Source: an uncultured Acidimicrobiales bacterium
GTDB lineage: Bacteria > Actinomycetota > Acidimicrobiia > Acidimicrobiales > Aldehydirespiratoraceae
DNA: 64,000 nucleotides
NCBI GenBank assembly: GCA_958296055.1
Contig: CATQHS010000001.1
Coordinates: 1,190,277-1,254,276 of the forward strand
Direction: 5' to 3'
Part shown: one piece after another, positions 1-64,000 of the stretch
Layout of the letters: every line of letters begins with the position of its first letter
Numbering within the stretch: the stretch's first letter is position 1
The notes under the pieces: model-generated
The model's input: the letters and a program-made list of their open reading frames with translations, nothing else
Told to the model about the DNA's origin: nothing
Databases searched by the model: none
Translations under genes and position numbers: made by a program

Positions 1-480
1 CCAGCGTTTGAGGCGGATGCGCCGGTCGGTTTCGGATCGGAAGCGCCGGTTGTAGAGGAATTCGTCGCTGAGGGTGCGGTTGAAGCGCTCGGCTTTGCCG
101 TCAGTCGGGGCCGGTAGGGGCGGGTGCGCAGATGGGCGATGCGTCGCTGGGCGAGCAGCTCCGCGAAGAGCCCGGAGCAGAAGTTGGCCCCGTTGTCGGC
201 CATCACCGCGTCCACCGCCATGTCGTTAGACCAGAACCAGTCCTGGGCCCTGGTCCAGAACCCGGCCAGGGTGGCGGCGGTCTCGTCGTCGCAGGCCTCG
301 ACATAGGCGACCCGGGAGTAGTCGTCGACGGCGACGTGCAGATAGGTGTACCCGCCCCCGGCGCCGACCTCTCATAGCGGCGGATCACCCGCCCGGTCGG
401 GCGGTCGATGACATCGAGCCGGTTCAGCCCGTGGCGGCGAAGGACCCGCCACACCGTCGAGGCCGCCACCCCGTTGGTAC
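1..480 (-). pseudogene. IS481-family transposase remnant, frameshifted and truncated
   Basis: Reverse-strand translation gives fragments of an IS481-type DDE transposase: a helix-turn-helix piece (STVWRVLRRHGLNRL, about 400-455), the start of the integrase core (YLHVAVDDYSRVAYVE, about 300-350) with the first catalytic Asp, then MADNGANF with the second Asp, and finally DGKAERFNRTLSDEF near the window edge. These pieces lie in different frames. A shift, probably with loss of the usual stretch between RRYER and GYTYLH, occurs near 370, and another near 105-112 between RTRPYRP and DGKAERF. The usual N-terminal third is missing upstream and the C-terminus runs off the window. This is a dead element marking past insertion next to the defence genes. 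IS481 is the best family match from motifs; I cannot name the IS. Confidence 0.8.
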
Positions 481-692
481 ACCACCACACTCGCACAGGG
501 GGCTCACCCCATCGCGCTGCTACCAACCTCTATGCCCAGAACACCTAGCGGTGGACCCCCCGGCGGCTACCCCAAAGCCCACCACTCAGCGGGACACTGC
601 CCAACCCGATGATCCGGGACCGGCCCGCCGAGGCGGCACCCCGGCGGGCCGATTCCGGCAATGGCTCTAGAGGGTCTAGAGGACGGAGTGGG

Positions 693-1175
693 TTAGGTGT
701 CGCACGGGCGGCCGTCGCGGTCCCTGTCTCGGGCTCCCCAGTCGTAGCCGGCCGGTGCCGAGCGGGCGATGGCCCGGTCCGCGGCGGTCCAGTCGCCACA
801 CGGCGTCGCCCGGACCCGGTTCAACTCCCCGGCCGTCGGCGAGGTGGGCCGCCTGAACGCCTCAGACACCCGGATTGCGGCTAGGCGGTTGGTTCCGCCC
901 CGCAGGAACGTAGCCAGGTCGGCTCTGGTAGAGCCGGCCGGGAAGGCCCGGCTCAGCACCTTGGCGATCTGGCTTTGGGTGATGGCCCTATCGGGTTTGA
1001 ACGTGCCGTCGTCGTACCCTTGGAACCATCCCTGCGACACCGCGTATTCGATGTCGTCTCGTCGAGGGTGGTCGTCGGCCAGATCACTGAACGACGACGC
1101 GGCCAGCGCCACACCGGTGGTGGCCATCAGCGTGGCGGCCGCGGCGACCACGAGCCATTTCCATGGCTTTCTCAT
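693..1175 (-). CDS. Secreted protein with SLH repeat and Excalibur-like C-terminus
   Basis: A 160-residue exported protein. Residues 1-26 are a signal peptide (basic MRKPWKW, hydrophobic core, ALA-A cleavage region). Residues 30-75 form one S-layer homology-type repeat (SFSDLADDHPRRDDIEYA, then GYDDGTFKPDRAITQSQIAKVL). The C-terminus ends in DRDRDGRPCDT, the DxDxDGxxC pattern of the calcium-binding Excalibur domain. A GGAGGA ribosome site lies just before the ATG. Only one clear SLH unit is present, whereas S-layer proteins normally have three, so cell-wall association is likely but structural S-layer function is doubtful. It probably acts outside the membrane and may bind calcium. The Excalibur part is short and inferred from the motif only. 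Confidence 0.8.
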   Translation of the reverse strand: MRKPWKWLVVAAAATLMATTGVALAASSFSDLADDHPRRDDIEYAVSQGWFQGYDDGTFKPDRAITQSQIAKVLSRAFPAGSTRADLATFLRGGTNRLAAIRVSEAFRRPTSPTAGELNRVRATPCGDWTAADRAIARSAPAGYDWGARDRDRDGRPCDT

Positions 1176-1547
1176 TGTCTTCCTCCGTCTTTGGCACCCT
1201 GGCCCGCAACGCCGGAGGCGAAGGCCAGGATGAAGATGAGGTCGACCCCTTATGCCAGCCCGGCCGGATCGGCGGATCCTTCAGATCAGCTCATCGGCAG
1301 GCGGCGAAGGGCCGACCCTACCCCCAACCGACGGCAGCGACAACGGCGGGTAGCCCTTCTCCGGGGAGTCGAAGGGCAGGCCAGCGGCGGCCGGATCGGG
1401 CAGGCCAGCGGCGCGGCCCGCGGCCCACCCCGTGAGGCTGTCACACCGGTTCTATAGGGTGGCTTGCGATCCAGGAGGCGTTGTCCGCCGAAACCGCGGG
1501 CTGCGCCTCTCGGGGTGACGAGGCCGCCATCACGGGAGTCGGACCAC
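1176..1547. other. Intergenic region between divergent genes
   Basis: About 370 bases separate the SLH gene (leftward) from the zinc-finger gene (rightward). I see no convincing coding sequence. It contains a 16-base direct repeat (GGGCAGGCCAGCGGCG near 1375 and 1408) and an imperfect inverted repeat (GAAGGGC near 1308 with GCCCTTC near 1353). TATAGG at 1453-1458 could be a -10 box for the rightward gene, but no good -35 partner is visible. Confidence 0.4.
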
Positions 1548-2552
1548 ATGGCCAAATGCCACTACTGCGGCGAGTCGGCCGGGTTCCTGCGGTCAGTGCA
1601 CAAGGAGTGCAAGGAACGCGACAAGCAGGCCAAGCAGCAAAAAGAGAACGCCCAGCAGCAGATGCGTGAGATGTGCAAGGACGCAGCCCGCAGCGGGATC
1701 GGCTTGGACGACCTCCCCGACCGGATGCGCGCCGCCGCCGCCCGCGCCGGATTCTCGCTGGACAGCGAACAGCTCTACACCTACATGTCAGACGGGTGGG
1801 GCCAAGCGCTGGAGGAGGGACTGGCCGACAGCTACCTCTCCGCGGCCGAGATCTCCAAGCTCAACCGGTTCCGCACACATCTGGGGATCCCCGAAGAGTG
1901 GCTCAACCGCTCCGGGGACTTCGACAAGTTCCGACTGTCCATCTCATTGGGCTACCTGAAGGACGGCGTCATTCCCCGGTTCGACATGCCGCGGTCCCAG
2001 CTTCCCTTCAACCTGATGAAGAGCGAAGAGATGATCGCCTTGTTCGATGACGTGCGGTACTACAAGGAGGTGACGCGCCGCGAGTACCGGGGCTCGTCCA
2101 TGGGCATGAGCGTCCGGGTGGCCAAAGGCGTGTATCTGCGGCCCGGAACGTTCCGGGGGCGGCCGGTCGAGACGGTCAGCATGGAGCACCAAGACGACGG
2201 CACCCTGGGGCTCACCACCAAGCACCTCTACTACCTCGGTGAAAGCACCGGCAGAAGCTTCAGAATCCGGCTGGAGAAGATCGTCACCTTCGACCCCTAC
2301 AACGACGGGCTGCGGATCATGCGCGACACCGCGGCCGCCAAGCCCGAGGCCTTCATCATGGAGAACGCGGACGCGTGGTTCTTGATCAACGCCATCTACG
2401 CCGTGCTCGACATGGACGAAGTGACGCTCCCCCGCGCCGATGCCCCGACGATCGACGACCTCCTCGAGGACGTCATCGGCGACCCCCAAGACAGCGGTGC
2501 CGACGACGGCTTCGCCCTCGGCGGCGGAGGCATGCACTCCCTGGGGAACTGA
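1548..2552 (+). CDS. Unknown protein: N-terminal zinc finger, C-terminal PH-like region
   Basis: Translation from the ATG at 1548 gives 334 residues beginning MAKCHYCGESAG; the open frame extends upstream, but this start places a CxxC at the N-terminus. Visible parts are a treble-clef-like zinc site (CHYCG and later HKEC within the first 21 residues), a charged Q/K-rich helix, a helical middle (LNRSGDFDKFRLSISLGYLKDG) and a C-terminal beta-rich block (GTLGLTTKHLYYLGES, then FRIRLEKIVTFDPYNDGLRI) that resembles a PH-like fold. The tail is acidic then Gly-rich. I do not recognise a named family. It sits 64 bases before the AbiE toxin-antitoxin pair on the same strand, in a defence neighbourhood, so a defence or sensing role is possible but only by association. 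Confidence 0.75.
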   Translation: MAKCHYCGESAGFLRSVHKECKERDKQAKQQKENAQQQMREMCKDAARSGIGLDDLPDRMRAAAARAGFSLDSEQLYTYMSDGWGQALEEGLADSYLSAAEISKLNRFRTHLGIPEEWLNRSGDFDKFRLSISLGYLKDGVIPRFDMPRSQLPFNLMKSEEMIALFDDVRYYKEVTRREYRGSSMGMSVRVAKGVYLRPGTFRGRPVETVSMEHQDDGTLGLTTKHLYYLGESTGRSFRIRLEKIVTFDPYNDGLRIMRDTAAAKPEAFIMENADAWFLINAIYAVLDMDEVTLPRADAPTIDDLLEDVIGDPQDSGADDGFALGGGGMHSLGN

Positions 2553-2604
2553 ACGCGATGTCCGGGGCGGCTCTGCTTCGGGCAGCTTTGTCACTTTGGC
2601 GTGG

Positions 2605-2616
2605 TATGATTGGAGG
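2605..2616 (+). promoter_or_regulatory. Probable leaderless promoter of the AbiE pair
   Basis: TATGAT at 2605-2610 is a near-perfect -10 hexamer and is followed after six bases by the ATG at 2617, so transcription should begin at or next to the start codon. The GGAGG at 2612-2616 touches the ATG directly, too close for a normal Shine-Dalgarno. TTGTCA at 2588-2593 is only 11 bases upstream of the -10, too near for a standard -35. Leaderless start is common in actinobacteria. Confidence 0.5.
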
Positions 2617-3357
2617 ATGCGGCGGTCTGCTTGCATCGAGTACCTGCGGGAGGTGCCGGTCGGCACTTTCTTGACGGTCGGCGATCTGCCGGGCTCCCCC
2701 GCCGCGGCCCGGCAATGCCTGGCCCGGGAGGACCGCAACCCGTACGGCCTGGTGCGCCGCGCCGCCCACGGCCTGTACTGGCGGACCGATCACTTCGACC
2801 CGCCGCTGTTGACCCGCAACGGCAAGACCATCACCAAGACCGCGCCGAGCGCAGAGGCCGTAGCAGTGCACATGGCCGGACCCGGTTGCGGATTGACTGG
2901 CTATGACGCTCTGCGCCAATTCAGACTGACTACGCAAATCCCAGCGCAGCTCTGGCTGGCAGTGGTGGGCCGTCCGCCCCAATCACCCAAGCGGAAAGGT
3001 CCGAAGATCCGCTTCTTCGGCCGATCAAACGTGATGAGACGCGAACTCACCTTCTTGGAAGTCACATTGCTTGAAGCGCTGCGATATTACGAGACGTTCG
3101 GCCAAGTCGAGCCTTGGGGAGATGCGATGATCTCATTCGCCTGGGCCTCGCGCAGCCATCACCAAAGGCAACTAGACAGCCAGGGGTTAGAAGTGCAGCC
3201 GCCTCTGCCAGTCGGAAGGCATGATCTTATTCGCGAAGTAGCTCGCCGTGATGATCCGCGACTCGGTCATATATATCTGGATCGGCTGGATCAGGTTTTG
3301 GGTATCGCTGCCGATGCTTACCGATTCGCTCGACTTCATATCATGGATGCGCAATGA
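2617..3357 (+). CDS. abiEi: AbiEi-family antitoxin (type IV toxin-antitoxin)
   Basis: A 246-residue protein with the layout of AbiEi antitoxins: an N-terminal winged-helix part (IEYLREVPVGTFLTVGDL, then LVRRAAHGLYWR) that in the family binds the operon's own promoter, followed by a larger domain (AHMAGPGCGLTGYDALRQ, QIPAQLWLAVVGRPP) needed to neutralise the toxin. It overlaps the next gene by four bases (ATGA at 3354-3357), the typical AbiEi-AbiEii arrangement. The first half is GC-rich and the second half, from about 2900, drops sharply in GC, joining a low-GC block that covers the toxin gene. This suggests a recombined or recently acquired module. Autorepression through the winged helix is expected from the family. 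The call rests mainly on position plus the wHTH/DUF-type pattern. Confidence 0.75.
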   Translation: MRRSACIEYLREVPVGTFLTVGDLPGSPAAARQCLAREDRNPYGLVRRAAHGLYWRTDHFDPPLLTRNGKTITKTAPSAEAVAVHMAGPGCGLTGYDALRQFRLTTQIPAQLWLAVVGRPPQSPKRKGPKIRFFGRSNVMRRELTFLEVTLLEALRYYETFGQVEPWGDAMISFAWASRSHHQRQLDSQGLEVQPPLPVGRHDLIREVARRDDPRLGHIYLDRLDQVLGIAADAYRFARLHIMDAQ

Positions 3358-4277
3358 TCGATGATGTGATTATAAACGCCATTCAAGAGGTGGTGGAAGA
3401 TACTGGGCTACTACCTGACCAGGTTTATCACGACCATCAGCTCGTGCAAATGGCTGCAAAATTGTGTTACCCTCTAACTGTTTATCACGACGTCAAGCTG
3501 GTGCTTAAAGGAGGAACTGCCCTAGCCAAGCAAGGCATCACGACACGGTTCTCAGAAGACATTGATATTGGCATCGTTCCCCCTCCTCACGGAACGTTCG
3601 GCAACAAGAAGCGCGACCGGTGCATGGACGAGATCAAGACACGTGCACTAGCGCTTTGGCCAAATGAGTTTGAAATACGGTCTGGCAAATGGTACAGCTA
3701 CTATATTATACCTTACCACCCGTTGAAAGAACAGGAGGCTAACCAAAGACAAGAGCCTGTCGTCAAAGTTGAGGCTACCGTCAACACTGGAATCGGTCGC
3801 TACGAGACAACGGAGCTGCTGTCTCTGATATCTGAACACCTTGAAATAGATACTAAAGATGAACCCTTACCACAAGTTCTCTGTTGCCATCCACTGGAAA
3901 CGTTGGGCGAAAAATTGCACGCACTGAATAGAATAATAACCCATGAACCGCCAGAGCGAATCACTTCCCGAGTCAGAGATATCTACGATATTGCCTGTAT
4001 TTTGAATGCATACGGATATGAGCTTGAACCAGGAGACATAAACTCGCTCTATGAAGCAGCCAACCGTCCCGAAGGCGACCGTCTTCGTCTCTCTCGTCTT
4101 ACCCCTATCCCACCCGACGGATTGCGTTCATTAGATATATGGCATCCCGGTACCAAAAGGTACAGCCTGTTGAAAGAGGCATTTGAGACCGATATCGTGC
4201 CTCTCGTTTACGGATTGCAAGACCTCTCGTTCGAGGAATGCATGTACAAGATCCAGGCCCACATACACCTCATGTAG
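3354..4277 (+). CDS. abiEii: AbiEii/AbiGii-type nucleotidyltransferase toxin
   Basis: A 307-residue nucleotidyltransferase-fold toxin. The catalytic signature is LKGGTALAKQ (residues 51-60) followed by SEDIDIGI with the two metal-binding aspartates D69 and D71. A family-typical ETLGEKLHAL (around 181-190, Lys about 187) and RVRDIYDIACIL follow. Members of this family modify nucleic acid (tRNA 3' ends in characterised mycobacterial relatives) and cause abortive infection when freed from AbiEi. GC is roughly 48%, against about 70% for most genes here, and codon use differs accordingly, so recent transfer is likely. It is translationally coupled to the antitoxin by an ATGA overlap. It converges on the broken 3' part of the restriction-modification gene, 52 bases away. 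Confidence 0.88.
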   Translation: MIDDVIINAIQEVVEDTGLLPDQVYHDHQLVQMAAKLCYPLTVYHDVKLVLKGGTALAKQGITTRFSEDIDIGIVPPPHGTFGNKKRDRCMDEIKTRALALWPNEFEIRSGKWYSYYIIPYHPLKEQEANQRQEPVVKVEATVNTGIGRYETTELLSLISEHLEIDTKDEPLPQVLCCHPLETLGEKLHALNRIITHEPPERITSRVRDIYDIACILNAYGYELEPGDINSLYEAANRPEGDRLRLSRLTPIPPDGLRSLDIWHPGTKRYSLLKEAFETDIVPLVYGLQDLSFEECMYKIQAHIHLM

Positions 4278-4329
4278 GTCTGCCACCTTCCAGGCGGCAG
4301 CCTGGTAAACCGCCCGCGGCATTGTGCCA

Positions 4330-5026
4330 CTACGTGAGGGACGGGGGGAGGGCGGAGACTATGCGGTGGGTTTCGGTGCCGACGTGGGCGAGGCGGCGCA
4401 GGTGGCGGATCAGCTCGAAAGGGTCGTCGGCCCAGGCGTGCCAGCCGTTCGGGTCGTCGGTGATACCCGAAGCCTTGTCGTGCTTGAACTTGAGTTGGTC
4501 GACGGCCCACTGGAGCGGTGAGCGGCCCGACACCTTGTAGGCGTGGGCCTCGGGCGGGATGCCGACGAGGCGGCAGCGGTTTGTTGACCACCAGCATGTC
4601 CCAGTCGTCGTTCTTGCCGCACTTGCTGCCGTCGGCATTGCGACCCTGCATGCGCTTGCCGGTGATCCGGTAGGCGTCGGGGTCGGCGTCGCCCTCGTCG
4701 GGCTCGTCGGCGACCAGGCACACGACGCCAGGGCACTCGGGGCAGGTTTCGTAGCCGACATGCAGGTCCATGAGGGCCCGGCCCGCCGACCGGAACGCCT
4801 CAAAGTCCTCGGCCAGCGGCACCCGGGGCAGGTTGCGGGCCAAGTCGTGGCGGTAGCGCTCCCGCCAGTCCGGGGCGTGCATCACCCCGTACAGGTACTC
4901 CCAGATGTCGTCCTTGGTGATGGACTCGTCGCCATAGCGTTCATGGAATTGCCCCAAGCACCAGTCGGTGACGTTGTGACCGTCGCCAGACGACGCTTCG
5001 AGACCAAGGTCAAGAGTCTCGGTCAA
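4330..5026 (-). pseudogene. Detached, frameshifted C-terminal piece of the type ISP enzyme
   Basis: This encodes the conserved C-terminal helical part expected at the end of the neighbouring type ISP protein: NVTDWCLGQFHERYGD, then ITKDDIWEYLYGVMHAPDWRERY and LPRVPLAEDFEAFRSAGRALMDLHVGYE. Near 4578 the frame breaks: MLVVNK in one frame continues as RCRLVGIPPEAHAYKVSGRSP in the next, down to a TAG at 4330, as if one base had been inserted in an AACAAACC context. The first usable start is the TTG at 5026, whose TTGA overlaps a stop at 5023-5025. The piece is separated from the main gene by the 107-bp repeats. It could be made as a separate polypeptide by re-initiation, but the internal frameshift argues for decay. 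Confidence 0.75.
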
Positions 5027-5129
5027 GGTTTCATCCTTATGGCCACTCTGCCCGCTGGATCCACGGCGTGAAGGTCTGGCGGTATCCCGGCTGCAAGTGT
5101 TGCGAAACGTGTACGGTTTGATGGGCTAG

Positions 5130-9533
<4,404 letters not shown>

Positions 9534-9813
9534 GTGACCCCTTTCCGTCGCCTCAGCCCATCGGGGCAGGAGACCGGATCATGTTAGAGCCAAGGCCGAA
9601 CTCAAGTCAATCTCTTCGCAGCCGTGTCGATTAGGCCTTAACCACCCGTGGAACGCTGATTACCGGATCCTCCGCCAACACCGCCTTGACCAGGAAGCGC
9701 CGGCCGAAGCCACGCCGCATTCTGGCACCGCGTGCCAATGCCGCGGTGGATTCAGCGCGATGGATTTCGGCGCGAACGGCGATGTTGCCCTGTGAACGGG
9801 CCCGCGGCTGCCG
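9534..9813. other. Intergenic region between the ABC operon and the R-M gene
   Basis: About 280 bases with no confident gene. On the minus strand a frame stays open from just after the stop of the upstream gene to a TAA at 9638-9640, reading like coding sequence (MRRGFGRRFLVKAVLAEDP). It has no good start except an internal ATG that would leave a peptide of under 30 residues. It may be a gene remnant. The upstream part should hold the promoter of the GTG-started R-M gene, but I see no clear hexamers. Confidence 0.35.
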
Positions 9814-10170
9814 TCAGCCCACCGGCTCCTCGGCGGCAGCTTGGCGCTCCTCCTGAGGGGTGCGGGCCTCGTATAAGAGGCGTAGCAGCCAGACCCGCAG
9901 GAACCGGCCCAGCGAGTAGCGCAGGAACACCGCCGCGCCGGCCACGGTCAGGCCCACCCCGCCGATGGCCAGCACGATCGACTCGTTCTGATCCTCCAGG
10001 AAGGTCTGGGACATGGTGGACAGCCAGGCCGCGACGCAAACCGCCACCCCCAGCACCATCAGCACCCAGCCCGCCCTCAGCATCCGCTTCTCGACCGCGG
10101 TCGCGTCGGTGCGGGCCCGGAGCTTGCCCACGTCCTCGCGGAATCGCTGGGCTCGGTCGGCCTCGGTCAT
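9814..10170 (-). CDS. Small two-helix membrane protein at the end of the ABC operon
   Basis: A 118-residue protein, starting at ATG 10170 inside the ATGA overlap with the livF-type gene. The N-terminus is charged (MTEADRAQRFREDVGKLRAR). Two membrane segments follow at about residues 42-60 (WVLMVLGVAVCVAAWL) and 72-95 (IVLAIGGVGLTVAGAAVFL), then a basic amphipathic stretch (YSLGRFLRVWLLRLLYEAR) and an acidic tail. I recognise no family. The tight coupling suggests it is expressed with the branched-chain-type uptake system, but the sequence does not show whether it is part of the transporter. Confidence 0.7.
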   Translation of the reverse strand: MTEADRAQRFREDVGKLRARTDATAVEKRMLRAGWVLMVLGVAVCVAAWLSTMSQTFLEDQNESIVLAIGGVGLTVAGAAVFLRYSLGRFLRVWLLRLLYEARTPQEERQAAAEEPVG

Positions 10171-10910
10171 CTCGGCCTCCCTTCCTGGGTGAGGTCTTGG
10201 CGATCGCGGCTCAAGTAGGCGTCGGCGAGCCGGGGGCGGACCTCCTCGGGCGATCCCTCGATGACGATAGACCCGTTGACCATGACCGCGACCCGGTCGG
10301 CCACCCCCAGGGCGGTCTGGGCGAACTGCTCGGCGGCCACGACGGCCACGCCCGCGGCGGCCAGCTCGCCCACCACCGTGTAGATCTGCTCGACGATCCT
10401 CGGGGCCAGGCCCATCGACAGCTCGTCGAGCAGTAGCAACGCCGGGTCGGTCACCAGGGCCCGGGCCAGGGCCAGCATCTGCTGCTCGCCTCCCGACAGG
10501 GTGCCGGCGAGCTGGTCCTGGCGGGACGTCAGGCTCGGAAACCGCTCGCAGGCGATCTTGGTCACCCGGGCGGCAGGCGCGCCGGCGCCGGTCGTCATCA
10601 GGAGGTTCTCCCGGACGGTGAGGTTGGGGAACACGCCCCGGCCCTCGGGGATCAGGCACACCCCCATGCGGGCCAGATCGGCGACGGCGACGCCTCCCAG
10701 GGCCCGGCCGGCCAGGCGCACCCGCCCCGCCCACGGCGCCAGCAGCCCGGCCGCCACCCGCAGGGCGGTGGTCTTGCCGCCGCCGTTGGGCCCCAGCAGG
10801 GCCAGCACCCGACCCTCGTCCACGGCCAGGCTCACCCCCCGCAGCGCCGGCACGTCGCCGTAGCCGGCCCACAGGTCCTCGAACTCCAGAATCGGCGGCG
10901 GGCCCCCCAT
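10167..10910 (-). CDS. livF: ABC transporter ATPase, LivF type
   Basis: A 247-residue ABC ATPase of the branched-chain amino acid (HAAT) family. Walker A is GPNGGGKT (third Gly in place of the more usual Ala), the signature is LSGGEQQML, Walker B is ALLLLDE and the switch His is replaced by Gln in AAEQ, as commonly seen in LivF proteins. GLAPRIVEQIY after Walker B is typical of LivF. Start chosen at ATG 10910 (MGGPPPILEFEDLWAGYGDV); the frame is open further up but with no similarity. It would pair with the LivG-type ATPase upstream to energise import of a branched-chain amino acid, amide or related substrate. It overlaps the next gene by four bases. Confidence 0.9.
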   Translation of the reverse strand: MGGPPPILEFEDLWAGYGDVPALRGVSLAVDEGRVLALLGPNGGGKTTALRVAAGLLAPWAGRVRLAGRALGGVAVADLARMGVCLIPEGRGVFPNLTVRENLLMTTGAGAPAARVTKIACERFPSLTSRQDQLAGTLSGGEQQMLALARALVTDPALLLLDELSMGLAPRIVEQIYTVVGELAAAGVAVVAAEQFAQTALGVADRVAVMVNGSIVIEGSPEEVRPRLADAYLSRDRQDLTQEGRPR

Positions 10911-10966
10911 CACCACCTCCCCAGTCTCTCGCCCGCCCCGGCTCGGAACCGCCCGGCGCCCACCGG

Positions 10967-11707
10967 TCACCCCGCCGCGCCGGGGCCGAGATAGGCGGAC
11001 AGCACGGCCGGGTCCCGCTGCACCTCGACCGGAGAGCCGCTGGCGATCAGGACCCCCAGGTCGAGCACGTGGATCCGGTGGCAGGCCCGCATCACCAGCC
11101 CCATGTCGTGCTCCACCAGCAGCACGGCCATCCCCTCCGCGGCCAGAGCGGCCAAGACCTCGACGAAGGCGTCGGTGTCGGCGTCGTCCTGGCCGGCGGC
11201 GGGCTCGTCGAGCAGCAGCGCCCGGGGCCGGATCATCAGCGCCCGGGCCAGCTCCACCAGCCGGGCCCGGCCGGTGGGTATCACCCCGGCCGGCTGGTCG
11301 GCCACCCCGGCCAAGCCCAGCATCTCGATGGCCCGGTCGGCCTCGGCGTCCGCATTGCGACGGCCCCGGCGCCGCCACGTCCACCGGTTGCGGATGTCGG
11401 CCGCCACCCTGACGTTCTCCCGCACCGTCAGCGATCCGAACAGCTCCAGCCGCTGGAAGGTGCGGGCCAGCCCGGCCCGGGCCCGCTGATGGGTGGTGAA
11501 CGAGGTGATGTCGGCGCCGGCCAGGCGGACGGTCCCGGCCCGGAGGGCCATCATGCCGGTGACGACGTTCAACAGGGTGGTCTTGCCCGCCCCGTTGGGG
11601 CCGATCAGGCCGGTCACCGCGCCGGCCTCCACCCCCAGCGAGACGCGGTCGAGGGCGGTGTGGCCCCCGAAGGCCGCCGTCACCCCCTCCACGGCCAGCA
11701 GGCTCAC
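10967..11707 (-). CDS. livG: ABC transporter ATPase, LivG type
   Basis: A 246-residue ATPase starting at GTG 11707 (VSLLAVEGVTAAFGGHTALD), preceded by GGGGAGG. Walker A is GPNGAGKT, Walker B is ALLLDEP, followed by AAGQ and the switch His in LLVEHDMGLVM. The ABC signature is unusual: IPTGRARLVELARAL stands where LSTGQQRLVEIARAL is normal, so LSxG is changed to IPTG. LIASGSPVEVQRDPAVLSAYLG is the typical LivG end. It lies 34 bases after the fused permease gene and 56 before livF. The signature change may lower ATPase rate but many HAAT ATPases vary here. Confidence 0.9.
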   Translation of the reverse strand: MSLLAVEGVTAAFGGHTALDRVSLGVEAGAVTGLIGPNGAGKTTLLNVVTGMMALRAGTVRLAGADITSFTTHQRARAGLARTFQRLELFGSLTVRENVRVAADIRNRWTWRRRGRRNADAEADRAIEMLGLAGVADQPAGVIPTGRARLVELARALMIRPRALLLDEPAAGQDDADTDAFVEVLAALAAEGMAVLLVEHDMGLVMRACHRIHVLDLGVLIASGSPVEVQRDPAVLSAYLGPGAAG

Positions 11708-11741
11708 CGGCCGGCCTCCCCGCCGGTCGCCGAACCGGCCC

Positions 11742-14132
11742 TCACCGGATGGCCTCGGTTTCGGCCTCGGCGGCGATGCCCAACTGCCGGTCGAGGGACC
11801 GGCGGTCGGCCGCGGTGAAGGGACGGTCGACGCCCCACAGCTCGGGCGGGACCGCCGCGGCCCCCTCGCCGGCGGCAGACCCCGCATCCGCTCCGGCCTC
11901 GGCCCTGGTCCGGCGGGCCGCCACCGCGGGGAGCGCGGCCAGCACGACCAACAGCACCAGAGCGAAGAGCCAGTTCCCGATGCGCCCGGACACAGCCCCG
12001 ACATAGGCCACGGCCGTCACCGCCATACCCGCGGCCAGCACCGGTCGGCCCCGGGGCAGGCCGAGAGGTCGGTAGGCACCGAAGACCTCGTCGGCATTGC
12101 CGGCCGGTTTGACCCCCAGGCTCAGGCCCGCAATGGCCGGTCCCAAGAAGATGGCCAGATCGGACCCGAAGCCGAACAAGCCCTCGAAGGCGGCGGCCCG
12201 CTCGCCGACGGCGCCCAGGACGTCTCGGACCATGGGGAACCCGGCCCCGACCATGAGCCCCCCCATGAGGGCGCCGCTCACCCGGCCCACCCCCATCACC
12301 GCCACCAGCAGCACCAGGGCCAGGCTGGCGAAGACGGCGAAGTCGTCGGCGATGGCGCCCCCGGAGCTGGAGGCCACCAGCAGCACCCCGCCGATCCCGG
12401 CGATGGCCGACGACAGGGCGAAGACCGACATCTTGAGCCGCACCGCGTTCAGGCCCAGCATGGCCGCGGCCGCGGGGCTGTCCCGCATGGCCGCCAGCCG
12501 CTGCCCGTAGGCGCTGCGGCGGACGGCGGCCACCGCCCCGCCCAGAACCGCGAACACGACGGCCAAGAACACCAGCCAGGCCACCTGGTTCCCGTCGCCG
12601 GCCCGGTCCAGGCTCACCCCCGGCAGCCCCGGTCGGGGCACCCGCAGGATGCCGTTGGTGAACAGGTTCACGGCCACGTCGGCGCCGTCGCCCACCAGCG
12701 GCAGGTTCAGGTGCAAGGTGCCGATCTGGCTGAAAACCATGAAGCTGGTCGCCACCGCGAAGGCGAACGTGGCCAGGGCCAGGTACAGGCCCCGCAGGCG
12801 CAACGCGGGCAGGGCGATCACCGCCCCCACCAGCGCGCACACCCCCGCCGCGGCCCCATAGGCCCACAGCGATCCGTCCAGCATCGAGGGCCGCCCGCCC
12901 GGCCCCACGTCCATCTGGAAAGCCACCATGGCGCCGATCCCGGCGAAGGTGAGCGGGGCCAGGCTGATCTCGCCCGCGTACCCGGTCAACAGCACCACCG
13001 ACAGCCCGACCACCGCCAGAGCGAGCGCCTCCCCGAAGATCAACTGCCAGCTCGGGGCCAGCAGGTGGGCCAGCGCCAACACCGTCCCCACCAGCGCCAG
13101 CCCCCAGCCCGCACAGGACCGGGCCGAGGGGACTAGCGACCGGCGCCCGGCGCCGGCCCGCCCGGCGGCTCCTCCCAACCCGACCGCCCCTCCCAACCCG
13201 ACCGCCCCGGCCATCCCGGTCGCCGAGGCGGCGATGCGCCGGCTGGGCAACGCCAGCAGGATGGCGAAGAGCATGAAGATCGGGATGGTGGACCGGAAAT
13301 TGGACAGCCAGGTCCAGTCGTTGCCGATTTCGGCCTTGAGCCAGGACCAGTAGTTCACGGCCAGGCCGATGGCCACCGCGCCGGCGAAAGTCCAGGGCAG
13401 GGAGCGGAGGCGGCCGAACGCGGCCGCGGCGTAGGCGTTGATGACCAGCAGGGTGAGCGGGAGGCTGGTCAGCGAGCCCAGCAGCGGGGAGAGCAGCACC
13501 CCCGACAGGGCGGCGGTGGCGAACCCCAGCGCCCAGGCCGCCCTCGACACCGAGTCGGGGTTGGTGCCGTTGAGCTGGACCAGTTCCGGGTTGTCCACCA
13601 CCGCCCGCATCCGTACCCCCAGCCGGGTGCCCGACAGCAAGAAGCGCAGGGCCAGCGCCACCGCGACGGCGGCGGCGAGGATGACGAGCCGGTGGACCTC
13701 GATCCCCACCTTGCCGATCTGCACCGCGGCGGTGCTGCCGAAGAAGGGCTGGGGGTCGCGGGGCTCGGGGTTGCTCCACACCCAGTTGGCCAGGCCGGTG
13801 AGGGCCAGCAGCAGCCCGATCGGCACCGCGATCCGGGCCGTCTCCGGCGCCCCCCGCAGGTTCCGCATCACCAGCCGGTCGATGGCGATCCCCGCCGCGG
13901 GGGCCAGCACCGCCACCACGATCACCAGCGCCAGCGGGGCCGGGAGCCGCCCGCCCCACCCGTCGTCCCAGCGGAGCTGCCAGTAGACGAAGGCCGACAG
14001 CATGGCCACCGCGCCGTGGGCGAAGTTGAAGACCCCGGTGGTGGTGTAGGTGAGGACCATCCCCGACGCGGCGATGGCGTAGGCCCCGCCCAGGGCTAGG
14101 CCCAGAACGGTGAAGGCGATGAAGTCGGCCAC
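11742..14132 (-). CDS. Fused LivH-LivM permease of a branched-chain-type ABC importer
   Basis: A 796-residue membrane protein joining both permeases normally encoded by two genes. Residues 1-290 are LivH-like (FTVLGLALGGAYAIAASGMVLTY, NFAHGAVAML, GTRLGVRMRAVVDN). A linker carries a tandem AVGLGG hexapeptide encoded by an 18-bp DNA repeat near 13180-13215. Residues from about 345 on are LivM-like (GYAGEISLAPLTFAGIGA, ALRLRGLYLALATFAFA, YGQRLAAMRDSPAAAAMLGL). A further C-terminal set of segments and a charged tail follow. One chain would supply both halves of the channel, consistent with no separate livM nearby. It follows the binding-protein gene and precedes livG. Substrate cannot be read from sequence. 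Confidence 0.9.
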   Translation of the reverse strand: MADFIAFTVLGLALGGAYAIAASGMVLTYTTTGVFNFAHGAVAMLSAFVYWQLRWDDGWGGRLPAPLALVIVVAVLAPAAGIAIDRLVMRNLRGAPETARIAVPIGLLLALTGLANWVWSNPEPRDPQPFFGSTAAVQIGKVGIEVHRLVILAAAVAVALALRFLLSGTRLGVRMRAVVDNPELVQLNGTNPDSVSRAAWALGFATAALSGVLLSPLLGSLTSLPLTLLVINAYAAAAFGRLRSLPWTFAGAVAIGLAVNYWSWLKAEIGNDWTWLSNFRSTIPIFMLFAILLALPSRRIAASATGMAGAVGLGGAVGLGGAAGRAGAGRRSLVPSARSCAGWGLALVGTVLALAHLLAPSWQLIFGEALALAVVGLSVVLLTGYAGEISLAPLTFAGIGAMVAFQMDVGPGGRPSMLDGSLWAYGAAAGVCALVGAVIALPALRLRGLYLALATFAFAVATSFMVFSQIGTLHLNLPLVGDGADVAVNLFTNGILRVPRPGLPGVSLDRAGDGNQVAWLVFLAVVFAVLGGAVAAVRRSAYGQRLAAMRDSPAAAAMLGLNAVRLKMSVFALSSAIAGIGGVLLVASSSGGAIADDFAVFASLALVLLVAVMGVGRVSGALMGGLMVGAGFPMVRDVLGAVGERAAAFEGLFGFGSDLAIFLGPAIAGLSLGVKPAGNADEVFGAYRPLGLPRGRPVLAAGMAVTAVAYVGAVSGRIGNWLFALVLLVVLAALPAVAARRTRAEAGADAGSAAGEGAAAVPPELWGVDRPFTAADRRSLDRQLGIAAEAETEAIR

Positions 14133-14182
14133 GCCCGTGGGGGCTCAGGAGGCGGCTGCGCCGGCCGCGCCCGTTCCGGCGG

Positions 14183-15721
14183 TCAACCGGTCGAGTACAG
14201 CCGGGAGACCCGGTTCTCGTCTAAGGCGGCCGCCTCCACCGCGTCGGTGGTGACGGTGACCCGCCACGAGCTCTCGCACTCGAAGGTGCCGGGCTCGCTC
14301 GGGGCCGCCCGCCGGTAGCTCGTGCCCTCCAGCTCCAAGAGCAGGCCGCACACCGGCGTGTCGTTGTCGTGGGGCACCGTGGGCACCTGTATGCCTCCGG
14401 CGGTCCACACATCGAGGGCGCCGACGTTTTCGAGCACGCACTGGCGGGTCAACTCGCTCCCGCAGGCCCGGGCCCCGGCCGCCCACAGCAAGAACGAGGT
14501 GGCCGACTGCATCCCCAGCAGCGACGGCTCGACCCCGCTCGCCTCCAAAACGGCCAGGAAGTCCCGCATCGCCTCCGAGGAGTCGGCCTCCTCGAAGGGG
14601 ATGTGGACCAAGCGGATGTACGTGTCGTCCATGGCCCCGTCGGCGTTGGCCTCAGCGCATATGGCCTCGTAGAAGTTGGCCTCCACCGTCCAGACGGCCT
14701 CGAAGTCGTTCACCACCGCGGCCTGACGGAGCTCCTGATAGTTGGGGATGCAGCTTCCGACGTAGTGGACGTGGGCGATGCCGGCGTCCTTGAGCTGGAG
14801 GACGAACGGGGTCCAGTCCTCTTCCCCCAAGACGTTGTAGGAGATCTCGAGGTCGAACTGGTAGCCCGCGTCCGGCCACGAGGCGACCACCTTGTCCTTG
14901 GTCTCGATGGTGGCCCCGAAATTGGCGAACATGGCCGCCGAGTCCCCGATGGCGTCGGGGAACAGGGAGGCCACCTGGTAAGCCTGGCTCATGGCCTGCT
15001 GGTCGCCCGGGTTGGGGACCGACTGGTACATCAGCGGGGCGTGGGCGAAGTCGGCGCTCACCGACCAGGCCGGGACTGAGGCCAGCCCGCAGCCCTGGCG
15101 CAGCTCCTCGCCCAATTGGTCCAGGGAGAATCCCTGGCCCACCAGCATGAAGACCTGGTCGCAGGCCTCGGCCATGCGGGCCGCGACCTCGAAGATGGCC
15201 GCGTCATAGGCCACCAGCTCCAAGGTGCGCCCGTTGATCCCCCCCAGCGAGTTGCAGTAGGCCACGAACGCCTCCAGGGCCTCGGTCTGGGCCCGGTTGA
15301 GGCCGGGGGCGCCCACGAACCCCCGGTCGTCGCCGCCGCCGATGACGATCCGGTCGTCGGACACCCCCTGATCGGTGGCGCCCACGGCGTCGCCGGGCCC
15401 GCAGGGCCACTCCAGGTTGCCGAACATGGGTACGGCGGACTCGTCCGGCTCATCCGGCTCGGGGGCGGCGGGTTCGGTGGTGGGGGCCGGCTCGGCTCCG
15501 GCGTCGGGCTCGTCCGGCTCGGGGGCGGCTTCGGTGGTGGGGGCCGGCTCGGCTCCGGCGTCGGATTCAGCGCTGGTTTCGGCGTCCGGCGCCTCCGCCG
15601 GCGCCAGCGCGGTGGTGGGGACGGCCGTCCCCGTCTCGGACCGGTCGGCCCCGCAGGCCGATGCGGCCAGGGCGAACACTGCCGCCAGCGCGGCGACGCC
15701 CCCGATCCCGTTCCGCTTCAT
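14183..15721 (-). CDS. Periplasmic-binding lipoprotein of the ABC importer
   Basis: A 512-residue lipoprotein starting at ATG 15721 (MKRNGIGGVAAL), chosen because AGGGGGAGC lies just upstream and the signal peptide begins there. The lipobox is LAASAC. Residues about 35-95 are a Pro/Glu/Asp-rich linker with a tandem repeat (EPAPTTE and PEPDEPD units), probably a spacer between membrane and receptor. The rest is a type I periplasmic binding fold of the ABC leucine/urea type (DRIVIGGGDDRGF, ALEAFVAYCNSLGGINGRTLELV). It heads the operon, with the fused permease next. It would capture the ligand outside the membrane; ligand unknown. Confidence 0.88.
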   Translation of the reverse strand: MKRNGIGGVAALAAVFALAASACGADRSETGTAVPTTALAPAEAPDAETSAESDAGAEPAPTTEAAPEPDEPDAGAEPAPTTEPAAPEPDEPDESAVPMFGNLEWPCGPGDAVGATDQGVSDDRIVIGGGDDRGFVGAPGLNRAQTEALEAFVAYCNSLGGINGRTLELVAYDAAIFEVAARMAEACDQVFMLVGQGFSLDQLGEELRQGCGLASVPAWSVSADFAHAPLMYQSVPNPGDQQAMSQAYQVASLFPDAIGDSAAMFANFGATIETKDKVVASWPDAGYQFDLEISYNVLGEEDWTPFVLQLKDAGIAHVHYVGSCIPNYQELRQAAVVNDFEAVWTVEANFYEAICAEANADGAMDDTYIRLVHIPFEEADSSEAMRDFLAVLEASGVEPSLLGMQSATSFLLWAAGARACGSELTRQCVLENVGALDVWTAGGIQVPTVPHDNDTPVCGLLLELEGTSYRRAAPSEPGTFECESSWRVTVTTDAVEAAALDENRVSRLYSTG

Positions 15722-15821
15722 GGTCGCTCCCCCTGTCATGATGCCCCTCCGTTCCGCGTCGCCGCCAACCGGCGCCGCAGGTTGTAAGTATGGACCGAGT
15801 TCTACCCGGAGGGAGCCGATC

Positions 15822-16265
15822 ATGAGTGAGTCGTCCATGGGAGAGATGACGCTGGAGGAGGCCAGGGCCATCGCCGAGGCGGTGCTGGGGCAGGCCCGGG
15901 CCCGGGCCATGCCCCCGATGGCCGTGGCCGTGCTCGACGGGCGGGGGGTGACCCGCTGCCTGCTGAGCGAAGACGGCTCCAGCCTCATCCGCCCCCAGAT
16001 CGCCACGGCCAAGGCCTGGTCGGCGCTGGCCATGAGCCGCTCCACCCGGGCCCTGGCCAAGCTGGCCGAGGCGCAGCCGGCGCTGATCAGCGGGCTGGTC
16101 TCCATCTCCGACGGCCGGATGGTGCCCGCGGCCGGGGGCGTGCTGGTCGCGGGCGGCGACGGGAAGGTGAAGGGCGCGGTGGGGGTGACCGGCGACGTGT
16201 CCGACACCGACGAGGAGTGCGCCCTGGCCGCCTTGGACGAACTCGGCCTCAGCCAGCCCGGCTGA
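15822..16265 (+). CDS. GlcG/HbpS-family (DUF336-like) protein
   Basis: A 147-residue protein from ATG 15822 with GGAGGG 8 bases upstream. The layout LEEARAIAEAVLGQARARAMPPMAVAVLD, then RPQIATAKAWSALAMSRST, ISDGRMVPAAGGVLV and VKGAVGVTGDVSDTDEECA is the GlcG/HbpS fold, small octameric proteins; Streptomyces HbpS binds haem and senses oxidative stress. It is transcribed divergently from the ABC operon, and its 3' end overlaps that of oxyR by 17 bases on the opposite strand. The neighbouring oxyR-katA suggests a stress link, but this is inference. No signal peptide is seen, so it is probably cytoplasmic here. Confidence 0.82.
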   Translation: MSESSMGEMTLEEARAIAEAVLGQARARAMPPMAVAVLDGRGVTRCLLSEDGSSLIRPQIATAKAWSALAMSRSTRALAKLAEAQPALISGLVSISDGRMVPAAGGVLVAGGDGKVKGAVGVTGDVSDTDEECALAALDELGLSQPG

Positions 16266-17166
16266 CCAGGGCCTCGACCCGGAGGGCCAGATCGGCGGCC
16301 ATGGCCGCGAACAGCTCCGAGCGGGGGTCGGTGGGCCGCCAGACCAGGGCGATCCCCCGGCCCGGGGCGGGCGGCTCGAAGGGCCGGGTCACGATGCCCG
16401 AGCCGGGCCGGGCCTCGACCCCCACCGCGCTGGCCGGGAGCAGGGTGACGCCCGCGCCGCCCACCACCATCTGGGCCAGGGTGGACAGGCTGGCCGCCCG
16501 GACCTCGCTGTGCTCCACCCGGCCCGCGATCTCGCAGGCGTTCAGGGCGTGGTCCCGCAGGCAGTGGCCGTCGGGCAGCAGCAGCACCGGCAGATCAGCC
16601 AGCGCACCCAGGGGCAGCGACTCGGCGCCGGCCAGCCGGTGGCCGCCGGGCAGGGCCAAGTGGAAGGGCTCGTCGGCCACCGGCTCGACATGCAGCGAGC
16701 CGGTGTCGTAGGGGACGGCCAGCAGGCCCAGGTCGACGTTGCCGCTCTCGGCAGCCGCCACCATCGGCCTGGTCTGCTGCTCCCAGAGCTCGAGATGGGC
16801 TTCGGGCCAGCGCTCCCTCATCGTGCGGGTCAGCGTCGGGAGCAGGTAGGGGGCCATGGTGGGGATGGCGGCGACCCGCAGGCAGCCCCGGACCGTGCCC
16901 CGGTGCAGCGACGCGGCCACCGCCAGCTCGTCGGCGTCCCGCAGGAGGCCGCGGCCCCGCTCAACGATCTCGGCCCCGACCGAGGTGAGGAAGACCTCGC
17001 GGCCGGACCGCTCGAAGAGCCGGACCCCCAGGCGGCGCTCGAGCTGCTGGATCTGGCCGCTGAGCCCGGGCTGAGTGACGCAGACCGCTTCGGCGGCCCG
17101 GCCGAAATGGCGGTGGTCGGCCACCGCCACCGCGTACTCGAGCTGACGCAGCGTGGGTCGCTCCAT
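16249..17166 (-). CDS. oxyR: OxyR-type LysR regulator of peroxide response
   Basis: A 305-residue LysR-family regulator: winged helix at residues 1-60 (LRQLEYAVAVADHRHFGRAAEAV, TQPGLSGQIQQLERRLG), then a type 2 periplasmic-like effector domain. LLPDGHCLRDHALNAC contains two cysteines at 202 and 211, the same nine-residue separation as the peroxide-sensing C199/C208 of E. coli OxyR, so redox sensing is very likely. It is divergent from katA with 101 bases between them, the classic arrangement in which OxyR activates catalase. It converges with the GlcG/HbpS-like gene, overlapping by 17 bases. Confidence 0.93.
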   Translation of the reverse strand: MERPTLRQLEYAVAVADHRHFGRAAEAVCVTQPGLSGQIQQLERRLGVRLFERSGREVFLTSVGAEIVERGRGLLRDADELAVAASLHRGTVRGCLRVAAIPTMAPYLLPTLTRTMRERWPEAHLELWEQQTRPMVAAAESGNVDLGLLAVPYDTGSLHVEPVADEPFHLALPGGHRLAGAESLPLGALADLPVLLLPDGHCLRDHALNACEIAGRVEHSEVRAASLSTLAQMVVGGAGVTLLPASAVGVEARPGSGIVTRPFEPPAPGRGIALVWRPTDPRSELFAAMAADLALRVEALVSRAG

Positions 17167-17267
17167 AAGTCAAACCTATCAGTCAGCCAATTTTTATCTG
17201 TTGGACTTTATAGAACGACGGGGCGACAATCAAGCCATCGACCACCCCCAGACCAGAGGAGACGACG
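17167..17267. promoter_or_regulatory. oxyR-katA divergent control region
   Basis: This 101-base stretch is AT-rich compared with the flanks (17166-17215) and must hold both promoters. TATAGA at 17209-17214 fits a rightward -10 for katA, but the sequence 17 bases upstream (GCCAAT) is a poor -35, as expected for an activator-dependent promoter. Half-site-like CTAT (17177-17180) and TATAG (17209-17213) are present, but I could not fit a full OxyR box. A GAGGAG ribosome site precedes the katA ATG. Confidence 0.5.
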
Positions 17268-18749
17268 ATGAGCCAGACCGCCGAGACCCTGACCGCCGAG
17301 TCGGGCGCCCCGGTCGCCGACAACCAGAACAGCCAGACCGCGGGACCGGCCGGGCCGGTGCTGCTGCAGGACCAGCACCTGATCGAGAAGCTGGCCCGGT
17401 TCAACCGGGAGCGCATCCCCGAGCGGGTGGTGCATGCGGTGGGCTCGGGTGCCTACGGGACTTTCGTGGTCACCAACCCCGGCCTGGGGCGCTGGACCCG
17501 CATGCAGATGATGGCCGAGGCGGGCGCGGAGACCGAGGTGTTCGTGCGGTTCTCCACCGTGGCCGGCTCCAAGGGCGCCCCCGACGCGGTGCGCGACCCC
17601 CGCGGCTTCGCGGTGAAGTTCTACACCTCCGACGGCAACTGGGACCTGACCGGCAACAACACGCCCGTTTTCTTCATCCGGGACCCGTTGAAGTTCCCCG
17701 ACTTCATCCACTCCCAGAAGTACGACCCTCACACCAATCGCCAGGAGGCCGACAACGTGTGGGACTTCTTCTCCCATTCGCCTGAGGCCACCCACCAGTT
17801 CACCTGGCTGTTCGGCGACCGGGGCCTGCCCGCCACCTGGCGGCACATGAACGGCTACGGCTCGCACACCTTCCAGTGGGTCAACGCCGCCGGGGAGCGC
17901 TTCTGGGTGAAGTTCCACTTCAAGACCGACCAGGGCATCGAGTGCCTCACCGCAGCCGAGTCGGCCCGGGCGGCCGGCGAGAACCCCGAGCACCACCAGC
18001 AGGACCTTTACGAGGCCATCGAGTCGGGCCGGTGCCCGTCGTGGACGCTGAAGGTGCAGGTGATGCCCGAGGCCGACGCGGCCAGCTATCGGATCAACCC
18101 GTTCGACCTGACCAAGGTGTGGCCCCACCGCGACTACCCGCTGATCGAGGCGGGCCGGATGACGCTGAACCGGACCCCCGACAACTACTTCGCCGACGTC
18201 GAGCAGTCCGCCTTCGACCCGGGCCACATGGTGCCGGGGGTGGGCCCCAGCCCCGACAAGATGCTCCAGGCCCGGTTATTCGCCTACGGCGACGCCCACC
18301 GCTACCGGCTCGGGATCAACCACACCCGGCTGGCGGTGAACAGCCCCCGGGGGTGTCCGTTCGACCACGGCGCCAACTACGGCCGGGACGGGGCCATGCG
18401 CTTCGACGCCAACGGGGGCCGGTCGGTGAACTACGAGCCCAACAGCTTCGGCGGGCCCGCCCAGACCGGCCGGGCCCTCTACGGCGGGCTCGAGTCGGCT
18501 GGGGTGTCGGGGTCCTACGGCCCGGAGATCCGCGAGGTCGACGACTTCGCCCAGGCCGGGGACCTGTACCGGCTCATGTCCGAGGGCGAGAGGGACCGCC
18601 TGGTAGCCGCCGTCGCCGGGTCGCTGGGCCAAGTCCAAGGCGGCGAGATCGGCGACGGGATCGTGGAGCGCTCGGTCGAGCACTTCCGCCGGGCCGACCT
18701 CGAGTACGGCGGCCGGGTGGAGGCCGCGGTCAAGGCCCTCCGGGGCTAG
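17268..18749 (+). CDS. katA: Monofunctional haem catalase
   Basis: A 493-residue catalase, the small-subunit (clade 3-like) size. Key residues are present: distal His56 in VVHAVGSGAYG, Asn130 in WDLTGNN, the proximal haem ligand Tyr340 in RLFAYGDAHRYRLG, and the family signature FRFSTVAG region. The N-terminal 30 residues are a loose Thr/Ala/Gly-rich extension. It breaks hydrogen peroxide down to water and oxygen in the cytoplasm. It starts at ATG 17268 with GAGGAG upstream and faces oxyR, which probably activates it. A perfect hairpin follows the gene. Confidence 0.97.
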   Translation: MSQTAETLTAESGAPVADNQNSQTAGPAGPVLLQDQHLIEKLARFNRERIPERVVHAVGSGAYGTFVVTNPGLGRWTRMQMMAEAGAETEVFVRFSTVAGSKGAPDAVRDPRGFAVKFYTSDGNWDLTGNNTPVFFIRDPLKFPDFIHSQKYDPHTNRQEADNVWDFFSHSPEATHQFTWLFGDRGLPATWRHMNGYGSHTFQWVNAAGERFWVKFHFKTDQGIECLTAAESARAAGENPEHHQQDLYEAIESGRCPSWTLKVQVMPEADAASYRINPFDLTKVWPHRDYPLIEAGRMTLNRTPDNYFADVEQSAFDPGHMVPGVGPSPDKMLQARLFAYGDAHRYRLGINHTRLAVNSPRGCPFDHGANYGRDGAMRFDANGGRSVNYEPNSFGGPAQTGRALYGGLESAGVSGSYGPEIREVDDFAQAGDLYRLMSEGERDRLVAAVAGSLGQVQGGEIGDGIVERSVEHFRRADLEYGGRVEAAVKALRG

Positions 18750-18799
18750 GCCGGGGAGTTCGGGATCGGCAGGGCGGCCCGCGGCCCTCAACCGCGGCA

Positions 18800-18816
18800 C
18801 CCGGGCAACGCCCGGG
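18800..18816. terminator. Bidirectional hairpin between katA and the monooxygenase gene
   Basis: CCCGGGC-AAC-GCCCGGG forms a perfect 7-bp all-GC stem with a 3-base loop, in the 68-base gap between two converging genes. There is no T-run on either side, so intrinsic termination would be weak. Its position still fits an end-of-transcript element. Confidence 0.5.
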
Positions 18817-18817
18817 A

Positions 18818-20065
18818 TCAGGCCGGCACCAGGGAGTCGAGGTAGGCGGCCAGGTGCGAGACCAGGTCCCGGGCATCGTCGGTTGCGCCGTGGATGAAGC
18901 TCGACTTGCGCCGGCGCAGGAAGTTCAGCCCGATCACGTACAGGCCGGGCGACTCGGCCACCACGCCGCCGTCGTGGCGGATTCGGCCCCGGCGGTCGAG
19001 CACGCCGACGTGCAGCCACGAGTAGTCGGGCCTGAACCCGGTGGCCCAGATGACAGTGCCGATCTCCCCTCGGGCTAGGTCCAGTTCCAGCGGCGGGGAC
19101 GGCGCCACCCGGGTGGGCTCGAACCGCTCCGGCGGGCCCACGTCGGCGACGCCGGCGCCGGCCGCCCACTCGTCGAAGGCGTCGAGGAGCCGGCCCAGCT
19201 TGAGATCGGCCAGCTCGCACTTGTTGGGCAGCGATCCCGACAGCAGCGCCCTCCCGTCTCGGATGGCGGAGAGGCGGCCCACCAGCCTCACTCCCCGGCC
19301 GGTGAGGGCGTTGAGGTCGAGCGTGGCCCGCTCGGGGGTGCCCACAAGCTGGGGCGAGGGGGTGCGGCGCACCCGCACGACGTCGTCCACCTCGTCGTAG
19401 CGCTCGTCGAACAGGCCGGAGCGCTCCATCCACCACAGCACGTCGCGGCCCCGGTACAGGCGGGGCATGCGCACGTGCTCGCCCACGGCCAGGGTGACGG
19501 GCCGGCCCGAGCGCTGCACCTCGTCGGCGATCTGCACGCCGGTGGCCGACGCCCCCACCACCAGCACCCCGCCGGGGGCCAAAGCGACCGGGTTGCGGTA
19601 CTCGAAGGCGCTGAGGGCGGCGATGCCGGCCGGGGGCGGCTCGCCCAAGTCCGGGACTTTGGCCAGGCCGAACCCGCCGGTGGCCAACACCACCGCCTCG
19701 CACTCCCAGCGGCCCCGCTCGGTGTCCACCACGTAGCCCGACCGCCCGGCCCGCCGGCGCACCGAGGCGACGGCGGCGCCGGTCAGCACCGGGGCGTCGA
19801 CGAGGCGGGCGTAGCCGGAGATGAACTCGATCACCTCGGGCATGGTCATGTAGCCGTCGGGGTCGTCGCCGCCGTAGGAGAAGCCCGGCAGCCTGCTCTG
19901 CCAGTTGGGGGTGAGCAGCCGCAGCGAGTCCCAGCGCTGGGTGCGCCACGACCAGGCCACCTCGCCGCGTTCGAGCACGACGTGGTCGATCGAGCGCTGG
20001 GTGAGGAACCGGCTGACGGCCAGGCCGGAGTGCCCGGCCCCGATGACGACGGTTGTAGTCCTCAT
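18818..20065 (-). CDS. Flavin-containing monooxygenase (CzcO/FMO-like)
   Basis: A 415-residue FAD/NADPH enzyme. The FAD-binding GxGxxG is VIGAGHSGLAVS at residues 7-18 and the NADPH-binding one is VVGASATGVQIADE about residue 170. ATGFRPDYSW near 340 is the conserved ATG motif between domains. It is related to CzcO-type putative flavoprotein monooxygenases and Baeyer-Villiger/N-hydroxylating enzymes; the substrate cannot be told. The gene after it on the same strand is absent (katA converges), and an OsmC gene lies 42 bases upstream on the same strand, so both may share a transcript with a thiol or peroxide stress role. Confidence 0.87.
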   Translation of the reverse strand: MRTTTVVIGAGHSGLAVSRFLTQRSIDHVVLERGEVAWSWRTQRWDSLRLLTPNWQSRLPGFSYGGDDPDGYMTMPEVIEFISGYARLVDAPVLTGAAVASVRRRAGRSGYVVDTERGRWECEAVVLATGGFGLAKVPDLGEPPPAGIAALSAFEYRNPVALAPGGVLVVGASATGVQIADEVQRSGRPVTLAVGEHVRMPRLYRGRDVLWWMERSGLFDERYDEVDDVVRVRRTPSPQLVGTPERATLDLNALTGRGVRLVGRLSAIRDGRALLSGSLPNKCELADLKLGRLLDAFDEWAAGAGVADVGPPERFEPTRVAPSPPLELDLARGEIGTVIWATGFRPDYSWLHVGVLDRRGRIRHDGGVVAESPGLYVIGLNFLRRRKSSFIHGATDDARDLVSHLAAYLDSLVPA

Positions 20066-20083
20066 GCAGTCGGCATGTGGACC

Positions 20084-20111
20084 CGGATCGGGGTCAGCGG
20101 ATCGGGGTCAG
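20084..20111. repeat. 14-bp tandem duplication over the OsmC stop codon
   Basis: CGGATCGGGGTCAG occurs twice in direct succession (20084-20097 and 20098-20111). The second copy contains the TGA stop of the OsmC gene (20108-20110 on the minus strand); the first reproduces it immediately downstream. It is one of several short duplications in this window that include a gene's 3' end. Confidence 0.9.
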
Positions 20112-20671
20112 CGGACCTCGACGGTCACGTTGGTGGGGTTGGTGAGGATGTCGTAGACGGCCGACCGCTTCTGCGACTGGGCCACCAGGGCCCGGACTTC
20201 ATCGGGGGTGGCGTCGGCGTCGATGTCGTAGGCGACCCTGATCCCGCTGAACCCGTTGCGCACCTCGGGGTCGCCGCCGAGGATGCCCAGGATGTCCATG
20301 TCGCCCTCGAGGGTGGCCTTCACCGACCGCAACTGGATGTCGCGGTTCTGGGCCACCGCGGCCACGCCCGCGGTGAGGCAGCTCGCCAGGCCCACCAGCA
20401 CCAGCTCCACCGGGGTGGCGGCGTTGTCCTCAGCCCCGAACACCAGGGGGTGGTCGGCCTCGAAGCTGAAGGCGGAGCGGTGATCGTGGTCGGTCCCGAG
20501 CCCGTAGTAGCTCTCGACCGAGGACCGGCTGTGGGTTCCGTGCAGCCACTCGTTGCTGGCCCGCCACTTGAACTGGGCCCCCTCCGGCGCCTGGCTGAGG
20601 GCCTGGCGGGCCCCCAACAGGGCCTCGACGTTCACTCCGTTGTCGGCTGAAGCGGTGCTGGTGGCGGTCAT
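20108..20671 (-). CDS. OsmC-family protein lacking the second cysteine
   Basis: A 187-residue OsmC/Ohr-fold protein. FSFEADHPLVFGAEDNAATPVELVLVGLASCLTAGVA contains the conserved peroxidatic-type Cys in ASCL. The second cysteine of classical OsmC/Ohr, expected near SQKRSAVYDILTN, is not present, so a two-Cys hydroperoxide reductase cycle is not possible without a partner thiol. This subgroup (YDILTNPTNVTVEV ending) is widespread but uncharacterised as far as I know. It is next to the flavin monooxygenase gene and 130 bases from the SDR gene, all leftward. Confidence 0.88.
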   Translation of the reverse strand: MTATSTASADNGVNVEALLGARQALSQAPEGAQFKWRASNEWLHGTHSRSSVESYYGLGTDHDHRSAFSFEADHPLVFGAEDNAATPVELVLVGLASCLTAGVAAVAQNRDIQLRSVKATLEGDMDILGILGGDPEVRNGFSGIRVAYDIDADATPDEVRALVAQSQKRSAVYDILTNPTNVTVEVR

Positions 20672-20801
20672 GGGGCGGGACTCCTCGGGGGTGCGGGCCG
20701 GCGGCGCCGGCGGACGACGGCCCGCCAGCCTAGAGCCGAATCCGGCAAAAACCGACCAGTTAACTCAACTTTTCATCCGCCTTCCTCGGTCGGGGGCTGG
20801 T

Positions 20802-21845
20802 TTAGCCTCGGTTTCGGTTGGTTCTCACCACGGCGTAGACCACTAGGGCGACCACTCCGGCCACGGTGGCGGCCGCGGCGGCCAGCAGCAGCTTCTGGCG
20901 GCGGCGGGCCGGGAGCCGCTCGATGGGCCCCGGCTCGTGCGAGACCACCCAAGCCTCTTCGTTGGTGTGGGCCGCCTCCCAGCCCAGGCCCCGGAGCCGG
21001 TCGTTGGCCACCACCCACGAAAAGGTGGTGTAGGGCACCACCCCCGGCGGCGTGGGGGCCAGACCCGTCCGCCAGCGCAGGCTGCTCACCCGGCGGGCTA
21101 CCGGCGGCGGCACCCGCAGGCGGGGCCGGGGGCCTTCCAGGTCGGCCAGGCCGTCGGGCGGTATCCAGCCGTTGGGGGCGACGTTCAACGGCCCGTCGTA
21201 ACCGGCGCCCAGCGCGGCCGCCACCGCTCCGGCCAGGTCGTCGGCGTGCAGGCACTGCACCGGGGGGTCTCGGTCGGCCCGGATGCCGGCTCGGGCCGCG
21301 TGCAGGGCCCGGGCCAGATGTCCCAGGTGATTTTCGGTCACCACCGCGGCCGGTCGCAGCAGCGTCACGGCCCGGCCCGGCCCGGCGCCCCACTCCGACG
21401 CCAACTGCTCGATCCGGTGGCGCTGCACCGCCCAGCCGAAGTCCGGGTTGGGGCGGGTGGGCGAGTCCTCGGTGAGCGGCACCGGGTTGCCCTCCCAGGC
21501 GCCGTACACCATGGCCGAGGACACGAGCACGAGATGGCCGGTGCCGCTGAGGGCCAACCCGTCCAGCACCCGGTGCAGCAGGGCCATCTCCAGGTCGGAG
21601 GCGGCCGAGTCGGCCGAGTCGGCCCGCACCGGCGAGGCCAGGTGCACCACCGAGTCGGCCCCGGCGAACAGCGCAGTGAGGTCGCCGATGGCCAAGTCGA
21701 TCTGCTTGACCACCACCCCGGCCGGCACCGGGCCCGGGTACGCCTTGTCCACGGCGACGATCTCGACGCCGGGGTGGTCTCTCACCAACCGGGCCACCAC
21801 CCGCCGCCCGATGGACCCGGCCGCGCCGGTGACCACGACCCTCAA
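20802..21845 (-). CDS. Extended SDR epimerase/dehydratase with C-terminal membrane anchor
   Basis: A 347-residue NAD-dependent epimerase-type protein, started from TTG 21845 (LRVVVTGAAGSIG); GTG codons four residues in are alternatives. The Rossmann motif is TGAAGSIGRRV. HLVLVSSAMVYGAW gives the catalytic-site Ser, but the usual YxxxK is not obvious: FGWAVQRHRIEQ stands where YxxSK normally lies, so the Tyr and Lys are missing. The last 30 residues are a hydrophobic segment (LLLAAAAATVAGVVALVVYAVV) with a basic end, anchoring it in the membrane. That pattern suggests a binding or regulatory relative of nucleotide-sugar epimerases. Divergent from the methyltransferase gene. Confidence 0.82.
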   Translation of the reverse strand: MRVVVTGAAGSIGRRVVARLVRDHPGVEIVAVDKAYPGPVPAGVVVKQIDLAIGDLTALFAGADSVVHLASPVRADSADSAASDLEMALLHRVLDGLALSGTGHLVLVSSAMVYGAWEGNPVPLTEDSPTRPNPDFGWAVQRHRIEQLASEWGAGPGRAVTLLRPAAVVTENHLGHLARALHAARAGIRADRDPPVQCLHADDLAGAVAAALGAGYDGPLNVAPNGWIPPDGLADLEGPRPRLRVPPPVARRVSSLRWRTGLAPTPPGVVPYTTFSWVVANDRLRGLGWEAAHTNEEAWVVSHEPGPIERLPARRRQKLLLAAAAATVAGVVALVVYAVVRTNRNRG

Positions 21846-21905
21846 TCGGCCTGCCCTCCAGTACCGTCTCCTGAACTCCGCCTGCTCACGCTAACCGAAC
21901 ATAAG

Positions 21906-22748
21906 ATGGACTACATGCGCGCCGCCAAAAAACTGATCCGCAAGCTGCTTCCCGCGCCGATGGAAGTACGAGCGCTAAGGGCGCGGCACACCTATCAGAT
22001 GAACCGGATCCCCAGGCTGGAGGTCAATCCGATCGCGCTGCCGGAGTCGGCCGCTTATTCGCTTTCCGAGCTGTTCGGCGAAGACATGGCCAATGAATGG
22101 AACGCGGCCAACCAGACTATCGACGAAGTCTTCGAATACGTAGACCGGACCGAGGCCGTATGTCCAGGAGAGCGGCGGGCGCTCTGGTATCTGATTCGCC
22201 GGTTTGCGCCGCAAAGGGTCTTGGAAGTCGGCACCCATATCGCCGGCTCAACTTTGTATATGGCTATGGCGCTAAAAGCGAACGGCATACCGTCGCGTTT
22301 CGTCACCGTGGATCTACTCGATGTGAACGATGCTCGCATATGGGCGCCTAACGGCCTTTCCGAATCGCCCAGAGACATGCTGGCGCGGCTCGACTGCGCA
22401 CAGACAGTCGAGTTCGCCGTTCGCTCGTCCCTGGATTACCTGGCCGGATGCCAAGCCGAATTCGATTTCATTTTCCTAGACGGCGACCATTCCGCCTCCA
22501 ACCTCTACCGCGAGATCCCGCTGGCGCTCGAGGCGCTGGCACCGGGCGGGCATCTGTTGATGCACGACTATTACCCGAGCCTGAGATCCCCGATTGAGGA
22601 CGGCGGTGTGATCCCCGGCCCTTACCTTGCGGTCGAGCGCTTTCGCCGCGAGGGCAGCGGCCTCGCGGCCTTGCCTCTGGGGTCGCTGCCATGGCCGACC
22701 AAGCTGGGCACGAACGCCAGCTCCCTGGCCCTTCTGGTGAGGGAGTAG
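21906..22748 (+). CDS. Class I SAM-dependent methyltransferase
   Basis: A 280-residue protein from ATG 21906 (a second ATG at 21915 is possible). The methyltransferase core is VLEVGTHIAGSTLYMA (motif I), FVTVDLLD (motif II), then FDFIFLDGDHSASNLYREI and GGHLLMHDYYP, the pattern of Methyltransf_24 enzymes that often act on sugars or cell-surface small molecules. GC is clearly lower (about 57%) than the genes either side, suggesting transfer. It precedes the DUF2342 gene by 44 bases but nothing links them functionally. Substrate unknown. Confidence 0.82.
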   Translation: MDYMRAAKKLIRKLLPAPMEVRALRARHTYQMNRIPRLEVNPIALPESAAYSLSELFGEDMANEWNAANQTIDEVFEYVDRTEAVCPGERRALWYLIRRFAPQRVLEVGTHIAGSTLYMAMALKANGIPSRFVTVDLLDVNDARIWAPNGLSESPRDMLARLDCAQTVEFAVRSSLDYLAGCQAEFDFIFLDGDHSASNLYREIPLALEALAPGGHLLMHDYYPSLRSPIEDGGVIPGPYLAVERFRREGSGLAALPLGSLPWPTKLGTNASSLALLVRE

Positions 22749-22792
22749 CAGCAGTCAGAGCAATCGAAGGGCCGCTCTCCTACCATGCCCCC

Positions 22793-23983
22793 ATGAGCGA
22801 CGATGATCCAACCGAGGGGAACCCGAATCCCTTCGAGTCGCTCCCCTTCATGGGCGAGCTGATGCGGATCATCGGCGACGCGGGCCAGCCCGGCGCCGAC
22901 CGCGGCCGCCAGGTGGCCCGCAGCATCGCCGCGGGCGGGGCCACCGAGTCCAACGTCGACCCCGCCGACCGGATCGCCGTCGAGCAGCTCCTGCGGGTGG
23001 CCGAGCTGCAGGCGGCCGCGGCCACCGGGCTGCCCGCCACCCGCGGCGGCAAGGCGCTGCGGGTGGAGGTGGCCAACCGCTCCCACTGGTCGGATCGCAC
23101 CGTCGAAGACTACGGCTATCTCTTCACCACCCTGGGCTCGTCCATCTCGGCCGGGCTGGCGCCGGCCACCGACTCCGAGGACCCGATGGGGGCCATGCTG
23201 GCCGGGATCACCCAGATGGTGGGGCCGATGATGATGGCCCTGACCACCGGGTCCATGGTGGGCCAGCTCGCCCAGCGGGCCCTCGGCGGCTACGAGCTGC
23301 CCATCCCCCGCCCCGCGGAGGAGCCCGTGCTGATCTGCCTGCCCAACATCGACGAGCTGAGCGCGGCCTGGTCGCTGGACTCAGACGACCTCCGCCTGTG
23401 GGTCTGCCTGCACGAGACCGTCCACCAGGCCGTGTTCGGCGTGGACCACGTGCGGGAGCGGCTCGAGGACCTGTTGACCCGGCACGCGGCCGGATTCGAG
23501 ATGGCGGCCCACCAGATCGGCGACCGGCTCGGCGGCTTCGACTTCACCGGGGGCCTGGACGCGCTGACCGAGCTGCAGGACGAGTTCAACGACCCCGAAT
23601 CGGTCTTGGGCGCGGTCCGCTCCGAGGCCCAGGAGAGGCTGCGGCCCGAGCTGACCGCGCTGGTGGCGGCCATAACCGGCTACGTCGATCACATCATGGA
23701 CGGTATCGGCGCCGGCCTCATCGGCTCATACGACCGCCTCACCGAGGCCCTGCGCCGCCGCCGTATCGAGGCCGACTCCTCCGACCGCCTGGTGGAGGGG
23801 ATGCTCGGCCTCGAGTTCGACCGCCACCAATACGACCGGGGCGCGGCCTTCGCGGCCGGAGTGGTGGACCGGGCCGGGCGCGAGGGCCTGAGCCGGCTCT
23901 TCAGCGACCCGAGCCACCTCCCCACCCCGGCCGAGGTAGACGCGCCCGGGCTCTGGCTGGCTCGCATCGACCTGCCTCGCTGA
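22793..23983 (+). CDS. DUF2342 zinc-dependent metalloprotease-like protein
   Basis: A 396-residue protein from ATG 22793. It belongs to the actinobacterial DUF2342 family (annotated zinc-dependent metalloprotease or coenzyme F420-associated). LWVCLHETVHQAVFG holds the HExxH zinc motif, followed by a long helical stretch (EMAAHQIGDRLGG, FDFTGGLDALTELQDEFND). The N-terminus is acidic and the protein is mostly helical with no signal peptide. MLGLEFDRHQYDRGAAFAAGVVDRAG is the usual conserved C-terminal region. The true substrate is not established. It converges on the MFS gene with 51 bases between. Confidence 0.88.
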   Translation: MSDDDPTEGNPNPFESLPFMGELMRIIGDAGQPGADRGRQVARSIAAGGATESNVDPADRIAVEQLLRVAELQAAAATGLPATRGGKALRVEVANRSHWSDRTVEDYGYLFTTLGSSISAGLAPATDSEDPMGAMLAGITQMVGPMMMALTTGSMVGQLAQRALGGYELPIPRPAEEPVLICLPNIDELSAAWSLDSDDLRLWVCLHETVHQAVFGVDHVRERLEDLLTRHAAGFEMAAHQIGDRLGGFDFTGGLDALTELQDEFNDPESVLGAVRSEAQERLRPELTALVAAITGYVDHIMDGIGAGLIGSYDRLTEALRRRRIEADSSDRLVEGMLGLEFDRHQYDRGAAFAAGVVDRAGREGLSRLFSDPSHLPTPAEVDAPGLWLARIDLPR

Positions 23984-24034
23984 AACCCGCGCCGGGTCAG
24001 GCCGATTTGGGCCGCAGCCAGCCGACCGCGTCGG

Positions 24035-25732
24035 TCAGTCCCGGTCGTCCTCCCCATCCTCCACATCCACGCCCTCGACCGTGGACACCAGCGGGTCGGC
24101 CCACCACGGCGGGCCCGGATCGGTCGGATCGGGCGCCGCGGGCTCGTCGAACTCCAGCGGGGGGAGAGGCTCCGGATCGCCGGCGGCCATGACGGTCACC
24201 TCGGCGATGCCGGCCGGGGCGCCCGGCTGGGTGGCCTGGATGTCCTCGGCGGTGATCTCGTCGTGTTCGTCGTCGACGTCCTCGTCGCCGCGGTCGGCGG
24301 GCCCGGCGGCCGGCGGCTTCTTCAGCCGGGAGGCCAGGCCCCGCCGTCCGGTCCGGCCCAGCAGGTAGGAGGCGAGGGCGAACCCCACCGCCATCGCCGC
24401 CAGCAGCGACCCGATCCGGGCCGGGATGGGGACCACAGCCGGCGCGAAGGCCCCGGCCACCCAGGCGATCTGGAACCTGGCCTCGAATCGGGAGAAGAAG
24501 CGGCCGTGGTTGGCGTCGGGGGCGTCCCGCTGGACCAGGGAGTCGAAGGCCAGCTTGGCCGCCGCCGCGCTGATCGCTATGCCCAATGAGAGCAGGACGG
24601 CGCCGGTCAGTCCGCCGGCCAGCGCCCCCAGCAGCGCCGTGGCGCAGCCCAGCACCAGGGCGCCGAGCATGATCGACTCCTCGGTGTAGCGCCGGCGGAT
24701 GTGGGGCGCGGCCAGCGCGCCCAGGCCGACGCCCGCGCCGGCCGCCACCCCCACCGCCCCGAAGTGCCAGGCCGGGGCCCCGGGGTCGCCGGAGATGTCG
24801 ATGCCCCGCACCCAGGCGGCCTGCCGGCCCATGGCCGCGCCCGGCGCTGAGACGTCGATGCCCTCGGCGCCGCCCCGGAAGTCGAACAGCAGCACGAAGG
24901 TGACGAACCCGACCACCCCCCGCAGGATGGCCATGGCCGAGCCCGACAGCAGGATGGTGATGGTGCGCAGCGCCGCCTTCTCCACCGGGGTGGGGGGCTT
25001 GGGCGCCACCGACACCCGGGGCAGGGAGAACGTGAACGCCACCGCGACGGCGTAGCCGACGCCGGCCAGCCCGGCCGCCCAGGACGGGCTGACCAGCCAC
25101 ACCAGCAGCCCCCCGCAGCTAAACCCGATGACGCTCATCAGGGCGCTCACCAGGGCCAAGCGGCTGTTGGCCTCCACCAGGTCGGCCTCGTCGGCGACGC
25201 AGTGGGGCACCACTGCGCTCTTGGCCACCGCGTAGCCCTTCTGCAGAACCAGCAGGGCGAAGGCCTCGGGGAACAGCCACAGCGTGTCGATGTGGCGGAC
25301 CAGCAGCAGCGCCACCACGCAGCGACCGAGGGTGGTTACGAAGATCATGGCCCGCCGGCCCCCCGGAACCCGGTCGATGGCCGGCCCGATCAGAGGGGTG
25401 ACCACTGCGAAGGGGGCCATGGTCAGGCCCAGGTACAGAGCGACCCGCCAGCGGGCCGCGTCGGGGCTTATGGAGAAGAAAATCGACCCGGCCAGCGCGG
25501 CGGCCACCACCGCGTCGGTGGCGGTGGCCGCGGCGTGGACCCGGGCCAGGCGCACGAACGGCCCGACCCCCTGCCCGGGCCTCTGGGGGCCGGGGACCGC
25601 GGGGTTCGGACCGGCCCAGTCGTACGGCGGCCGGGGACCGCCGGGGCTCGCAGACTCGTCATGGGGCGGCCGGGGCCCACCGGGGCTCGCAGACTCGTCA
25701 TGGGGCGGCGGCTGGGGACCGTCAGAGGTCAC
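24035..25732 (-). CDS. MFS transporter with disordered acidic tail
   Basis: A 565-residue major facilitator protein. The first about 45 residues are Pro/Gly-rich with a tandem HDESASPGGPRPP repeat, encoded by a 39-bp DNA repeat at about 25632-25705. Twelve or so membrane segments follow, including LYLGLTMAPFAVVTPLIGPAIDRVPGGRRAM, the MFS loop 2-3 motif. The C-terminal 110 residues are acidic and probably cytoplasmic. The relatives I recall are unassigned actinobacterial carriers; substrate unknown. It overlaps the NUDIX gene by four bases (25729-25732), so it is co-translated with it and ppk1. Confidence 0.85.
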   Translation of the reverse strand: MTSDGPQPPPHDESASPGGPRPPHDESASPGGPRPPYDWAGPNPAVPGPQRPGQGVGPFVRLARVHAAATATDAVVAAALAGSIFFSISPDAARWRVALYLGLTMAPFAVVTPLIGPAIDRVPGGRRAMIFVTTLGRCVVALLLVRHIDTLWLFPEAFALLVLQKGYAVAKSAVVPHCVADEADLVEANSRLALVSALMSVIGFSCGGLLVWLVSPSWAAGLAGVGYAVAVAFTFSLPRVSVAPKPPTPVEKAALRTITILLSGSAMAILRGVVGFVTFVLLFDFRGGAEGIDVSAPGAAMGRQAAWVRGIDISGDPGAPAWHFGAVGVAAGAGVGLGALAAPHIRRRYTEESIMLGALVLGCATALLGALAGGLTGAVLLSLGIAISAAAAKLAFDSLVQRDAPDANHGRFFSRFEARFQIAWVAGAFAPAVVPIPARIGSLLAAMAVGFALASYLLGRTGRRGLASRLKKPPAAGPADRGDEDVDDEHDEITAEDIQATQPGAPAGIAEVTVMAAGDPEPLPPLEFDEPAAPDPTDPGPPWWADPLVSTVEGVDVEDGEDDRD

Positions 25733-26274
25733 GGGCTCATGGTAGGAGCCGAGCCCGGCCCGAAACTAGCGGCCCAGGCCGCTACCAGATCGGCGTCGTG
25801 GGCGTAGCTGAGCAGGGCCGCGGCCGCCTCCGGGGCCAGCCAGCGGATCTCGTCCACCTCGTCGTTGGGCTCAAACCGGCCCGACTCGACGGTCATCTCG
25901 AAATACAGCACCGCCTTGGCCCGGCCCCGGGCGTCTATGTAGCGGGCCTCCCCCGCCGGGGCCCCCGCCCGGCAGGCGAAGCCGGTCTCCTCCAGCACCT
26001 CCCGCAGGGCCGCGTCGCGCAGCGACTCGCCCTCATCGAGCTTGCCCTTGGGCAGCGACCAATCGTCGTAGCGAGGCCGGTGCACCACCAGGATCTGCGG
26101 TGATCCGCCGCTGCGGCTCACGACGCCGCCCGCGGCCCACACCTCCACCTCCCCGCCGGGATCGAGGCCCTCGGGGGTCGGGTCGGGCTCGGGGTCAGAC
26201 TCGGGCCAGGGCTCCGGGCCGGGCTCGGGGTCAGACTCGGGCTCGGGCCAGGGCAATTTGCTGGAGCCGGACAT
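25729..26274 (-). CDS. NUDIX hydrolase (MutT1-like position)
   Basis: A 181-residue protein with a complete Nudix box at residues 77-99 (GKLDEGESLRDAALREVLEETGF), the site that binds metal and cleaves nucleoside diphosphate-X bonds. The first about 40 residues are Pro/Glu/Asp-rich and overlap the end of ppk1 by 44 bases, so the true start may lie further in. Mycobacteria also carry a NUDIX gene (mutT1) next to ppk1, which supports a housecleaning or diadenosine-polyphosphate role here, but the phosphatase half of MutT1 is absent. Confidence 0.9.
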   Translation of the reverse strand: MSGSSKLPWPEPESDPEPGPEPWPESDPEPDPTPEGLDPGGEVEVWAAGGVVSRSGGSPQILVVHRPRYDDWSLPKGKLDEGESLRDAALREVLEETGFACRAGAPAGEARYIDARGRAKAVLYFEMTVESGRFEPNDEVDEIRWLAPEAAAALLSYAHDADLVAAWAASFGPGSAPTMSP

Positions 26275-28426
26275 GGGTGTCGGCCCCGGCCGGGCCGCGG
26301 CGGCGGGTCCATGTCCCGTCGCCGTCGAGCACCCAGGCCAGCCGGTCGTCGGCCAGGGCGATCTCGGCCACCTCCAGGACCCGGCCCACCACCGCCGGGT
26401 CGCAGACCCGCACCAGCACCTCGACCCGCCAGTCGAGGTTGCGGGTCATCAGGTCGGCCGACCCGATGTAGGTGACGGGTCGGCCGGGCCCGTCGCCGTT
26501 GGCGAAGTGGTAGAGGCGGGAGTGCTCCAGGTACCGCCCGACCACGGACCGCACCCGGATCCGCTCGGATAGGCCTTTCACCCCGGGCCGCAGGCAGCAA
26601 GCCCCCCTCACGATCAGGTCGATGTCCACCCCGGCTGCGGAGGCCTCGTAGAGCTTTTTGATCATGGCCGGGTCCACGATGCTGTTCATCTTCATGACGA
26701 TCCGGCCCCGGCCCGAGGCGATCTCGGCGTCGATCAGCTCCACCAGCCGGCGGCGGAGCTGGTGGGGGGCCACGATCAGGCGCCGGTAGCTGATGTTGCG
26801 CCCGTACCCGGTGAGGAAGTTGAACATCTCGGCCATCTCGGCCCCCACCTCGGGATCGGCGGTGAGGATGCCGAGGTCCTCGTACACCCGGGCGGTGCGG
26901 TGGTTGTAGTTGCCGGTGCCGATGTGGCAGTACCGCCTGATCCCGTCGGGGTCCTCCCGCACGATCATGGCCGTCTTGGTGTGGATCTTCAGGCCGACCA
27001 GACCGTAGGCCACATGGGCCCCGGCCTGCTCCAGCCGCTTGGCCCAGCCGATGTTGGTGGCCTCGTCGAAGCGGGCCTTCAACTCCACCAGCACCGCCAC
27101 CTGCTTCTTGCGCTCAGCCGCCTGGACCAAGGCGTCGATGATGGGGCTGTCGCCCGCGGTGCGGTAGAGGGTGAGCTTGATGGCCAACACCGCCGGGTCC
27201 ACCGAGGCCTGGTGGATGAACTCGCCCACCGACCGGCTGAACGACGAGTAGGGGTGGTGCACCAACACATCGGCGGAGCGCAGCACCCGGAAGAAGTCGG
27301 CCGATTCGTCCTCGCCGGGGGCCAGGGCCGGCTCGGTGATGCCCCGCCACTCGGGCCAGCGCAGGTCGCCGCGGTCCAAGTCGGCGATGGCGGCCAGCCC
27401 GCCCAAGTCCACCGGGCCGGGGATGCGGAACACCGCCTCGCCGTCCAAGTCGAGCTCGCGCCGCAGCATGTCGATGATCGCCTCCGACATGGCGTCGGCC
27501 ACCTCGAGGCGCACCACCCGCTGGAAGCGGCGACGGCGCAGCTCCATCTCCACCGCGGCCAGCAGGTCCTCGGCCTCCTCGTCCTCGAGGGTGAAGTCGG
27601 CGTTGCGGGTGACTCTGAAGACGTGGTGCTCCCGCAGCTCCATACCGGGAAAGAGCCGGTCGAGATGGGCGGCGATCACGTCTTCGAGGGCCACGAAGCG
27701 GGTGCCGTCGCCGATGCGGACCCACCGGTCGAGCGTGTTGGGCACCTTCACCCGGGCGAACCGGTCGGAGCCGTCGTCGGGGTCGCGCATCATCACGGCC
27801 AGGTTCATCGACAGGTCGGAGATGAACGGGAAGGGATGGCCGGGGTCGACGGCCAAGGGGGTGAGAACCGGGAAGACCCGCTGCTCGAAGTGTTCCTGCA
27901 TGGCGGCGCGGTCGGCGTCGTCGAGGTCGTTCCAGGCCAACAGGTGAACGCCGGCCCGGGCCAGGGCGGGCCGGATCCGGGTGTCGTAGAGCTCCTGCTG
28001 CTCGGCGCAGAGCAGGGTCACCACCCGGTGGATCTCCTCGATCTGCTCAGCCGCGGTGCGGCCGTCGTGGTCGGGCTCGGTGATGCCGGCCGCCACCCGG
28101 TCGTCGAGCCCCGACACCCGGACTTGGAAGAACTCGTCGAGGTTGTTGCTGAAGATGGCGAGGAACCGGACCCGCTCCAGCAGCGGCACCTCGGGGTCGG
28201 CGGCCAGCCGCAGCACCCGGGCGTTGAAGGCCAGCCAGGACAGCTCGCGGTTGAAGAAGGGCGTAGTGGGCCGGTCCCAACCGTCGACCGGAGCCAGCGG
28301 GCCGCCCTCGGGGCCGGCGGCACCGGGGCCGCGCCAGCGGCGGTCGGGGCCGAGGTGGCCAGCGGCCGGGGCGTCAGCGGTTGCCGTCTCGGCGGTTTCG
28401 GTTGTGCGGGCCTCGACGTCGACCAT
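26231..28426 (-). CDS. ppk1: Polyphosphate kinase 1
   Basis: A 731-residue PPK1, which reversibly moves the terminal phosphate of ATP onto inorganic polyphosphate. Domains in order: N (FFNRELSWLAFNARVLRLA), H (HVFRVTRNADF), C1 and C2. The autophosphorylated His lies in YCHIGTGNYNHRTARVYEDLG; KLTLYRTAGDSPII and ARFDEATNIGWAKRLEQAG bind nucleotide. RVRSVVGRYLEHSRLYHFANG and SADLMTRNLDWRVEVLV are typical C2 motifs. The first 45 residues are an Ala/Thr-rich extension. It is first of a run ppk1-NUDIX-MFS with overlapping ends. Confidence 0.97.
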   Translation of the reverse strand: MVDVEARTTETAETATADAPAAGHLGPDRRWRGPGAAGPEGGPLAPVDGWDRPTTPFFNRELSWLAFNARVLRLAADPEVPLLERVRFLAIFSNNLDEFFQVRVSGLDDRVAAGITEPDHDGRTAAEQIEEIHRVVTLLCAEQQELYDTRIRPALARAGVHLLAWNDLDDADRAAMQEHFEQRVFPVLTPLAVDPGHPFPFISDLSMNLAVMMRDPDDGSDRFARVKVPNTLDRWVRIGDGTRFVALEDVIAAHLDRLFPGMELREHHVFRVTRNADFTLEDEEAEDLLAAVEMELRRRRFQRVVRLEVADAMSEAIIDMLRRELDLDGEAVFRIPGPVDLGGLAAIADLDRGDLRWPEWRGITEPALAPGEDESADFFRVLRSADVLVHHPYSSFSRSVGEFIHQASVDPAVLAIKLTLYRTAGDSPIIDALVQAAERKKQVAVLVELKARFDEATNIGWAKRLEQAGAHVAYGLVGLKIHTKTAMIVREDPDGIRRYCHIGTGNYNHRTARVYEDLGILTADPEVGAEMAEMFNFLTGYGRNISYRRLIVAPHQLRRRLVELIDAEIASGRGRIVMKMNSIVDPAMIKKLYEASAAGVDIDLIVRGACCLRPGVKGLSERIRVRSVVGRYLEHSRLYHFANGDGPGRPVTYIGSADLMTRNLDWRVEVLVRVCDPAVVGRVLEVAEIALADDRLAWVLDGDGTWTRRRGPAGADTHVRLQQIALARARV

Positions 28427-28446
28427 GGCGACCCCTCGGGCTCGGC

Positions 28447-28740
28447 TTAGACCGCTTCGGACTCGTCGTGCTCGGGGTAGCCGAGGTCCCAGTCCACGAG
28501 GATGCGCTCCCGCTCGCCGTCGCGGTTGACCCGCTCGCGGTTCCGCCGGAACTGCGGGTCGTGGGGGGGGAGGAGGAGCAGCCGGGCGTGGACCCGGTCT
28601 GCGAACGAGTTCATGAGGTCGGAGTCGCCGTAGACGGGGCGGACCTCCCAGTGGGGGGCGACCGCGCCCAGATACACCACCGTGGCCCGCCCCACCGGGG
28701 GCTCGAGGGCCTCGGCGCCGTCGATACCGGCGAAGGTCAT
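28447..28740 (-). CDS. Small conserved-looking hypothetical protein
   Basis: A 97-residue protein from ATG 28740 (MTFAGIDGAEAL); the frame is open above this but reads as low-complexity Pro/Ala. Visible features are ATVVYLGAVAPHWEVRPVYGDS, a hydrophobic-acidic strand pattern, and an acidic end (DWDLGYPEHDESEAV). No family recognised. It sits between tatA and ppk1, 20 bases before ppk1, all leftward, so it probably shares their transcript. Confidence 0.6.
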   Translation of the reverse strand: MTFAGIDGAEALEPPVGRATVVYLGAVAPHWEVRPVYGDSDLMNSFADRVHARLLLLPPHDPQFRRNRERVNRDGERERILVDWDLGYPEHDESEAV

Positions 28741-28762
28741 GGCGAGACCGGCGATCTTCGGA

Positions 28763-28993
28763 TCAGGTCTGGCTGCTGTTGGTTTTGGTGCTGTTGGTGC
28801 CGGTGCCGGTGGATTCACCGGCCTGGCCGTCGGCGCTGCTCTCGTTCATCCCCGTCTTGAACTCCTTCTGGGCTTGGCCCAGGGAGCGGGCCAGCTTCGG
28901 CAGCTTCGACCCGCCGAAGAGGACCAGAATGATCAAGAGGATGATGAGCAACTCCTGGCCGCCAAGCGGGCCAACGATGCCTAGTAGTCCCAT
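28763..28993 (-). CDS. tatA: Sec-independent translocase TatA
   Basis: A 76-residue TatA/E protein: one membrane helix at about residues 13-27 (QELLIILLIILVLFGG), the FGGSKLPKLARSLGQAQKEFK hinge and amphipathic helix, and a flexible Ser/Thr/Gly tail. TatA forms the pore-like oligomer that exports folded proteins with twin-Arg signal peptides. No tatB or tatC lies in this window. The short variable tail is normal. Confidence 0.93.
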   Translation of the reverse strand: MGLLGIVGPLGGQELLIILLIILVLFGGSKLPKLARSLGQAQKEFKTGMNESSADGQAGESTGTGTNSTKTNSSQT

Positions 28994-29074
28994 GGCCGCC
29001 AGCCTAGCCGGTTCTCAAGACGTTCGGCCCGTGGTCGTTCACGCGTTCATCGGCGGGCTCAACCCGCGCCGCGG

Positions 29075-30040
29075 TTAGCGGTCGAAGTTGCCGACGTTGA
29101 CGACGGGGTTGGTGGGGCTGTCGCTGGCGATGACGGTCATCAGGTTCGACGCGAAGGAAGCCTTGCGCTCGGCGTCCAGGTGGATGGGCTCGTTCTCGTC
29201 GGACCCCTCTTCGAGACCTCTCACCGCCTCGCGCACCATCCACACCGCGCCCTCCACGATCTTGGCCCGGGCGGCCACGATGGCGGTGGCCTGCTGGCGG
29301 CGCAGCATGGCCTCGGCGATCTCGGGCGCGTAGGCCAAATCGGTGATGCGGGCCTCGAGGATTTCCACCCCGGCGTCGGCGGCTCGCTCCTGCAGCTCGT
29401 CCAAGAGATGCTCGTTGACCTCGCTGGTGTCGCCGATGAGGGTGGTCACGTCGTTTTCTTCGAAGGCGTCGTAGGGGTAACTGCGGGCGAGCTGGCGGAC
29501 CGCCGACTCGGACTGGGTGTGCACGTAGGACGTGAAGTCGTCCACCCCGAACACCGCCCGGGCGGTGTCCACCACCCGCCACACCACCACCGCGGCGATC
29601 TCGATGGGGTTGCCGCGGGCGTCGTTGACCTTGGAGGTGGGGGTGGTGAAGTTGCGCACCCGCCGCGACACCTTGCGGGTGAGGTACAGCGGGTTGGAGA
29701 TCCGCAGCCCGGGCGTCGAGTCGCTGCCCCGGTAGTCGCCGAACAGCATCAGCACGGCCGACTGGTTGGGCTGGATCATGTAGAAGCTGACGCTGACGAC
29801 GGCGCAGGCCAGCGCCAACAGGATGGCCAGCACTATCAGGGCCGGGATCCCAGCGGCCGGGCCGGCGATGAACAGCCCGACAGCGACCAGCAACCCGACT
29901 ACGTCGGCCACCAGCCACCCCAACCCGGCCGCCGACCGGCTCGGGTGCTCGGACATCTGCTCGACCGCCGCCTCGACGCCCTCAGCGGGGGCGGGGCTCT
30001 CGCCGCTCGGGCCCGCCGGCTCGGAACTCTGGTCCATCAC
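29075..30040 (-). CDS. SPFH (band 7/prohibitin) membrane protein
   Basis: A 321-residue protein: cytoplasmic acidic N-terminus, two hydrophobic segments at about 40-60 and 65-90, then an SPFH domain (FYMIQPNQSAVLMLFGDYRG, PLYLTRKVSRRVRNF, NPIEIAAVVVWRVVDTARAVFGVD, ARITDLAYAPEIAEAMLRRQQA), then a helical part. SPFH proteins organise membrane microdomains and tether proteases or secretion parts. TatA is 81 bases downstream; the pair could share a transcript but no functional tie is established. Confidence 0.9.
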   Translation of the reverse strand: MMDQSSEPAGPSGESPAPAEGVEAAVEQMSEHPSRSAAGLGWLVADVVGLLVAVGLFIAGPAAGIPALIVLAILLALACAVVSVSFYMIQPNQSAVLMLFGDYRGSDSTPGLRISNPLYLTRKVSRRVRNFTTPTSKVNDARGNPIEIAAVVVWRVVDTARAVFGVDDFTSYVHTQSESAVRQLARSYPYDAFEENDVTTLIGDTSEVNEHLLDELQERAADAGVEILEARITDLAYAPEIAEAMLRRQQATAIVAARAKIVEGAVWMVREAVRGLEEGSDENEPIHLDAERKASFASNLMTVIASDSPTNPVVNVGNFDR

Positions 30041-30120
30041 GGCCTCCTTGTGTCTTGGGGCTTGGCGTGTCTGGGCTTTTGAGGCTCCTGATCCTGGGCC
30101 GGTTCGAGGGCGGCGGGGAG

Positions 30121-30408
30121 TCAGGCGGTGACCGTCGACTGCTGCTCAGCGGCTCGGGCCTGGGCCCGCTGCCGGCGAATCCGGCGGCGCTCCCGCTCGC
30201 TCATGCCGCCCCAGATGCCGAACTTCTCGCCGTTGTCCAGCGCGTACTCCAGGCAGTCCTCGCGGACTACGCAGCCGCGGCACACCTCCTTGGCCTCGCG
30301 GGTGGACGCGCCCCGCTCCGGGAAGAAGAGGTCGGGGTCCACGCCGAGGCAATTGGCGTAGTCCTGCCAAGGTTTGTCTTCGAGCTTGTCGATCATCTGC
30401 AACGCCAT
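30121..30408 (-). CDS. WhiB-family Fe-S transcription factor (first copy)
   Basis: A 95-residue WhiB protein. The four cluster cysteines are C20, C43, C46 and C52 (ANCLG, VCRGC, DC), and GIWGGMSERERRRIRRQR is the turn plus basic DNA-contact region. WhiB proteins bind a [4Fe-4S] cluster and act with sigma factor, in development, redox or resistance. This one resembles the WhmD/WhiB2 group in length and layout, which controls septation, but that is a guess. GGAGG lies just before the ATG. A likely promoter lies at 30483-30511. Confidence 0.95.
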   Translation of the reverse strand: MALQMIDKLEDKPWQDYANCLGVDPDLFFPERGASTREAKEVCRGCVVREDCLEYALDNGEKFGIWGGMSERERRRIRRQRAQARAAEQQSTVTA

Positions 30409-30482
30409 GGGGGGCCTCCTCCCAGACGAACCGAACCGGAGCCCCGGGATGTCCCAAGGATCTGGCTCCGCCTGCTGCCACT

Positions 30483-30511
30483 GATGTAATTACACCACTG
30501 TCGTCTGACAA
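30483..30511 (-). promoter_or_regulatory. Probable promoter of whiB (first copy)
   Basis: On the minus strand TTGTCA (30506-30511) is separated by exactly 17 bases from TACATC (30483-30488), a fair sigma-A-type pair. It sits about 75 bases upstream of the WhiB ATG, leaving room for a 5' leader with a GGAGG ribosome site. Confidence 0.5.
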
Positions 30512-30538
30512 AGGCAACCCTCAGAGCAGAAAAAATTT

Positions 30539-30605
30539 CAGCGGCGGCCCCGGACCAGGCCGGGGGGGCCGCCCGGCCGTCTTCAGCGACGGCCCCGGAC
30601 CAGGC
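30539..30605. repeat. Direct repeat of the VWA gene 3' end
   Basis: The 22-base sequence at 30584-30605, which includes the stop and last six to seven codons of the VWA gene, is repeated at 30539-30560 with one mismatch (CAGCGGCGGCC against CAGCGACGGCC). The copies are 45 bases apart, the outer one lying in the intergenic space. Confidence 0.85.
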
Positions 30606-32667
30606 TGCGCTTGTGCTCGACGAAGTCGACCAGCACGTAGTCGCCCAGGTTCTGGTTGGTGGTGAAGAAGGCCCGGCCCCCGTTGAGCCGGGTGATCTGC
30701 TCCACGAAGTCGGTCAGGTAGGCGGTGGCGTCGAGCATGAACGTGTTGATGCGGATGCCGGCCCGGGTGCAGCGGGCCACCTCGGCCAGGGTCAACTCGA
30801 CCGTCTCTCGGGCGGGCGGGTAGCTGAAGAAGGGCCGGCCCGATCCGGTGACGTGGGCGGTCGGCTCGCCGTCGGTGATCATGATGATCTGCTTAGTGCC
30901 GGTCTGGGAGGCCAGCATGCGCCGGGCCAGCATGAAGCCGTGCTGCATATTGGTGCCGTACACGTAGTCCCAGGACACCTCGGGCAGCTTCTCGGGCCGC
31001 AGCTCCCGGGCCACCTCGCTGAAGGAAACCAGCCCCAGGTAGTCGCGGGGGTACTGGCCGGAGATGAGGGCGTGCAGGGCCATGGCCACCTTCTTGGCCG
31101 GCAGGAAGTTGTCCCTCATGGGCATGGACAGCGACAGGTCCAGCATCAGCACCGTGGCCGAGCGCACTTGGTGCTCGGTCCGCTCCACCTCGAAGTCGTC
31201 GGGGCGCAGCCTCACCGGGACCCCGGCGCCGGACCGGGCCACGGCGTTGCCGACGGTCCGCTGTATGTGCAGGTTGAACGGGTCGCCGTACTCGTATGGC
31301 TTGGTGGTGTAGGTGCGCTCGTGGCCGGCGCCGGCCTCGTGGATGGCGTGGCCGCCGATCCGGTCGGCCGACAGCTTGGCGAACAGATCCCTCAGCGCCC
31401 CCTGGCCAATCTTGCGAACGGCCCGGGGCGTGAGCTCGAAGCGGCCCTGACGGTTCTCGATCAGGCCGGCCTCCTCCAGCATCCGGGCCAGCGCGGCCAT
31501 CTGCTCCAGGCTCTCGGCCGCGTCGTCGCCGAGCAGCGCCCGGGCGGCGTCGACGTCCACCTCGGCCAGCGCGCCCGGACTGGTGGTTACCCGCAGCAGG
31601 TTCTCAAGCTGGTCGATGTCGCCCAGCTCGCCCATCAGATCTGCGGCCTCGGCGAAGTCGAGGGGGTCGGCGCCGGTGAAGTCCCAGCGCTGGTCCCAGC
31701 CCATCTGCGGGAACCGGTCTTGGAGGTTGCGGGTCAGCCGGTCGAACTGCCAGCGCAGGTCCATGTCCTCCAGCAACTGGTCGGACAGGGCCTGGAGCTG
31801 GGCCCGCTGCTCGGGGGTCATCGAGTTGAGCATGGCCTGGGCCCCGGCCATGCGCCGGGCCATCACCTCTAAGAGCTCGTCGAGAGTGCGGGGGTTCTCG
31901 GGGAAGAAGTCGCCGTAGCGGTCCATGAACCCGGCGAAGTCGGGCTCTTGGCCCCGGTCCCGCTGTTCGAGCATCCGGTTGAGCTCGGCCAGCATGTCCT
32001 TCATTCGCTGGGACTCGGCCGGGTTCATGCCGCTCACGTCGGACGCCATCCGGTCGACGAGCTGCTGCATGGTCTGCTGGCGGAGTCGGTCGATGAGGTC
32101 GGTGAAGCGCTGCCGGGCTTCGCCGCTCTCGAATTCGTAGCCGCTCAGCGCCTTGACCTGGCCGGCCAGATCGGGGGGGAGCATGTCGAGTTCGGCGTTC
32201 TTCATCGCGGCCGTTTCGGCCGCCGACTCGGTGTTCTTGGCCGTCGGCGTTTCGGCCACCGGCTCGGACCGGCGCTGGTCGGGCGAGGTCCAGGCCTCCT
32301 CGGCCAGTTCCTCCAAGGCCCGCCGCTCGGTGCGGACGATGTCGCGCAGCGACTCGGCTATGTCGTCGTACACGCCTCCCAAGTCGTAGCGGTCGAGCAG
32401 TTCCCGCCGACGCTCCCGCAGCTTTTCGAGCATTTCTCGGATACCGGTCAGGGGTCGGCCGAACCGGTCGCCGAGCCCCTCGTGCATCAGGCGCCGCAGG
32501 GCGCTGTCGATGTCGCCGTGGTACAGGAGGTCGTCGGCTAGTTCGTCGAAGACGCGGTCGGCGTCGAGGTCGGGTTCGGTCTGGGTGCCGTCCCAGCGCG
32601 AGTACGAGAACAGCGGCGGCTGGCGTCGGGGCCTGCGCCGGGCCCGGCCCCATCGGCGAAGCACCAT
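30583..32667 (-). CDS. VWA-domain protein, partner of an AAA ATPase
   Basis: A 694-residue protein. The N-terminal 450 residues are helical with charged segments (LADDLLYHGDIDSALRRL, ELLDRYDLGGVYDDIAESL). The C-terminal von Willebrand A domain has a MIDAS metal site: DLSLSM at about 515 (DxSxS), plus a downstream MITDGEPT. It matches the large VWA partner of MoxR/Mg-chelatase-like AAA ATPases, which together insert metals or fold protein complexes. The AAA gene is at 35070-36479 on the same strand, with two rightward genes in between. The repeat noted at the 3' end includes its stop. Confidence 0.9.
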   Translation of the reverse strand: MVLRRWGRARRRPRRQPPLFSYSRWDGTQTEPDLDADRVFDELADDLLYHGDIDSALRRLMHEGLGDRFGRPLTGIREMLEKLRERRRELLDRYDLGGVYDDIAESLRDIVRTERRALEELAEEAWTSPDQRRSEPVAETPTAKNTESAAETAAMKNAELDMLPPDLAGQVKALSGYEFESGEARQRFTDLIDRLRQQTMQQLVDRMASDVSGMNPAESQRMKDMLAELNRMLEQRDRGQEPDFAGFMDRYGDFFPENPRTLDELLEVMARRMAGAQAMLNSMTPEQRAQLQALSDQLLEDMDLRWQFDRLTRNLQDRFPQMGWDQRWDFTGADPLDFAEAADLMGELGDIDQLENLLRVTTSPGALAEVDVDAARALLGDDAAESLEQMAALARMLEEAGLIENRQGRFELTPRAVRKIGQGALRDLFAKLSADRIGGHAIHEAGAGHERTYTTKPYEYGDPFNLHIQRTVGNAVARSGAGVPVRLRPDDFEVERTEHQVRSATVLMLDLSLSMPMRDNFLPAKKVAMALHALISGQYPRDYLGLVSFSEVARELRPEKLPEVSWDYVYGTNMQHGFMLARRMLASQTGTKQIIMITDGEPTAHVTGSGRPFFSYPPARETVELTLAEVARCTRAGIRINTFMLDATAYLTDFVEQITRLNGGRAFFTTNQNLGDYVLVDFVEHKRSLVRGRR

Positions 32668-32782
32668 GATCCGACCCTACCCGGGCCGGCTTCGGGCTGA
32701 CCGCCGGGGGCGGGCGGGCGCAACCGGGCATCGCCAGGGGCCGGGCGGTGATGAGATGAGGTTGACTGTCACACCCCTCATT

Positions 32783-32795
32783 TACAGTTACTCCC
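32783..32795 (+). promoter_or_regulatory. Probable leaderless promoter of the HNH gene
   Basis: TACAGT (32783-32788) fits a TAnnnT -10 box and lies seven bases before the GTG at 32796, so the message should start at or next to the start codon. TTGACT at 32762-32767 is a good -35 sequence with a 15-base spacer, slightly short. No Shine-Dalgarno is visible before the GTG, which supports leaderless start. Confidence 0.5.
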
Positions 32796-34025
32796 GTGAA
32801 CAAACATCCATTGTGGTCTGCCGTGGGCAGGGTGGAAGCCGGGCTGGCGGGGCTGGACGCGGCGGGGCTGGACGATGTGCCGGTGCCAGAGTTGCGAGAT
32901 CTGGCCGCGGCCATGGGCCGGGCCCGCACCCGGATCGAGGCGCTGCTGGGCAGGATTGCCACTGGCGTCGACCGATCCGGCGGCGGCGATGGGGCTGCGG
33001 TGCTGCGGGACAGCGCCCGCATGTCGGGGCATCAGGCCCGCCGGGTGGCGAAGGTGGCCGAGCGCCTCAGTGAGATGCCCAACGCCGCGGCCGCCCTGGG
33101 GGCCGGGGCCATCACCTTGGAACACGCCGCCGCCTTGGTGGGAGCGGCCGAGCAGTGCGGGGCCGGGCTGGTCGACAACGACGCCGATCTGCTGGAAAGG
33201 GCTGGCCAGGCCAGCCCGGAGACGTTCGCGAGGCAGGCCCGGGACTTCGCGGCGCGGCAGTCGCCGGACCGGGGCGAAGCCCGGCTGGAGCACCAACGTC
33301 GGGCCCGCCGGGCCTCGGCCTTTATCGATCCCGAGACAGGCATGGGCCGGCTGGCCGCCGATTTCGACCCCGTCAGCCACAACCTCGTCACCCAGGCCAT
33401 CGACCACCGCACCGACGCCCTGTACCGGGCCGACGGCGGCCGCGACGGCCAACCCGACCGGGTTCGCACTAGCCGACAGCGCCGTGCCGACGCCCTCTTC
33501 GAGCTCATCACCGGTCGAGACGCCACCACCCGGGCCCCGCTGGTGAACGGGACCGGCAAAAACGGCAACGGGGCCGGGGCGGTCATCACCGCCGCCAACC
33601 AGTTGGTGGTCGTTGCCGACCTCGGCGTGATCGACGGCACCGATCCCGACGGGCGCTGCGAAGTCCTCGGAACCGGCCCCGTTCCGCCCGCGGTTCTGGC
33701 CCGACTCTCCCCCGACACCCGACTGGCCGGGATGATCTTCTCGGGCAACGGCCAGCCCCTGTGGCTGGGCCGCAGTCGAAGGCTGGCCAACGCACCCCAG
33801 CACCTGGCCGTAGCCGTGAGAGACCGGGGCTGTGTCGACTGCGGCGCGCCCATGCACCGCTGCGAGATCCACCATGTGAGGGAGTGGAGCAACGGCGGAA
33901 GCACCGACATCGGCAACCTGGCCGCCCTGTGCCACACCCACCACCGCCAACACCACGCCCTAACCACGGGTGGCCAGTCCAGAATTCGATCTGGCCGGGC
34001 CCGAGCCCGGGACGATCCTCCCTGA
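32796..34025 (+). CDS. DUF222/HNH endonuclease (13E12 repeat type)
   Basis: A 409-residue protein from GTG 32796. The helical DUF222 region occupies about residues 20-330 and the HNH end carries a metal-finger motif: RDRGCVDCGAPMHRCEIHHVREWSNGGSTDIGNLAALCHTHHRQHH, with CxxC, HH, N and CxxHH. This family is multicopy in actinobacteria, including the 13E12 proteins of Mycobacterium. The HNH site would nick or cut nucleic acid; biological role is unknown. It is rightward while both flanking AAA and VWA genes are leftward, so it looks inserted. I avoid claiming mobility: no terminal repeats are seen. Confidence 0.85.
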   Translation: MNKHPLWSAVGRVEAGLAGLDAAGLDDVPVPELRDLAAAMGRARTRIEALLGRIATGVDRSGGGDGAAVLRDSARMSGHQARRVAKVAERLSEMPNAAAALGAGAITLEHAAALVGAAEQCGAGLVDNDADLLERAGQASPETFARQARDFAARQSPDRGEARLEHQRRARRASAFIDPETGMGRLAADFDPVSHNLVTQAIDHRTDALYRADGGRDGQPDRVRTSRQRRADALFELITGRDATTRAPLVNGTGKNGNGAGAVITAANQLVVVADLGVIDGTDPDGRCEVLGTGPVPPAVLARLSPDTRLAGMIFSGNGQPLWLGRSRRLANAPQHLAVAVRDRGCVDCGAPMHRCEIHHVREWSNGGSTDIGNLAALCHTHHRQHHALTTGGQSRIRSGRARARDDPP

Positions 34026-34181
34026 CCCAGCCCGGAAGTCGGCACCGTCCGGCGATCCGAGACCGAGCGCACGGTCGAGCGGCCCGCCAACCGGCCGCAA
34101 ACCAGCAAGACCCGGCCAAACGCACCGGCCAGCTCCCAGCCTGACTTCGAGGGTCGGCACGGCCGGCGGTAGCTTGGGCGG

Positions 34182-35021
34182 ATGCCCATCAATCCCGACG
34201 CGGTCGGCGCGGTCGGCGAACCCGCCGAGGTGAGCTGGACCTCGGACCAGAGCATGCTGTACGCCTTGAGCGTGGGGGCCGGGGCCGCCGACCCCACCGG
34301 TTCGGAACTGGAGTTCACCACCGAGAACACAGCCGGCATCGCCCAGAGGGCCCTGCCCACCCAGGCATTGGTGATCAGCGGAGCCCGCGCTCCCGACTTC
34401 GGCGACTACGACCGGGCCGCCCTGCTCCACGGCGAGCAGCAGGTCCAGCTCCACCGGGAGCTGCCGGTCCAGGGCTCGGCTGTAGCCCGCAACCGGGTGG
34501 CCGCCATCTACGACAAGGGCAAGGCCGCGCTGGTGGTGCTGGAGATCAACGCCTCCGACGGCGACGGCGACCCCATGTGGACCAGCCGGGCCGGCCTGTT
34601 CATCTTCGGCGAGGGCGGCTGGGGCGGCGACCGGGGCCCGGCCGCCGCCTGGGAGCTGCCCGACCGGGCGCCCGACCACGTGGTGGGCTACGACACCCGG
34701 GCCGACCAGGCCCTGCTGTACCGGCTCAACGGCGACCGCAACCCTCTGCACTCCGACCCGTCGTTCGCGGCCCGGGCCGGTTTCGACACGCCAATCCTGC
34801 ACGGACTCTGCACCTTCGGGTTCACCGGCCGGGCCCTGCTGCACGCGTTGTGCGACGGCGACCCGGCCCGGTTCGGTTCCATGGGCGGGCGGTTCAAGGC
34901 GCCAGTGCTGCCCGGCCAGCGCCTCGACGTACAGATGTGGGCCGACGGCGACATCGCCCGGTTCCAAACCCGGGTCGGCGACCGAGTCGTCCTCGACGCC
35001 GGCACCTTCACCGCCCGCTGA
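34182..35021 (+). CDS. MaoC-type (R)-enoyl-CoA hydratase
   Basis: A 279-residue double-hotdog protein from ATG 34182. LYRLNGDRNPLHSDPSFAARAGFDTPILHGLCTFGFTGRAL is the MaoC hydratase-2 motif, with the catalytic Asp and His in NGDRNPLHSDP. The first 150 residues are a second, non-catalytic hotdog. It should add water to trans-2-enoyl-CoA in fatty acid or steroid breakdown. It stands alone here, divergent from the AAA gene that converges on it, and is 156 bases after the HNH gene. Confidence 0.92.
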   Translation: MPINPDAVGAVGEPAEVSWTSDQSMLYALSVGAGAADPTGSELEFTTENTAGIAQRALPTQALVISGARAPDFGDYDRAALLHGEQQVQLHRELPVQGSAVARNRVAAIYDKGKAALVVLEINASDGDGDPMWTSRAGLFIFGEGGWGGDRGPAAAWELPDRAPDHVVGYDTRADQALLYRLNGDRNPLHSDPSFAARAGFDTPILHGLCTFGFTGRALLHALCDGDPARFGSMGGRFKAPVLPGQRLDVQMWADGDIARFQTRVGDRVVLDAGTFTAR

Positions 35022-35069
35022 GCCCCACCGCCCACTAAAAGCTGGCGAGGGGATCGTCTCGCTGGGCGG

Positions 35070-36479
35070 TTACCGCCCGCTGAACTGGGCTCGGGTGCCG
35101 ATCCCGTCTTTGTTGAGCCGCTTGCCCAGGTGCAGGCCCTCCAGCACCAGCTCGATGGCCGAGGCCGCCATGGCCGGCGACTCCGAGCCCTCCTCGGAGG
35201 CCAGCAGGGCCCGCATCGGCTGGGCCAGGGCCGGGACCCGGCCCAGCAGCTCGGCGTAGGCCGCGTCGGTCACGTCCTCGCCCACGCTCACCACCAGATC
35301 GGACTCGAATGCATCGACCACCCCCCGGTGGGTGTCGGGCGGGACCCGGTTCCTGAACACGGCCAGCACCGCCTTGTCGATCAGCCTTCGGACGATCTCG
35401 ACCTCCCGGTCCTCGTCGAGAGACTCGATCTCGACCTTCCCCGACGTGGAAGCGCCGAGAGCCTCGAGGTCGGTGACCCGGGGCACGACGTGGTCGCCGC
35501 CGGCCCGCAGGGTGCGGCGCACGGCGTTGGCCACCAAGGTCTCGAAGTTGGAGATGCTCAGCCGCACCGAGACCCCCGACCGCTGGGAGACATGGGGGCT
35601 GGAGCGAGCCGCATGGGTCAGCTCGGCCACGATCTCGGTCATGAACGAGGGGACCACCACCGGCTGGCCGGCGACCGACACCGGATCGGCCTCTTGGTGG
35701 ACGATGGCGATCTCGGTGTCGACGTCGAGGGGGTAATGAGTGCGGATCTGGGCCCCGAACCGGTCCTTCAGCGGGGTGATGATGCGCCCCCGGTTGGTGT
35801 AGTCCTCCGGGTTGGCCGAGGCGACCAGCAAGACGTCCAGCGGCAGCCACACCTTGTAGCCGCGAATCTGGACGTCACGCTCCTCCAGCACGTTGAGCAG
35901 GCCCACCTGGATGCGTTCGGCCAGATCAGGCAGTTCGTTCAGGGCGAAGATCCCCCGGTTGGTCCGGGGCACCAAGCCGTAGTGGAGGGTCAACTCGTCG
36001 GACAGGTACCGCCCCTCGGCCACTTTGATCGGGTCGACCTCGCCGATCAAATCGGCGATGGAGGTGTCGGGGGTGGCCAGCTTCTCCCCGAAGCGGGCCC
36101 GGCGGTGGATCCAGGCCACCGGGGTGTCGTCGCCTCGCTCGGCCACCAGCCGCCGGGCCGCGGCCGACACCGGGTTATAGGGGTCGTCGTTGATCTCCGA
36201 GGTGGCCACGATCGGGGTCCACTCGTCGAGCAGGTCGGCCAGCCCCCGGATCATGCGGGTCTTGGCCTGGCCCCGCTCCCCCAAAAAGATCACGTCGTGG
36301 CCGGCCAGCAACGCGTTCTCCAACTGGGGCAGGACGGTGTTCTCGTAGCCGATGGCACCGTCCAGCAGCGGCCGCCCCACCCGAATCCGGGCCATGGCGT
36401 TGCGGCGCAGTTCCTCGCGGACCGGCATCGACTCCCAGCCGCTGGCCCTCAGCTTGCCCAGGGTGTCCGGCCGCGGCAT
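35070..36479 (-). CDS. AAA ATPase (MoxR/Mg-chelatase type)
   Basis: A 469-residue AAA protein. The P-loop is an unusual FLGERGQAKTRMIRGL (GERGQAKT), as in the ChlI-related group where AKT stands for GKT. Walker B and neighbours are in RGIFALNELPDL, followed by the sensor-type VLLVASANPEDYTNRGRIITPLKDRFG. It is the partner of the VWA protein encoded at 30583-32667: AAA and VWA proteins of this kind act together to fold or activate other proteins. The intervening HNH and MaoC genes run the other way. Confidence 0.9.
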   Translation of the reverse strand: MPRPDTLGKLRASGWESMPVREELRRNAMARIRVGRPLLDGAIGYENTVLPQLENALLAGHDVIFLGERGQAKTRMIRGLADLLDEWTPIVATSEINDDPYNPVSAAARRLVAERGDDTPVAWIHRRARFGEKLATPDTSIADLIGEVDPIKVAEGRYLSDELTLHYGLVPRTNRGIFALNELPDLAERIQVGLLNVLEERDVQIRGYKVWLPLDVLLVASANPEDYTNRGRIITPLKDRFGAQIRTHYPLDVDTEIAIVHQEADPVSVAGQPVVVPSFMTEIVAELTHAARSSPHVSQRSGVSVRLSISNFETLVANAVRRTLRAGGDHVVPRVTDLEALGASTSGKVEIESLDEDREVEIVRRLIDKAVLAVFRNRVPPDTHRGVVDAFESDLVVSVGEDVTDAAYAELLGRVPALAQPMRALLASEEGSESPAMAASAIELVLEGLHLGKRLNKDGIGTRAQFSGR

Positions 36480-36508
36480 GACTCGACCCTACCGGCGCGA
36501 GCCCGGCC

Positions 36509-36601
36509 GCCGACCGGCCCCGCCGTCCGGTCCCGCACTGAAACCGCCCGCCGACCGGCCGCGCCGACCGGCCCCACCCCAAACCCGGCCGCCGACCGGC
36601 C
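36509..36601. repeat. Four direct copies of GCCGACCGGCC
   Basis: The 11-mer GCCGACCGGCC occurs at 36509-36519, 36550-36560, 36563-36573 and 36591-36601, in the 189-base gap between the divergent AAA and GH2 genes. Spacing is uneven (41, 13 and 28 bases). It may be a regulator site cluster, or a by-product of slippage in GC-rich DNA. Confidence 0.7.
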
Positions 36602-36668
36602 ACTAGCCAGCCGCGCGGCCTGGCCCCACACCCAAAGCGGTGTCGGGGCGGCGAAGTACCGTTCACGG

Positions 36669-38702
36669 ATGGATCTGACCGGGACATGGCGGGCCGCGGC
36701 GGCCGACGAGCAGTTGCGGCGCACCTTCAGCGATCCCGACCACGACGACCAGTCCTGGAGCGAAGTGACCGTGCCCGGCCACTGGGCCGGCGCCGCCGAG
36801 TTGGCCGGAGCCGAGTCGGTCCTGTACCGGCGACGCTTCGAAGGCCCCGACCCGGCCGCCGACTGCGGCGGAGGCGACGGCCTCGACCCGGGCCCGCCCG
36901 CCGACCGGCGTCGCTGGTGGCTGAGCCTCGACGGCATCTGCCAGCAGGGCGACGTGTGGCTCGACGGCGCCTATCTGGGGGCCACCGACGGCTACTTCGT
37001 CCCCCACCTGCTGGAGGTGACCGACCTGATCCAGGCCGGCCGCCACCACGTGCTGGCCGTCGAGGCCACCTCCCGCCGGTTCGGCGACCCCGACAACCGC
37101 ACCGTCCTCACCGGCGCCCTGCAGGACCCTGAGCTGTGCGGCTCGGCCGACTTGGTGCCGGGCGGGCTGTGGCGGCCGCTGAAGCTGCGGCCCACCGGCG
37201 AGATCGCCATCACCCATTCCCGGGTGGTGTGCGCCGGGGCGGGCCCGGCCCGGGCCCGGCTGGCTCTGCGGGTCGTGTTCGACGTTCCCGGCGGGGGCCC
37301 GGTGGAGCTGCGAACCCGGGTGGCCGGCACCGAGCACGTCTACACCCACCCAGCCGCGGCCGGGGAGAACCGGGTGGAGTGGACCGTGGAGGTGGACGAC
37401 CCGGAGCTGTGGTGGCCCCATTCGCTCGGCGGCCAGCCCCTCCACCGCGGAACGGTGGAGGCCATGAGCCGGGGCACGGTCCACGACGTCCGCCGGTTCC
37501 GGACCGGCTTTAGATCGGTGACCATGCGCAACTGGGTGATGAGCGTCAACGGGGAGCGGCTCTTCTTGAAGGGCGCCAACCTGCTGCCCACCCGGCCGCT
37601 GCTGGCCGACGCCACCGCCGGCGAGGTGGCCGCCGATGTGAAGGCCGCTCGGGCCGCCGGGCTCGACATGGTCAGGCCCATCGCCCATGTGGGCCGCCCC
37701 GAGCTCTACGACGCCGCCGACGAGCTGGGGATGCTGATCTGGCAGGACTTGCCCCTGCGCGGGGTCATGAGCCGGGCGGTGGGCGACCAGGCCCGCCGCC
37801 AGGCCCGGGAGGCGGTCGACCTGCTCGGCCACCATCCCAGCGTGGCGGTGTGGTGCGCCCACGACGAGCCCTCCCCCCGGCCCGACCGGCCCACCCCGGC
37901 CCCGCCCCGGATCGGGCCGGTCGGGCCGTCGTGGAACCGGGCCGTGCTGGACCGGTCGCTGAGCCGGGTCCTGAACCGGTGCGATGGGTCCCGGCCGGTC
38001 GTGGCCCACACCGCGGCCGGCGGGCGGCGGGGCGGCGACGGCGCCACCAGCCACCTGTGGTTCGGCCGCCACGGCGGACGGGCCGCCGACTTGGGCCCGA
38101 CCTTGGCCCGCAGGCCGCAGCTCGGCCGGTTCGTCACCGCCTTCGGCGCCTCTTCGGACCCGCTCGACCCCGCTTCGGCCGCCGCCCAGGCCGAGGTGGT
38201 GAAGATCACCGTCGAGACCCTGCGCCGCCTTATGTACAAGCCCACCGGCGGCTTTTGCCTGCACGCCCTGGCCGACATCGGCCCCGCCGACGGCACCGGC
38301 TCGGCACCCGGCTTGGGCGTGCTGGATCACCGGCGCCGGCCCAAGCCGGCCTGGGACGCGCTGGTCGGCGCCTGCCGGGACCTGATCGTGGTGAGCGACC
38401 CGCTGCCGAATCCCGTCCGCCCCGGCGACCGCCTCGGCTTGGCCGTGCACGTGGTGTGCCAGCGGCGCCAGCCGGTAGAGGAGGCGGTGGTGACCGCCCG
38501 GCTGGCCACGGCGGGCCGGACGGTGGCGGCCCGGCGCTGGGCCGGCCCCGTCGCCGCCGACGCCTGCACTTTCGTCGGCCGGATCACCGCAGCCGCGCCG
38601 CCGGACCCCGGGCCGCTGACCCTCGAGCTGGACCTGTCCTACACGGCCGCCAGCGGCGAGCCCGTCACCGTGGCCAACCGCTACGACAGCACCATCGCCT
38701 GA
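36669..38702 (+). CDS. GH2-fold glycosidase-like protein, catalytic nucleophile missing
   Basis: A 677-residue protein from ATG 36669 with the GH2 layout: sugar-binding domain (residues about 15-180), immunoglobulin-like domain, TIM barrel (RTVHDVRRFRTGFRSVTM, LFLKGANLLPTRPL, LIWQDLPLRG). The acid/base site is VWCAHDEP, with Glu400 kept but the usual preceding Asn changed to Asp399. The nucleophile position, expected in EFG, is TAFG: Ala491 instead of Glu. So normal retaining hydrolysis is unlikely. Relatives are beta-mannosidase-like. It could be a sugar-binding protein or a decayed enzyme. A duplication of its 3' end follows it. Confidence 0.85.
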   Translation: MDLTGTWRAAAADEQLRRTFSDPDHDDQSWSEVTVPGHWAGAAELAGAESVLYRRRFEGPDPAADCGGGDGLDPGPPADRRRWWLSLDGICQQGDVWLDGAYLGATDGYFVPHLLEVTDLIQAGRHHVLAVEATSRRFGDPDNRTVLTGALQDPELCGSADLVPGGLWRPLKLRPTGEIAITHSRVVCAGAGPARARLALRVVFDVPGGGPVELRTRVAGTEHVYTHPAAAGENRVEWTVEVDDPELWWPHSLGGQPLHRGTVEAMSRGTVHDVRRFRTGFRSVTMRNWVMSVNGERLFLKGANLLPTRPLLADATAGEVAADVKAARAAGLDMVRPIAHVGRPELYDAADELGMLIWQDLPLRGVMSRAVGDQARRQAREAVDLLGHHPSVAVWCAHDEPSPRPDRPTPAPPRIGPVGPSWNRAVLDRSLSRVLNRCDGSRPVVAHTAAGGRRGGDGATSHLWFGRHGGRAADLGPTLARRPQLGRFVTAFGASSDPLDPASAAAQAEVVKITVETLRRLMYKPTGGFCLHALADIGPADGTGSAPGLGVLDHRRRPKPAWDALVGACRDLIVVSDPLPNPVRPGDRLGLAVHVVCQRRQPVEEAVVTARLATAGRTVAARRWAGPVAADACTFVGRITAAAPPDPGPLTLELDLSYTAASGEPVTVANRYDSTIA

Positions 38703-38772
38703 GACCACCGCACCCGGGCGGCCGAAACCCCGCGGCGGCCAACCGCCGCGACAGCCACCATCGCCTGAGACC
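38672..38772. repeat. Direct repeat of the GH2 gene 3' end
   Basis: 38672-38706, which covers the last ten codons and the stop of the GH2 gene, recurs at 38737-38772 as a diverged copy (AACCGCTACGACAGC against AACCGCCGCGACAGCC, then both ACCATCGCCTGAGACC). The second copy carries one extra base, so its reading frame is not preserved. Confidence 0.85.
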
Positions 38773-38820
38773 GCGCCTAGCTTGGCGGGCGGCCTATAGC
38801 CGCGATAAGGATCGCACCGA

Positions 38821-39744
38821 ATGGCCCAAACCATCCCGACGCCCCCTCCGGCCCCGGCGCCCTCCGCGCCAAGGCGGGTGTCGCCGGTGCGGCCCCGGCG
38901 CCGGCGGCTCGGCTGGCCGCTGGACGTCTACCAGACCGCGGTGGGCAAGAAGTACGTCATGGCCGTCACCGGGGTGGGCCTGATCGGCTTCGTGATCGTG
39001 CACATGATCGGCAACCTGCACCTCTACGAGGGGCCGACCCAGGTCAACGAGTACGCCGAGGCCCTGCGGGACCTGGGCGGCCACCTGGTCCCCCGCACCC
39101 TGATCCTGTGGGCTCTGCGCCTCGGGCTGATCGCCATGTTCGCCCTCCACCTGCACAGCGCCTACTCGCTGCGCCGGATGGGCCGCGACAACAACCCCCG
39201 ATCCGGCTTCGTCAGCGGCAACAAGAAATATGAGGGCGGGCAGAGCTACGCGGCCGCCTCCTACGCCAGCCGCACCATGCGCTGGACCGGCCCCATCATC
39301 GGCCTGTACGTGCTGTTCCACCTGGCCGACCTCACCTGGGGGTGGTGGCTCGGCGGCGACTACGTCCGGGGCGACGTGTACCACAACGTGGTCGAGTCGC
39401 TGTCGTCGCTGCCGGTGGCCGCCGTCTACGTGGTGGCCAACGTCGCCTTGGCCGTCCACATCTTCCACGGGGCCTGGTCGATGTTCCAGAGCCTGGGCGT
39501 GAACAACCCTCGCTACAACCACCTGCGCCGGGGGCTGGCCGCGGCGGTGGCCGGGGCCATCCTGGTCGGCAACCTGAGCTTCCCGCTGATGGTCCAGGCT
39601 GGCCTGATCGACGAGGACGGCCGCGCCGACGCGCCCGCCGGGGCGAGCGACGAGAACGGCGGCATGGTCCAAGCCGGGCCGGGCGAGCTTGAGCCCGAGG
39701 CCGACGCCGCCCGCGCCCGCGGCAGCGAGGAGAGCCCACAGTGA
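38821..39744 (+). CDS. sdhC: Succinate dehydrogenase cytochrome b subunit
   Basis: A 307-residue, five-helix cytochrome b subunit of the B-type (SdhC, b558-like) succinate:quinone reductase. Helices run from about residue 45 ([23 protein letters not shown]) to about 260. Haem-ligand histidines are found in [23 protein letters not shown] and VHIFHGAW. The N-terminus is Pro/Arg-rich. Its stop codon overlaps a GTG at 39741, part of a 41-bp tandem duplication that continues into sdhA. The tail (about residues 275-307) is Ala/Glu-rich and is partly encoded by that duplicated sequence. Confidence 0.93.
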
Positions 39745-39781
39745 ACGCCGCCCGCGCCCGCGGCAGCGAGGGGCGCCCACA

Positions 39782-39787
<6 letters not shown>
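39706..39787. repeat. 41-bp tandem duplication at the sdhC-sdhA junction
   Basis: Units 39706-39746 and 39747-39787 are nearly identical (GCCGCCCGCGCCCGCGGC start, CCCACAGTGAAC end, differing at two or three positions). The first copy holds the sdhC stop and a GTG; the second holds the real sdhA GTG. Forty-one is not a multiple of three, so sdhC cannot read through into sdhA. Confidence 0.95.
39741..39785 (+). CDS. 14-codon mini-ORF created by the duplication
   Basis: From GTG 39741, inside GTGA with the sdhC stop, reading [14 protein letters not shown] and ending at TGA 39783-39785, which overlaps the sdhA GTG at 39782. It thus sits like a stepping stone: stop-start overlap on both sides. 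It may carry ribosomes from sdhC to sdhA, preserving coupling that the duplication would otherwise break. No protein evidence; translation is inferred from position only. Confidence 0.4.
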
Positions 39788-41703
<1,916 letters not shown>

Positions 41704-41707
<4 letters not shown>

Positions 41708-42477
41708 GCGGCACGCTGGACCTGAGGCTGCGGATCTGGCGCCAGGACGGGCCCGGCGCTCCAGGGGCGTTCCAGGACGTCGAGGCCCGGGGCATCCCCG
41801 CCGACGCCTCGTTCTTGGAGATGCTCGACATCGTCAACGAGCGGTTGCTTGACGAGGGGATCGAGCCGGTCACCTTCGCCCACGACTGCCGGGAGGGCAT
41901 CTGCGGCACGTGCGGGGTGATGATCAACGGCCGGGCCCACGGCCCCGAGAGGGCCACCGCCACCTGCCAGCTCCATATGCGGTCCTTCGCCGACGGCGAT
42001 GAGATCGTCGTCGAGCCGTTCCGGGCCGCCTCGTTCCCGGTCGTCAAGGACCTGATGGTGGACCGGCAGGCCTTCGACCGCATCATCGAGGCCGGCGGCT
42101 ACATATCGGCCCCCACCGGGTCCGCCCCCGACGCCAACGAGACCCCGGTGCCCAAGGAGGCGGCCGACTTCGCCATGGACGCGGCCGCCTGCATCGGCTG
42201 CGGCGCCTGCGTGGCCGCCTGCCCCAACTCGGCCGCCCAGCTCTTCACCGCGGCCAAGCTGGGGCACCTCAACGTGCTGCCCCAAGGCCAGCCCGAGCGC
42301 TGGCGGAGGACCGAGGCCTTGGTCGAGACCATGGAGGAGTTCTTCGGCTCGTGCACCAACCACGGCGAGTGCCGTGAGGCCTGCCCCAAGGAGATCAGCC
42401 TCGACTTCATCGCCCTGCTCAACCGGGACTACCTGAAGGCCAAGGTCAAGAACCGCCGTCTCGCCGCCCGGGCCTGA
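41704..42477 (+). CDS. sdhB: Succinate dehydrogenase iron-sulphur subunit
   Basis: A 257-residue Fe-S subunit from GTG 41704. The [2Fe-2S] ligands lie in [13 protein letters not shown] with a later ATCQ; [4Fe-4S] and [3Fe-4S] ligands lie in [13 protein letters not shown] and [15 protein letters not shown]. It links the flavin to the quinone site in the cytochrome b subunit. Order sdhC-A-B with overlaps is the usual arrangement for this type. Confidence 0.96.
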
Positions 42478-42517
42478 CCGGCCCGGAGCCCAGATTAGCT
42501 ATGGGTATCCTGCGGGG

Positions 42518-43021
42518 GTGTCCGAGGAGATCCGGGTGCGTCTGGCTGCTCGCGACGACGCCGAAGCCATCCGCCGCATTTACAACCACGAGGTCGTCCA
42601 CACCACCCACACCTTCGATCTCGTTCCCCGAACCCTCGACGAGCAGATCGCCTGGCTGACCGAGCGAGACGGCGCCCTGGGGGTGGTGGTGGCCGAGCGG
42701 GACGGTTTGGTGGTGGGTTTCGCGTCGCTGTCGGAGTATCGGCCCCGGGCCGCCTACCGCACCTCGGTGGAGTCCAGCGTTTACGTGGACGCCTCGTTCC
42801 GAGGGGCCGGGGTCGGCACCCGGCTGATGGCCGAGCTGATCAACCTGGCCACCGCCCGGGGCTTCCACACTATGCTGGCTCGGATCGTGGGAGGCCATGA
42901 GGCGTCGATCGCTCTGCACCGCTCGGTCGGTTTCGCCACGGTGGGAACCGAGCGCGAGGTGGGCCGTAAGCTGGGCAACTGGCTCGATGTTGTTGTCATG
43001 CAGCGCATGTTAGGACAATAA
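42518..43021 (+). CDS. GNAT acetyltransferase (phosphinothricin acetyltransferase-like)
   Basis: A 167-residue GNAT protein from GTG 42518. SSVYVDASFRGAGVGTRLMAELI is the acetyl-CoA pyrophosphate-binding loop (RGxGxG/T), and FHTMLARIVGGHEASIALHRSVGF is the typical C-terminal region of phosphinothricin/methionine sulphoximine acetyltransferases. It should N-acetylate a small amine. The next gene, asnB, begins one base after its stop, yet differs strongly in base composition. Confidence 0.88.
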   Translation: MSEEIRVRLAARDDAEAIRRIYNHEVVHTTHTFDLVPRTLDEQIAWLTERDGALGVVVAERDGLVVGFASLSEYRPRAAYRTSVESSVYVDASFRGAGVGTRLMAELINLATARGFHTMLARIVGGHEASIALHRSVGFATVGTEREVGRKLGNWLDVVVMQRMLGQ

Positions 43022-43022
43022 T

Positions 43023-44885
43023 ATGTGCGGAATAAGTGGTATATACCTCAAAGACGGAGCCAGTATCGATCCCAATATAGTAAACAAAATGGCCGACTCT
43101 CTTAACCACCGTGGGCCGGATTACAAAGGGGTTTATGTAGACGGTTCTCTGGGTTTAGGACATACACGGCTGAGCATCCTTGATCTTTCGACGCGGGCCA
43201 ATCAGCCTATGCAATCACCTGACGGCCGGTACATCATAGTTTACAATGGTGAAGTCTACAACTTCGGTGAAATAAGACAGATCTTGTCCGCCAAAGGACA
43301 CCGCTACCGCGGACACTCTGACACCGAGGTCGTCCTCCACGCAATTATGGAATGGGGGGTAGAGGCATTTGCCAGGTTTGAAGGCATGTTTGCCATAGCA
43401 GTTTGGGACAACCATGAACACCGCATACATTTAGCGAGGGATCGATTCGGCATCAAGCCCCTCTATTTTTGTGACACCACAAATGAAATAATTTTCGGTT
43501 CCGAAATCAAAGCCATACTTGCCTCTGGTAAAGTTCAGGCTCGCATCAACTGGGCGGGCCTGCACGAATACATGCACTACGACACCGCCCTGAACTCCAA
43601 CACGATGTATATGGGAATCCACAAACTTCTGCCTGGGCATCTGCTTACTCTGGATGCGAACAGTACAAAGCTTGAGCCGTACGTGTCGCTCTTCCAAACG
43701 GGACAGATCGAAGACGATTTATATACTGCGACTGACACCGTGCGAGATATGCTTGAGAGAGCAATAAAGAACCACTTAGTTAGTGATGTTCCGGTTGGCG
43801 TATTCCTCAGCGGAGGCATCGACTCCTCTGCCATCACCGCTTTCGCCAGCCAACACTACAGCGGACGGCTGAAGACGTTCTCAGTCGGCTTTGACTTTGA
43901 CAAGGGCGTTAACGAACTTTCTCAGGCTCGTATAGTAGCCAATCGCTTCAATACGGACCATCAGGAGATGCACCTTTCGGGTGGGAATCTCACCGATATT
44001 ATCCCGCGTTTGATTCGTTGCTACGATGAGCCGTTCGGTGATCCGGCCAGTATTGCCTTGTATCTGCTCAGCGAACAAGTGGCAGGAGATCCCAAAGTTA
44101 TCCTCATGGGAGATGGAGGCGATGAGATCTTCGCCGGGTACACTCGTTACACTATAGGTGAGTATGAAAAGTTGAAACATCTAATAGCTCTAACTTCTCC
44201 GCTCATCCCTAAAAAGAGCATATGGCATCGGCGATTTAAGGCTGTCAATACCTTCTATAATGCCAAGCCTTCTCTGCGCATGGCTCTGATAATGTCGGGC
44301 AACAATTGGAGCGCCCCCTTCTTGAAAGTGTTTACACCGTGGGCCAACTCATTATTAGACGCCAGTGACCCTTTCCAATGTCACCGGGAGTTCTATGAAC
44401 GATACGAGCACCTTGATCCAGTACAACGTATGCTTTATACCGACTGCAACATAATACTGCCTGATCTATATTTTAAGAAAGTAGACCGGACAACTATGGC
44501 CCATGGTATCGAAGCAAGAGTGCCTATGGTTGACACCAGGATGGCCGCATATGTGATGTCATTACCGTCGGCTTACAAAGTAAAGGGGCGAGAGAAGAAA
44601 TATATTCTACGCCAAGCACTGAAAGACACACTGCCTGCGGCTATTCTTGACCATCCAAAGACCGGGTTCAGCGTGCCGATACCGTTCTGGTTGCGGACAT
44701 CCCTAGCCGATTACCTGCGGTCTACACTGTTTGATTCCAGCCTTCTGAATGACGGATTGCTTGACAAGCTCACCTTGGAGCACTGCATACAGGAGCACTT
44801 GGGCGGGAGGAGAAACAACGGCCGCCTGCTGTATCGGCTGTTGAACTTGGCCCTGTGGTACGAGGAGTACCAGGTCGCAAGCTGA
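43023..44885 (+). CDS. asnB: Glutamine-hydrolysing asparagine synthase
   Basis: A 620-residue AsnB-type enzyme. MCGISGIY places the catalytic Cys at position 2 for the class II amidotransferase; SLNHRGPD and RFGIKPLYF are glutaminase motifs. The synthetase domain has VFLSGGIDSSAITAF (PP-loop SGGxDS) and ILMGDGGDEIFAGYTRY. Such enzymes make asparagine or act in amidation of secondary metabolites and surface glycans. GC is about 48%, against about 70% around it; the drop begins almost exactly at the start codon, so the gene looks horizontally acquired. Confidence 0.93.
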   Translation: MCGISGIYLKDGASIDPNIVNKMADSLNHRGPDYKGVYVDGSLGLGHTRLSILDLSTRANQPMQSPDGRYIIVYNGEVYNFGEIRQILSAKGHRYRGHSDTEVVLHAIMEWGVEAFARFEGMFAIAVWDNHEHRIHLARDRFGIKPLYFCDTTNEIIFGSEIKAILASGKVQARINWAGLHEYMHYDTALNSNTMYMGIHKLLPGHLLTLDANSTKLEPYVSLFQTGQIEDDLYTATDTVRDMLERAIKNHLVSDVPVGVFLSGGIDSSAITAFASQHYSGRLKTFSVGFDFDKGVNELSQARIVANRFNTDHQEMHLSGGNLTDIIPRLIRCYDEPFGDPASIALYLLSEQVAGDPKVILMGDGGDEIFAGYTRYTIGEYEKLKHLIALTSPLIPKKSIWHRRFKAVNTFYNAKPSLRMALIMSGNNWSAPFLKVFTPWANSLLDASDPFQCHREFYERYEHLDPVQRMLYTDCNIILPDLYFKKVDRTTMAHGIEARVPMVDTRMAAYVMSLPSAYKVKGREKKYILRQALKDTLPAAILDHPKTGFSVPIPFWLRTSLADYLRSTLFDSSLLNDGLLDKLTLEHCIQEHLGGRRNNGRLLYRLLNLALWYEEYQVAS

Positions 44886-44912
44886 GCGGCCCGGGCTGGT
44901 CAGCCCGGCCGA

Positions 44913-45251
44913 TCAGCCCGCTCGCTCCATGGCCTCCCGGGCCCGCTGCTCGGCCACCCGCTGGCGCCCCACGATGGGGGTGGTGGGGGCGAAGCCGGCC
45001 TCGGCCCGCTCTACCTCGCTCTCGCCCCCCCAGAAGCCGAGCTCGCGATTGGCCCGGGCGTAATCGCGGCATCTCTCCAGCACCGAGCACGCCGAGCACA
45101 GGGCCCGGGCTCGGGCCTCGCGGCGCACCCGGGCCTCGGGGCGCTCGGCGAAGGGGGCGAAGAAGAGGTCGCTCTCCCCGACGCACATGCTCTGCTTCAT
45201 CCATCCGGTGGACTCGGCCGGGCCATTGGGCATCCCGACGGCATCGAGCAT
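44913..45251 (-). CDS. WhiB-family Fe-S transcription factor (second copy)
   Basis: A 112-residue WhiB protein with the four cluster cysteines C23, C52, C55 and C61 (SMCVG, LCSACS, RCRDY) and GFWGGESEVER. It lacks the strong basic C-terminal run of the first copy; its tail is TTPIVGRQRVAEQRAREAM. It converges on asnB with 27 bases between. An inverted repeat lies 52-84 bases upstream. Confidence 0.93.
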   Translation of the reverse strand: MLDAVGMPNGPAESTGWMKQSMCVGESDLFFAPFAERPEARVRREARARALCSACSVLERCRDYARANRELGFWGGESEVERAEAGFAPTTPIVGRQRVAEQRAREAMERAG

Positions 45252-45302
45252 GCGATTCGCCTAACTGTCTGCTTCGAACGAGGACCGTTCGCTCCGTTGC
45301 CG

Positions 45303-45335
45303 ACATACAACCGTAGGTAGAAACTGGTCGTATGT
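45303..45335. promoter_or_regulatory. Inverted repeat upstream of the second whiB
   Basis: ACATACAACC (45303-45312) and GGTCGTATGT (45326-45335) form a 10-bp inverted repeat with one mismatch, 13 bases between halves. It lies 52-84 bases upstream of the WhiB start (leftward), a place fitting a dimeric regulator's operator. ATCGCT-AAT-AGCGAT at 45371-45385 is a second perfect short palindrome further up. Confidence 0.45.
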
Positions 45336-45398
45336 CCCGCGAACGGCGATAATTTCCAGCGAAGGCTGCCATCGCTAATAGCGATAGCCCCGAGGGCC

Positions 45399-45417
45399 GG
45401 TCGCGTTTTTCGCGACC
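45399..45417. terminator. Hairpin downstream of the aldehyde dehydrogenase gene
   Basis: GGTCGCG-TTTTT-CGCGACC forms a perfect 7-bp stem with a 5-base loop, 29 bases past the stop of the leftward dehydrogenase gene. There is no T-run after the stem, so it is a plausible but unproven end-of-transcript signal. Confidence 0.4.
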
Positions 45418-45445
45418 AGCCCGGCGACCAATGGCCCCGCGGCGG

Positions 45446-46939
45446 TCACGAGGCGAGCCAGTTGACGGCCTGAATCTCGGTGTAGGCCTCGATCCCCCAC
45501 TTGCCCCGGTCCCGGCCTATGCCCGACATCTTCCACCCCCCGAACGGGGCCTGCATGTGGGGCTGGACGGTGTTAAGGGCCACGTTGCCCGACTGGAGCC
45601 GGCCCGCGATCTCATAGGCCCGCTTGGCGTCGCCGGAGAACACGTAGGAGAACAGCCCGTAGGGGGAGTCGTTGGCCAGGGCCACCGCCTCGTCGTCGCC
45701 GGAGTGGGCCAGTACCGCTACCACCGGGCCGAAGGCCTCCTGCCGGGCCGCTTCCATGTCGGGGGTCACGTCCACCAGCAGGGTCGGGGCCACGTAGTAG
45801 CCGGGCCGGTCGGGTCGGCTGCCGCCGCACGCTGCGGTGGCCCCGGCGGCGGTCCCGGCGGCTACGAAGGCCTCGACCCGGTCCCGGTGGGCCTCGGTGA
45901 TGACCGGGCCCACGATGGTGTCGCGCTCCCGCGGGTCGCCCATCTTCATGAACCCGGCGAAGGCCTGCAGGGTCTCCACCGTCCGGTCGTACAGGTCGCG
46001 GTGGCAGATGACCCGGGTGGGGGCAGTGCAGATCTGGCCCGAGTGGAAGCCCCAGACGGTGGCGATGGCCGCGCAGGCCGCGTTCACGTCGGCGTCCTCG
46101 GTCATGATGAGCGCGCCTTTGCCGCCCAACTCCATGAGCAGTCGCTTCATGGTGGCGGCGCCGTCCCGGTAGATGCGGGTCCCGACCGCGCTCGACCCGG
46201 TGAAGGAGATCATGTCCACATCGGCCGACGCCACCAGCGCGGCCGGGGCCTCCGGCCCGGACCCGGTGACGATGTTCACCACCCCGTCGGGGAAGCCGGC
46301 CTCGGCCACCGCCTCGCCCAGCAGCAGTATCCCGAGCGGGTCCTGGGGGGCCGGCTTGATCACCACCGTGTTCCCGGCCGCCAGCGCGGGCGCCATCTTC
46401 CCGGCCACGTTGACCAGCGGCATGTTGTAAGGCGTGATGCAGGCCACCACCCCCACCGGCCGGCGGTGGACCATGGCATTGGCCAGCCCGGCTGGCCCCA
46501 GCGCGGTTTTGTCCTGGGGCAGAGGGGGAACGGCCTCGTCGAGGTCGATCGGGTGCGAGTAGTAGCGGAACCGGTCCACGAAGGCCGGGCCCACCTGGAT
46601 CTGTTCGGTGATGTTGATGGTGGAGCCGGTCTCGGCCTGCACCAGGGCGGTCCAGTCGGGGGCTCTGGCCTCCAGCACCCGGGCCAGCCGGGCCAGATGG
46701 GCGCCGCGGTCGGCGGGGCTCAGCGCCCTCCAGCCGTCTAGGGCGGCTCGAGCCGCTCCGGCCGCGTCGAGGGCTTGGCCGACGGTGGCCTCGGGGGCGT
46801 GGCCCACCACCTCGGTGGTGGCCGGATCGACGACCGGGTAGGCGCCCGCCCCCGGCGGGACCCACTCGCCGCCGATGAGCAGCCTCCACTCCCGGTCGGC
46901 GCCGAGGCCGGGCCTGCCTGTCTTCGTGCTCGCCGTCAT
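45446..46939 (-). CDS. NAD(P)-dependent aldehyde dehydrogenase
   Basis: A 497-residue ALDH. FHSGQICTAPTR carries the catalytic Cys, MELGGKGALIM the general-base Glu (with Gly after the Lys where Ser is usual), and ITPYNMPLVNVAGKMAPALAAGNTVVIKP the coenzyme-binding region. PFGGWKMSGIGRDRGKWGIEAYTE is the usual end. It oxidises an aldehyde to an acid; substrate unknown. It is divergent from the thiolase with 83 bases between, and both may serve a catabolic route. Confidence 0.94.
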   Translation of the reverse strand: MTASTKTGRPGLGADREWRLLIGGEWVPPGAGAYPVVDPATTEVVGHAPEATVGQALDAAGAARAALDGWRALSPADRGAHLARLARVLEARAPDWTALVQAETGSTINITEQIQVGPAFVDRFRYYSHPIDLDEAVPPLPQDKTALGPAGLANAMVHRRPVGVVACITPYNMPLVNVAGKMAPALAAGNTVVIKPAPQDPLGILLLGEAVAEAGFPDGVVNIVTGSGPEAPAALVASADVDMISFTGSSAVGTRIYRDGAATMKRLLMELGGKGALIMTEDADVNAACAAIATVWGFHSGQICTAPTRVICHRDLYDRTVETLQAFAGFMKMGDPRERDTIVGPVITEAHRDRVEAFVAAGTAAGATAACGGSRPDRPGYYVAPTLLVDVTPDMEAARQEAFGPVVAVLAHSGDDEAVALANDSPYGLFSYVFSGDAKRAYEIAGRLQSGNVALNTVQPHMQAPFGGWKMSGIGRDRGKWGIEAYTEIQAVNWLAS

Positions 46940-47022
46940 CGCCGCCCCTTATCCTGACCCCGCGTCCTGATCCCGCCGGATGCCCGCGGGTTGTCCCCGC
47001 GGCTGAGCTTGGAGCCTCCATC

Positions 47023-48225
47023 ATGACCGAAGCCGTCATCGTCGCCACCGCCCGCACCCCCATAGGCCGGGCCAACAAGGGGTCGCTGACCCAGGTCCGG
47101 CCCGACGACATGTCGGCTTTCGTCATCGCCGACGTGCTGTCCAAAGTGCCGGGCCTCGACTCCGCCGACGTCGAGGACGTCATCTGGGGCATCGGCCAGC
47201 CCGGCGGCGAGGGCGGCTACAACATCGCCCGGGTGGCGTCGGTGCTGGCCGGGGTCAACGCCCCGGGCGTGACCGTGAACCGCTACTGCTCGTCGTCGCT
47301 GCAGGCCATCCGCATGGCGGCCCACGCCATCAAGGCGGGCGAGGGCGACTGCTTCGTGACCGGCGGCGTGGAGACCGTGTCCCGTTACGGCAACGGCGCG
47401 GCCGACACCGGCCCCCACAACGACTCGTTCTCCTCGGCCGAGGCCCGGACCCAGGCCCGCACCGGCGCCGGGACCGACGACTGGGCGCCCCCCGAGGGGC
47501 TGCCCGACCTCTACATCGCCATGGGCCAGACCGCCGAGAACGTGGCCCAGCACAAGGGCGTCTCCCGGCGGGCCCAAGACGAGTGGGGGGTCCTGTCCCA
47601 GAACCGGGCCGAGGCCGCCCGGCGCCGGGGCCTGTTCGAGCGGGAGATCACGCCCTACCCACTGGCCGACGGCACCTTGGTGAGCGCCGACGACAGCATC
47701 CGGGAGGGGACCACCCTCGAGGGCGTGTCCCAGCTCAAGCCGGTGTTCCGACCCGACGGCACCGTGACCGCCGGCAACGCCTGCCCGCTCAACGACGGGG
47801 CCGCGGCGGTGGTGGTCATGTCCGACGCCAAGGCGGCCCGGGTGGGGGCGGCGCCGCTGGCCCGGGTGGTCGCCACCGGGGTGTCGGCCCTGAACCCCGA
47901 GATCATGGGGCTGGGCCCGATCGACGCCTGTCGTCAGGCCCTGGGCCGGGCCGGCATGACCATCGGCGACATCGACCACGTCGAGATCAACGAGGCCTTC
48001 GCGGCCCAGGTGCTGCCCTCGGCCGACGAGCTGGGGATCGACCACGACAAGCTCAACCCCAACGGGGGCTCCATCGCCCTGGGCCACCCCTTCGGCATGA
48101 CCGGGGCCCGTATCATGACCACGCTCCTCAACGGCCTCGAGGACGCCGACAACGCCGTCGGGCTCGAATCAATGTGTGTGGGCGGGGGCCAGGGCATGGC
48201 CATGATCGTCGAGCGCCTCAGCTAA
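47023..48225 (+). CDS. Thiolase (acetyl-CoA acetyltransferase)
   Basis: A 400-residue thiolase. The nucleophilic Cys lies in NRYCSSSLQAIRM, the His in NGGSIALGHPFGMTGAR, and the second Cys in ESMCVGGGQGMAM. It cleaves or forms 3-ketoacyl-CoA in beta-oxidation or related breakdown. It faces the aldehyde dehydrogenase and its 3' end converges on the Wadjet jetD gene, 20 bases away. Confidence 0.95.
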   Translation: MTEAVIVATARTPIGRANKGSLTQVRPDDMSAFVIADVLSKVPGLDSADVEDVIWGIGQPGGEGGYNIARVASVLAGVNAPGVTVNRYCSSSLQAIRMAAHAIKAGEGDCFVTGGVETVSRYGNGAADTGPHNDSFSSAEARTQARTGAGTDDWAPPEGLPDLYIAMGQTAENVAQHKGVSRRAQDEWGVLSQNRAEAARRRGLFEREITPYPLADGTLVSADDSIREGTTLEGVSQLKPVFRPDGTVTAGNACPLNDGAAAVVVMSDAKAARVGAAPLARVVATGVSALNPEIMGLGPIDACRQALGRAGMTIGDIDHVEINEAFAAQVLPSADELGIDHDKLNPNGGSIALGHPFGMTGARIMTTLLNGLEDADNAVGLESMCVGGGQGMAMIVERLS

Positions 48226-48245
48226 TCGAGGCGGCAGGCACCAGT

Positions 48246-49496
48246 TCAGAGGCCGTGAACGCTGCGAAAGCGCGCCTCCATGCGGCTGAAATCGTCGAGA
48301 ACGCCATCGAGCACGAGTTCTTCGTGAATGACGAGTCGACGGGATTCGAAAACGGCTTGGAGCGCCGTATCCCACGGCGTGGTTCCGCAGTCTTTGGAGT
48401 CGACCTCAAGCCGCACATCAGTCCGCTCGGCCAGGCGGATGGCGTCTTCGTAGTCGGTCGAGTCCATCATCCACGGCGTGCAGCCCATTTCATGCATCCG
48501 GCGGCAGATGGCGATCCCCGGCGCATCGAAGTCGCCGTGGTACCAGATCGAGGCCCCGGATCTTTGCAACTGCCGCAGGAGTGTGGTCACAGCGGTCGAA
48601 GGGTTGCCGTTCGACGAGATGACACTGCTCGTGAGGTTGTGCTCGGCAGCCGCCTCGACCAGACGGGGATTCTCGACGACTAGAACGGGTACGCCCCGAG
48701 GAACCGAGACGGGATGCCTTTGCAGCGCCATCAGGCTGACATGGAGAGGAAGCGCTCCGGCCGATGCCGCTCGGATCTGTTCGTCGAGGGCCGACGATCC
48801 GATGACGGGGAGCGACCAAGTCAATGCCGGGGCCGAGACGCGGTCGGCCAGAATCCCCGCCCTCTCCCAGAGTTCGCGCCCTTCAAACTGACCCACCCGT
48901 TGGCGCAGGGCATGGATCGCGAAGGCGGCCAGCCTCGTGCCCTGATCTAGGGCGTGAGCCGATCCGAAGAGCTTGGCGGCGATCTCGGTGCGGCTGGCAC
49001 CGGGCGGCGCGGCGTGATCGAGGTAATCAAGCAGGCACCGCACATCGGCGATCAGGGTTTCGACGGTGTCGCGGTCGAGGCCGCCGAGCAGTCCCGAGCG
49101 AAGGATGCCGTCGGCCCATTCGGTCGCCCACGGCTCCTTCCAGGACGCGACGGCGCAGGTCAGCGCTTCTCGGGCGGCGCCGGAGCGAGCCCGGGCGGCG
49201 CGGCGCTGGGCGGCGTCGGGCGATGGCGGGTGGCCGAGACGGGTGAGGGCGTCGCTCAGATCGTCGCCGACCCTGCGGGTTACCAGCGCCTTCTCCAGCT
49301 CCCCGAGGTCAAGGCGTTTGGTTGGCTTGCGCCCGAGCAGTGATTCGAGGACCAGGCTGCTCGGCCGATCGAGGTCGGGTCGGGTGACAGCGCCGCGGCG
49401 CTGAGACCCGAAGCGATCGAGTTGCTGACGTGCCGCCGCCCACACTGGCGCCATGCCGGGGCGGCGCAGCGAGTGGGGGACGGAGCCGGGCGTCAC
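48246..49496 (-). CDS. jetD: Wadjet JetD: TOPRIM nuclease (TIGR02679/DUF2399)
   Basis: A 416-residue protein, last gene of the Wadjet operon. The C-terminal TOPRIM domain has VLVVENPRLVEAA (catalytic Glu) and IWYHGDFDAPGIAICRRM (DxD). The N-terminal half is the DUF3323-like part. JetD in studied Wadjet systems is the endonuclease that cuts closed circular DNA after the SMC complex extrudes it. It overlaps jetB by four bases (ATGA at 49493-49496). It is followed by the thiolase in the opposite direction. Confidence 0.88.
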   Translation of the reverse strand: MTPGSVPHSLRRPGMAPVWAAARQQLDRFGSQRRGAVTRPDLDRPSSLVLESLLGRKPTKRLDLGELEKALVTRRVGDDLSDALTRLGHPPSPDAAQRRAARARSGAAREALTCAVASWKEPWATEWADGILRSGLLGGLDRDTVETLIADVRCLLDYLDHAAPPGASRTEIAAKLFGSAHALDQGTRLAAFAIHALRQRVGQFEGRELWERAGILADRVSAPALTWSLPVIGSSALDEQIRAASAGALPLHVSLMALQRHPVSVPRGVPVLVVENPRLVEAAAEHNLTSSVISSNGNPSTAVTTLLRQLQRSGASIWYHGDFDAPGIAICRRMHEMGCTPWMMDSTDYEDAIRLAERTDVRLEVDSKDCGTTPWDTALQAVFESRRLVIHEELVLDGVLDDFSRMEARFRSVHGL

Positions 49497-50653
49497 AGCA
49501 GCGCGGTCTGCTCCATGACGACATCCGGCCCTGACCTGTCCTCGTCGGATTCGATGTCAACGCTGTATCGCCAGGCCGCGGGAAGAAGACGGACGGTGTC
49601 GCCGTCGGTGTCAGCGAGGCGGTGGTCTTGCAGCAGCTCCAGGATTTCGGCGGTGAGGCGGTCCGGGTCGGCGGCGAGCTGCGACCAGTAGCGGCGATGC
49701 TCCTCGGCCAACTCGGCCACGGTGTCTGTGAGCGCGCCGCGTTCGATCAGGGTGCAGTCCGTCTCGATGAGCCGGTCTATGAGCAGCAGAGTGGCATGGC
49801 CGACGGTGCCGCTGAACGGGAAGCGTTCGTCGGTCAGCCCGCCGTCCGGGTCGATCGCCATGACTCCCTCAGCGCGGGCCTCGATGTACAGCCCGAACAT
49901 CTCATCGAAGATGGCGGACTCCTCGCCCAGCCGGTTCCGGAGTTCCGTCCATTCCTCGTCGGTGAGATCGGTGCGGTACAGCACGGGTTCTTCCAGAAGG
50001 ATCGAGCGCATCCACGCCCGGGACGACAGCCGTTGATCGGAGCGGTCGAGCACTTGCTCAACCCTCTCGGAACGGGCGAGCACCGGAAGCGGCAGGAGAG
50101 CGACGCGGTCGGATCGGATACGCAGCACAGCGTCGGCTTCGCCGTCGGCGATGTAACGATCGACGCGGTCGTGCATCTCGCTCGCTATGCCGTGGTGGAT
50201 CATCCATCTCAGGGCTGCGACAAGCGCGCGCCGGTCAGCCGATTCCTCAGTGAGAGCGATGTCAGCGTCGATCGCCGCTGAGCGGATCTCATGGATGAGG
50301 TCGCGCAAGCTGATCACACTCGGGCCCGCCGCGACCGCGGCCAGCGCCAAGGCGAGCATCGTGTACTCGCGCACAGAGAACGGCCGGCTCTGGGCGGTCG
50401 TCGTCCGCAGTGGGCGCCGATTGGCGACGATGGTCGTCTTGAACAGGCGGGCCGTGTCGGCCGTGACCTGCAGGCGGTATCCGAAGCGCTGGGTGAACCA
50501 TCGGTCGAGCATCTGCTCGTGCCGCCGGATCATCATGAACGTGTCGGGATCGCGCTCGGCCAGCACGAGCGGATGAGTGGCGAGACCGCGGGCCGCATCC
50601 CGAAGATCGAGCCTCTGACGAGGGTCAGCGCCCGCGACAACCGGCGTCCTCAT
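49493..50653 (-). CDS. jetB: Wadjet JetB: TIGR02678/DUF2398 protein
   Basis: A 386-residue protein from ATG 50653; the frame is open higher up, but this ATG lies in an ATGA overlap with the jetA stop and starts the recognisable sequence (MRTPVVAGADPRQRLDLRDA). RDPDTFMMIRRHEQMLDRWFTQRFGYRLQVTADTARLFK is typical of TIGR02678/DUF2398. JetB is the winged-helix 'kite' subunit that holds the kleisin of the SMC complex. It overlaps jetD by four bases. Confidence 0.85.
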   Translation of the reverse strand: MRTPVVAGADPRQRLDLRDAARGLATHPLVLAERDPDTFMMIRRHEQMLDRWFTQRFGYRLQVTADTARLFKTTIVANRRPLRTTTAQSRPFSVREYTMLALALAAVAAGPSVISLRDLIHEIRSAAIDADIALTEESADRRALVAALRWMIHHGIASEMHDRVDRYIADGEADAVLRIRSDRVALLPLPVLARSERVEQVLDRSDQRLSSRAWMRSILLEEPVLYRTDLTDEEWTELRNRLGEESAIFDEMFGLYIEARAEGVMAIDPDGGLTDERFPFSGTVGHATLLLIDRLIETDCTLIERGALTDTVAELAEEHRRYWSQLAADPDRLTAEILELLQDHRLADTDGDTVRLLPAAWRYSVDIESDEDRSGPDVVMEQTALL

Positions 50654-52224
50654 CGTGGCCGCGGCGACGATCCGGTCGGTCCGGCCTCGTTCGCGGCCGT
50701 GACGGTGACCACGAGGTCGCGCATGGCGAGCCGCCCGTCCGGGGATTCGACGAGGGTGCGGGCGCCGGCCACTCGACGCACACCGCAGCAAACCCCGTCG
50801 GAGGTCGCCGTGCGGAAGTTCCCGATGCCAGCCCTGAGACCGGACCGGCTGATGAGATCGCACAACATCACGAACGAGGCGACTGACATCCGAGCTCCGT
50901 CGATTCGGCCGCCGTCACCGGCGCACGACAGCAGTTCGGCGGCGACGGTTTCGCGGGCTACACGGTCCCGGTCGCGGCGCCGACACAGCAGCTCCCGTTC
51001 TCGCTGCCGGTTGCGCACCGGTGTGCTCCCGCCCCGCTGGCTTGTGTCGCCCCGTTCGCGCAGCGACACCGGGACAGCGGCCCGTGGAGCATCTCGCCAC
51101 GGTGTGACGGTGGGAGCGGGGTCGTCGGCGTCCTCGGACAGCAAGCCGAGATGACGGCACGAGCCGAGCCCGAACCCGGCGGCGGCGATCTCATGGGCCT
51201 CTCCGATCGTGGTTGCTTGATCGAAGAACCTGGCCAGGCGCACAAAGTCAGAGCGCCTCGACGCCGTGCCCAGTCCGGCCCGTGACAGTCGGGTGACGTT
51301 CGCGGTAAGGGTGCGCACCGCAGCCACCGCCTGACCGGTGTACTGATTGAGCCGCGAAGCCCGGCCCGGCGACGACACGAACCATGCCGCGAGGTGCTCC
51401 CAGTCGTCGATCCTCGTGCCCGGAAGCCTGCGCACCGATATGCGATCGTCGAGCCCGGCATCGTCGACCCGCGCGGCTAGCCCGGACTGGAGCGCCGGAA
51501 GCAGGTCCGGCAGATGGGGGCGGATCATCTCCAGGCTACGAGCTATCGGGCGAGCCATGCGTTCGATCTCGGTGAGCTGTTCGGCGACGTAGTTGACGAG
51601 CACCTCGGCAAAGAACTGGACCTCGTCGGCGTCAAGGTCGTAGCGGCTCTGCCACAGGTTGAGCTCGGCGAAGAACTGCGTCAGTTCGGTGGTGAAGCGT
51701 TCGTGGTGATCGAACACGGCGCGCACCACCGCGGCAAGGCTCTCATCGGCGGCGCGGTCGAACCCAGCGCCCAACTCGCTCAGCTCCGTCAGGGCGCGGT
51801 GCAGATCGCGCAGGCGGCCCGCCTGCACATCGCCTATCTCGTCGGCTTGGGCGAGCACGCGTTCGACGAGTTCGAACACCTCCTGACCGGAGCGGGTGAT
51901 CAGGTAGCGATTGCGTCTCCAGTAGTAGTCGTCGAGACTCGACGGGTTGCCGACTGACGACGACACCGTGAGGTTCCCCCAGCGGCGGAGGCTCTCGAGC
52001 CGATCGGGGACCACGTCGGGGTCGACTCCGAATTCGGCGACGGCAGCCGCCACTTCGCCCGGCGTGAACTCGGCGAAGAAGGTGCCGGCGAACACCTCGA
52101 GGATGGCTCGGTACTCGTGCCATTCGTCGCCGCCGAGATACCGGAACAGCGTCCGAGCGCCAACCGGATCGCCGCCGGAGTCGCTTCGGCCTCTCTCGGG
52201 GGACCTGTTCTGTTCGTCGGTCAC
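50650..52224 (-). CDS. jetA: Wadjet JetA: TIGR02677/DUF2397 kleisin-like protein
   Basis: A 524-residue TIGR02677/DUF2397 protein: LFRYLGGDEWHEYRAILEVFAGTFFAEFTPGEV at the N-terminus, DDYYWRRNRYLITRSGQEVFELV, and a helical core. JetA is the kleisin subunit bridging the SMC heads. It overlaps jetC by four bases upstream (52221-52224) and jetB by four downstream (50650-50653), so the whole operon is translationally coupled. Confidence 0.85.
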   Translation of the reverse strand: MTDEQNRSPERGRSDSGGDPVGARTLFRYLGGDEWHEYRAILEVFAGTFFAEFTPGEVAAAVAEFGVDPDVVPDRLESLRRWGNLTVSSSVGNPSSLDDYYWRRNRYLITRSGQEVFELVERVLAQADEIGDVQAGRLRDLHRALTELSELGAGFDRAADESLAAVVRAVFDHHERFTTELTQFFAELNLWQSRYDLDADEVQFFAEVLVNYVAEQLTEIERMARPIARSLEMIRPHLPDLLPALQSGLAARVDDAGLDDRISVRRLPGTRIDDWEHLAAWFVSSPGRASRLNQYTGQAVAAVRTLTANVTRLSRAGLGTASRRSDFVRLARFFDQATTIGEAHEIAAAGFGLGSCRHLGLLSEDADDPAPTVTPWRDAPRAAVPVSLRERGDTSQRGGSTPVRNRQRERELLCRRRDRDRVARETVAAELLSCAGDGGRIDGARMSVASFVMLCDLISRSGLRAGIGNFRTATSDGVCCGVRRVAGARTLVESPDGRLAMRDLVVTVTAANEAGPTGSSPRPR

Positions 52225-55200
52225 CGTCCGCTTCGCCTTTCGCGGGCGGCACCGTCCCAGCGGTAGTGCTCAAGCAGAATCACACCGAGTGTTGCATCGC
52301 GCACGACTTCGGTGATGGCCAGTTCAGGCACGGTCGGGAAGGTGCCCCACAGCCGCTCGCTGGTGGCGATCAGGTCCAAGTCGAGTTCGACGAGCAATCC
52401 GAACAGCGCAGCGTGGTTGTCCTCGGACACTTTGGCGAACGCGTCGTCAAGCAGGACGAACCTGGCGATGTGGGATCGGCCGTCATCAGCGGATCTGTGC
52501 TGTTCGGCCAGCGCGTCGTAGGAGGCAGCCACGGCCGCGAAGAGCGAGAGGTAAGTGACGAGCTTCTTTTCGCCCTCCGACAGCGGTGTCCTGCGGCCGA
52601 GCCGGGAGGGCTTATCGCCTGCTCGGCGGATCATCACCGACATTTCGTGCCATCGCCTGTAGTCGAGCGTGTCGGCGATGAGTTGACGGTACGGAACATC
52701 GGGATGCATCGCCCGCGCCTCGTCAAGGCGGCGGGACAACGCCGAGCGCAGCTCGAGCTCGTCATCGTCAGTGCGCAGATCGGGAAGCTTCGCCAGCAAA
52801 TCAACCATGCGCGCCGTCGTGTCGTCGATTTCAGGGGATCGGCGCCATCGCAGTTGGACCCCCACCTGATGCGCGGTCATCACCGCGCCGAGACGCTCGT
52901 TCATCAACTCGACCAACCGCTCGGCTCCATGGATCTTCTCGGCGACCTCACGGGCGATCAAGCCTTGCAGCAGCTCGCGCAGAGCCGCGTCCTGCTTGCG
53001 GTCGAGCAGGTTCTCAAGCTGCCGGTGCTGTCCCGACACCGCCTGCACGGAGGCCGCCAGCGTCGCTCTTCCCGACGGGCCGGTCACTTCGACAACCATG
53101 GGAAGCATCGGATCGGGCTGGCGGGCTTCGGCGTCCCAACCTACGCCGAGGGTGTCACGGCGCTGCATCAAGGACTGTCGGACACTGTCAGCGTTGACCG
53201 GGCTGGCTCCGGCGGCGTCGCCGACGGGCAGCACAAGCTCAACGGCGTCCAGCACCTCGCGCAGACCGTCGGGGCCGACTGACCGGGCGACTATGGCTTC
53301 AGCAGGCTCGGGGCCGACCGGGCGGGCCGCTGTCGTTTCGGTCGGTTCAGCGGGGCCGCGGATCGCGCCGATGAGCCCGGGCATCGCCAGCACCTCCATC
53401 AACGACCGCAGTGTCGCGTCGCACTCCTGTTCGGCCTCGGCGCGTTTGCCGGTCGCGTTGTGGGCCTGGGCGAGCGATTCCGCCCGCCGCTCGACGGCGA
53501 GGTCTCGCTCTTCGCGGGTCGTCGGCAGGCGTGTCTCTGCCTCTTTCAACTCGATGGCGCATCGATCGCGAGTGGCTGCAACCTCGGCGTACTCCAAACC
53601 GATGCTGTCCTCAATAGTGGCCAGGCGGGCGCGCTCACTGTCGCGCCTCGATCTGATGGCGGCCAGTTCGCTCCGCTCAGCGCGGAGGTCGGCGGCGGCC
53701 GTCCCCCAAAGGTCGGCGGCGCTGCGCCAGTCGCCAACCGATCGTCGCAGAGCGTCGATCTGGTGACGGCATCGCTCCAGAGCCGACGCCAGCTCGCTCA
53801 GATCCTCGCGAACCACCTTGAGGCGGTCGCCATCGGCGGGGAGATCCAGCGTTGTCGCCACCCGGTGGAGCGCGTTCGATGCGTCGATCGATGCCGATTC
53901 CGCTTTGGCCACATCCCCGGCTTTCGCCGCTCGTTCCGCTTCGGCCGCCTCACTTGCCGCTTCAGCGGCATCGGTTTGCGCGCGCGCCGAGACGATCATG
54001 TCAGTGGACGGCAGTTCCGACCGATGTCGTCTCGCCTGGTCAAGCGACTCTTCGCACTTGGCCAGTTCGGCCGCGCTGTGGGCCACAACGGCCCGGGCTT
54101 GGTCCAATCTTTCGCCCGCTTCCCTCCGGGCTTGGTCGAGCGCAGCACGGCGGGCGGTCACCCCGATGAACTCGGCTCGCTCCTTGAAGTGCCGGCCGCG
54201 AAGCGACCCGATTCGGAAGGCGCCGTCGACTGCGACGGCGGTGGCGGCGTCGCTCCATATGTCGCCTGAGATCGATTCGAGCAGCTTGGCCACCAGACCC
54301 TCGTCCACCTCTCCGATGAGCCGGTCCGGCACGGTCACGATCAAGCAGTCGCTCAGCGGTCTGGGCACCCCGCCGCCGACGACGGCGACCAGTTCGCCGC
54401 TCGACAGCTCGAGGGCTCCGTCATCGACCAGGCGAGCCGTGAGCAGCCCGGAGGCTTGCAGGGCCGCTTCAAGGCCGGCGCGCTCGGCTTCACCGAGTTG
54501 GGGCGCGAAGTCGATCAAGTCGGCGAAGCAATGGTCCGCGGCGGTCTGCCAGTCCTGTCGGGGGGCATCAAGCTCGGCTCGCGCCGCCAGATCGTCTACG
54601 AGCGCTTGCGCCTCCTCCTCTGCCGCTTGCTCACCGGCGAGTCGAAGGCCGACTGCCGCGGCCGCGGATTGCCAGTGACCGGCGAGAGCGTCAGCCTCGG
54701 ACACCAGCCGAGAACGCACAGCCTCAGGGTTGTCGCTCGCCGATTCTTCCTGCTCTGACCTGTTTGATCCGTTCGCGGCAAATGCTGCCGTCGTGGGCGC
54801 CTCCACGCCGGCAGCTCGCAGACGGGGAAGGAGATCAGATGCCCAGAGCCGAACCTGGTCGGCCCATCTGCTTCGGGTTTCGCTCAGGCGCTGAGTTAGC
54901 TCGACGAACCGCTCCCGCGCCCGGTGGGCTGCGCTTTCTGCGACTCCGTACGCCGATTCCGCGAGCTCGAGCTCCCGACCAGCGGAATCAAGGGCGGCCT
55001 GCGCCGTCTCGACTGTGTCGACATCGGCGTGTCGTTCCAAGACTGCGGCACCCATCGCCGCCACCTGCCTACCGATGACGGTGGTGTCGAGAGGTTCGCT
55101 CGGTTCGGCCGAATCAATGCCCGCGAGCGCGGACTCAGCCACTGCGACCGGCCCGAGCGGCAGGTGAGCGATCCCGCCGCGTTTGCCCAGACCAGTAGCG

Positions 55201-56414
55201 GCCGCTAGACGAGCGTTGAGATCAGCCAGATCGTCTCGGCCGCGGCGCTGGGCCTGCTGCAACTGTCCACCGGCGGACTCGGCACGCTGTTCGCAACTGG
55301 CGACCCGTCCAGCCGCGCTCTTGCACTGATCGGCCAGGTTGGCGACGAAGTCGCGCAACGCTTCGAGGCGCCGGCCGTCGCGGTAGGCCTTCGATGCCTC
55401 CAATGCGGAGATCTCGGTGCGCAAGTTCCGGGCCTCTTTCTCAAGGTCGTCAATGGCGGCGTCGAGTCGCTTGACCGCCATCTCGGCCGCCGCCGCGGCT
55501 TGTTGCTTGCTCTTCTCCTCGCGAGCGCAGCGCCGCAGTTCTTCAAGGCAGGCGCGCCCCCCGGCAACCCGCTTTCTCAGTTCGCTCACGCAATACGAGC
55601 GGTATACGTCGAGGAGGCCTTGGATCGCTTTGAACGTCTGCGCCAGACCGGCGACGTTGCGGCGGTGCTCTTCGAGGTCGTCGAGCGGCTGAGCGGCCTC
55701 GGCCAGCGCCTGCTCTGAGAGCTGCGGCAGCGCGTCCACCAGATAAACCGGGAGATCCACGTCGATCCGGTCGCCGATGCGCGGGTTGCGCACCTTGTCG
55801 ATCAACCTGATGTGCTGGTCAAGCTGCGCCCCGCCGAAAAGACGGCCCTCGACGGCCCGGCGGTAGTCGCGACGGCGGCGCTCGCTGAACACCTCGTCCC
55901 CGTCGAGGGCGGCGCGCAGCCCGTCGGCCGACAGCGAGACGTTTCCCTCCAACAGCCGCAAGTCGATGCCGGGCCGCTTGGACGTTATGAACCACCATGT
56001 GGTCACCGTGCCGGACTGCCGGTTGGCTTTGATGCCGCAGCCGCACACCAGGAACTCGCCCTGCCGCTCGAACTCGATCCACAGGTAGCCGACCGGCTGG
56101 GCGTCGTCGTGGCCTTCGAGCATCCACGACTTGAGGATCCCGCTCTGCTCCCCGGCCGCGTCGATGCGGCCGGGACGGGCGGTGAGCAGGAACGGCAACA
56201 GCATGTTCATCGCCGTCGACTTGCCGGAGCCGTTCACGCCGCGCAAGAGCAGCCGGCCGCCGCCGAAGTGCAGCACCTCGTTCTCGTATTGGTAAACGTT
56301 GACGATGCCGGCGCGATTCAGCCGCCACCGCCCGCCCGCCGCGTCGGTGTGGGTTGGGGCTCCGCCCGCCTCCCGAGCGCTCACTTCGGAGACGGTATAG
56401 GGCCGGTGTGACAT
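52221..56414 (-). CDS. jetC: Wadjet JetC: SMC/MukB-like ATPase (TIGR02680)
   Basis: A 1397-residue SMC-like ATPase from ATG 56414 (a TTG one codon upstream is possible). Walker A is GVNGSGKST at residues 59-67 of the N-terminal head. A very long coiled coil with Ala/Glu/Arg heptads fills about residues 270-1100. The C-terminal head has LSEGEKKLVTYLSLF (ABC signature) and FVLLDDAFAKVSEDN (Walker B). It matches TIGR02680. JetC extrudes plasmid DNA loops in this defence system. Here it is the first gene of the operon, 54 bases after dps on the same strand. Confidence 0.92.
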   Translation of the reverse strand: MSHRPYTVSEVSAREAGGAPTHTDAAGGRWRLNRAGIVNVYQYENEVLHFGGGRLLLRGVNGSGKSTAMNMLLPFLLTARPGRIDAAGEQSGILKSWMLEGHDDAQPVGYLWIEFERQGEFLVCGCGIKANRQSGTVTTWWFITSKRPGIDLRLLEGNVSLSADGLRAALDGDEVFSERRRRDYRRAVEGRLFGGAQLDQHIRLIDKVRNPRIGDRIDVDLPVYLVDALPQLSEQALAEAAQPLDDLEEHRRNVAGLAQTFKAIQGLLDVYRSYCVSELRKRVAGGRACLEELRRCAREEKSKQQAAAAAEMAVKRLDAAIDDLEKEARNLRTEISALEASKAYRDGRRLEALRDFVANLADQCKSAAGRVASCEQRAESAGGQLQQAQRRGRDDLADLNARLAAATGLGKRGGIAHLPLGPVAVAESALAGIDSAEPSEPLDTTVIGRQVAAMGAAVLERHADVDTVETAQAALDSAGRELELAESAYGVAESAAHRARERFVELTQRLSETRSRWADQVRLWASDLLPRLRAAGVEAPTTAAFAANGSNRSEQEESASDNPEAVRSRLVSEADALAGHWQSAAAAVGLRLAGEQAAEEEAQALVDDLAARAELDAPRQDWQTAADHCFADLIDFAPQLGEAERAGLEAALQASGLLTARLVDDGALELSSGELVAVVGGGVPRPLSDCLIVTVPDRLIGEVDEGLVAKLLESISGDIWSDAATAVAVDGAFRIGSLRGRHFKERAEFIGVTARRAALDQARREAGERLDQARAVVAHSAAELAKCEESLDQARRHRSELPSTDMIVSARAQTDAAEAASEAAEAERAAKAGDVAKAESASIDASNALHRVATTLDLPADGDRLKVVREDLSELASALERCRHQIDALRRSVGDWRSAADLWGTAAADLRAERSELAAIRSRRDSERARLATIEDSIGLEYAEVAATRDRCAIELKEAETRLPTTREERDLAVERRAESLAQAHNATGKRAEAEQECDATLRSLMEVLAMPGLIGAIRGPAEPTETTAARPVGPEPAEAIVARSVGPDGLREVLDAVELVLPVGDAAGASPVNADSVRQSLMQRRDTLGVGWDAEARQPDPMLPMVVEVTGPSGRATLAASVQAVSGQHRQLENLLDRKQDAALRELLQGLIAREVAEKIHGAERLVELMNERLGAVMTAHQVGVQLRWRRSPEIDDTTARMVDLLAKLPDLRTDDDELELRSALSRRLDEARAMHPDVPYRQLIADTLDYRRWHEMSVMIRRAGDKPSRLGRRTPLSEGEKKLVTYLSLFAAVAASYDALAEQHRSADDGRSHIARFVLLDDAFAKVSEDNHAALFGLLVELDLDLIATSERLWGTFPTVPELAITEVVRDATLGVILLEHYRWDGAARERRSGR

Positions 56415-56468
56415 CAAGGCCAGTTGTCCGGCCTCGGTCTACTGCGAGTCCGGGGCGATCGGGGCGGC

Positions 56469-56978
56469 TCAGGCCAGCAGGCTGCGCAGCATCCAGGCCG
56501 TCTTCTCGTGGACCAGCATGCGCTGGGTCAGCAGATCGGCGGTGGCCTCGTCGTTGGCCGCCTCCACCATCGGGAACACCGACCGGGCGGTGCGCACCAC
56601 CGTCTCCTGGCCGGCGACGAGGCGCCGGATCATCTCGTCAGCGCCGGGGGCGTCGCCCTCCTCGGGCACCGACGACAGCTCGGCGAACTGGCGGTAGCTG
56701 CCCGGGGCCGGCTCGCCCAGGGCCCGGATCCTCTCGGCGATCTGGTCCACGGCCACGGCCAGCTCGGTGTACTGCTCCTCAAACATGAGGTGCAGCGTGT
56801 TGAACATGGGGCCGACCACGTTCCAGTGGTAGTTGTGGGTCTTCAGGTAGAGGGTGTAGCTGTCGGCCAGGAGCCGGGACAGGCCCCCGGCGATGGCGGC
56901 CCGGTCGGCCTCGTCGATGCCGATGTCGATGGCCGGGGCCCGGCCGATTCGGCCCGCGGCTCGGTCAGCCCTGCCCAC
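56469..56978 (-). CDS. dps: Dps-family ferritin-like DNA-protection protein
   Basis: A 169-residue Dps from GTG 56978. [42 protein letters not shown] contains the His-His-Trp, Asp/Glu ferroxidase motif found at the dimer interface of Dps dodecamers. It stores iron and shields DNA from peroxide. Its start overlaps ilvC by 14 bases, an unexpected partner, and jetC follows 54 bases on, so Wadjet could be read through from the ilv-dps transcript. Confidence 0.93.
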
Positions 56979-58020
56979 CTGAGGCCTCCTTCACCGACGC
57001 CTTGCCCGCGGAGATCCACGGCATCATGGACCGCAGCACCCCGCCCACCTTCTCGATGGCGTGGTCGTGGCCGGCCGCCTCCAGCCGGTGGAAGTTCTCC
57101 CGGCCGCTGCGGCTCTCGGCCACCCATTCGGCCGCGAACGAGCCGTTTTGGACCTCGGCGAGGATCCGGCCCATCTCGGCCCGCACCGCGTCGTTCACGA
57201 TGCGCGGCCCCCGGGTGAGGTCGCCGTACTCGGCCGTGTCCGACACCGAGTAGCGCATCCCGGCGATGCCCTCCTCGTACATCAGATCGACGATGAGCTT
57301 GAGTTCGTGCAGGCACTCGAAGTAGGCCACCTCGGGCTGGTACCCGGCGTCCACCAGCGTCTCGAAGGCGGCCTGGACCAAGGCGGTGGTGCCGCCGCAC
57401 AGCACGGCCTGCTCGCCGAACAGGTCGGTCTCGGTCTCCTCGGTGAAGGTGGTCTCGATGACCCCGGCCCGGGCCCCGCCGATGGCATCGGCGTAGGCCA
57501 GCGCCAGGGCCAGGGCCGACCCGGAGGCGTCCTGCTCCACCGCCACCAGGCAAGGCACGCCGCCCCCCTCCTCGTAGGTCCGGCGCACCAGGTGGCCCGG
57601 ACCCTTGGGGGCCACCATGCACACGTCCACGAAGTCGGGCGGGGAGATGAGGTCGAACCGGATGTTGAACCCGTGGGCGAAGAACACGGCGTCGCCGGGG
57701 GCCAGGTTGGGCTCGACGTGCTCGGAGTAGACGGCGGCCATCTCGGTGTCGGGCATGAGCATCATGATCACATCGGCGGCGGCCACGGCCCCGGCGATGG
57801 AATCGACGGCCAGCCCCGACGCCTCGGCCTTGGCCTTCGAGCCCGAGCCGTCGCGCAGGCCGACCCGCACGTCCACGCCGGAGTCGGAGAGGTTCAGAGC
57901 GTGGGCGTGGCCCTGCGAGCCGTAGCCCAGGACCGCCACCCGGCGGTCGTCGATGACCGACCGGTCCACGTCGCTCTCGTAGTAGATGGTGGCCTTGATG
58001 ATGTCGTCGGTGTCTGCCAC
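56965..58020 (-). CDS. ilvC: Ketol-acid reductoisomerase
   Basis: A 351-residue class I KARI from GTG 58020 ([15 protein letters not shown]). NADPH-binding [19 protein letters not shown]; metal and substrate residues in [14 protein letters not shown] and [30 protein letters not shown] and IQNGSFA-like [11 protein letters not shown] are conserved. It makes dihydroxy-isovalerate or dihydroxy-methylvalerate in valine and isoleucine synthesis. It follows ilvN by 35 bases in an ilvBNC operon. Confidence 0.97.
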
Positions 58021-58055
58021 TGGAACCTCTCGGGGATTGGGGCTTCGGTCAGGAG

Positions 58056-58676
58056 TCAGGGGGACGCTTCGGGCCCCTCGGGTTCCGGCGCCGGTGCCGG
58101 GGCCGGGGCCGATCGGGCGCCGAGCATCCGCAGGGCCACCCGCCCGGTCCGCTGCAGCTCGATGATCCCGTAGGGTTGCAGGCGTCGGGCGAACTCGTCC
58201 AGCCGGGCCGGGCGGGCCGACAGCGACAGCATCATCGCATCGGCGTCGGCGTCGAGCACGTAGGCCCGGAACTCGTCGGCCAGCCCCAGCAGCCCGCCCA
58301 GGCCAGACGGCGAGACGGCCACGGTCACCAGTATCAGCTCCCGCTCGATCGACTCGGCCGGGTCGAGTTCTTGGATGTCGACCACGTTGACCAGCTTGTC
58401 GAGCTGCTTGACCACCTGCTCCAGCGAGGACGACTCCACGTCGACGGTGAAGGTGATGCGGCTGAAGCGGTGGTCCTCGGTGGCGGCCACGGCCAGCGAC
58501 TCGATGTTGTAGCCCCGCCGGGCGAACAGGCCAGCCACCCGGGCCAGGACCCCGGGCTTGTTCTCGACCGTGGTGACGATGGTGGAGAACCGCGCCGGGG
58601 GCACCGCCGCCGGGGCCGGTGGGGCCTTTGGGGCGTCCAGTGCCTCCGAAGCCTCCGGGGCTGCGGCGACGCTCAT
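58056..58676 (-). CDS. ilvN: Acetolactate synthase small (regulatory) subunit
   Basis: A 206-residue subunit from ATG 58676 (a GTG at 58679 is equally possible). It begins with an Ala/Pro-rich extension, then an ACT domain: [39 protein letters not shown], which binds valine for feedback inhibition. The second half is the IlvN C-terminal domain that activates IlvB. The ilvB stop overlaps its start (TGATG), giving coupling. Confidence 0.95.
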
Positions 58677-60427
58677 CACCGGCCCCGTCGGGGGTCGGGC
58701 TGGGAGGGGTCGACGACGATCTCGGAGTTGGTCTTGCCGGCCGGCACCATCGGGTAGACGTTCTCGGAGGCCTCGCTGCGGAACTCAAGCACCACGGGCC
58801 GGTCGTCGATCTCGTTGGCCTTGGAGATGGCCGGGGCCACCTCCTCAGGGGCCTCCACCCGCAGGGCCACGCAGCCCATGGCCTCGGCCCATCTCACGTA
58901 GTCGGGGACCTCGTAAGAGAGGTAGACCTCGCTGTAGCGCTCCTCGTAGAACATCTCCTGCCACTGGCGCACCATGCCCAGGTAGGCGTTGTTGAACAGG
59001 GCGACCTTGACCGGGATGCGCTCCACGGTGGCGGTGACCAGCTCCTGGGCCGTCATCTGGAAGCAGCCGTCGCCGTCGACGGCCCACACCATGCGGTCGG
59101 GCATGCCCACCTTGGCCCCGATGGCGGCCGGGATGGAGAAGCCCATGGTGCCCAGCCCCCCGGAGTTGACCCAGGTGTAGGGGTGGTCGAAAGTCCAGTA
59201 CTGGCTGGCCCACATCTGGTGCTGACCCACCCCGGAGGCGACGATGGTGTCGTCGGGGGTGAGGTCGCGGAGCTGCTCCATCACGAACTGGGGCTTGAGC
59301 AGCTCGCCCGGCTCGGACTGCTCGTACACCAGCGGGTACTTCTCCTGCCAGCCACTGATCACCGACCGCCAGGCCCGGCGGTCGGGCTGGGCGCCGCCGC
59401 CGCCGAGGGCCCGCAGGGCGGCGGTGAGCTCGGCGATCACCAGTCGGCAGTCGCCCCGGATAGCCACGTCCGCCGCCCTCACCTTGCCCAGCTCGGCCGC
59501 GTCGATGTCGACGTGGATCACCTTGGCACCGGGGGCGAAGCCGTCGACCCGGCCGGTCACCCGGTCGTCGAACCGGGCCCCCAGGGCGATCAGCAGGTCG
59601 GATTCCTGCATGGCCGTGACCGCCGCGTAGTTGCCGTGCATGCCGGGCATGCCCAAACACAGCGGGTGGCTGTCGGGGAAGGCGCCCCGGGCCATGAGGG
59701 TGGTGACCACCGGGATATCCGCCAGCTCGGCCAGCTCTTTGAGCGCGTCGGCGGCCCGGGCTTTGAGGATCCCGCCGCCCGCGTAGAGCACGGGGCGCTC
59801 CGACTCAGCGATTAGGCCGGCCGCGGCCCGGATCGCCCCGGGGTCGCCGGCGGTGACCGGCCGGTATCCGGGCAGCTCCATGTCATCGTCGGAGGGCTCA
59901 TACCAGGTCATGGCCGACCGGGGGTTGTTGGGGTCGACTATGTCTTTGGGGATGTCCACAAGCACCGGGCCGGGCCGGCCGGTGGTGGCGATGTGGAAGG
60001 CCTCGTGGATGACCCGGGGTATGTCTTGGGCCTCGGTCACCAGGAAGTTGTGCTTGGTGACGGCCATGGTGATACCGGTGGTGTCGCACTCCTGGAAGGC
60101 GTCGGTGCCGATGGCCGGGTAGGGCACCTGGCCCGACACGCACACCATGGGCACGGAGTCCATGTTGGCGTCGCACAGGGCGGTCACGATGTTGGTGACT
60201 CCCGGCCCCGAGGTGACCATGGCCACCCCGGGCCGGCCGGTGGCGTGGGCGTACCCCTCGGCCATGTGCCCGGCCCCCTGCTCGTGGCGGACCAGGATGT
60301 GGCGTATGGGCGACTCGATGATCGGGTCGTACACGGGCAGGATGGCCCCGCCGGGCAGCCCGAACACCACCTCGGCGCCTTCGTGCTCAAGGGCCTTGAC
60401 CAGCGCCTGGCCTCCGGTCATCTGCAT
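58676..60427 (-). CDS. ilvB: Acetolactate synthase large (catalytic) subunit
   Basis: A 583-residue ThDP/FAD enzyme. ATG 60427 was chosen because GGAGAAG lies just upstream; TTG 60451 would add eight residues. [21 protein letters not shown] contains the ThDP-activating Glu, and [16 protein letters not shown] with [13 protein letters not shown] is the ThDP-Mg motif. It condenses pyruvate with pyruvate or 2-ketobutyrate, the first common step to valine, leucine and isoleucine. The operon's leader region upstream appears to attenuate transcription. Confidence 0.97.
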
Positions 60428-60458
60428 GAGTTTCTTCTCCGGGCTCGACAACGCGAAA

Positions 60459-60479
60459 CGACCTCCCGGCGGGAGGTCG
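60459..60479 (-). terminator. Attenuator hairpin upstream of ilvB
   Basis: On the minus strand CGACCTCCC-GCC-GGGAGGTCG forms a perfect 9-bp stem with a 3-base loop, followed by TTTCGCGTT. Just before it is another stem, AGCGCACG paired with CGTGCGCT, that could pair in an alternative way. It lies between the leader peptide stop and the ilvB start, the correct place for an attenuator. Confidence 0.65.
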
Positions 60480-60511
60480 AGCGCACGATCGGTTGTGAAC
60501 GCGAACGTGCG

Positions 60512-60553
60512 CTAGCCGACTACTACCGGTACTAGCGCGGCGCCGAGTTCCAC
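60512..60553 (-). CDS. Leader peptide of the ilvBNC attenuator
   Basis: GTG 60553 to TAG 60512-60514 encodes MELGAALVPVVVG, 13 residues with four Val and two Leu. The three adjacent Val codons (with one more two residues earlier) would stall ribosomes when charged Val-tRNA is scarce, so the downstream hairpin is bypassed. Leader peptides rich in branched-chain residues control ilv operons in Corynebacterium and enterics. The GTG lies seven bases after the -10 box, so the leader message is probably leaderless. Confidence 0.7.
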   Translation of the reverse strand: MELGAALVPVVVG

Positions 60554-60559
60554 GGCGAA

Positions 60560-60588
60560 AGTATGGCGGCTCAATCCGGCCCTGGCAA
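60560..60588 (-). promoter_or_regulatory. Promoter of the ilvBNC operon
   Basis: On the minus strand TTGCCA (60583-60588) is separated by exactly 17 bases from CATACT (60560-60565). The predicted start of transcription falls on the GTG of the leader peptide at 60553. This is the best-formed sigma-A-type promoter I see in the window. Confidence 0.7.
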
Positions 60589-60631
60589 CGTTTGGCCTCT
60601 CACGGGCCGGCAGGGCGGGGCGTTCCGGGGC

Positions 60632-62926
60632 TCACGGGCCGACGGCGGGGTCGATGACGGCCATGAGCCAGGGCGCCACCTCGTCGTATCCCCGGTCGGA
60701 GAGGTGGACGCCGTCGCCGCGCAGAGCCCGGTCGCGCCCGCTCCCGACCTCGCCGATGAAGGCCGGATAGTCGACCAGCACGATGTCGCGGTCGGGCCGC
60801 GCGGCCGCCGCCTCGGCCACCAAGCGGTTCAGGCCGGCGATCCGGTCGGCGTGATCCTCGGCCATGTCGGCGCGGTCGAGCCGCGGGGTCTCCAGCCAAT
60901 AGAGGACGGCGCCGGTGCTGGTGAGCAGATCGCTGGCCGCCTCGTACTCGCGGCGGACGTACTCGTCGTAGGCCGGGTCGCCTATCGAGGACCACTCGTC
61001 GGCCACGCCGGGCACGATCCGGTCGATGGCGTCCCACGGCGACACGTGGGCCACCACCGCGTCGGGCCGGAACAGGTCCAGGGCGGTGGGCCACGACACC
61101 ACCTCGCTGCGGACCACGTCGGTGGTGCTCACCGGCACGGCCCAATTGCTGCACACCTCCCCCACCGGCCCGGACTGTTGCCCCGGCTCTCGCTTGAGGC
61201 CGAACCGGACCACCCCGCAGCCGATGTGGCTCTCGTTGTAGGTGATGATCCGGCCCGGGTTCTCGGCCCCCCAGTCGTGCAGCGCCCACCCGATCTGGGC
61301 CGACACCGAATCGCCCACGATCAACACTCGCAACGGCCCCCGATCCCCGGCCGGGACGGAGGCTGATTCGGCGGTCGGCTGGTCGGGATCGGGACCAGCC
61401 GGGGCGGGGACCGGCTCGGGAGCGGACGAGTCGGCAGCGCTCGGCTCGGGGCTGGGCGACTCGGGGCTGGGCGGCTCGGGGCTGGGCGAATCGGCGGGGA
61501 CCGGCTCGGCGGCGGGTGAACCGGCGGCGCTCGGCTCGGGAGCAGGCGAGTCGGCGGCGCTCGGCTCGGCGGCGGCCAAGGGGACGAACACCTGCTCGAT
61601 GCGGGACGGCCGGGTGGCGTTGGCGGCCAGCAGCCCGGCCAGGACGACGATCACCGCCGCCGAAGCCGCCAGGGCGCCGCCGGCCGGCGTCAGCGGCCGG
61701 GGCACGATCGGCCACCGTCGCTCCACGATCGGCCGCTCGATCAAGTGGTAGCTGACCGCGGCCGTCGCGAAGGCGAGCACCAGGTGAACGGCCAAAAGCT
61801 GGTAGCCCGACGGCCGATACCCGTCGCCCGTCAGAGCGCCGATCCGCTCGGGAGTGACCAGCAGGTATATCGGCCAGTGGTACAGGTAGAGGCCGTAGGA
61901 GATGCGGCCCGTGTAGCGGACCGGGGCCAGCTCGAAGAAGCGGTGCAGAGGGCTCGGCCCCAGCCGCCTCAGCCCGGCCCGCCGGCCCGGCCCCGGCTCC
62001 GCCGGCCCCGGGGGCCGGTCGGCCTCGCCAACCGCCCCCGCCGGTTGGGCCATGCCGTAGATCAGGACCGCGCTGGCGACGGCCACCAGCAGGAATCCGC
62101 CCCGCTCGAACATCCACTCGTCCCGCTCGGAGACCCTGGCGATCATCCACAGGTGCAGGGCCAGGGCCGGGTAGGCCGCGGCCACCAGCGCCCGGCGGCC
62201 CCGATCGGTGCGGGGCGGTCCGTACATGCGGGCGGCCAGGGCCAGGGCGATGCCGACGAACAGGGCCTGGGCCCGGGTGTCGGTGCCGAAGTAGACCCGG
62301 GACGGGTCTTGGCCGGGGATGTGCAGGAACGCCATCCACGCCGCCGACGCCACCGCCGCGGCCAGCGCCGTCCCCAGCAGCACCCGGCGGCCCCGGCGGC
62401 CGAACCAGGCGAGGCCGGCGATGACGAACAGCGGCGCGAACACGTAGAACTGCTCCTCTATGGCGAAGGACCACACGTGCTCGAGCGGCGAGGGGCTGTC
62501 GAACCGCTCGAAGTACGAGGCCCCGACCGCGATCTCGTGCCAGTTGGCGCTGTAGGTGAGGGCCGAGACGATGGCCCCGGTCCAGCGGGGCGCGATCCGG
62601 GGGTCGCCCACCCACACCAGATACAGCGCCAGCAGGACGACGGCGGCCAGCAGGGCCGGGAGGAGCCGGCGGGCCCGGCGGCCGGCGTAGGCGACCAAGT
62701 CGATCCGGCCGGTGGCGTCCCACTCCCGCAGGGCGATGGAGACGATCAGGAAGCTGGACAGCACGAAGAACAGGTCGAGCGACAGGATGCCGCCGGGGAG
62801 GATCTCGGGCCCGCCCCGGACCCGCTCGGGCCGGGCGTGGTAGAGCAGCGGCCCCAGCACCACGAACACGCCCCTGATCCCGTCGAGGGCGCCGATGTAG
62901 GCGAAGCGGCGGCTGGGCCCCGTCAT
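60632..62926 (-). CDS. OafA-type membrane acyltransferase fused to an SGNH domain
   Basis: A 764-residue protein. Residues 1-400 form the acyltransferase-3 membrane part of about ten helices (FAYIGALDGIRGVFVVLG, LVAYAGRRARRLLPALL, LEHVWSFAIEEQFYVFAPLF, ISYGLYLYHWPIYLLV). A disordered linker at about 445-515 is rich in EP/SP repeats. The C-terminal SGNH domain has VLIVGDSVSAQIGWAL (catalytic Ser) and GDGVHLSDRGYDEVAPWL (Asp, His). Such fusions acetylate cell-wall or surface glycans, with SGNH completing transfer outside the membrane. It is downstream of nothing on its own strand and stands upstream of the ilv leader, pointing toward it. Confidence 0.92.
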   Translation of the reverse strand: MTGPSRRFAYIGALDGIRGVFVVLGPLLYHARPERVRGGPEILPGGILSLDLFFVLSSFLIVSIALREWDATGRIDLVAYAGRRARRLLPALLAAVVLLALYLVWVGDPRIAPRWTGAIVSALTYSANWHEIAVGASYFERFDSPSPLEHVWSFAIEEQFYVFAPLFVIAGLAWFGRRGRRVLLGTALAAAVASAAWMAFLHIPGQDPSRVYFGTDTRAQALFVGIALALAARMYGPPRTDRGRRALVAAAYPALALHLWMIARVSERDEWMFERGGFLLVAVASAVLIYGMAQPAGAVGEADRPPGPAEPGPGRRAGLRRLGPSPLHRFFELAPVRYTGRISYGLYLYHWPIYLLVTPERIGALTGDGYRPSGYQLLAVHLVLAFATAAVSYHLIERPIVERRWPIVPRPLTPAGGALAASAAVIVVLAGLLAANATRPSRIEQVFVPLAAAEPSAADSPAPEPSAAGSPAAEPVPADSPSPEPPSPESPSPEPSAADSSAPEPVPAPAGPDPDQPTAESASVPAGDRGPLRVLIVGDSVSAQIGWALHDWGAENPGRIITYNESHIGCGVVRFGLKREPGQQSGPVGEVCSNWAVPVSTTDVVRSEVVSWPTALDLFRPDAVVAHVSPWDAIDRIVPGVADEWSSIGDPAYDEYVRREYEAASDLLTSTGAVLYWLETPRLDRADMAEDHADRIAGLNRLVAEAAAARPDRDIVLVDYPAFIGEVGSGRDRALRGDGVHLSDRGYDEVAPWLMAVIDPAVGP

Positions 62927-63014
62927 CGGGCCAACGTAGCCCTGGCCTCGCGGTCATAGCCCGCAGGGATCGGGCCAGCCCGGGGACTGCGGCCGGCGGT
63001 CGTAGCCTCGGCGG

Positions 63015-64000
63015 ATGCCGCCTGCGCCGGTGCGGGCCCGTTGGGCCTGGACCCCAGACGACTCAGAGATATGGCGGCTGGCCTGGCCTGCTTTGGGCGC
63101 GCTGACCGCCGAGCCCCTGTACGTGCTGGCCGACACCGCCATCGTCGGGCGGCTCGGCACCCCGCAGTTGGGCGGGCTGGCCCTGGCGTCTTCGATCCTG
63201 TTGATCGGCCACGCCCTGTTCATATTCCTGGCCTACGGCACCACCGGGGCGGTGGCCCGCTTGCTCGGCGCGGGCGAGCACCGACGGGCCGCCCACCAAG
63301 CCGTCCAGAGCGTGTGGCTGGCCGGGCTGGTGGGGGTGGTCCTGGCCGGGGCCGGGATCGTCTTCGCGCCCGGCTTGGTGGACCTGCTCGGCGGCGGCGA
63401 CCCGGTGGTGCGGCACAACGCGCTCGTCTACCTGCGGATCTCCCTGGTGGGCTTCCCGGCCATGCTGGTGGGCCTGGCCGGGGTGGGCTATCTGCGCGGC
63501 CTCCAGGACACCAAGAGGCCCTTCTGGGTGGCGCTGGGGTCGGCCCTTTTGAACCTGGGGCTAGAGGTGGTGTTGATTTACGGCTTCGGCCTGGGGATCG
63601 GCGCCTCGGCTCTGTCCACGGTGGTGGCCCAGACTGCGGCGGCGGGGGTGTTCGTGTGGTGGATCTCCTCGGCGGTGGCCCGCCACGGGGTGGGGCTGGG
63701 GCCGGATCTGTCGGTGATCCGGCGGCTGGCGGGGGCCGGGGCGGACCTGTTCGTGCGGACCGCGGCGCTGCGGGGCGGCTTGGTGCTGACCGTGGCGGTG
63801 GCCGCCCGGATCGGGACCGACGACCTAGCCGCCCACCAGATCGCTTTCGAGGTGTGGTCGTTCCTGGCTCTGGCGCTGGACGCGGTGGCCATCGCCGGCC
63901 AAGCTCTTATCGGCCAGGCTCTGGGGGCTTCGGAGCCGGACCGGGCCCGGGCCCTGAGCCGGCGCATGATCCAGTGGGGCCTGGTGACCGGAGTGGCGAC
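63015..64000 (+). CDS. MATE/DinF-family efflux protein (partial)
   Basis: From ATG 63015 an open frame runs off the window, 328 codons so far. WRLAWPALGALTAEPLYVLADTAIVGRLGTPQLGGLALAS is the conserved MATE/DinF N-terminus; VGYLRGLQDTKRPFWVALGSALLNLGLEVVLIYGFGLGI and AARIGTDDLAAHQIAFEVW are also typical. MATE carriers export cationic drugs or metabolites using Na+ or H+ gradients. About 110-120 residues should be missing at the 3' end. It diverges from the acyltransferase gene with 88 bases between. Confidence 0.92.
   Translation, partial: MPPAPVRARWAWTPDDSEIWRLAWPALGALTAEPLYVLADTAIVGRLGTPQLGGLALASSILLIGHALFIFLAYGTTGAVARLLGAGEHRRAAHQAVQSVWLAGLVGVVLAGAGIVFAPGLVDLLGGGDPVVRHNALVYLRISLVGFPAMLVGLAGVGYLRGLQDTKRPFWVALGSALLNLGLEVVLIYGFGLGIGASALSTVVAQTAAAGVFVWWISSAVARHGVGLGPDLSVIRRLAGAGADLFVRTAALRGGLVLTVAVAARIGTDDLAAHQIAFEVWSFLALALDAVAIAGQALIGQALGASEPDRARALSRRMIQWGLVTGVA

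Follow-up and report, generated by a model that had tools for sequence, protein, structure and literature searches.

The locus examined here raises the question of what a Wadjet operon led by its SMC gene represents: whether it is an intact plasmid-defence system, to which type it belongs, and what its gene order says about descent. The Wadjet genes jetC, jetA, jetB and jetD are all present at 48246-56417 on the minus strand of the analysed stretch of 64,000 nucleotides from an uncultured Acidimicrobiales bacterium (the window). We conclude, with a probability of about 85%, that they form a Wadjet type II system against plasmids, intact, gained by horizontal transfer and belonging to a branch with C-A-B-D order. 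The genes, motifs and junctions lie as follows.

52221..56417, minus strand: jetC, SMC-type ATPase (TIGR02680 / PADLOC JetC2)
56417 (TTG, 1398 aa) or 56414 (ATG, 1397 aa), minus strand: choice of jetC start
50650..52224, minus strand: jetA, kleisin-type subunit, 524 aa (DUF2397 / TIGR02677 / JetA2)
49493..50653, minus strand: jetB, KITE-type subunit, 386 aa (DUF2398 / TIGR02678 / JetB2)
48246..49496, minus strand: jetD, TOPRIM nuclease subunit, 416 aa (DUF3323 + DUF2399 / JetD2)
56214..56240, minus strand: JetC Walker A, GVNGSGKST, residues 60-68 numbered from the TTG
52569..52583, minus strand: JetC ABC signature, LSEGE, residues 1279-1283
52443..52460, minus strand: JetC Walker B, region ending LLDD, residues 1320-1325 (Pfam SbcC_Walker_B, 53.3 bits)
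48522..48689, minus strand: JetD TOPRIM core with E275, D322 and D324, invariant in a 30-row alignment
52221..52224, minus strand: C/A junction, GTGA, four-base overlap
50650..50653, minus strand: A/B junction, ATGA, four-base overlap
49493..49496, minus strand: B/D junction, GTGA, four-base overlap

The gene order is C-A-B-D, with the SMC gene leading, and none of the four frames contains an internal stop. An earlier note on this DNA had described a complete operon with the SMC gene first, in an order unlike A-B-C-D, and the frames and family matches bear this out. Its coordinates, 48246-56414, are right, and the strand, which it left unstated, is minus. It had also read ATGA at every junction; a four-base overlap is indeed found at all three, but the letters are GTGA, ATGA and GTGA.

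The four proteins were searched with the profiles of the four TIGR families to which they had been assigned. JetC (TIGR02680, 638.5 bits, cut-off 462.85), JetA (TIGR02677, 194.5 bits, cut-off 165.85) and JetB (TIGR02678, 150.6 bits, cut-off 124.65) passed, whereas JetD aligned over nearly its full length to TIGR02679 at 190.7 bits, just below the cut-off of 196, so that three of the four assignments were recovered over cut-off. JetD exceeded the cut-offs of Pfam DUF2399, DUF3323 and JetD_C. Pfam supports the family of all four proteins, and the DUF2397/DUF2398/DUF2399 set lies over its cut-offs. Judged from sequence, chance is excluded as the source of these family scores.

The operon had been called probably type III. 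The best PADLOC models, however, were all of type II: JetC2 (911.8 bits), JetA2 (438.5), JetB2 (310.7) and JetD2 (309). JetD alone matched a type III model, PDLC00594, at 27 bits against 309 for type II, and none was listed for JetA, JetB or JetC; type I models matched weakly (JetC 35 bits, JetD 23 bits). The DUF2397/DUF2398/DUF2399 set also argues against type III, which we regard as extremely improbable and reject within PADLOC's definition of types, because type II is best for all four proteins. The PADLOC JetC model PDLC00553 gave the top score for three proteins from each order, C-A-B-D and A-B-C-D, so PADLOC cannot separate the two. Since the C-A-B-D order is common to an entire branch whose sequences are type II, we treat the operon as a variant of type II with an order other than A-B-C-D, the order that is usual for this type and not established as defining it.

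We then assessed intactness. JetC keeps its Walker A, ABC signature and Walker B, and in JetD the glutamate and the two DxD aspartates of the TOPRIM core are kept; inactivated TOPRIM or ATPase sites had been named earlier as a possible objection, and these residues are intact. The window's operon could in principle be a decaying, inactive copy, given that the copy in its relative G035 is broken and partly inverted and that the jetC frame is split in other relatives. In the window, however, all four frames are full length, the catalytic residues are kept and every junction is preserved, which makes decay highly improbable.

JetC, JetA and JetB resemble the like-named chains of PDB 9qe0/9qe1, a solved JetABC structure that we take to be the Neobacillus vireti complex, after a reference listed in PMC12647877. 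JetC matched chain 9qe0_A "JetC" at E 3e-52 in a sequence search, JetA matched 9qe0_E "JetA" at E 1.4e-21, and JetB matched 9qe0_D "JetB" at E 6.1e-20 with a profile of 28 sequences and at 0.0098 without it. Searching JetD against PDB sequences, including a profile search, gave no relative and chance hits only (ribosomal protein S3). An AlphaFold model of JetD was made from 30 sequences (mean pLDDT 95.5), and a fold search with this model gave three matches below E 0.001: Corynebacterium glutamicum nuclease MksG (8b7f, E 1e-6), Pseudomonas aeruginosa JetD (7til, E 6.4e-5) and topoisomerase VI-A (1d3y, E 3.3e-4). The last overlaid JetD residues at about 118-410 (Z 14.5, 236 residues, rmsd 4.5 Å). 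Whole-chain overlays were loose in the ten best rows of the structure comparison (rmsd 4.5-12.3), which domain movement could explain.

To place the gene order, we examined a phylum sample of 396 genomes, in which 41 matched TIGR02680, 25 of them above its cut-off; JetA, JetB and the JetD C-terminal domain were then located in 37 chosen genomes. Gene order was read with home-made profiles on longer regions, and profiles on short loci were dropped (the JetD profile drifted). Among the 37 genomes, loci outside the window's family with A and C placeable on one contig were always A-B-C(-D); in G316, from the phylum set, jetD lies upstream and divergent. Within the window's family, the SMC model matched in 13 of 51 genomes, and nine of these carry a C-A-B-D operon (G000, G003, G010, G031, G033, G454, G457, G458 and G459), which in G457 is split over two contigs with only C-A-B visible. 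The other matches were a rearranged operon with jetA split across an inversion (G035), a contig-end fragment (G017) and two weak matches (G005, G463).

A scan of named genomes with a single JetC protein returned 49 stretches, none of them confirmed. We repeated the scan using 12 aligned JetC proteins and examined the best 80 of 485 relatives; these 80 loci are the nearest of the 485, so distant groups are under-sampled. Among them, 22 were C-A-B-D, 57 A-B-C-D and one rearranged (L115, on the same contig as G035); some loci of each order had no recognisable jetD or ran off the contig. In several C-A-B-D relatives the jetC frame is broken or no jetD can be recognised. Among these best 80 of 485, C-A-B-D operons were found in several families of Acidimicrobiia (including Desertimonas flava and Microthrixaceae), in Frankia, Pseudonocardia and Actinomycetospora, and, as metagenome assemblies only, in Granulosicoccaceae (three), another proteobacterium (one) and Myxococcales (one). 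Two of the Granulosicoccaceae operons have a G+C of 0.51 and 0.52 with flanks of 0.48 and 0.50, far from actinobacterial values; the operon G+C tracks the flanks, which disfavours simple mis-binning for these two. The third (L105) has a G+C of 0.69 with flanks of 0.61.

In a class sample, JetA was found in 15 of 395 genomes, and order was judged from 1.5 kb on each side of it: seven loci had C before A, seven were A-B-C and one was an unreadable fragment. Two of the C-before-A loci (G735 and G741) are the same loci as L098 and L090, from families other than the window's. Plasmid loci of Cupriavidus, Alicyclobacillus and Priestia were A-B-C-D. The possibility that C-A-B-D is simply the norm of the subtype thus fails for type II, whose norm is A-B-C-D, but holds for the operon's own branch. 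Clustering the flanking frames of the C-A-B-D loci gave no recurrent fifth gene. Neighbours were shared in Actinomycetospora, a few recurred among members of the window's family, and the rest were general frames resembling ABC transporters and dehydrogenases; an accessory fifth gene is not proposed, as the clusters show only host-shared or general neighbours.

We built trees of the four subunits by quick, short searches, with no root inferred. Seventeen of 123 rows were left out: split-contig rows (L075-L082, L086-L088), rearranged loci (L051, L115), duplicates (L095, L097), a locus with several frameshifts (L146) and one with a split jetC (L050). The results showed that the C-A-B-D rows form one clade in every tree, with support of 100 for JetC (27 of 106 rows), 100 for JetA (27 of 105), 98 for JetB (26 of 105) and 100 for JetD (22 of 88). 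A smaller mixture-model JetC tree concurred (9 of 32 rows C-A-B-D, support 100). In the JetC tree the long A-B-C-D row L062 adjoins the C-A-B-D clade. For JetA and JetD, the window's closest row in the tree is L098, which comes from a different family; this is consistent with transfer from one family to another.

These trees bear on whether C-A-B-D could reflect repeated independent shuffling, in which case the order would be uninformative on descent. Operon order can be labile, as the upstream, divergent jetD of G316 and the inverted, split jetA of G035 illustrate. Gene order nevertheless changes only once in each of the four trees, compared with about 20-24 times when the labels are shuffled, and no C-A-B-D operon lies deep inside an A-B-C-D clade among the 106 JetC rows. 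The C-A-B-D rows also share residues that are rare in A-B-C-D rows: columns that mark the clade, in which a single residue fills 95% or more of the C-A-B-D rows and no more than 5% of the A-B-C-D rows, numbered 23 in JetC, 21 in JetA, four in JetB and none in JetD. Repeated shuffling is therefore very unlikely. Such columns trace descent; they do not prove that function has changed.

The C-A-B-D order is likely the derived one, since A-B-C-D occurs in Bacillota, in betaproteobacterial plasmid loci and in other branches. Most likely, C-A-B-D arose once from A-B-C-D, with C moving ahead of A-B. A tandem duplication of A-B-C followed by unequal loss would be a possible route, and the order would then have been retained as the operon spread among hosts. 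We found no description of a C-A-B-D Wadjet branch in the literature searched, a set that does not include the paper defining Wadjet (PMC6387622) or the type II structure paper.

Tight coupling of the genes had been taken earlier to suggest fixed subunit ratios. We counted four-base overlaps after leaving out 15 split, rearranged or duplicate loci. In A-B-C-D operons they were found at A/B in 63 of 79, at B/C in 58 of 80 and at C/D in 50 of 66; in C-A-B-D operons, at C/A in 23 of 28, at A/B in 16 of 27 and at B/D in 13 of 23. The C-A-B-D overlaps are, if anything, less strict. Because the same overlaps are the usual junction of A-B-C-D operons, they give no ground for special subunit ratios, and the suggestion lapses. 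That the newly formed C/A and B/D junctions have them too agrees with a general selection for translational coupling.

The operon lies between two housekeeping genes, at the following site.

48226..56468, no strand: insert, the whole interval from the thiolase stop to the dps/ferritin-like stop
47023-48225, plus strand: thiolase gene, flank of the insert
56469-56978, minus strand: dps/ferritin-like gene, flank of the insert

The thiolase and dps genes are convergent, and the operon fills the gap between their stop codons. The DNA is about 80% identical to that of Wadjet-free relatives up to 48223-48225 and again from 56463-56476 onwards. These relatives have the same thiolase/dps pair facing each other with other DNA between: about 1.3 kb in G452, with a single 388-aa frame that matches no Pfam family, 3.4 kb in G013, and 5.2 kb including an ImmA/IrrE-type M78 peptidase in G456. 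In G455 only dps remnants are seen at the corresponding site. In G010, G031 and G033, no Wadjet genes adjoin the orthologous thiolase and the operon is on another contig; contig ends prevent the same comparison in G458 and G459. At third codon positions the jet genes have a G+C of 0.78-0.82, against 0.94-0.96 for five housekeeping neighbours (thiolase, aldehyde dehydrogenase, dps, ilvC and ilvB). Together, the variable site, the edges of identity, the placement elsewhere in relatives and the lower third-position G+C are good evidence that the operon was probably gained horizontally. Only some 54 bases separate the jetC start from the end of dps; the search for a sigma-70 promoter upstream of the operon recognised none, and the three terminator-like sites are no more than chance would give.

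This distribution also bears on whether the genes might encode a housekeeping SMC complex, a chromosome organiser like MksBEF or MukBEF with JetD as an accessory and no role in defence. The resemblance of Wadjet to Muk systems, mentioned in PMC9252829, and the position of the operon on the main chromosome contig would agree with such a role. Its occurrence is patchy, however, with the SMC family match in 13 and the C-A-B-D operon in 9 of 51 family members. An intact TOPRIM nuclease gene is present, the G+C looks foreign, and three relatives (G010, G031, G033) carry the operon at a different location. We consider a housekeeping role very improbable.

The operon is most likely a loop-extruding SMC nuclease directed against plasmids, by analogy with known systems. 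PMC10586767, PMC12647877 and PMC10123090 describe JetABC as an SMC motor for which extruding DNA is the means of gauging shape and size, with JetD cutting closed circles after extrusion completes and all four subunits required. According to PMC12287153, deletion of native jetABCD in Clostridium cellulovorans gave better plasmid uptake. The review PMC10586767 states that type I has received most of the work to date and that types II and III may differ in mechanism. In the window's system, JetA (kleisin), JetB (KITE) and JetC (SMC) would together make up a motor that pulls in DNA by loop extrusion; once a small closed circle was wholly extruded, JetD (TOPRIM nuclease) would be activated and cut it, and plasmids would be lost while the chromosome was spared. 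We infer this mechanism mostly from type I or unspecified systems, and the intact active sites support it.

Compared with type II A-B-C-D loci (Streptomyces, the Cupriavidus and Alicyclobacillus plasmids, and 9qe0/9qe1), the window's operon shares the four families, the PADLOC type, the ATPase and TOPRIM residues and the four-base overlaps. It differs in having the SMC gene first where theirs is third, and in clade-specific residues of JetC, JetA and JetB; protein identity to A-B-C-D rows is 22-37% in the alignments made. Wadjet type I (JetABCD / MksBEFG) has the same four roles, and the modelled fold of JetD matches those of MksG from C. glutamicum and JetD from P. aeruginosa, but the sequence families are others and the type I order is A-B-C-D (mksFEBG, according to a figure legend of PMC10123090). 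The predicted JetD fold is also common to the topoisomerase VI A subunit and Spo11, which lack SMC partners; no membership is claimed.

Whether the C-A-B-D branch is a functional Wadjet II subtype, and not merely a reordered operon, is a further point, and we hold this to be unlikely. The residue after the last S of Walker A is T in 22 of 22 C-A-B-D JetC rows with a letter there, and K or R in 72 of 77 A-B-C-D rows; C-A-B-D motor heads thus have a Walker A tail of GKST, not GKSK/R, and a signature of LSEGEKK, not LS[QG]GE. If the branch were a functional subtype, its ATP cycle, loop-extrusion rate or the circle size that triggers cutting could differ, and the SMC-first order would raise JetC supply; that this order yields more JetC per transcript is a guess.

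The kind of system is known, its gene order is a variant that marks one clade, and its likely mechanism is unsurprising. These findings correct the type to II from III. In the sampled type II loci, gene order falls into two stable architectures, and C-A-B-D follows a single clade that crosses phyla. Gene order is a simple handle for picking divergent type II complexes for biochemistry.

We examined type II Wadjet operons in the loci from relatives and named genomes (L numbers), and jetD could not be recognised in the A-B-C operons of L120, L122, L131, L137, L144, L157, L160, L162, L163, L166, L065 and L069, each of which had at least 5 kb of sequence 3' of jetC. Many of the hosts were Rhodococcus and Nocardiopsis. 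The missing gene may reflect a divergent nuclease, loss, or another effector. Likewise, jetD was unrecognised in the Actinomycetospora loci L109, L111 and L113, which have the order C-A-B, and it was found in their near relative L114. A broken C-A-B-D copy was present in L051 (genome G035, on the same contig as L115), where one strand carries the C-terminal part of jetC together with the N-terminal part of jetA, and the opposite strand carries the remainder of jetA and jetB.

The thiolase-dps gap, filled by the Wadjet operon in the window, includes in one relative a peptidase gene, whose product also distantly matched the capP and RmrA models of PADLOC:

L231 4123-5271: ImmA/IrrE-type M78 peptidase (PF06114, 57 bits)

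Three further features were located in the window itself:

43023-44885, + strand: asnB-like asparagine synthase, G+C 0.50
5130-9533, - strand: very large type ISP restriction-modification enzyme with Mrr_cat_2, ResIII, ISP coupler and C-terminal domains
2440-4277, + strand: two overlapping frames, the second with a PF08843 match

The third-position G+C of the asnB-like gene was 0.56, compared with 0.94-0.96 in nearby genes, and by this composition it looks like another foreign gene. A low-G+C stretch (0.575, window 4-6 kb) adjoins the type ISP gene. At the pair of overlapping frames, G+C was 0.578. Its second frame (3354-4277, +) matched AbiEii in Pfam (PF08843, 74.5 bits) and is joined by a four-base overlap to the preceding frame, which returned no Pfam matches and could be the antitoxin of AbiEii.

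Follow-up and report, generated by a model that had tools for sequence, protein, structure and literature searches.

The stretch of DNA analysed here (64,000 nucleotides, hereafter the window) carries on its minus strand the three genes ilvB, ilvN and ilvC, preceded by a promoter, a short reading frame and two hairpins. In the order of transcription, the features are:

60583..60588 (-): -35 element TTGCCA, read from the sequence; TTG(C/T)C(A/G)-like in most relatives
60560..60565 (-): -10 element CATACT, 17 nt from the -35 element and 6 nt ahead of the GTG
60512..60553 (-): leader peptide gene encoding VELGAALVPVVVG followed by a stop; GTG start at 60553-60551, TAG at 60514-60512, predicted +1 at the start codon
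60480..60513 (-): hairpin P1, putative antiterminator or switch; 5' arm AGCGCACG at 60513-60506, 3' arm CGTGCGCT at 60487-60480
60459..60479 (-): hairpin P2, putative terminator; CGACCTCCC-GCC-GGGAGGTCG, 9 bp
60447..60458 (-): weak U-tract TTTCGCGTTGTC, directly after P2
60434..60440 (-): Shine-Dalgarno-like GGAGAAG of ilvB, read from the sequence
58676..60427 (-): ilvB, acetolactate synthase large subunit, ATG at 60427 (NCBIfam NF005860/TIGR00118)
58056..58679 (-): ilvN, acetolactate synthase small subunit (NCBIfam NF008864)
56965..57984 (-): ilvC, ketol-acid reductoisomerase (NCBIfam NF004017)

The leader reads GTG GAA CTC GGC GCC GCG CTA GTA CCG GTA GTA GTC GGC and then TAG, the candidate sensor codons being CTA GTA CCG GTA GTA GTC. 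The 5' arm of P1 opens inside the stop codon of this leader and its 3' arm is flush with P2. The longest reading frame of ilvB begins at an in-frame TTG at 60451. On the same strand, positions 60632-62926 encode an acyltransferase-like protein of 764 amino acids whose gene ends about 45 nt upstream of the -35 element of ilvBNC; its match to the SucT acetyltransferase model is weak (72 bits for a cut-off of 1275).

The promoter TTGCCA-N17-CATACT and the GTG leader had been proposed by an earlier reading of the sequence alone, and their coordinates and sequences proved correct. The promoter is the single promoter-like match found in 60400-60700, where 0.1 was expected from shuffled sequences. 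In the 64-kb window, 11 short reading frames start with an ATG or GTG located 6-8 nt after a -10-like box, and among them the ilvB leader alone is rich in I, L and V and is followed by a 9-pair hairpin. The promoter-plus-start pattern occurs a single time in the 3.3-Mb genome.

The conservation of these elements was examined with IlvB relatives taken from whole-genome sets, the named records being nearly all Acidimicrobiia, Acidimicrobiales or actinobacterial MAGs and most of the genomes compared being metagenome assemblies. The full composite, consisting of promoter, leader, P1 region and P2, was present in 87 of 97 distinct ilvB upstream regions. Three further regions (L085, L087 and L101) match a covariance model covering the leader end, P1 and P2, bringing the total in Acidimicrobiia to 90 of 97. 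Among the seven exceptions, ilvD lies directly upstream of ilvB in five and gatB in one, the remaining one being L008. In the five ilvD-ilvB loci (L043, L049, L057, L059 and L065) the stretch between the two genes carries no leader element or a degenerate one, and no model match was detected within the flank upstream of ilvD. In the window's own genome, the covariance model found one full-length site (E 5e-23) and two other matches, of which one is the palindromic terminator read on the opposite strand and the other a chance match at E 10. Run blind on 396 genomes of the phylum, the same model gave 36 matches, other classes included, and 27 of the 30 that were fetched lie directly upstream of ilvB. 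The ilvB upstream regions of two other classes display the same order of elements and, in nearly all their leaders, a GTA codon 5-11 nt before the 5' arm of P1, GTA having been required in that search; in these regions P1 is mostly separated by 0-2 nt from a terminator whose U-tract is good. In L142 and L141, which belong to another class of the phylum, a reading frame of about 91-98 codons containing YVGSAEWTAPGAVRLEL follows directly a leader ending in NLVLIS and carrying GTA; in L142 this frame precedes ilvB.

In nearly all leaders of the 97-region survey the -10 box lies 6, 7 or 8 nt from the ATG or GTG that follows. Of the 80 leaders whose promoter match is strong, 72 have the box 6-9 nt before an ATG or GTG, which is the spacing that a leaderless transcript requires; transcription is therefore predicted, from this spacing, to start at the initiation codon. 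Among the promoter-anchored relatives the -10 box takes the forms CATACT, CATAAT, CAGACT and GATACT. A -10 score of at least 9 was obtained for 82% of the leader starts vs 0.35% of 2266 other ATG/GTG codons, the leader starts of the 97-region survey having been picked partly by this very score. For that reason, the reading frame was tested separately with independent anchors, the stop being given by the covariance-model match and the start being the ATG or GTG 5-9 nt after the best promoter. Start and stop shared one frame in all 63 testable cases, where one third is expected by chance, with leaders of 10-19 codons; among these, the loci that the model alone had brought in, with no selection on a reading frame, gave 10 of 10. 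In the survey itself the leaders have 10-18 codons, apart from one of 39 codons that is probably the result of a wrong start choice. About seven leaders of one group (L047 and L066 for example) begin approximately 11 nt after CATACT and are, in view of this distance, probably not strictly leaderless.

The codon content of the leaders was then compared with that of the genes which they precede. Valine and leucine account for 23% and 16% of leader residues and are clustered 2-6 codons before the stop. GTA represents 168 of the 242 Val codons of the leaders (69%) vs 69 of 4645 (1.5%) in the corresponding ilvB genes, an odds ratio of 150, and in the window it is used for none of the 180 Val codons of four genes vs three times in the 13-codon leader. 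Conservation of the Val codons was one of the points on which the sequence-only reading had staked its attenuator, and this conservation was found: at least one GTA Val codon is present in 86 of 87 leaders and at least two in 66, their place being constant, 3-5 codons ahead of the stop. Three tRNA-Val genes were found in the genome, with the anticodons TAC, CAC and GAC, tRNA-Val(UAC) being encoded by one gene. By the standard decoding rules GTA is read by one isoacceptor, tRNA-Val(UAC). The excess of GTA in the leaders over ilvB thus suggests that the sensor is probably this single tRNA, and the valine/leucine attenuator first proposed keeps its valine sensing but is amended to a device responding mainly to valine, via a rare codon. 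GTA also occurs in the ilvB leaders of other classes, and it has been named as a control codon in Corynebacterium glutamicum (PMC11857589) and, as GTA/GUA, in the leader of Mycobacterium tuberculosis (PMC13236596).

Both hairpins are conserved as structures. P1 scored 10.9 vs 4.3 ± 0.4 in shuffled sequences. Because P1 is misaligned in many sequences of the MAFFT alignment (A1), covariation was counted on a model-fitted alignment of 88 sequences (A4), in which compensatory changes affect 13 of 17 base pairs, including all seven pairs of P1; none of 500 shuffles reached this value. In the same alignment 96% of the cells pair, again unmatched by 500 shuffles; as A4 leans towards the structure, one side was slid by 1-3 columns to guard against such bias, and pairing fell to 38-46%. 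Most commonly, P1 starts with the last base of the stop codon. The gap between P1 and P2 is 0-4 nt in most sequences and 0-6 nt in nearly all, and the two hairpins share no pairs. The 9-bp hairpin announced before ilvB was present as P2 at 60479-60459. Its CCTCC...GGAGG core is nearly invariant in about 90 leaders (A1 and A4) although the outer pairs covary, and its arms resemble anti-Shine-Dalgarno and Shine-Dalgarno sequences.

How P1 could act on P2 was considered by folding and by pairing searches. At equilibrium, the computed probability of P2 was near 1 in each of three situations (ribosome on the Val codons, ribosome on the stop codon, no ribosome), and no thermodynamic switch was seen; in the 'starved' state the 5' arm of P2 was, if anything, less occupied before its partner was made. 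In the window, P1 could be extended into the 5' arm of P2 by pairing GTCG with CGAC, which resembles the trinucleotide overlap proposed for C. glutamicum (PMC11857589). As a class-wide antiterminator this extension was rejected, the pairing not being enriched over shuffles. For pairings between the P1 loop and the 3' arm or tail of P2, the score was 11.6 vs 10.3 ± 0.2 in mononucleotide shuffles; with related sequences and C-rich loops, this is a lead only.

Taken together, these sequence data indicate that ilvBNC is very probably controlled by ribosome-mediated transcription attenuation with a leaderless leader peptide. Transcription would begin at the GTG or within a base of it, and a ribosome would load on the bare 5' end and read the 13-codon leader. 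When charged Val-tRNA(UAC) is scarce, the ribosome would wait at the GTA codons 8, 10 and 11, located 3-6 codons before the stop. Counted from the first base of the P site, the usual ribosome footprint reaches some 15 nt downstream; on this basis, the leading edge of a ribosome waiting on GTA should lie just short of P1, which would form and let the operon be read through. With plentiful charged Val-tRNA, the ribosome would advance to the stop codon and mask the 5' arm of P1; with P1 blocked, P2 would form and transcription would end before ilvB. If P1 counteracts P2 in this way, the response would have the sign expected of a biosynthetic attenuator. The attenuator reading made from the sequence alone is consequently upheld by the conserved frame, hairpins and Val codons but lacked P1, the hairpin that would do the switching.

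Three other explanations of the element were weighed against this attenuation model. The acyltransferase-like gene, which lies on the minus strand too, has its end about 150 nt ahead of P2, and P2 could be its terminator with a short reading frame lying incidentally beside it. However, promoter, frame, codons and hairpins are kept as a unit with ilvB in the 90 regions, and the search made blind to ilvB also lands upstream of this gene; chance origin is refuted by this conservation and its probability is negligible. A metabolite or ppGpp riboswitch might be expected from the ppGpp riboswitches known upstream of ilvB in some bacteria (PMC10272879), but the element is made of two simple hairpins and a conserved frame with codon-specific conservation. 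With Rfam 15, no family was above threshold in the window and none was plausible in the leader region even at E 10; the identity with a ppGpp riboswitch was ruled out on this lack of an Rfam match, and we consider riboswitch control as a whole extremely improbable. Translational attenuation, in which P2 would hide the ribosome-binding site of ilvB, could account for the near invariance of GGAGG in the 3' arm of P2, GGGAGGTC, which is Shine-Dalgarno-like. Nevertheless, between 23 and 137 nt (median 74) separate P2 from the start of ilvB, a spread far beyond what a Shine-Dalgarno site would allow. In the window, ilvB also possesses a GGAG of its own, 9 nt upstream of ATG 60427, and most relatives have a T run after P2. 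Sequestration of the Shine-Dalgarno sequence by P2 was ruled out on these distances, and the translational explanation is regarded as very improbable.

The remaining alternative keeps the regulatory role of leader and hairpins and concerns the way in which transcription would end in the window's clade, where termination could depend on Rho, or where P2 could be only a pause or stability element behind a decayed U-tract. The 'T-rich start' attributed to the sequence after the hairpin was a generous description: the tail has 4 T in its first 8 bases and, the criterion of the terminator scan being 5 T of 8, no call was made. In all 12 sequences of the clade the tail TTTCGCGT contains at most three T in a row, the second T run being lost, and many relatives have a P1 loop poor in G and rich in C. 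The tail is moreover complementary to the 3' arm of P1 over 7-8 bp in 11 close relatives, which are too closely related to count as independent, vs 5 bp in the window and 3-5 bp in most others. This complementarity might reflect an alternative helix enclosing P2, or drift. Against Rho or pausing, a run of at least four T lies within 14 nt after P2 in 70 of the 75 other leaders, and P2 is kept at 8-9 pairs in the clade itself; we hold this alternative to be rather unlikely. Intrinsic termination in the window's clade is nonetheless the weakest step of the attenuation model because most of the U-tract has been lost, and the hairpin first read as a terminator, although present, is followed there by a poor one. 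In the closest relatives (L035, L002-L007 and L031-L039) the U-tract is replaced by GCGTGCGG or GCGTACGG.

Returning to ribosome-mediated attenuation, a more specific version for the whole phylum is possible but is put forward with reserve. In it, tRNA-Val(UAC) alone would in effect serve as the sensor, through a codon that ordinary genes hardly use, and P1, flush with the terminator and sharing no pairs with it, would act by geometry or kinetics and not through rival pairings; in the window's clade the U-tract would have been replaced by a segment able to pair with the 3' arm of P1.

This kind of control is already known in Streptomyces, Corynebacterium and Mycobacterium, and what is new is its extension to Acidimicrobiia; in the literature searched, no mention was found of names in Acidimicrobi- together with leader peptide and attenuation. 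It would mean that a valine-sensing leader peptide, missed by gene callers, is spread across a large and mostly uncultured class. In PMC1262725, ilvB leaders with runs of I, V and L codons and terminators were predicted in 2005 for Corynebacterium, Mycobacterium and Streptomyces; Acidimicrobiia are not among the named genera, and in the part consulted neither P1 nor a preference for GTA is described. In Corynebacterium, the ilvBNC and ilvB-II leaders are alike in having an I/L/V-rich frame starting at or next to the transcript start, P1, and P2 with a U run (PMC10272879, PMC11857589), ilvB-II being compared by its described layout, but P1 overlaps most of the reading frame there whereas it begins at the stop codon in the window. 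Attenuation of C. glutamicum ilvBNC has been tested (PMC11857589), and a trinucleotide overlap between antiterminator and terminator was proposed in that work, whereas no class-wide overlap was found in Acidimicrobiia. The ilvB1NC attenuator of M. tuberculosis, likened by its layout, also has a leader frame with LVVI codons including GUA and a predicted antiterminator and terminator; it was tested with reporters, in which changing LVVI to AAAA abolishes the response (PMC13236596), whereas that of the window is known from sequence.

A leader of the same size is the ilvL of Streptomyces, which in S. lividans (SLIV_10947, MRTRILVLGKRVG) is a 13-residue leader, reported as leaderless, before ilvBHC with hairpins and a U-rich tract (PMC8079986). 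Like the window's leader, Streptomyces ilvL has 13 residues, is reported as leaderless and has hairpins upstream of an ilv operon, with GTA 7 nt before P1 and P1 flush with the terminator (L165 and L169). In these and other Actinomycetes, the frame passes through the 5' arm of P1 and stops about 10 nt further on, whereas the frame of the Acidimicrobiia has its stop codon right at the edge of P1 and often contains two or three GTA codons. For the S. coelicolor ilvB leader, changing candidate regulatory codons was reportedly without effect (cited in PMC1262725), which would count against attenuation by leader codons. The present comparison touches on this open question: the S. coelicolor codon changes reportedly had no effect, yet GTA and its distance to P1 are conserved across several classes.
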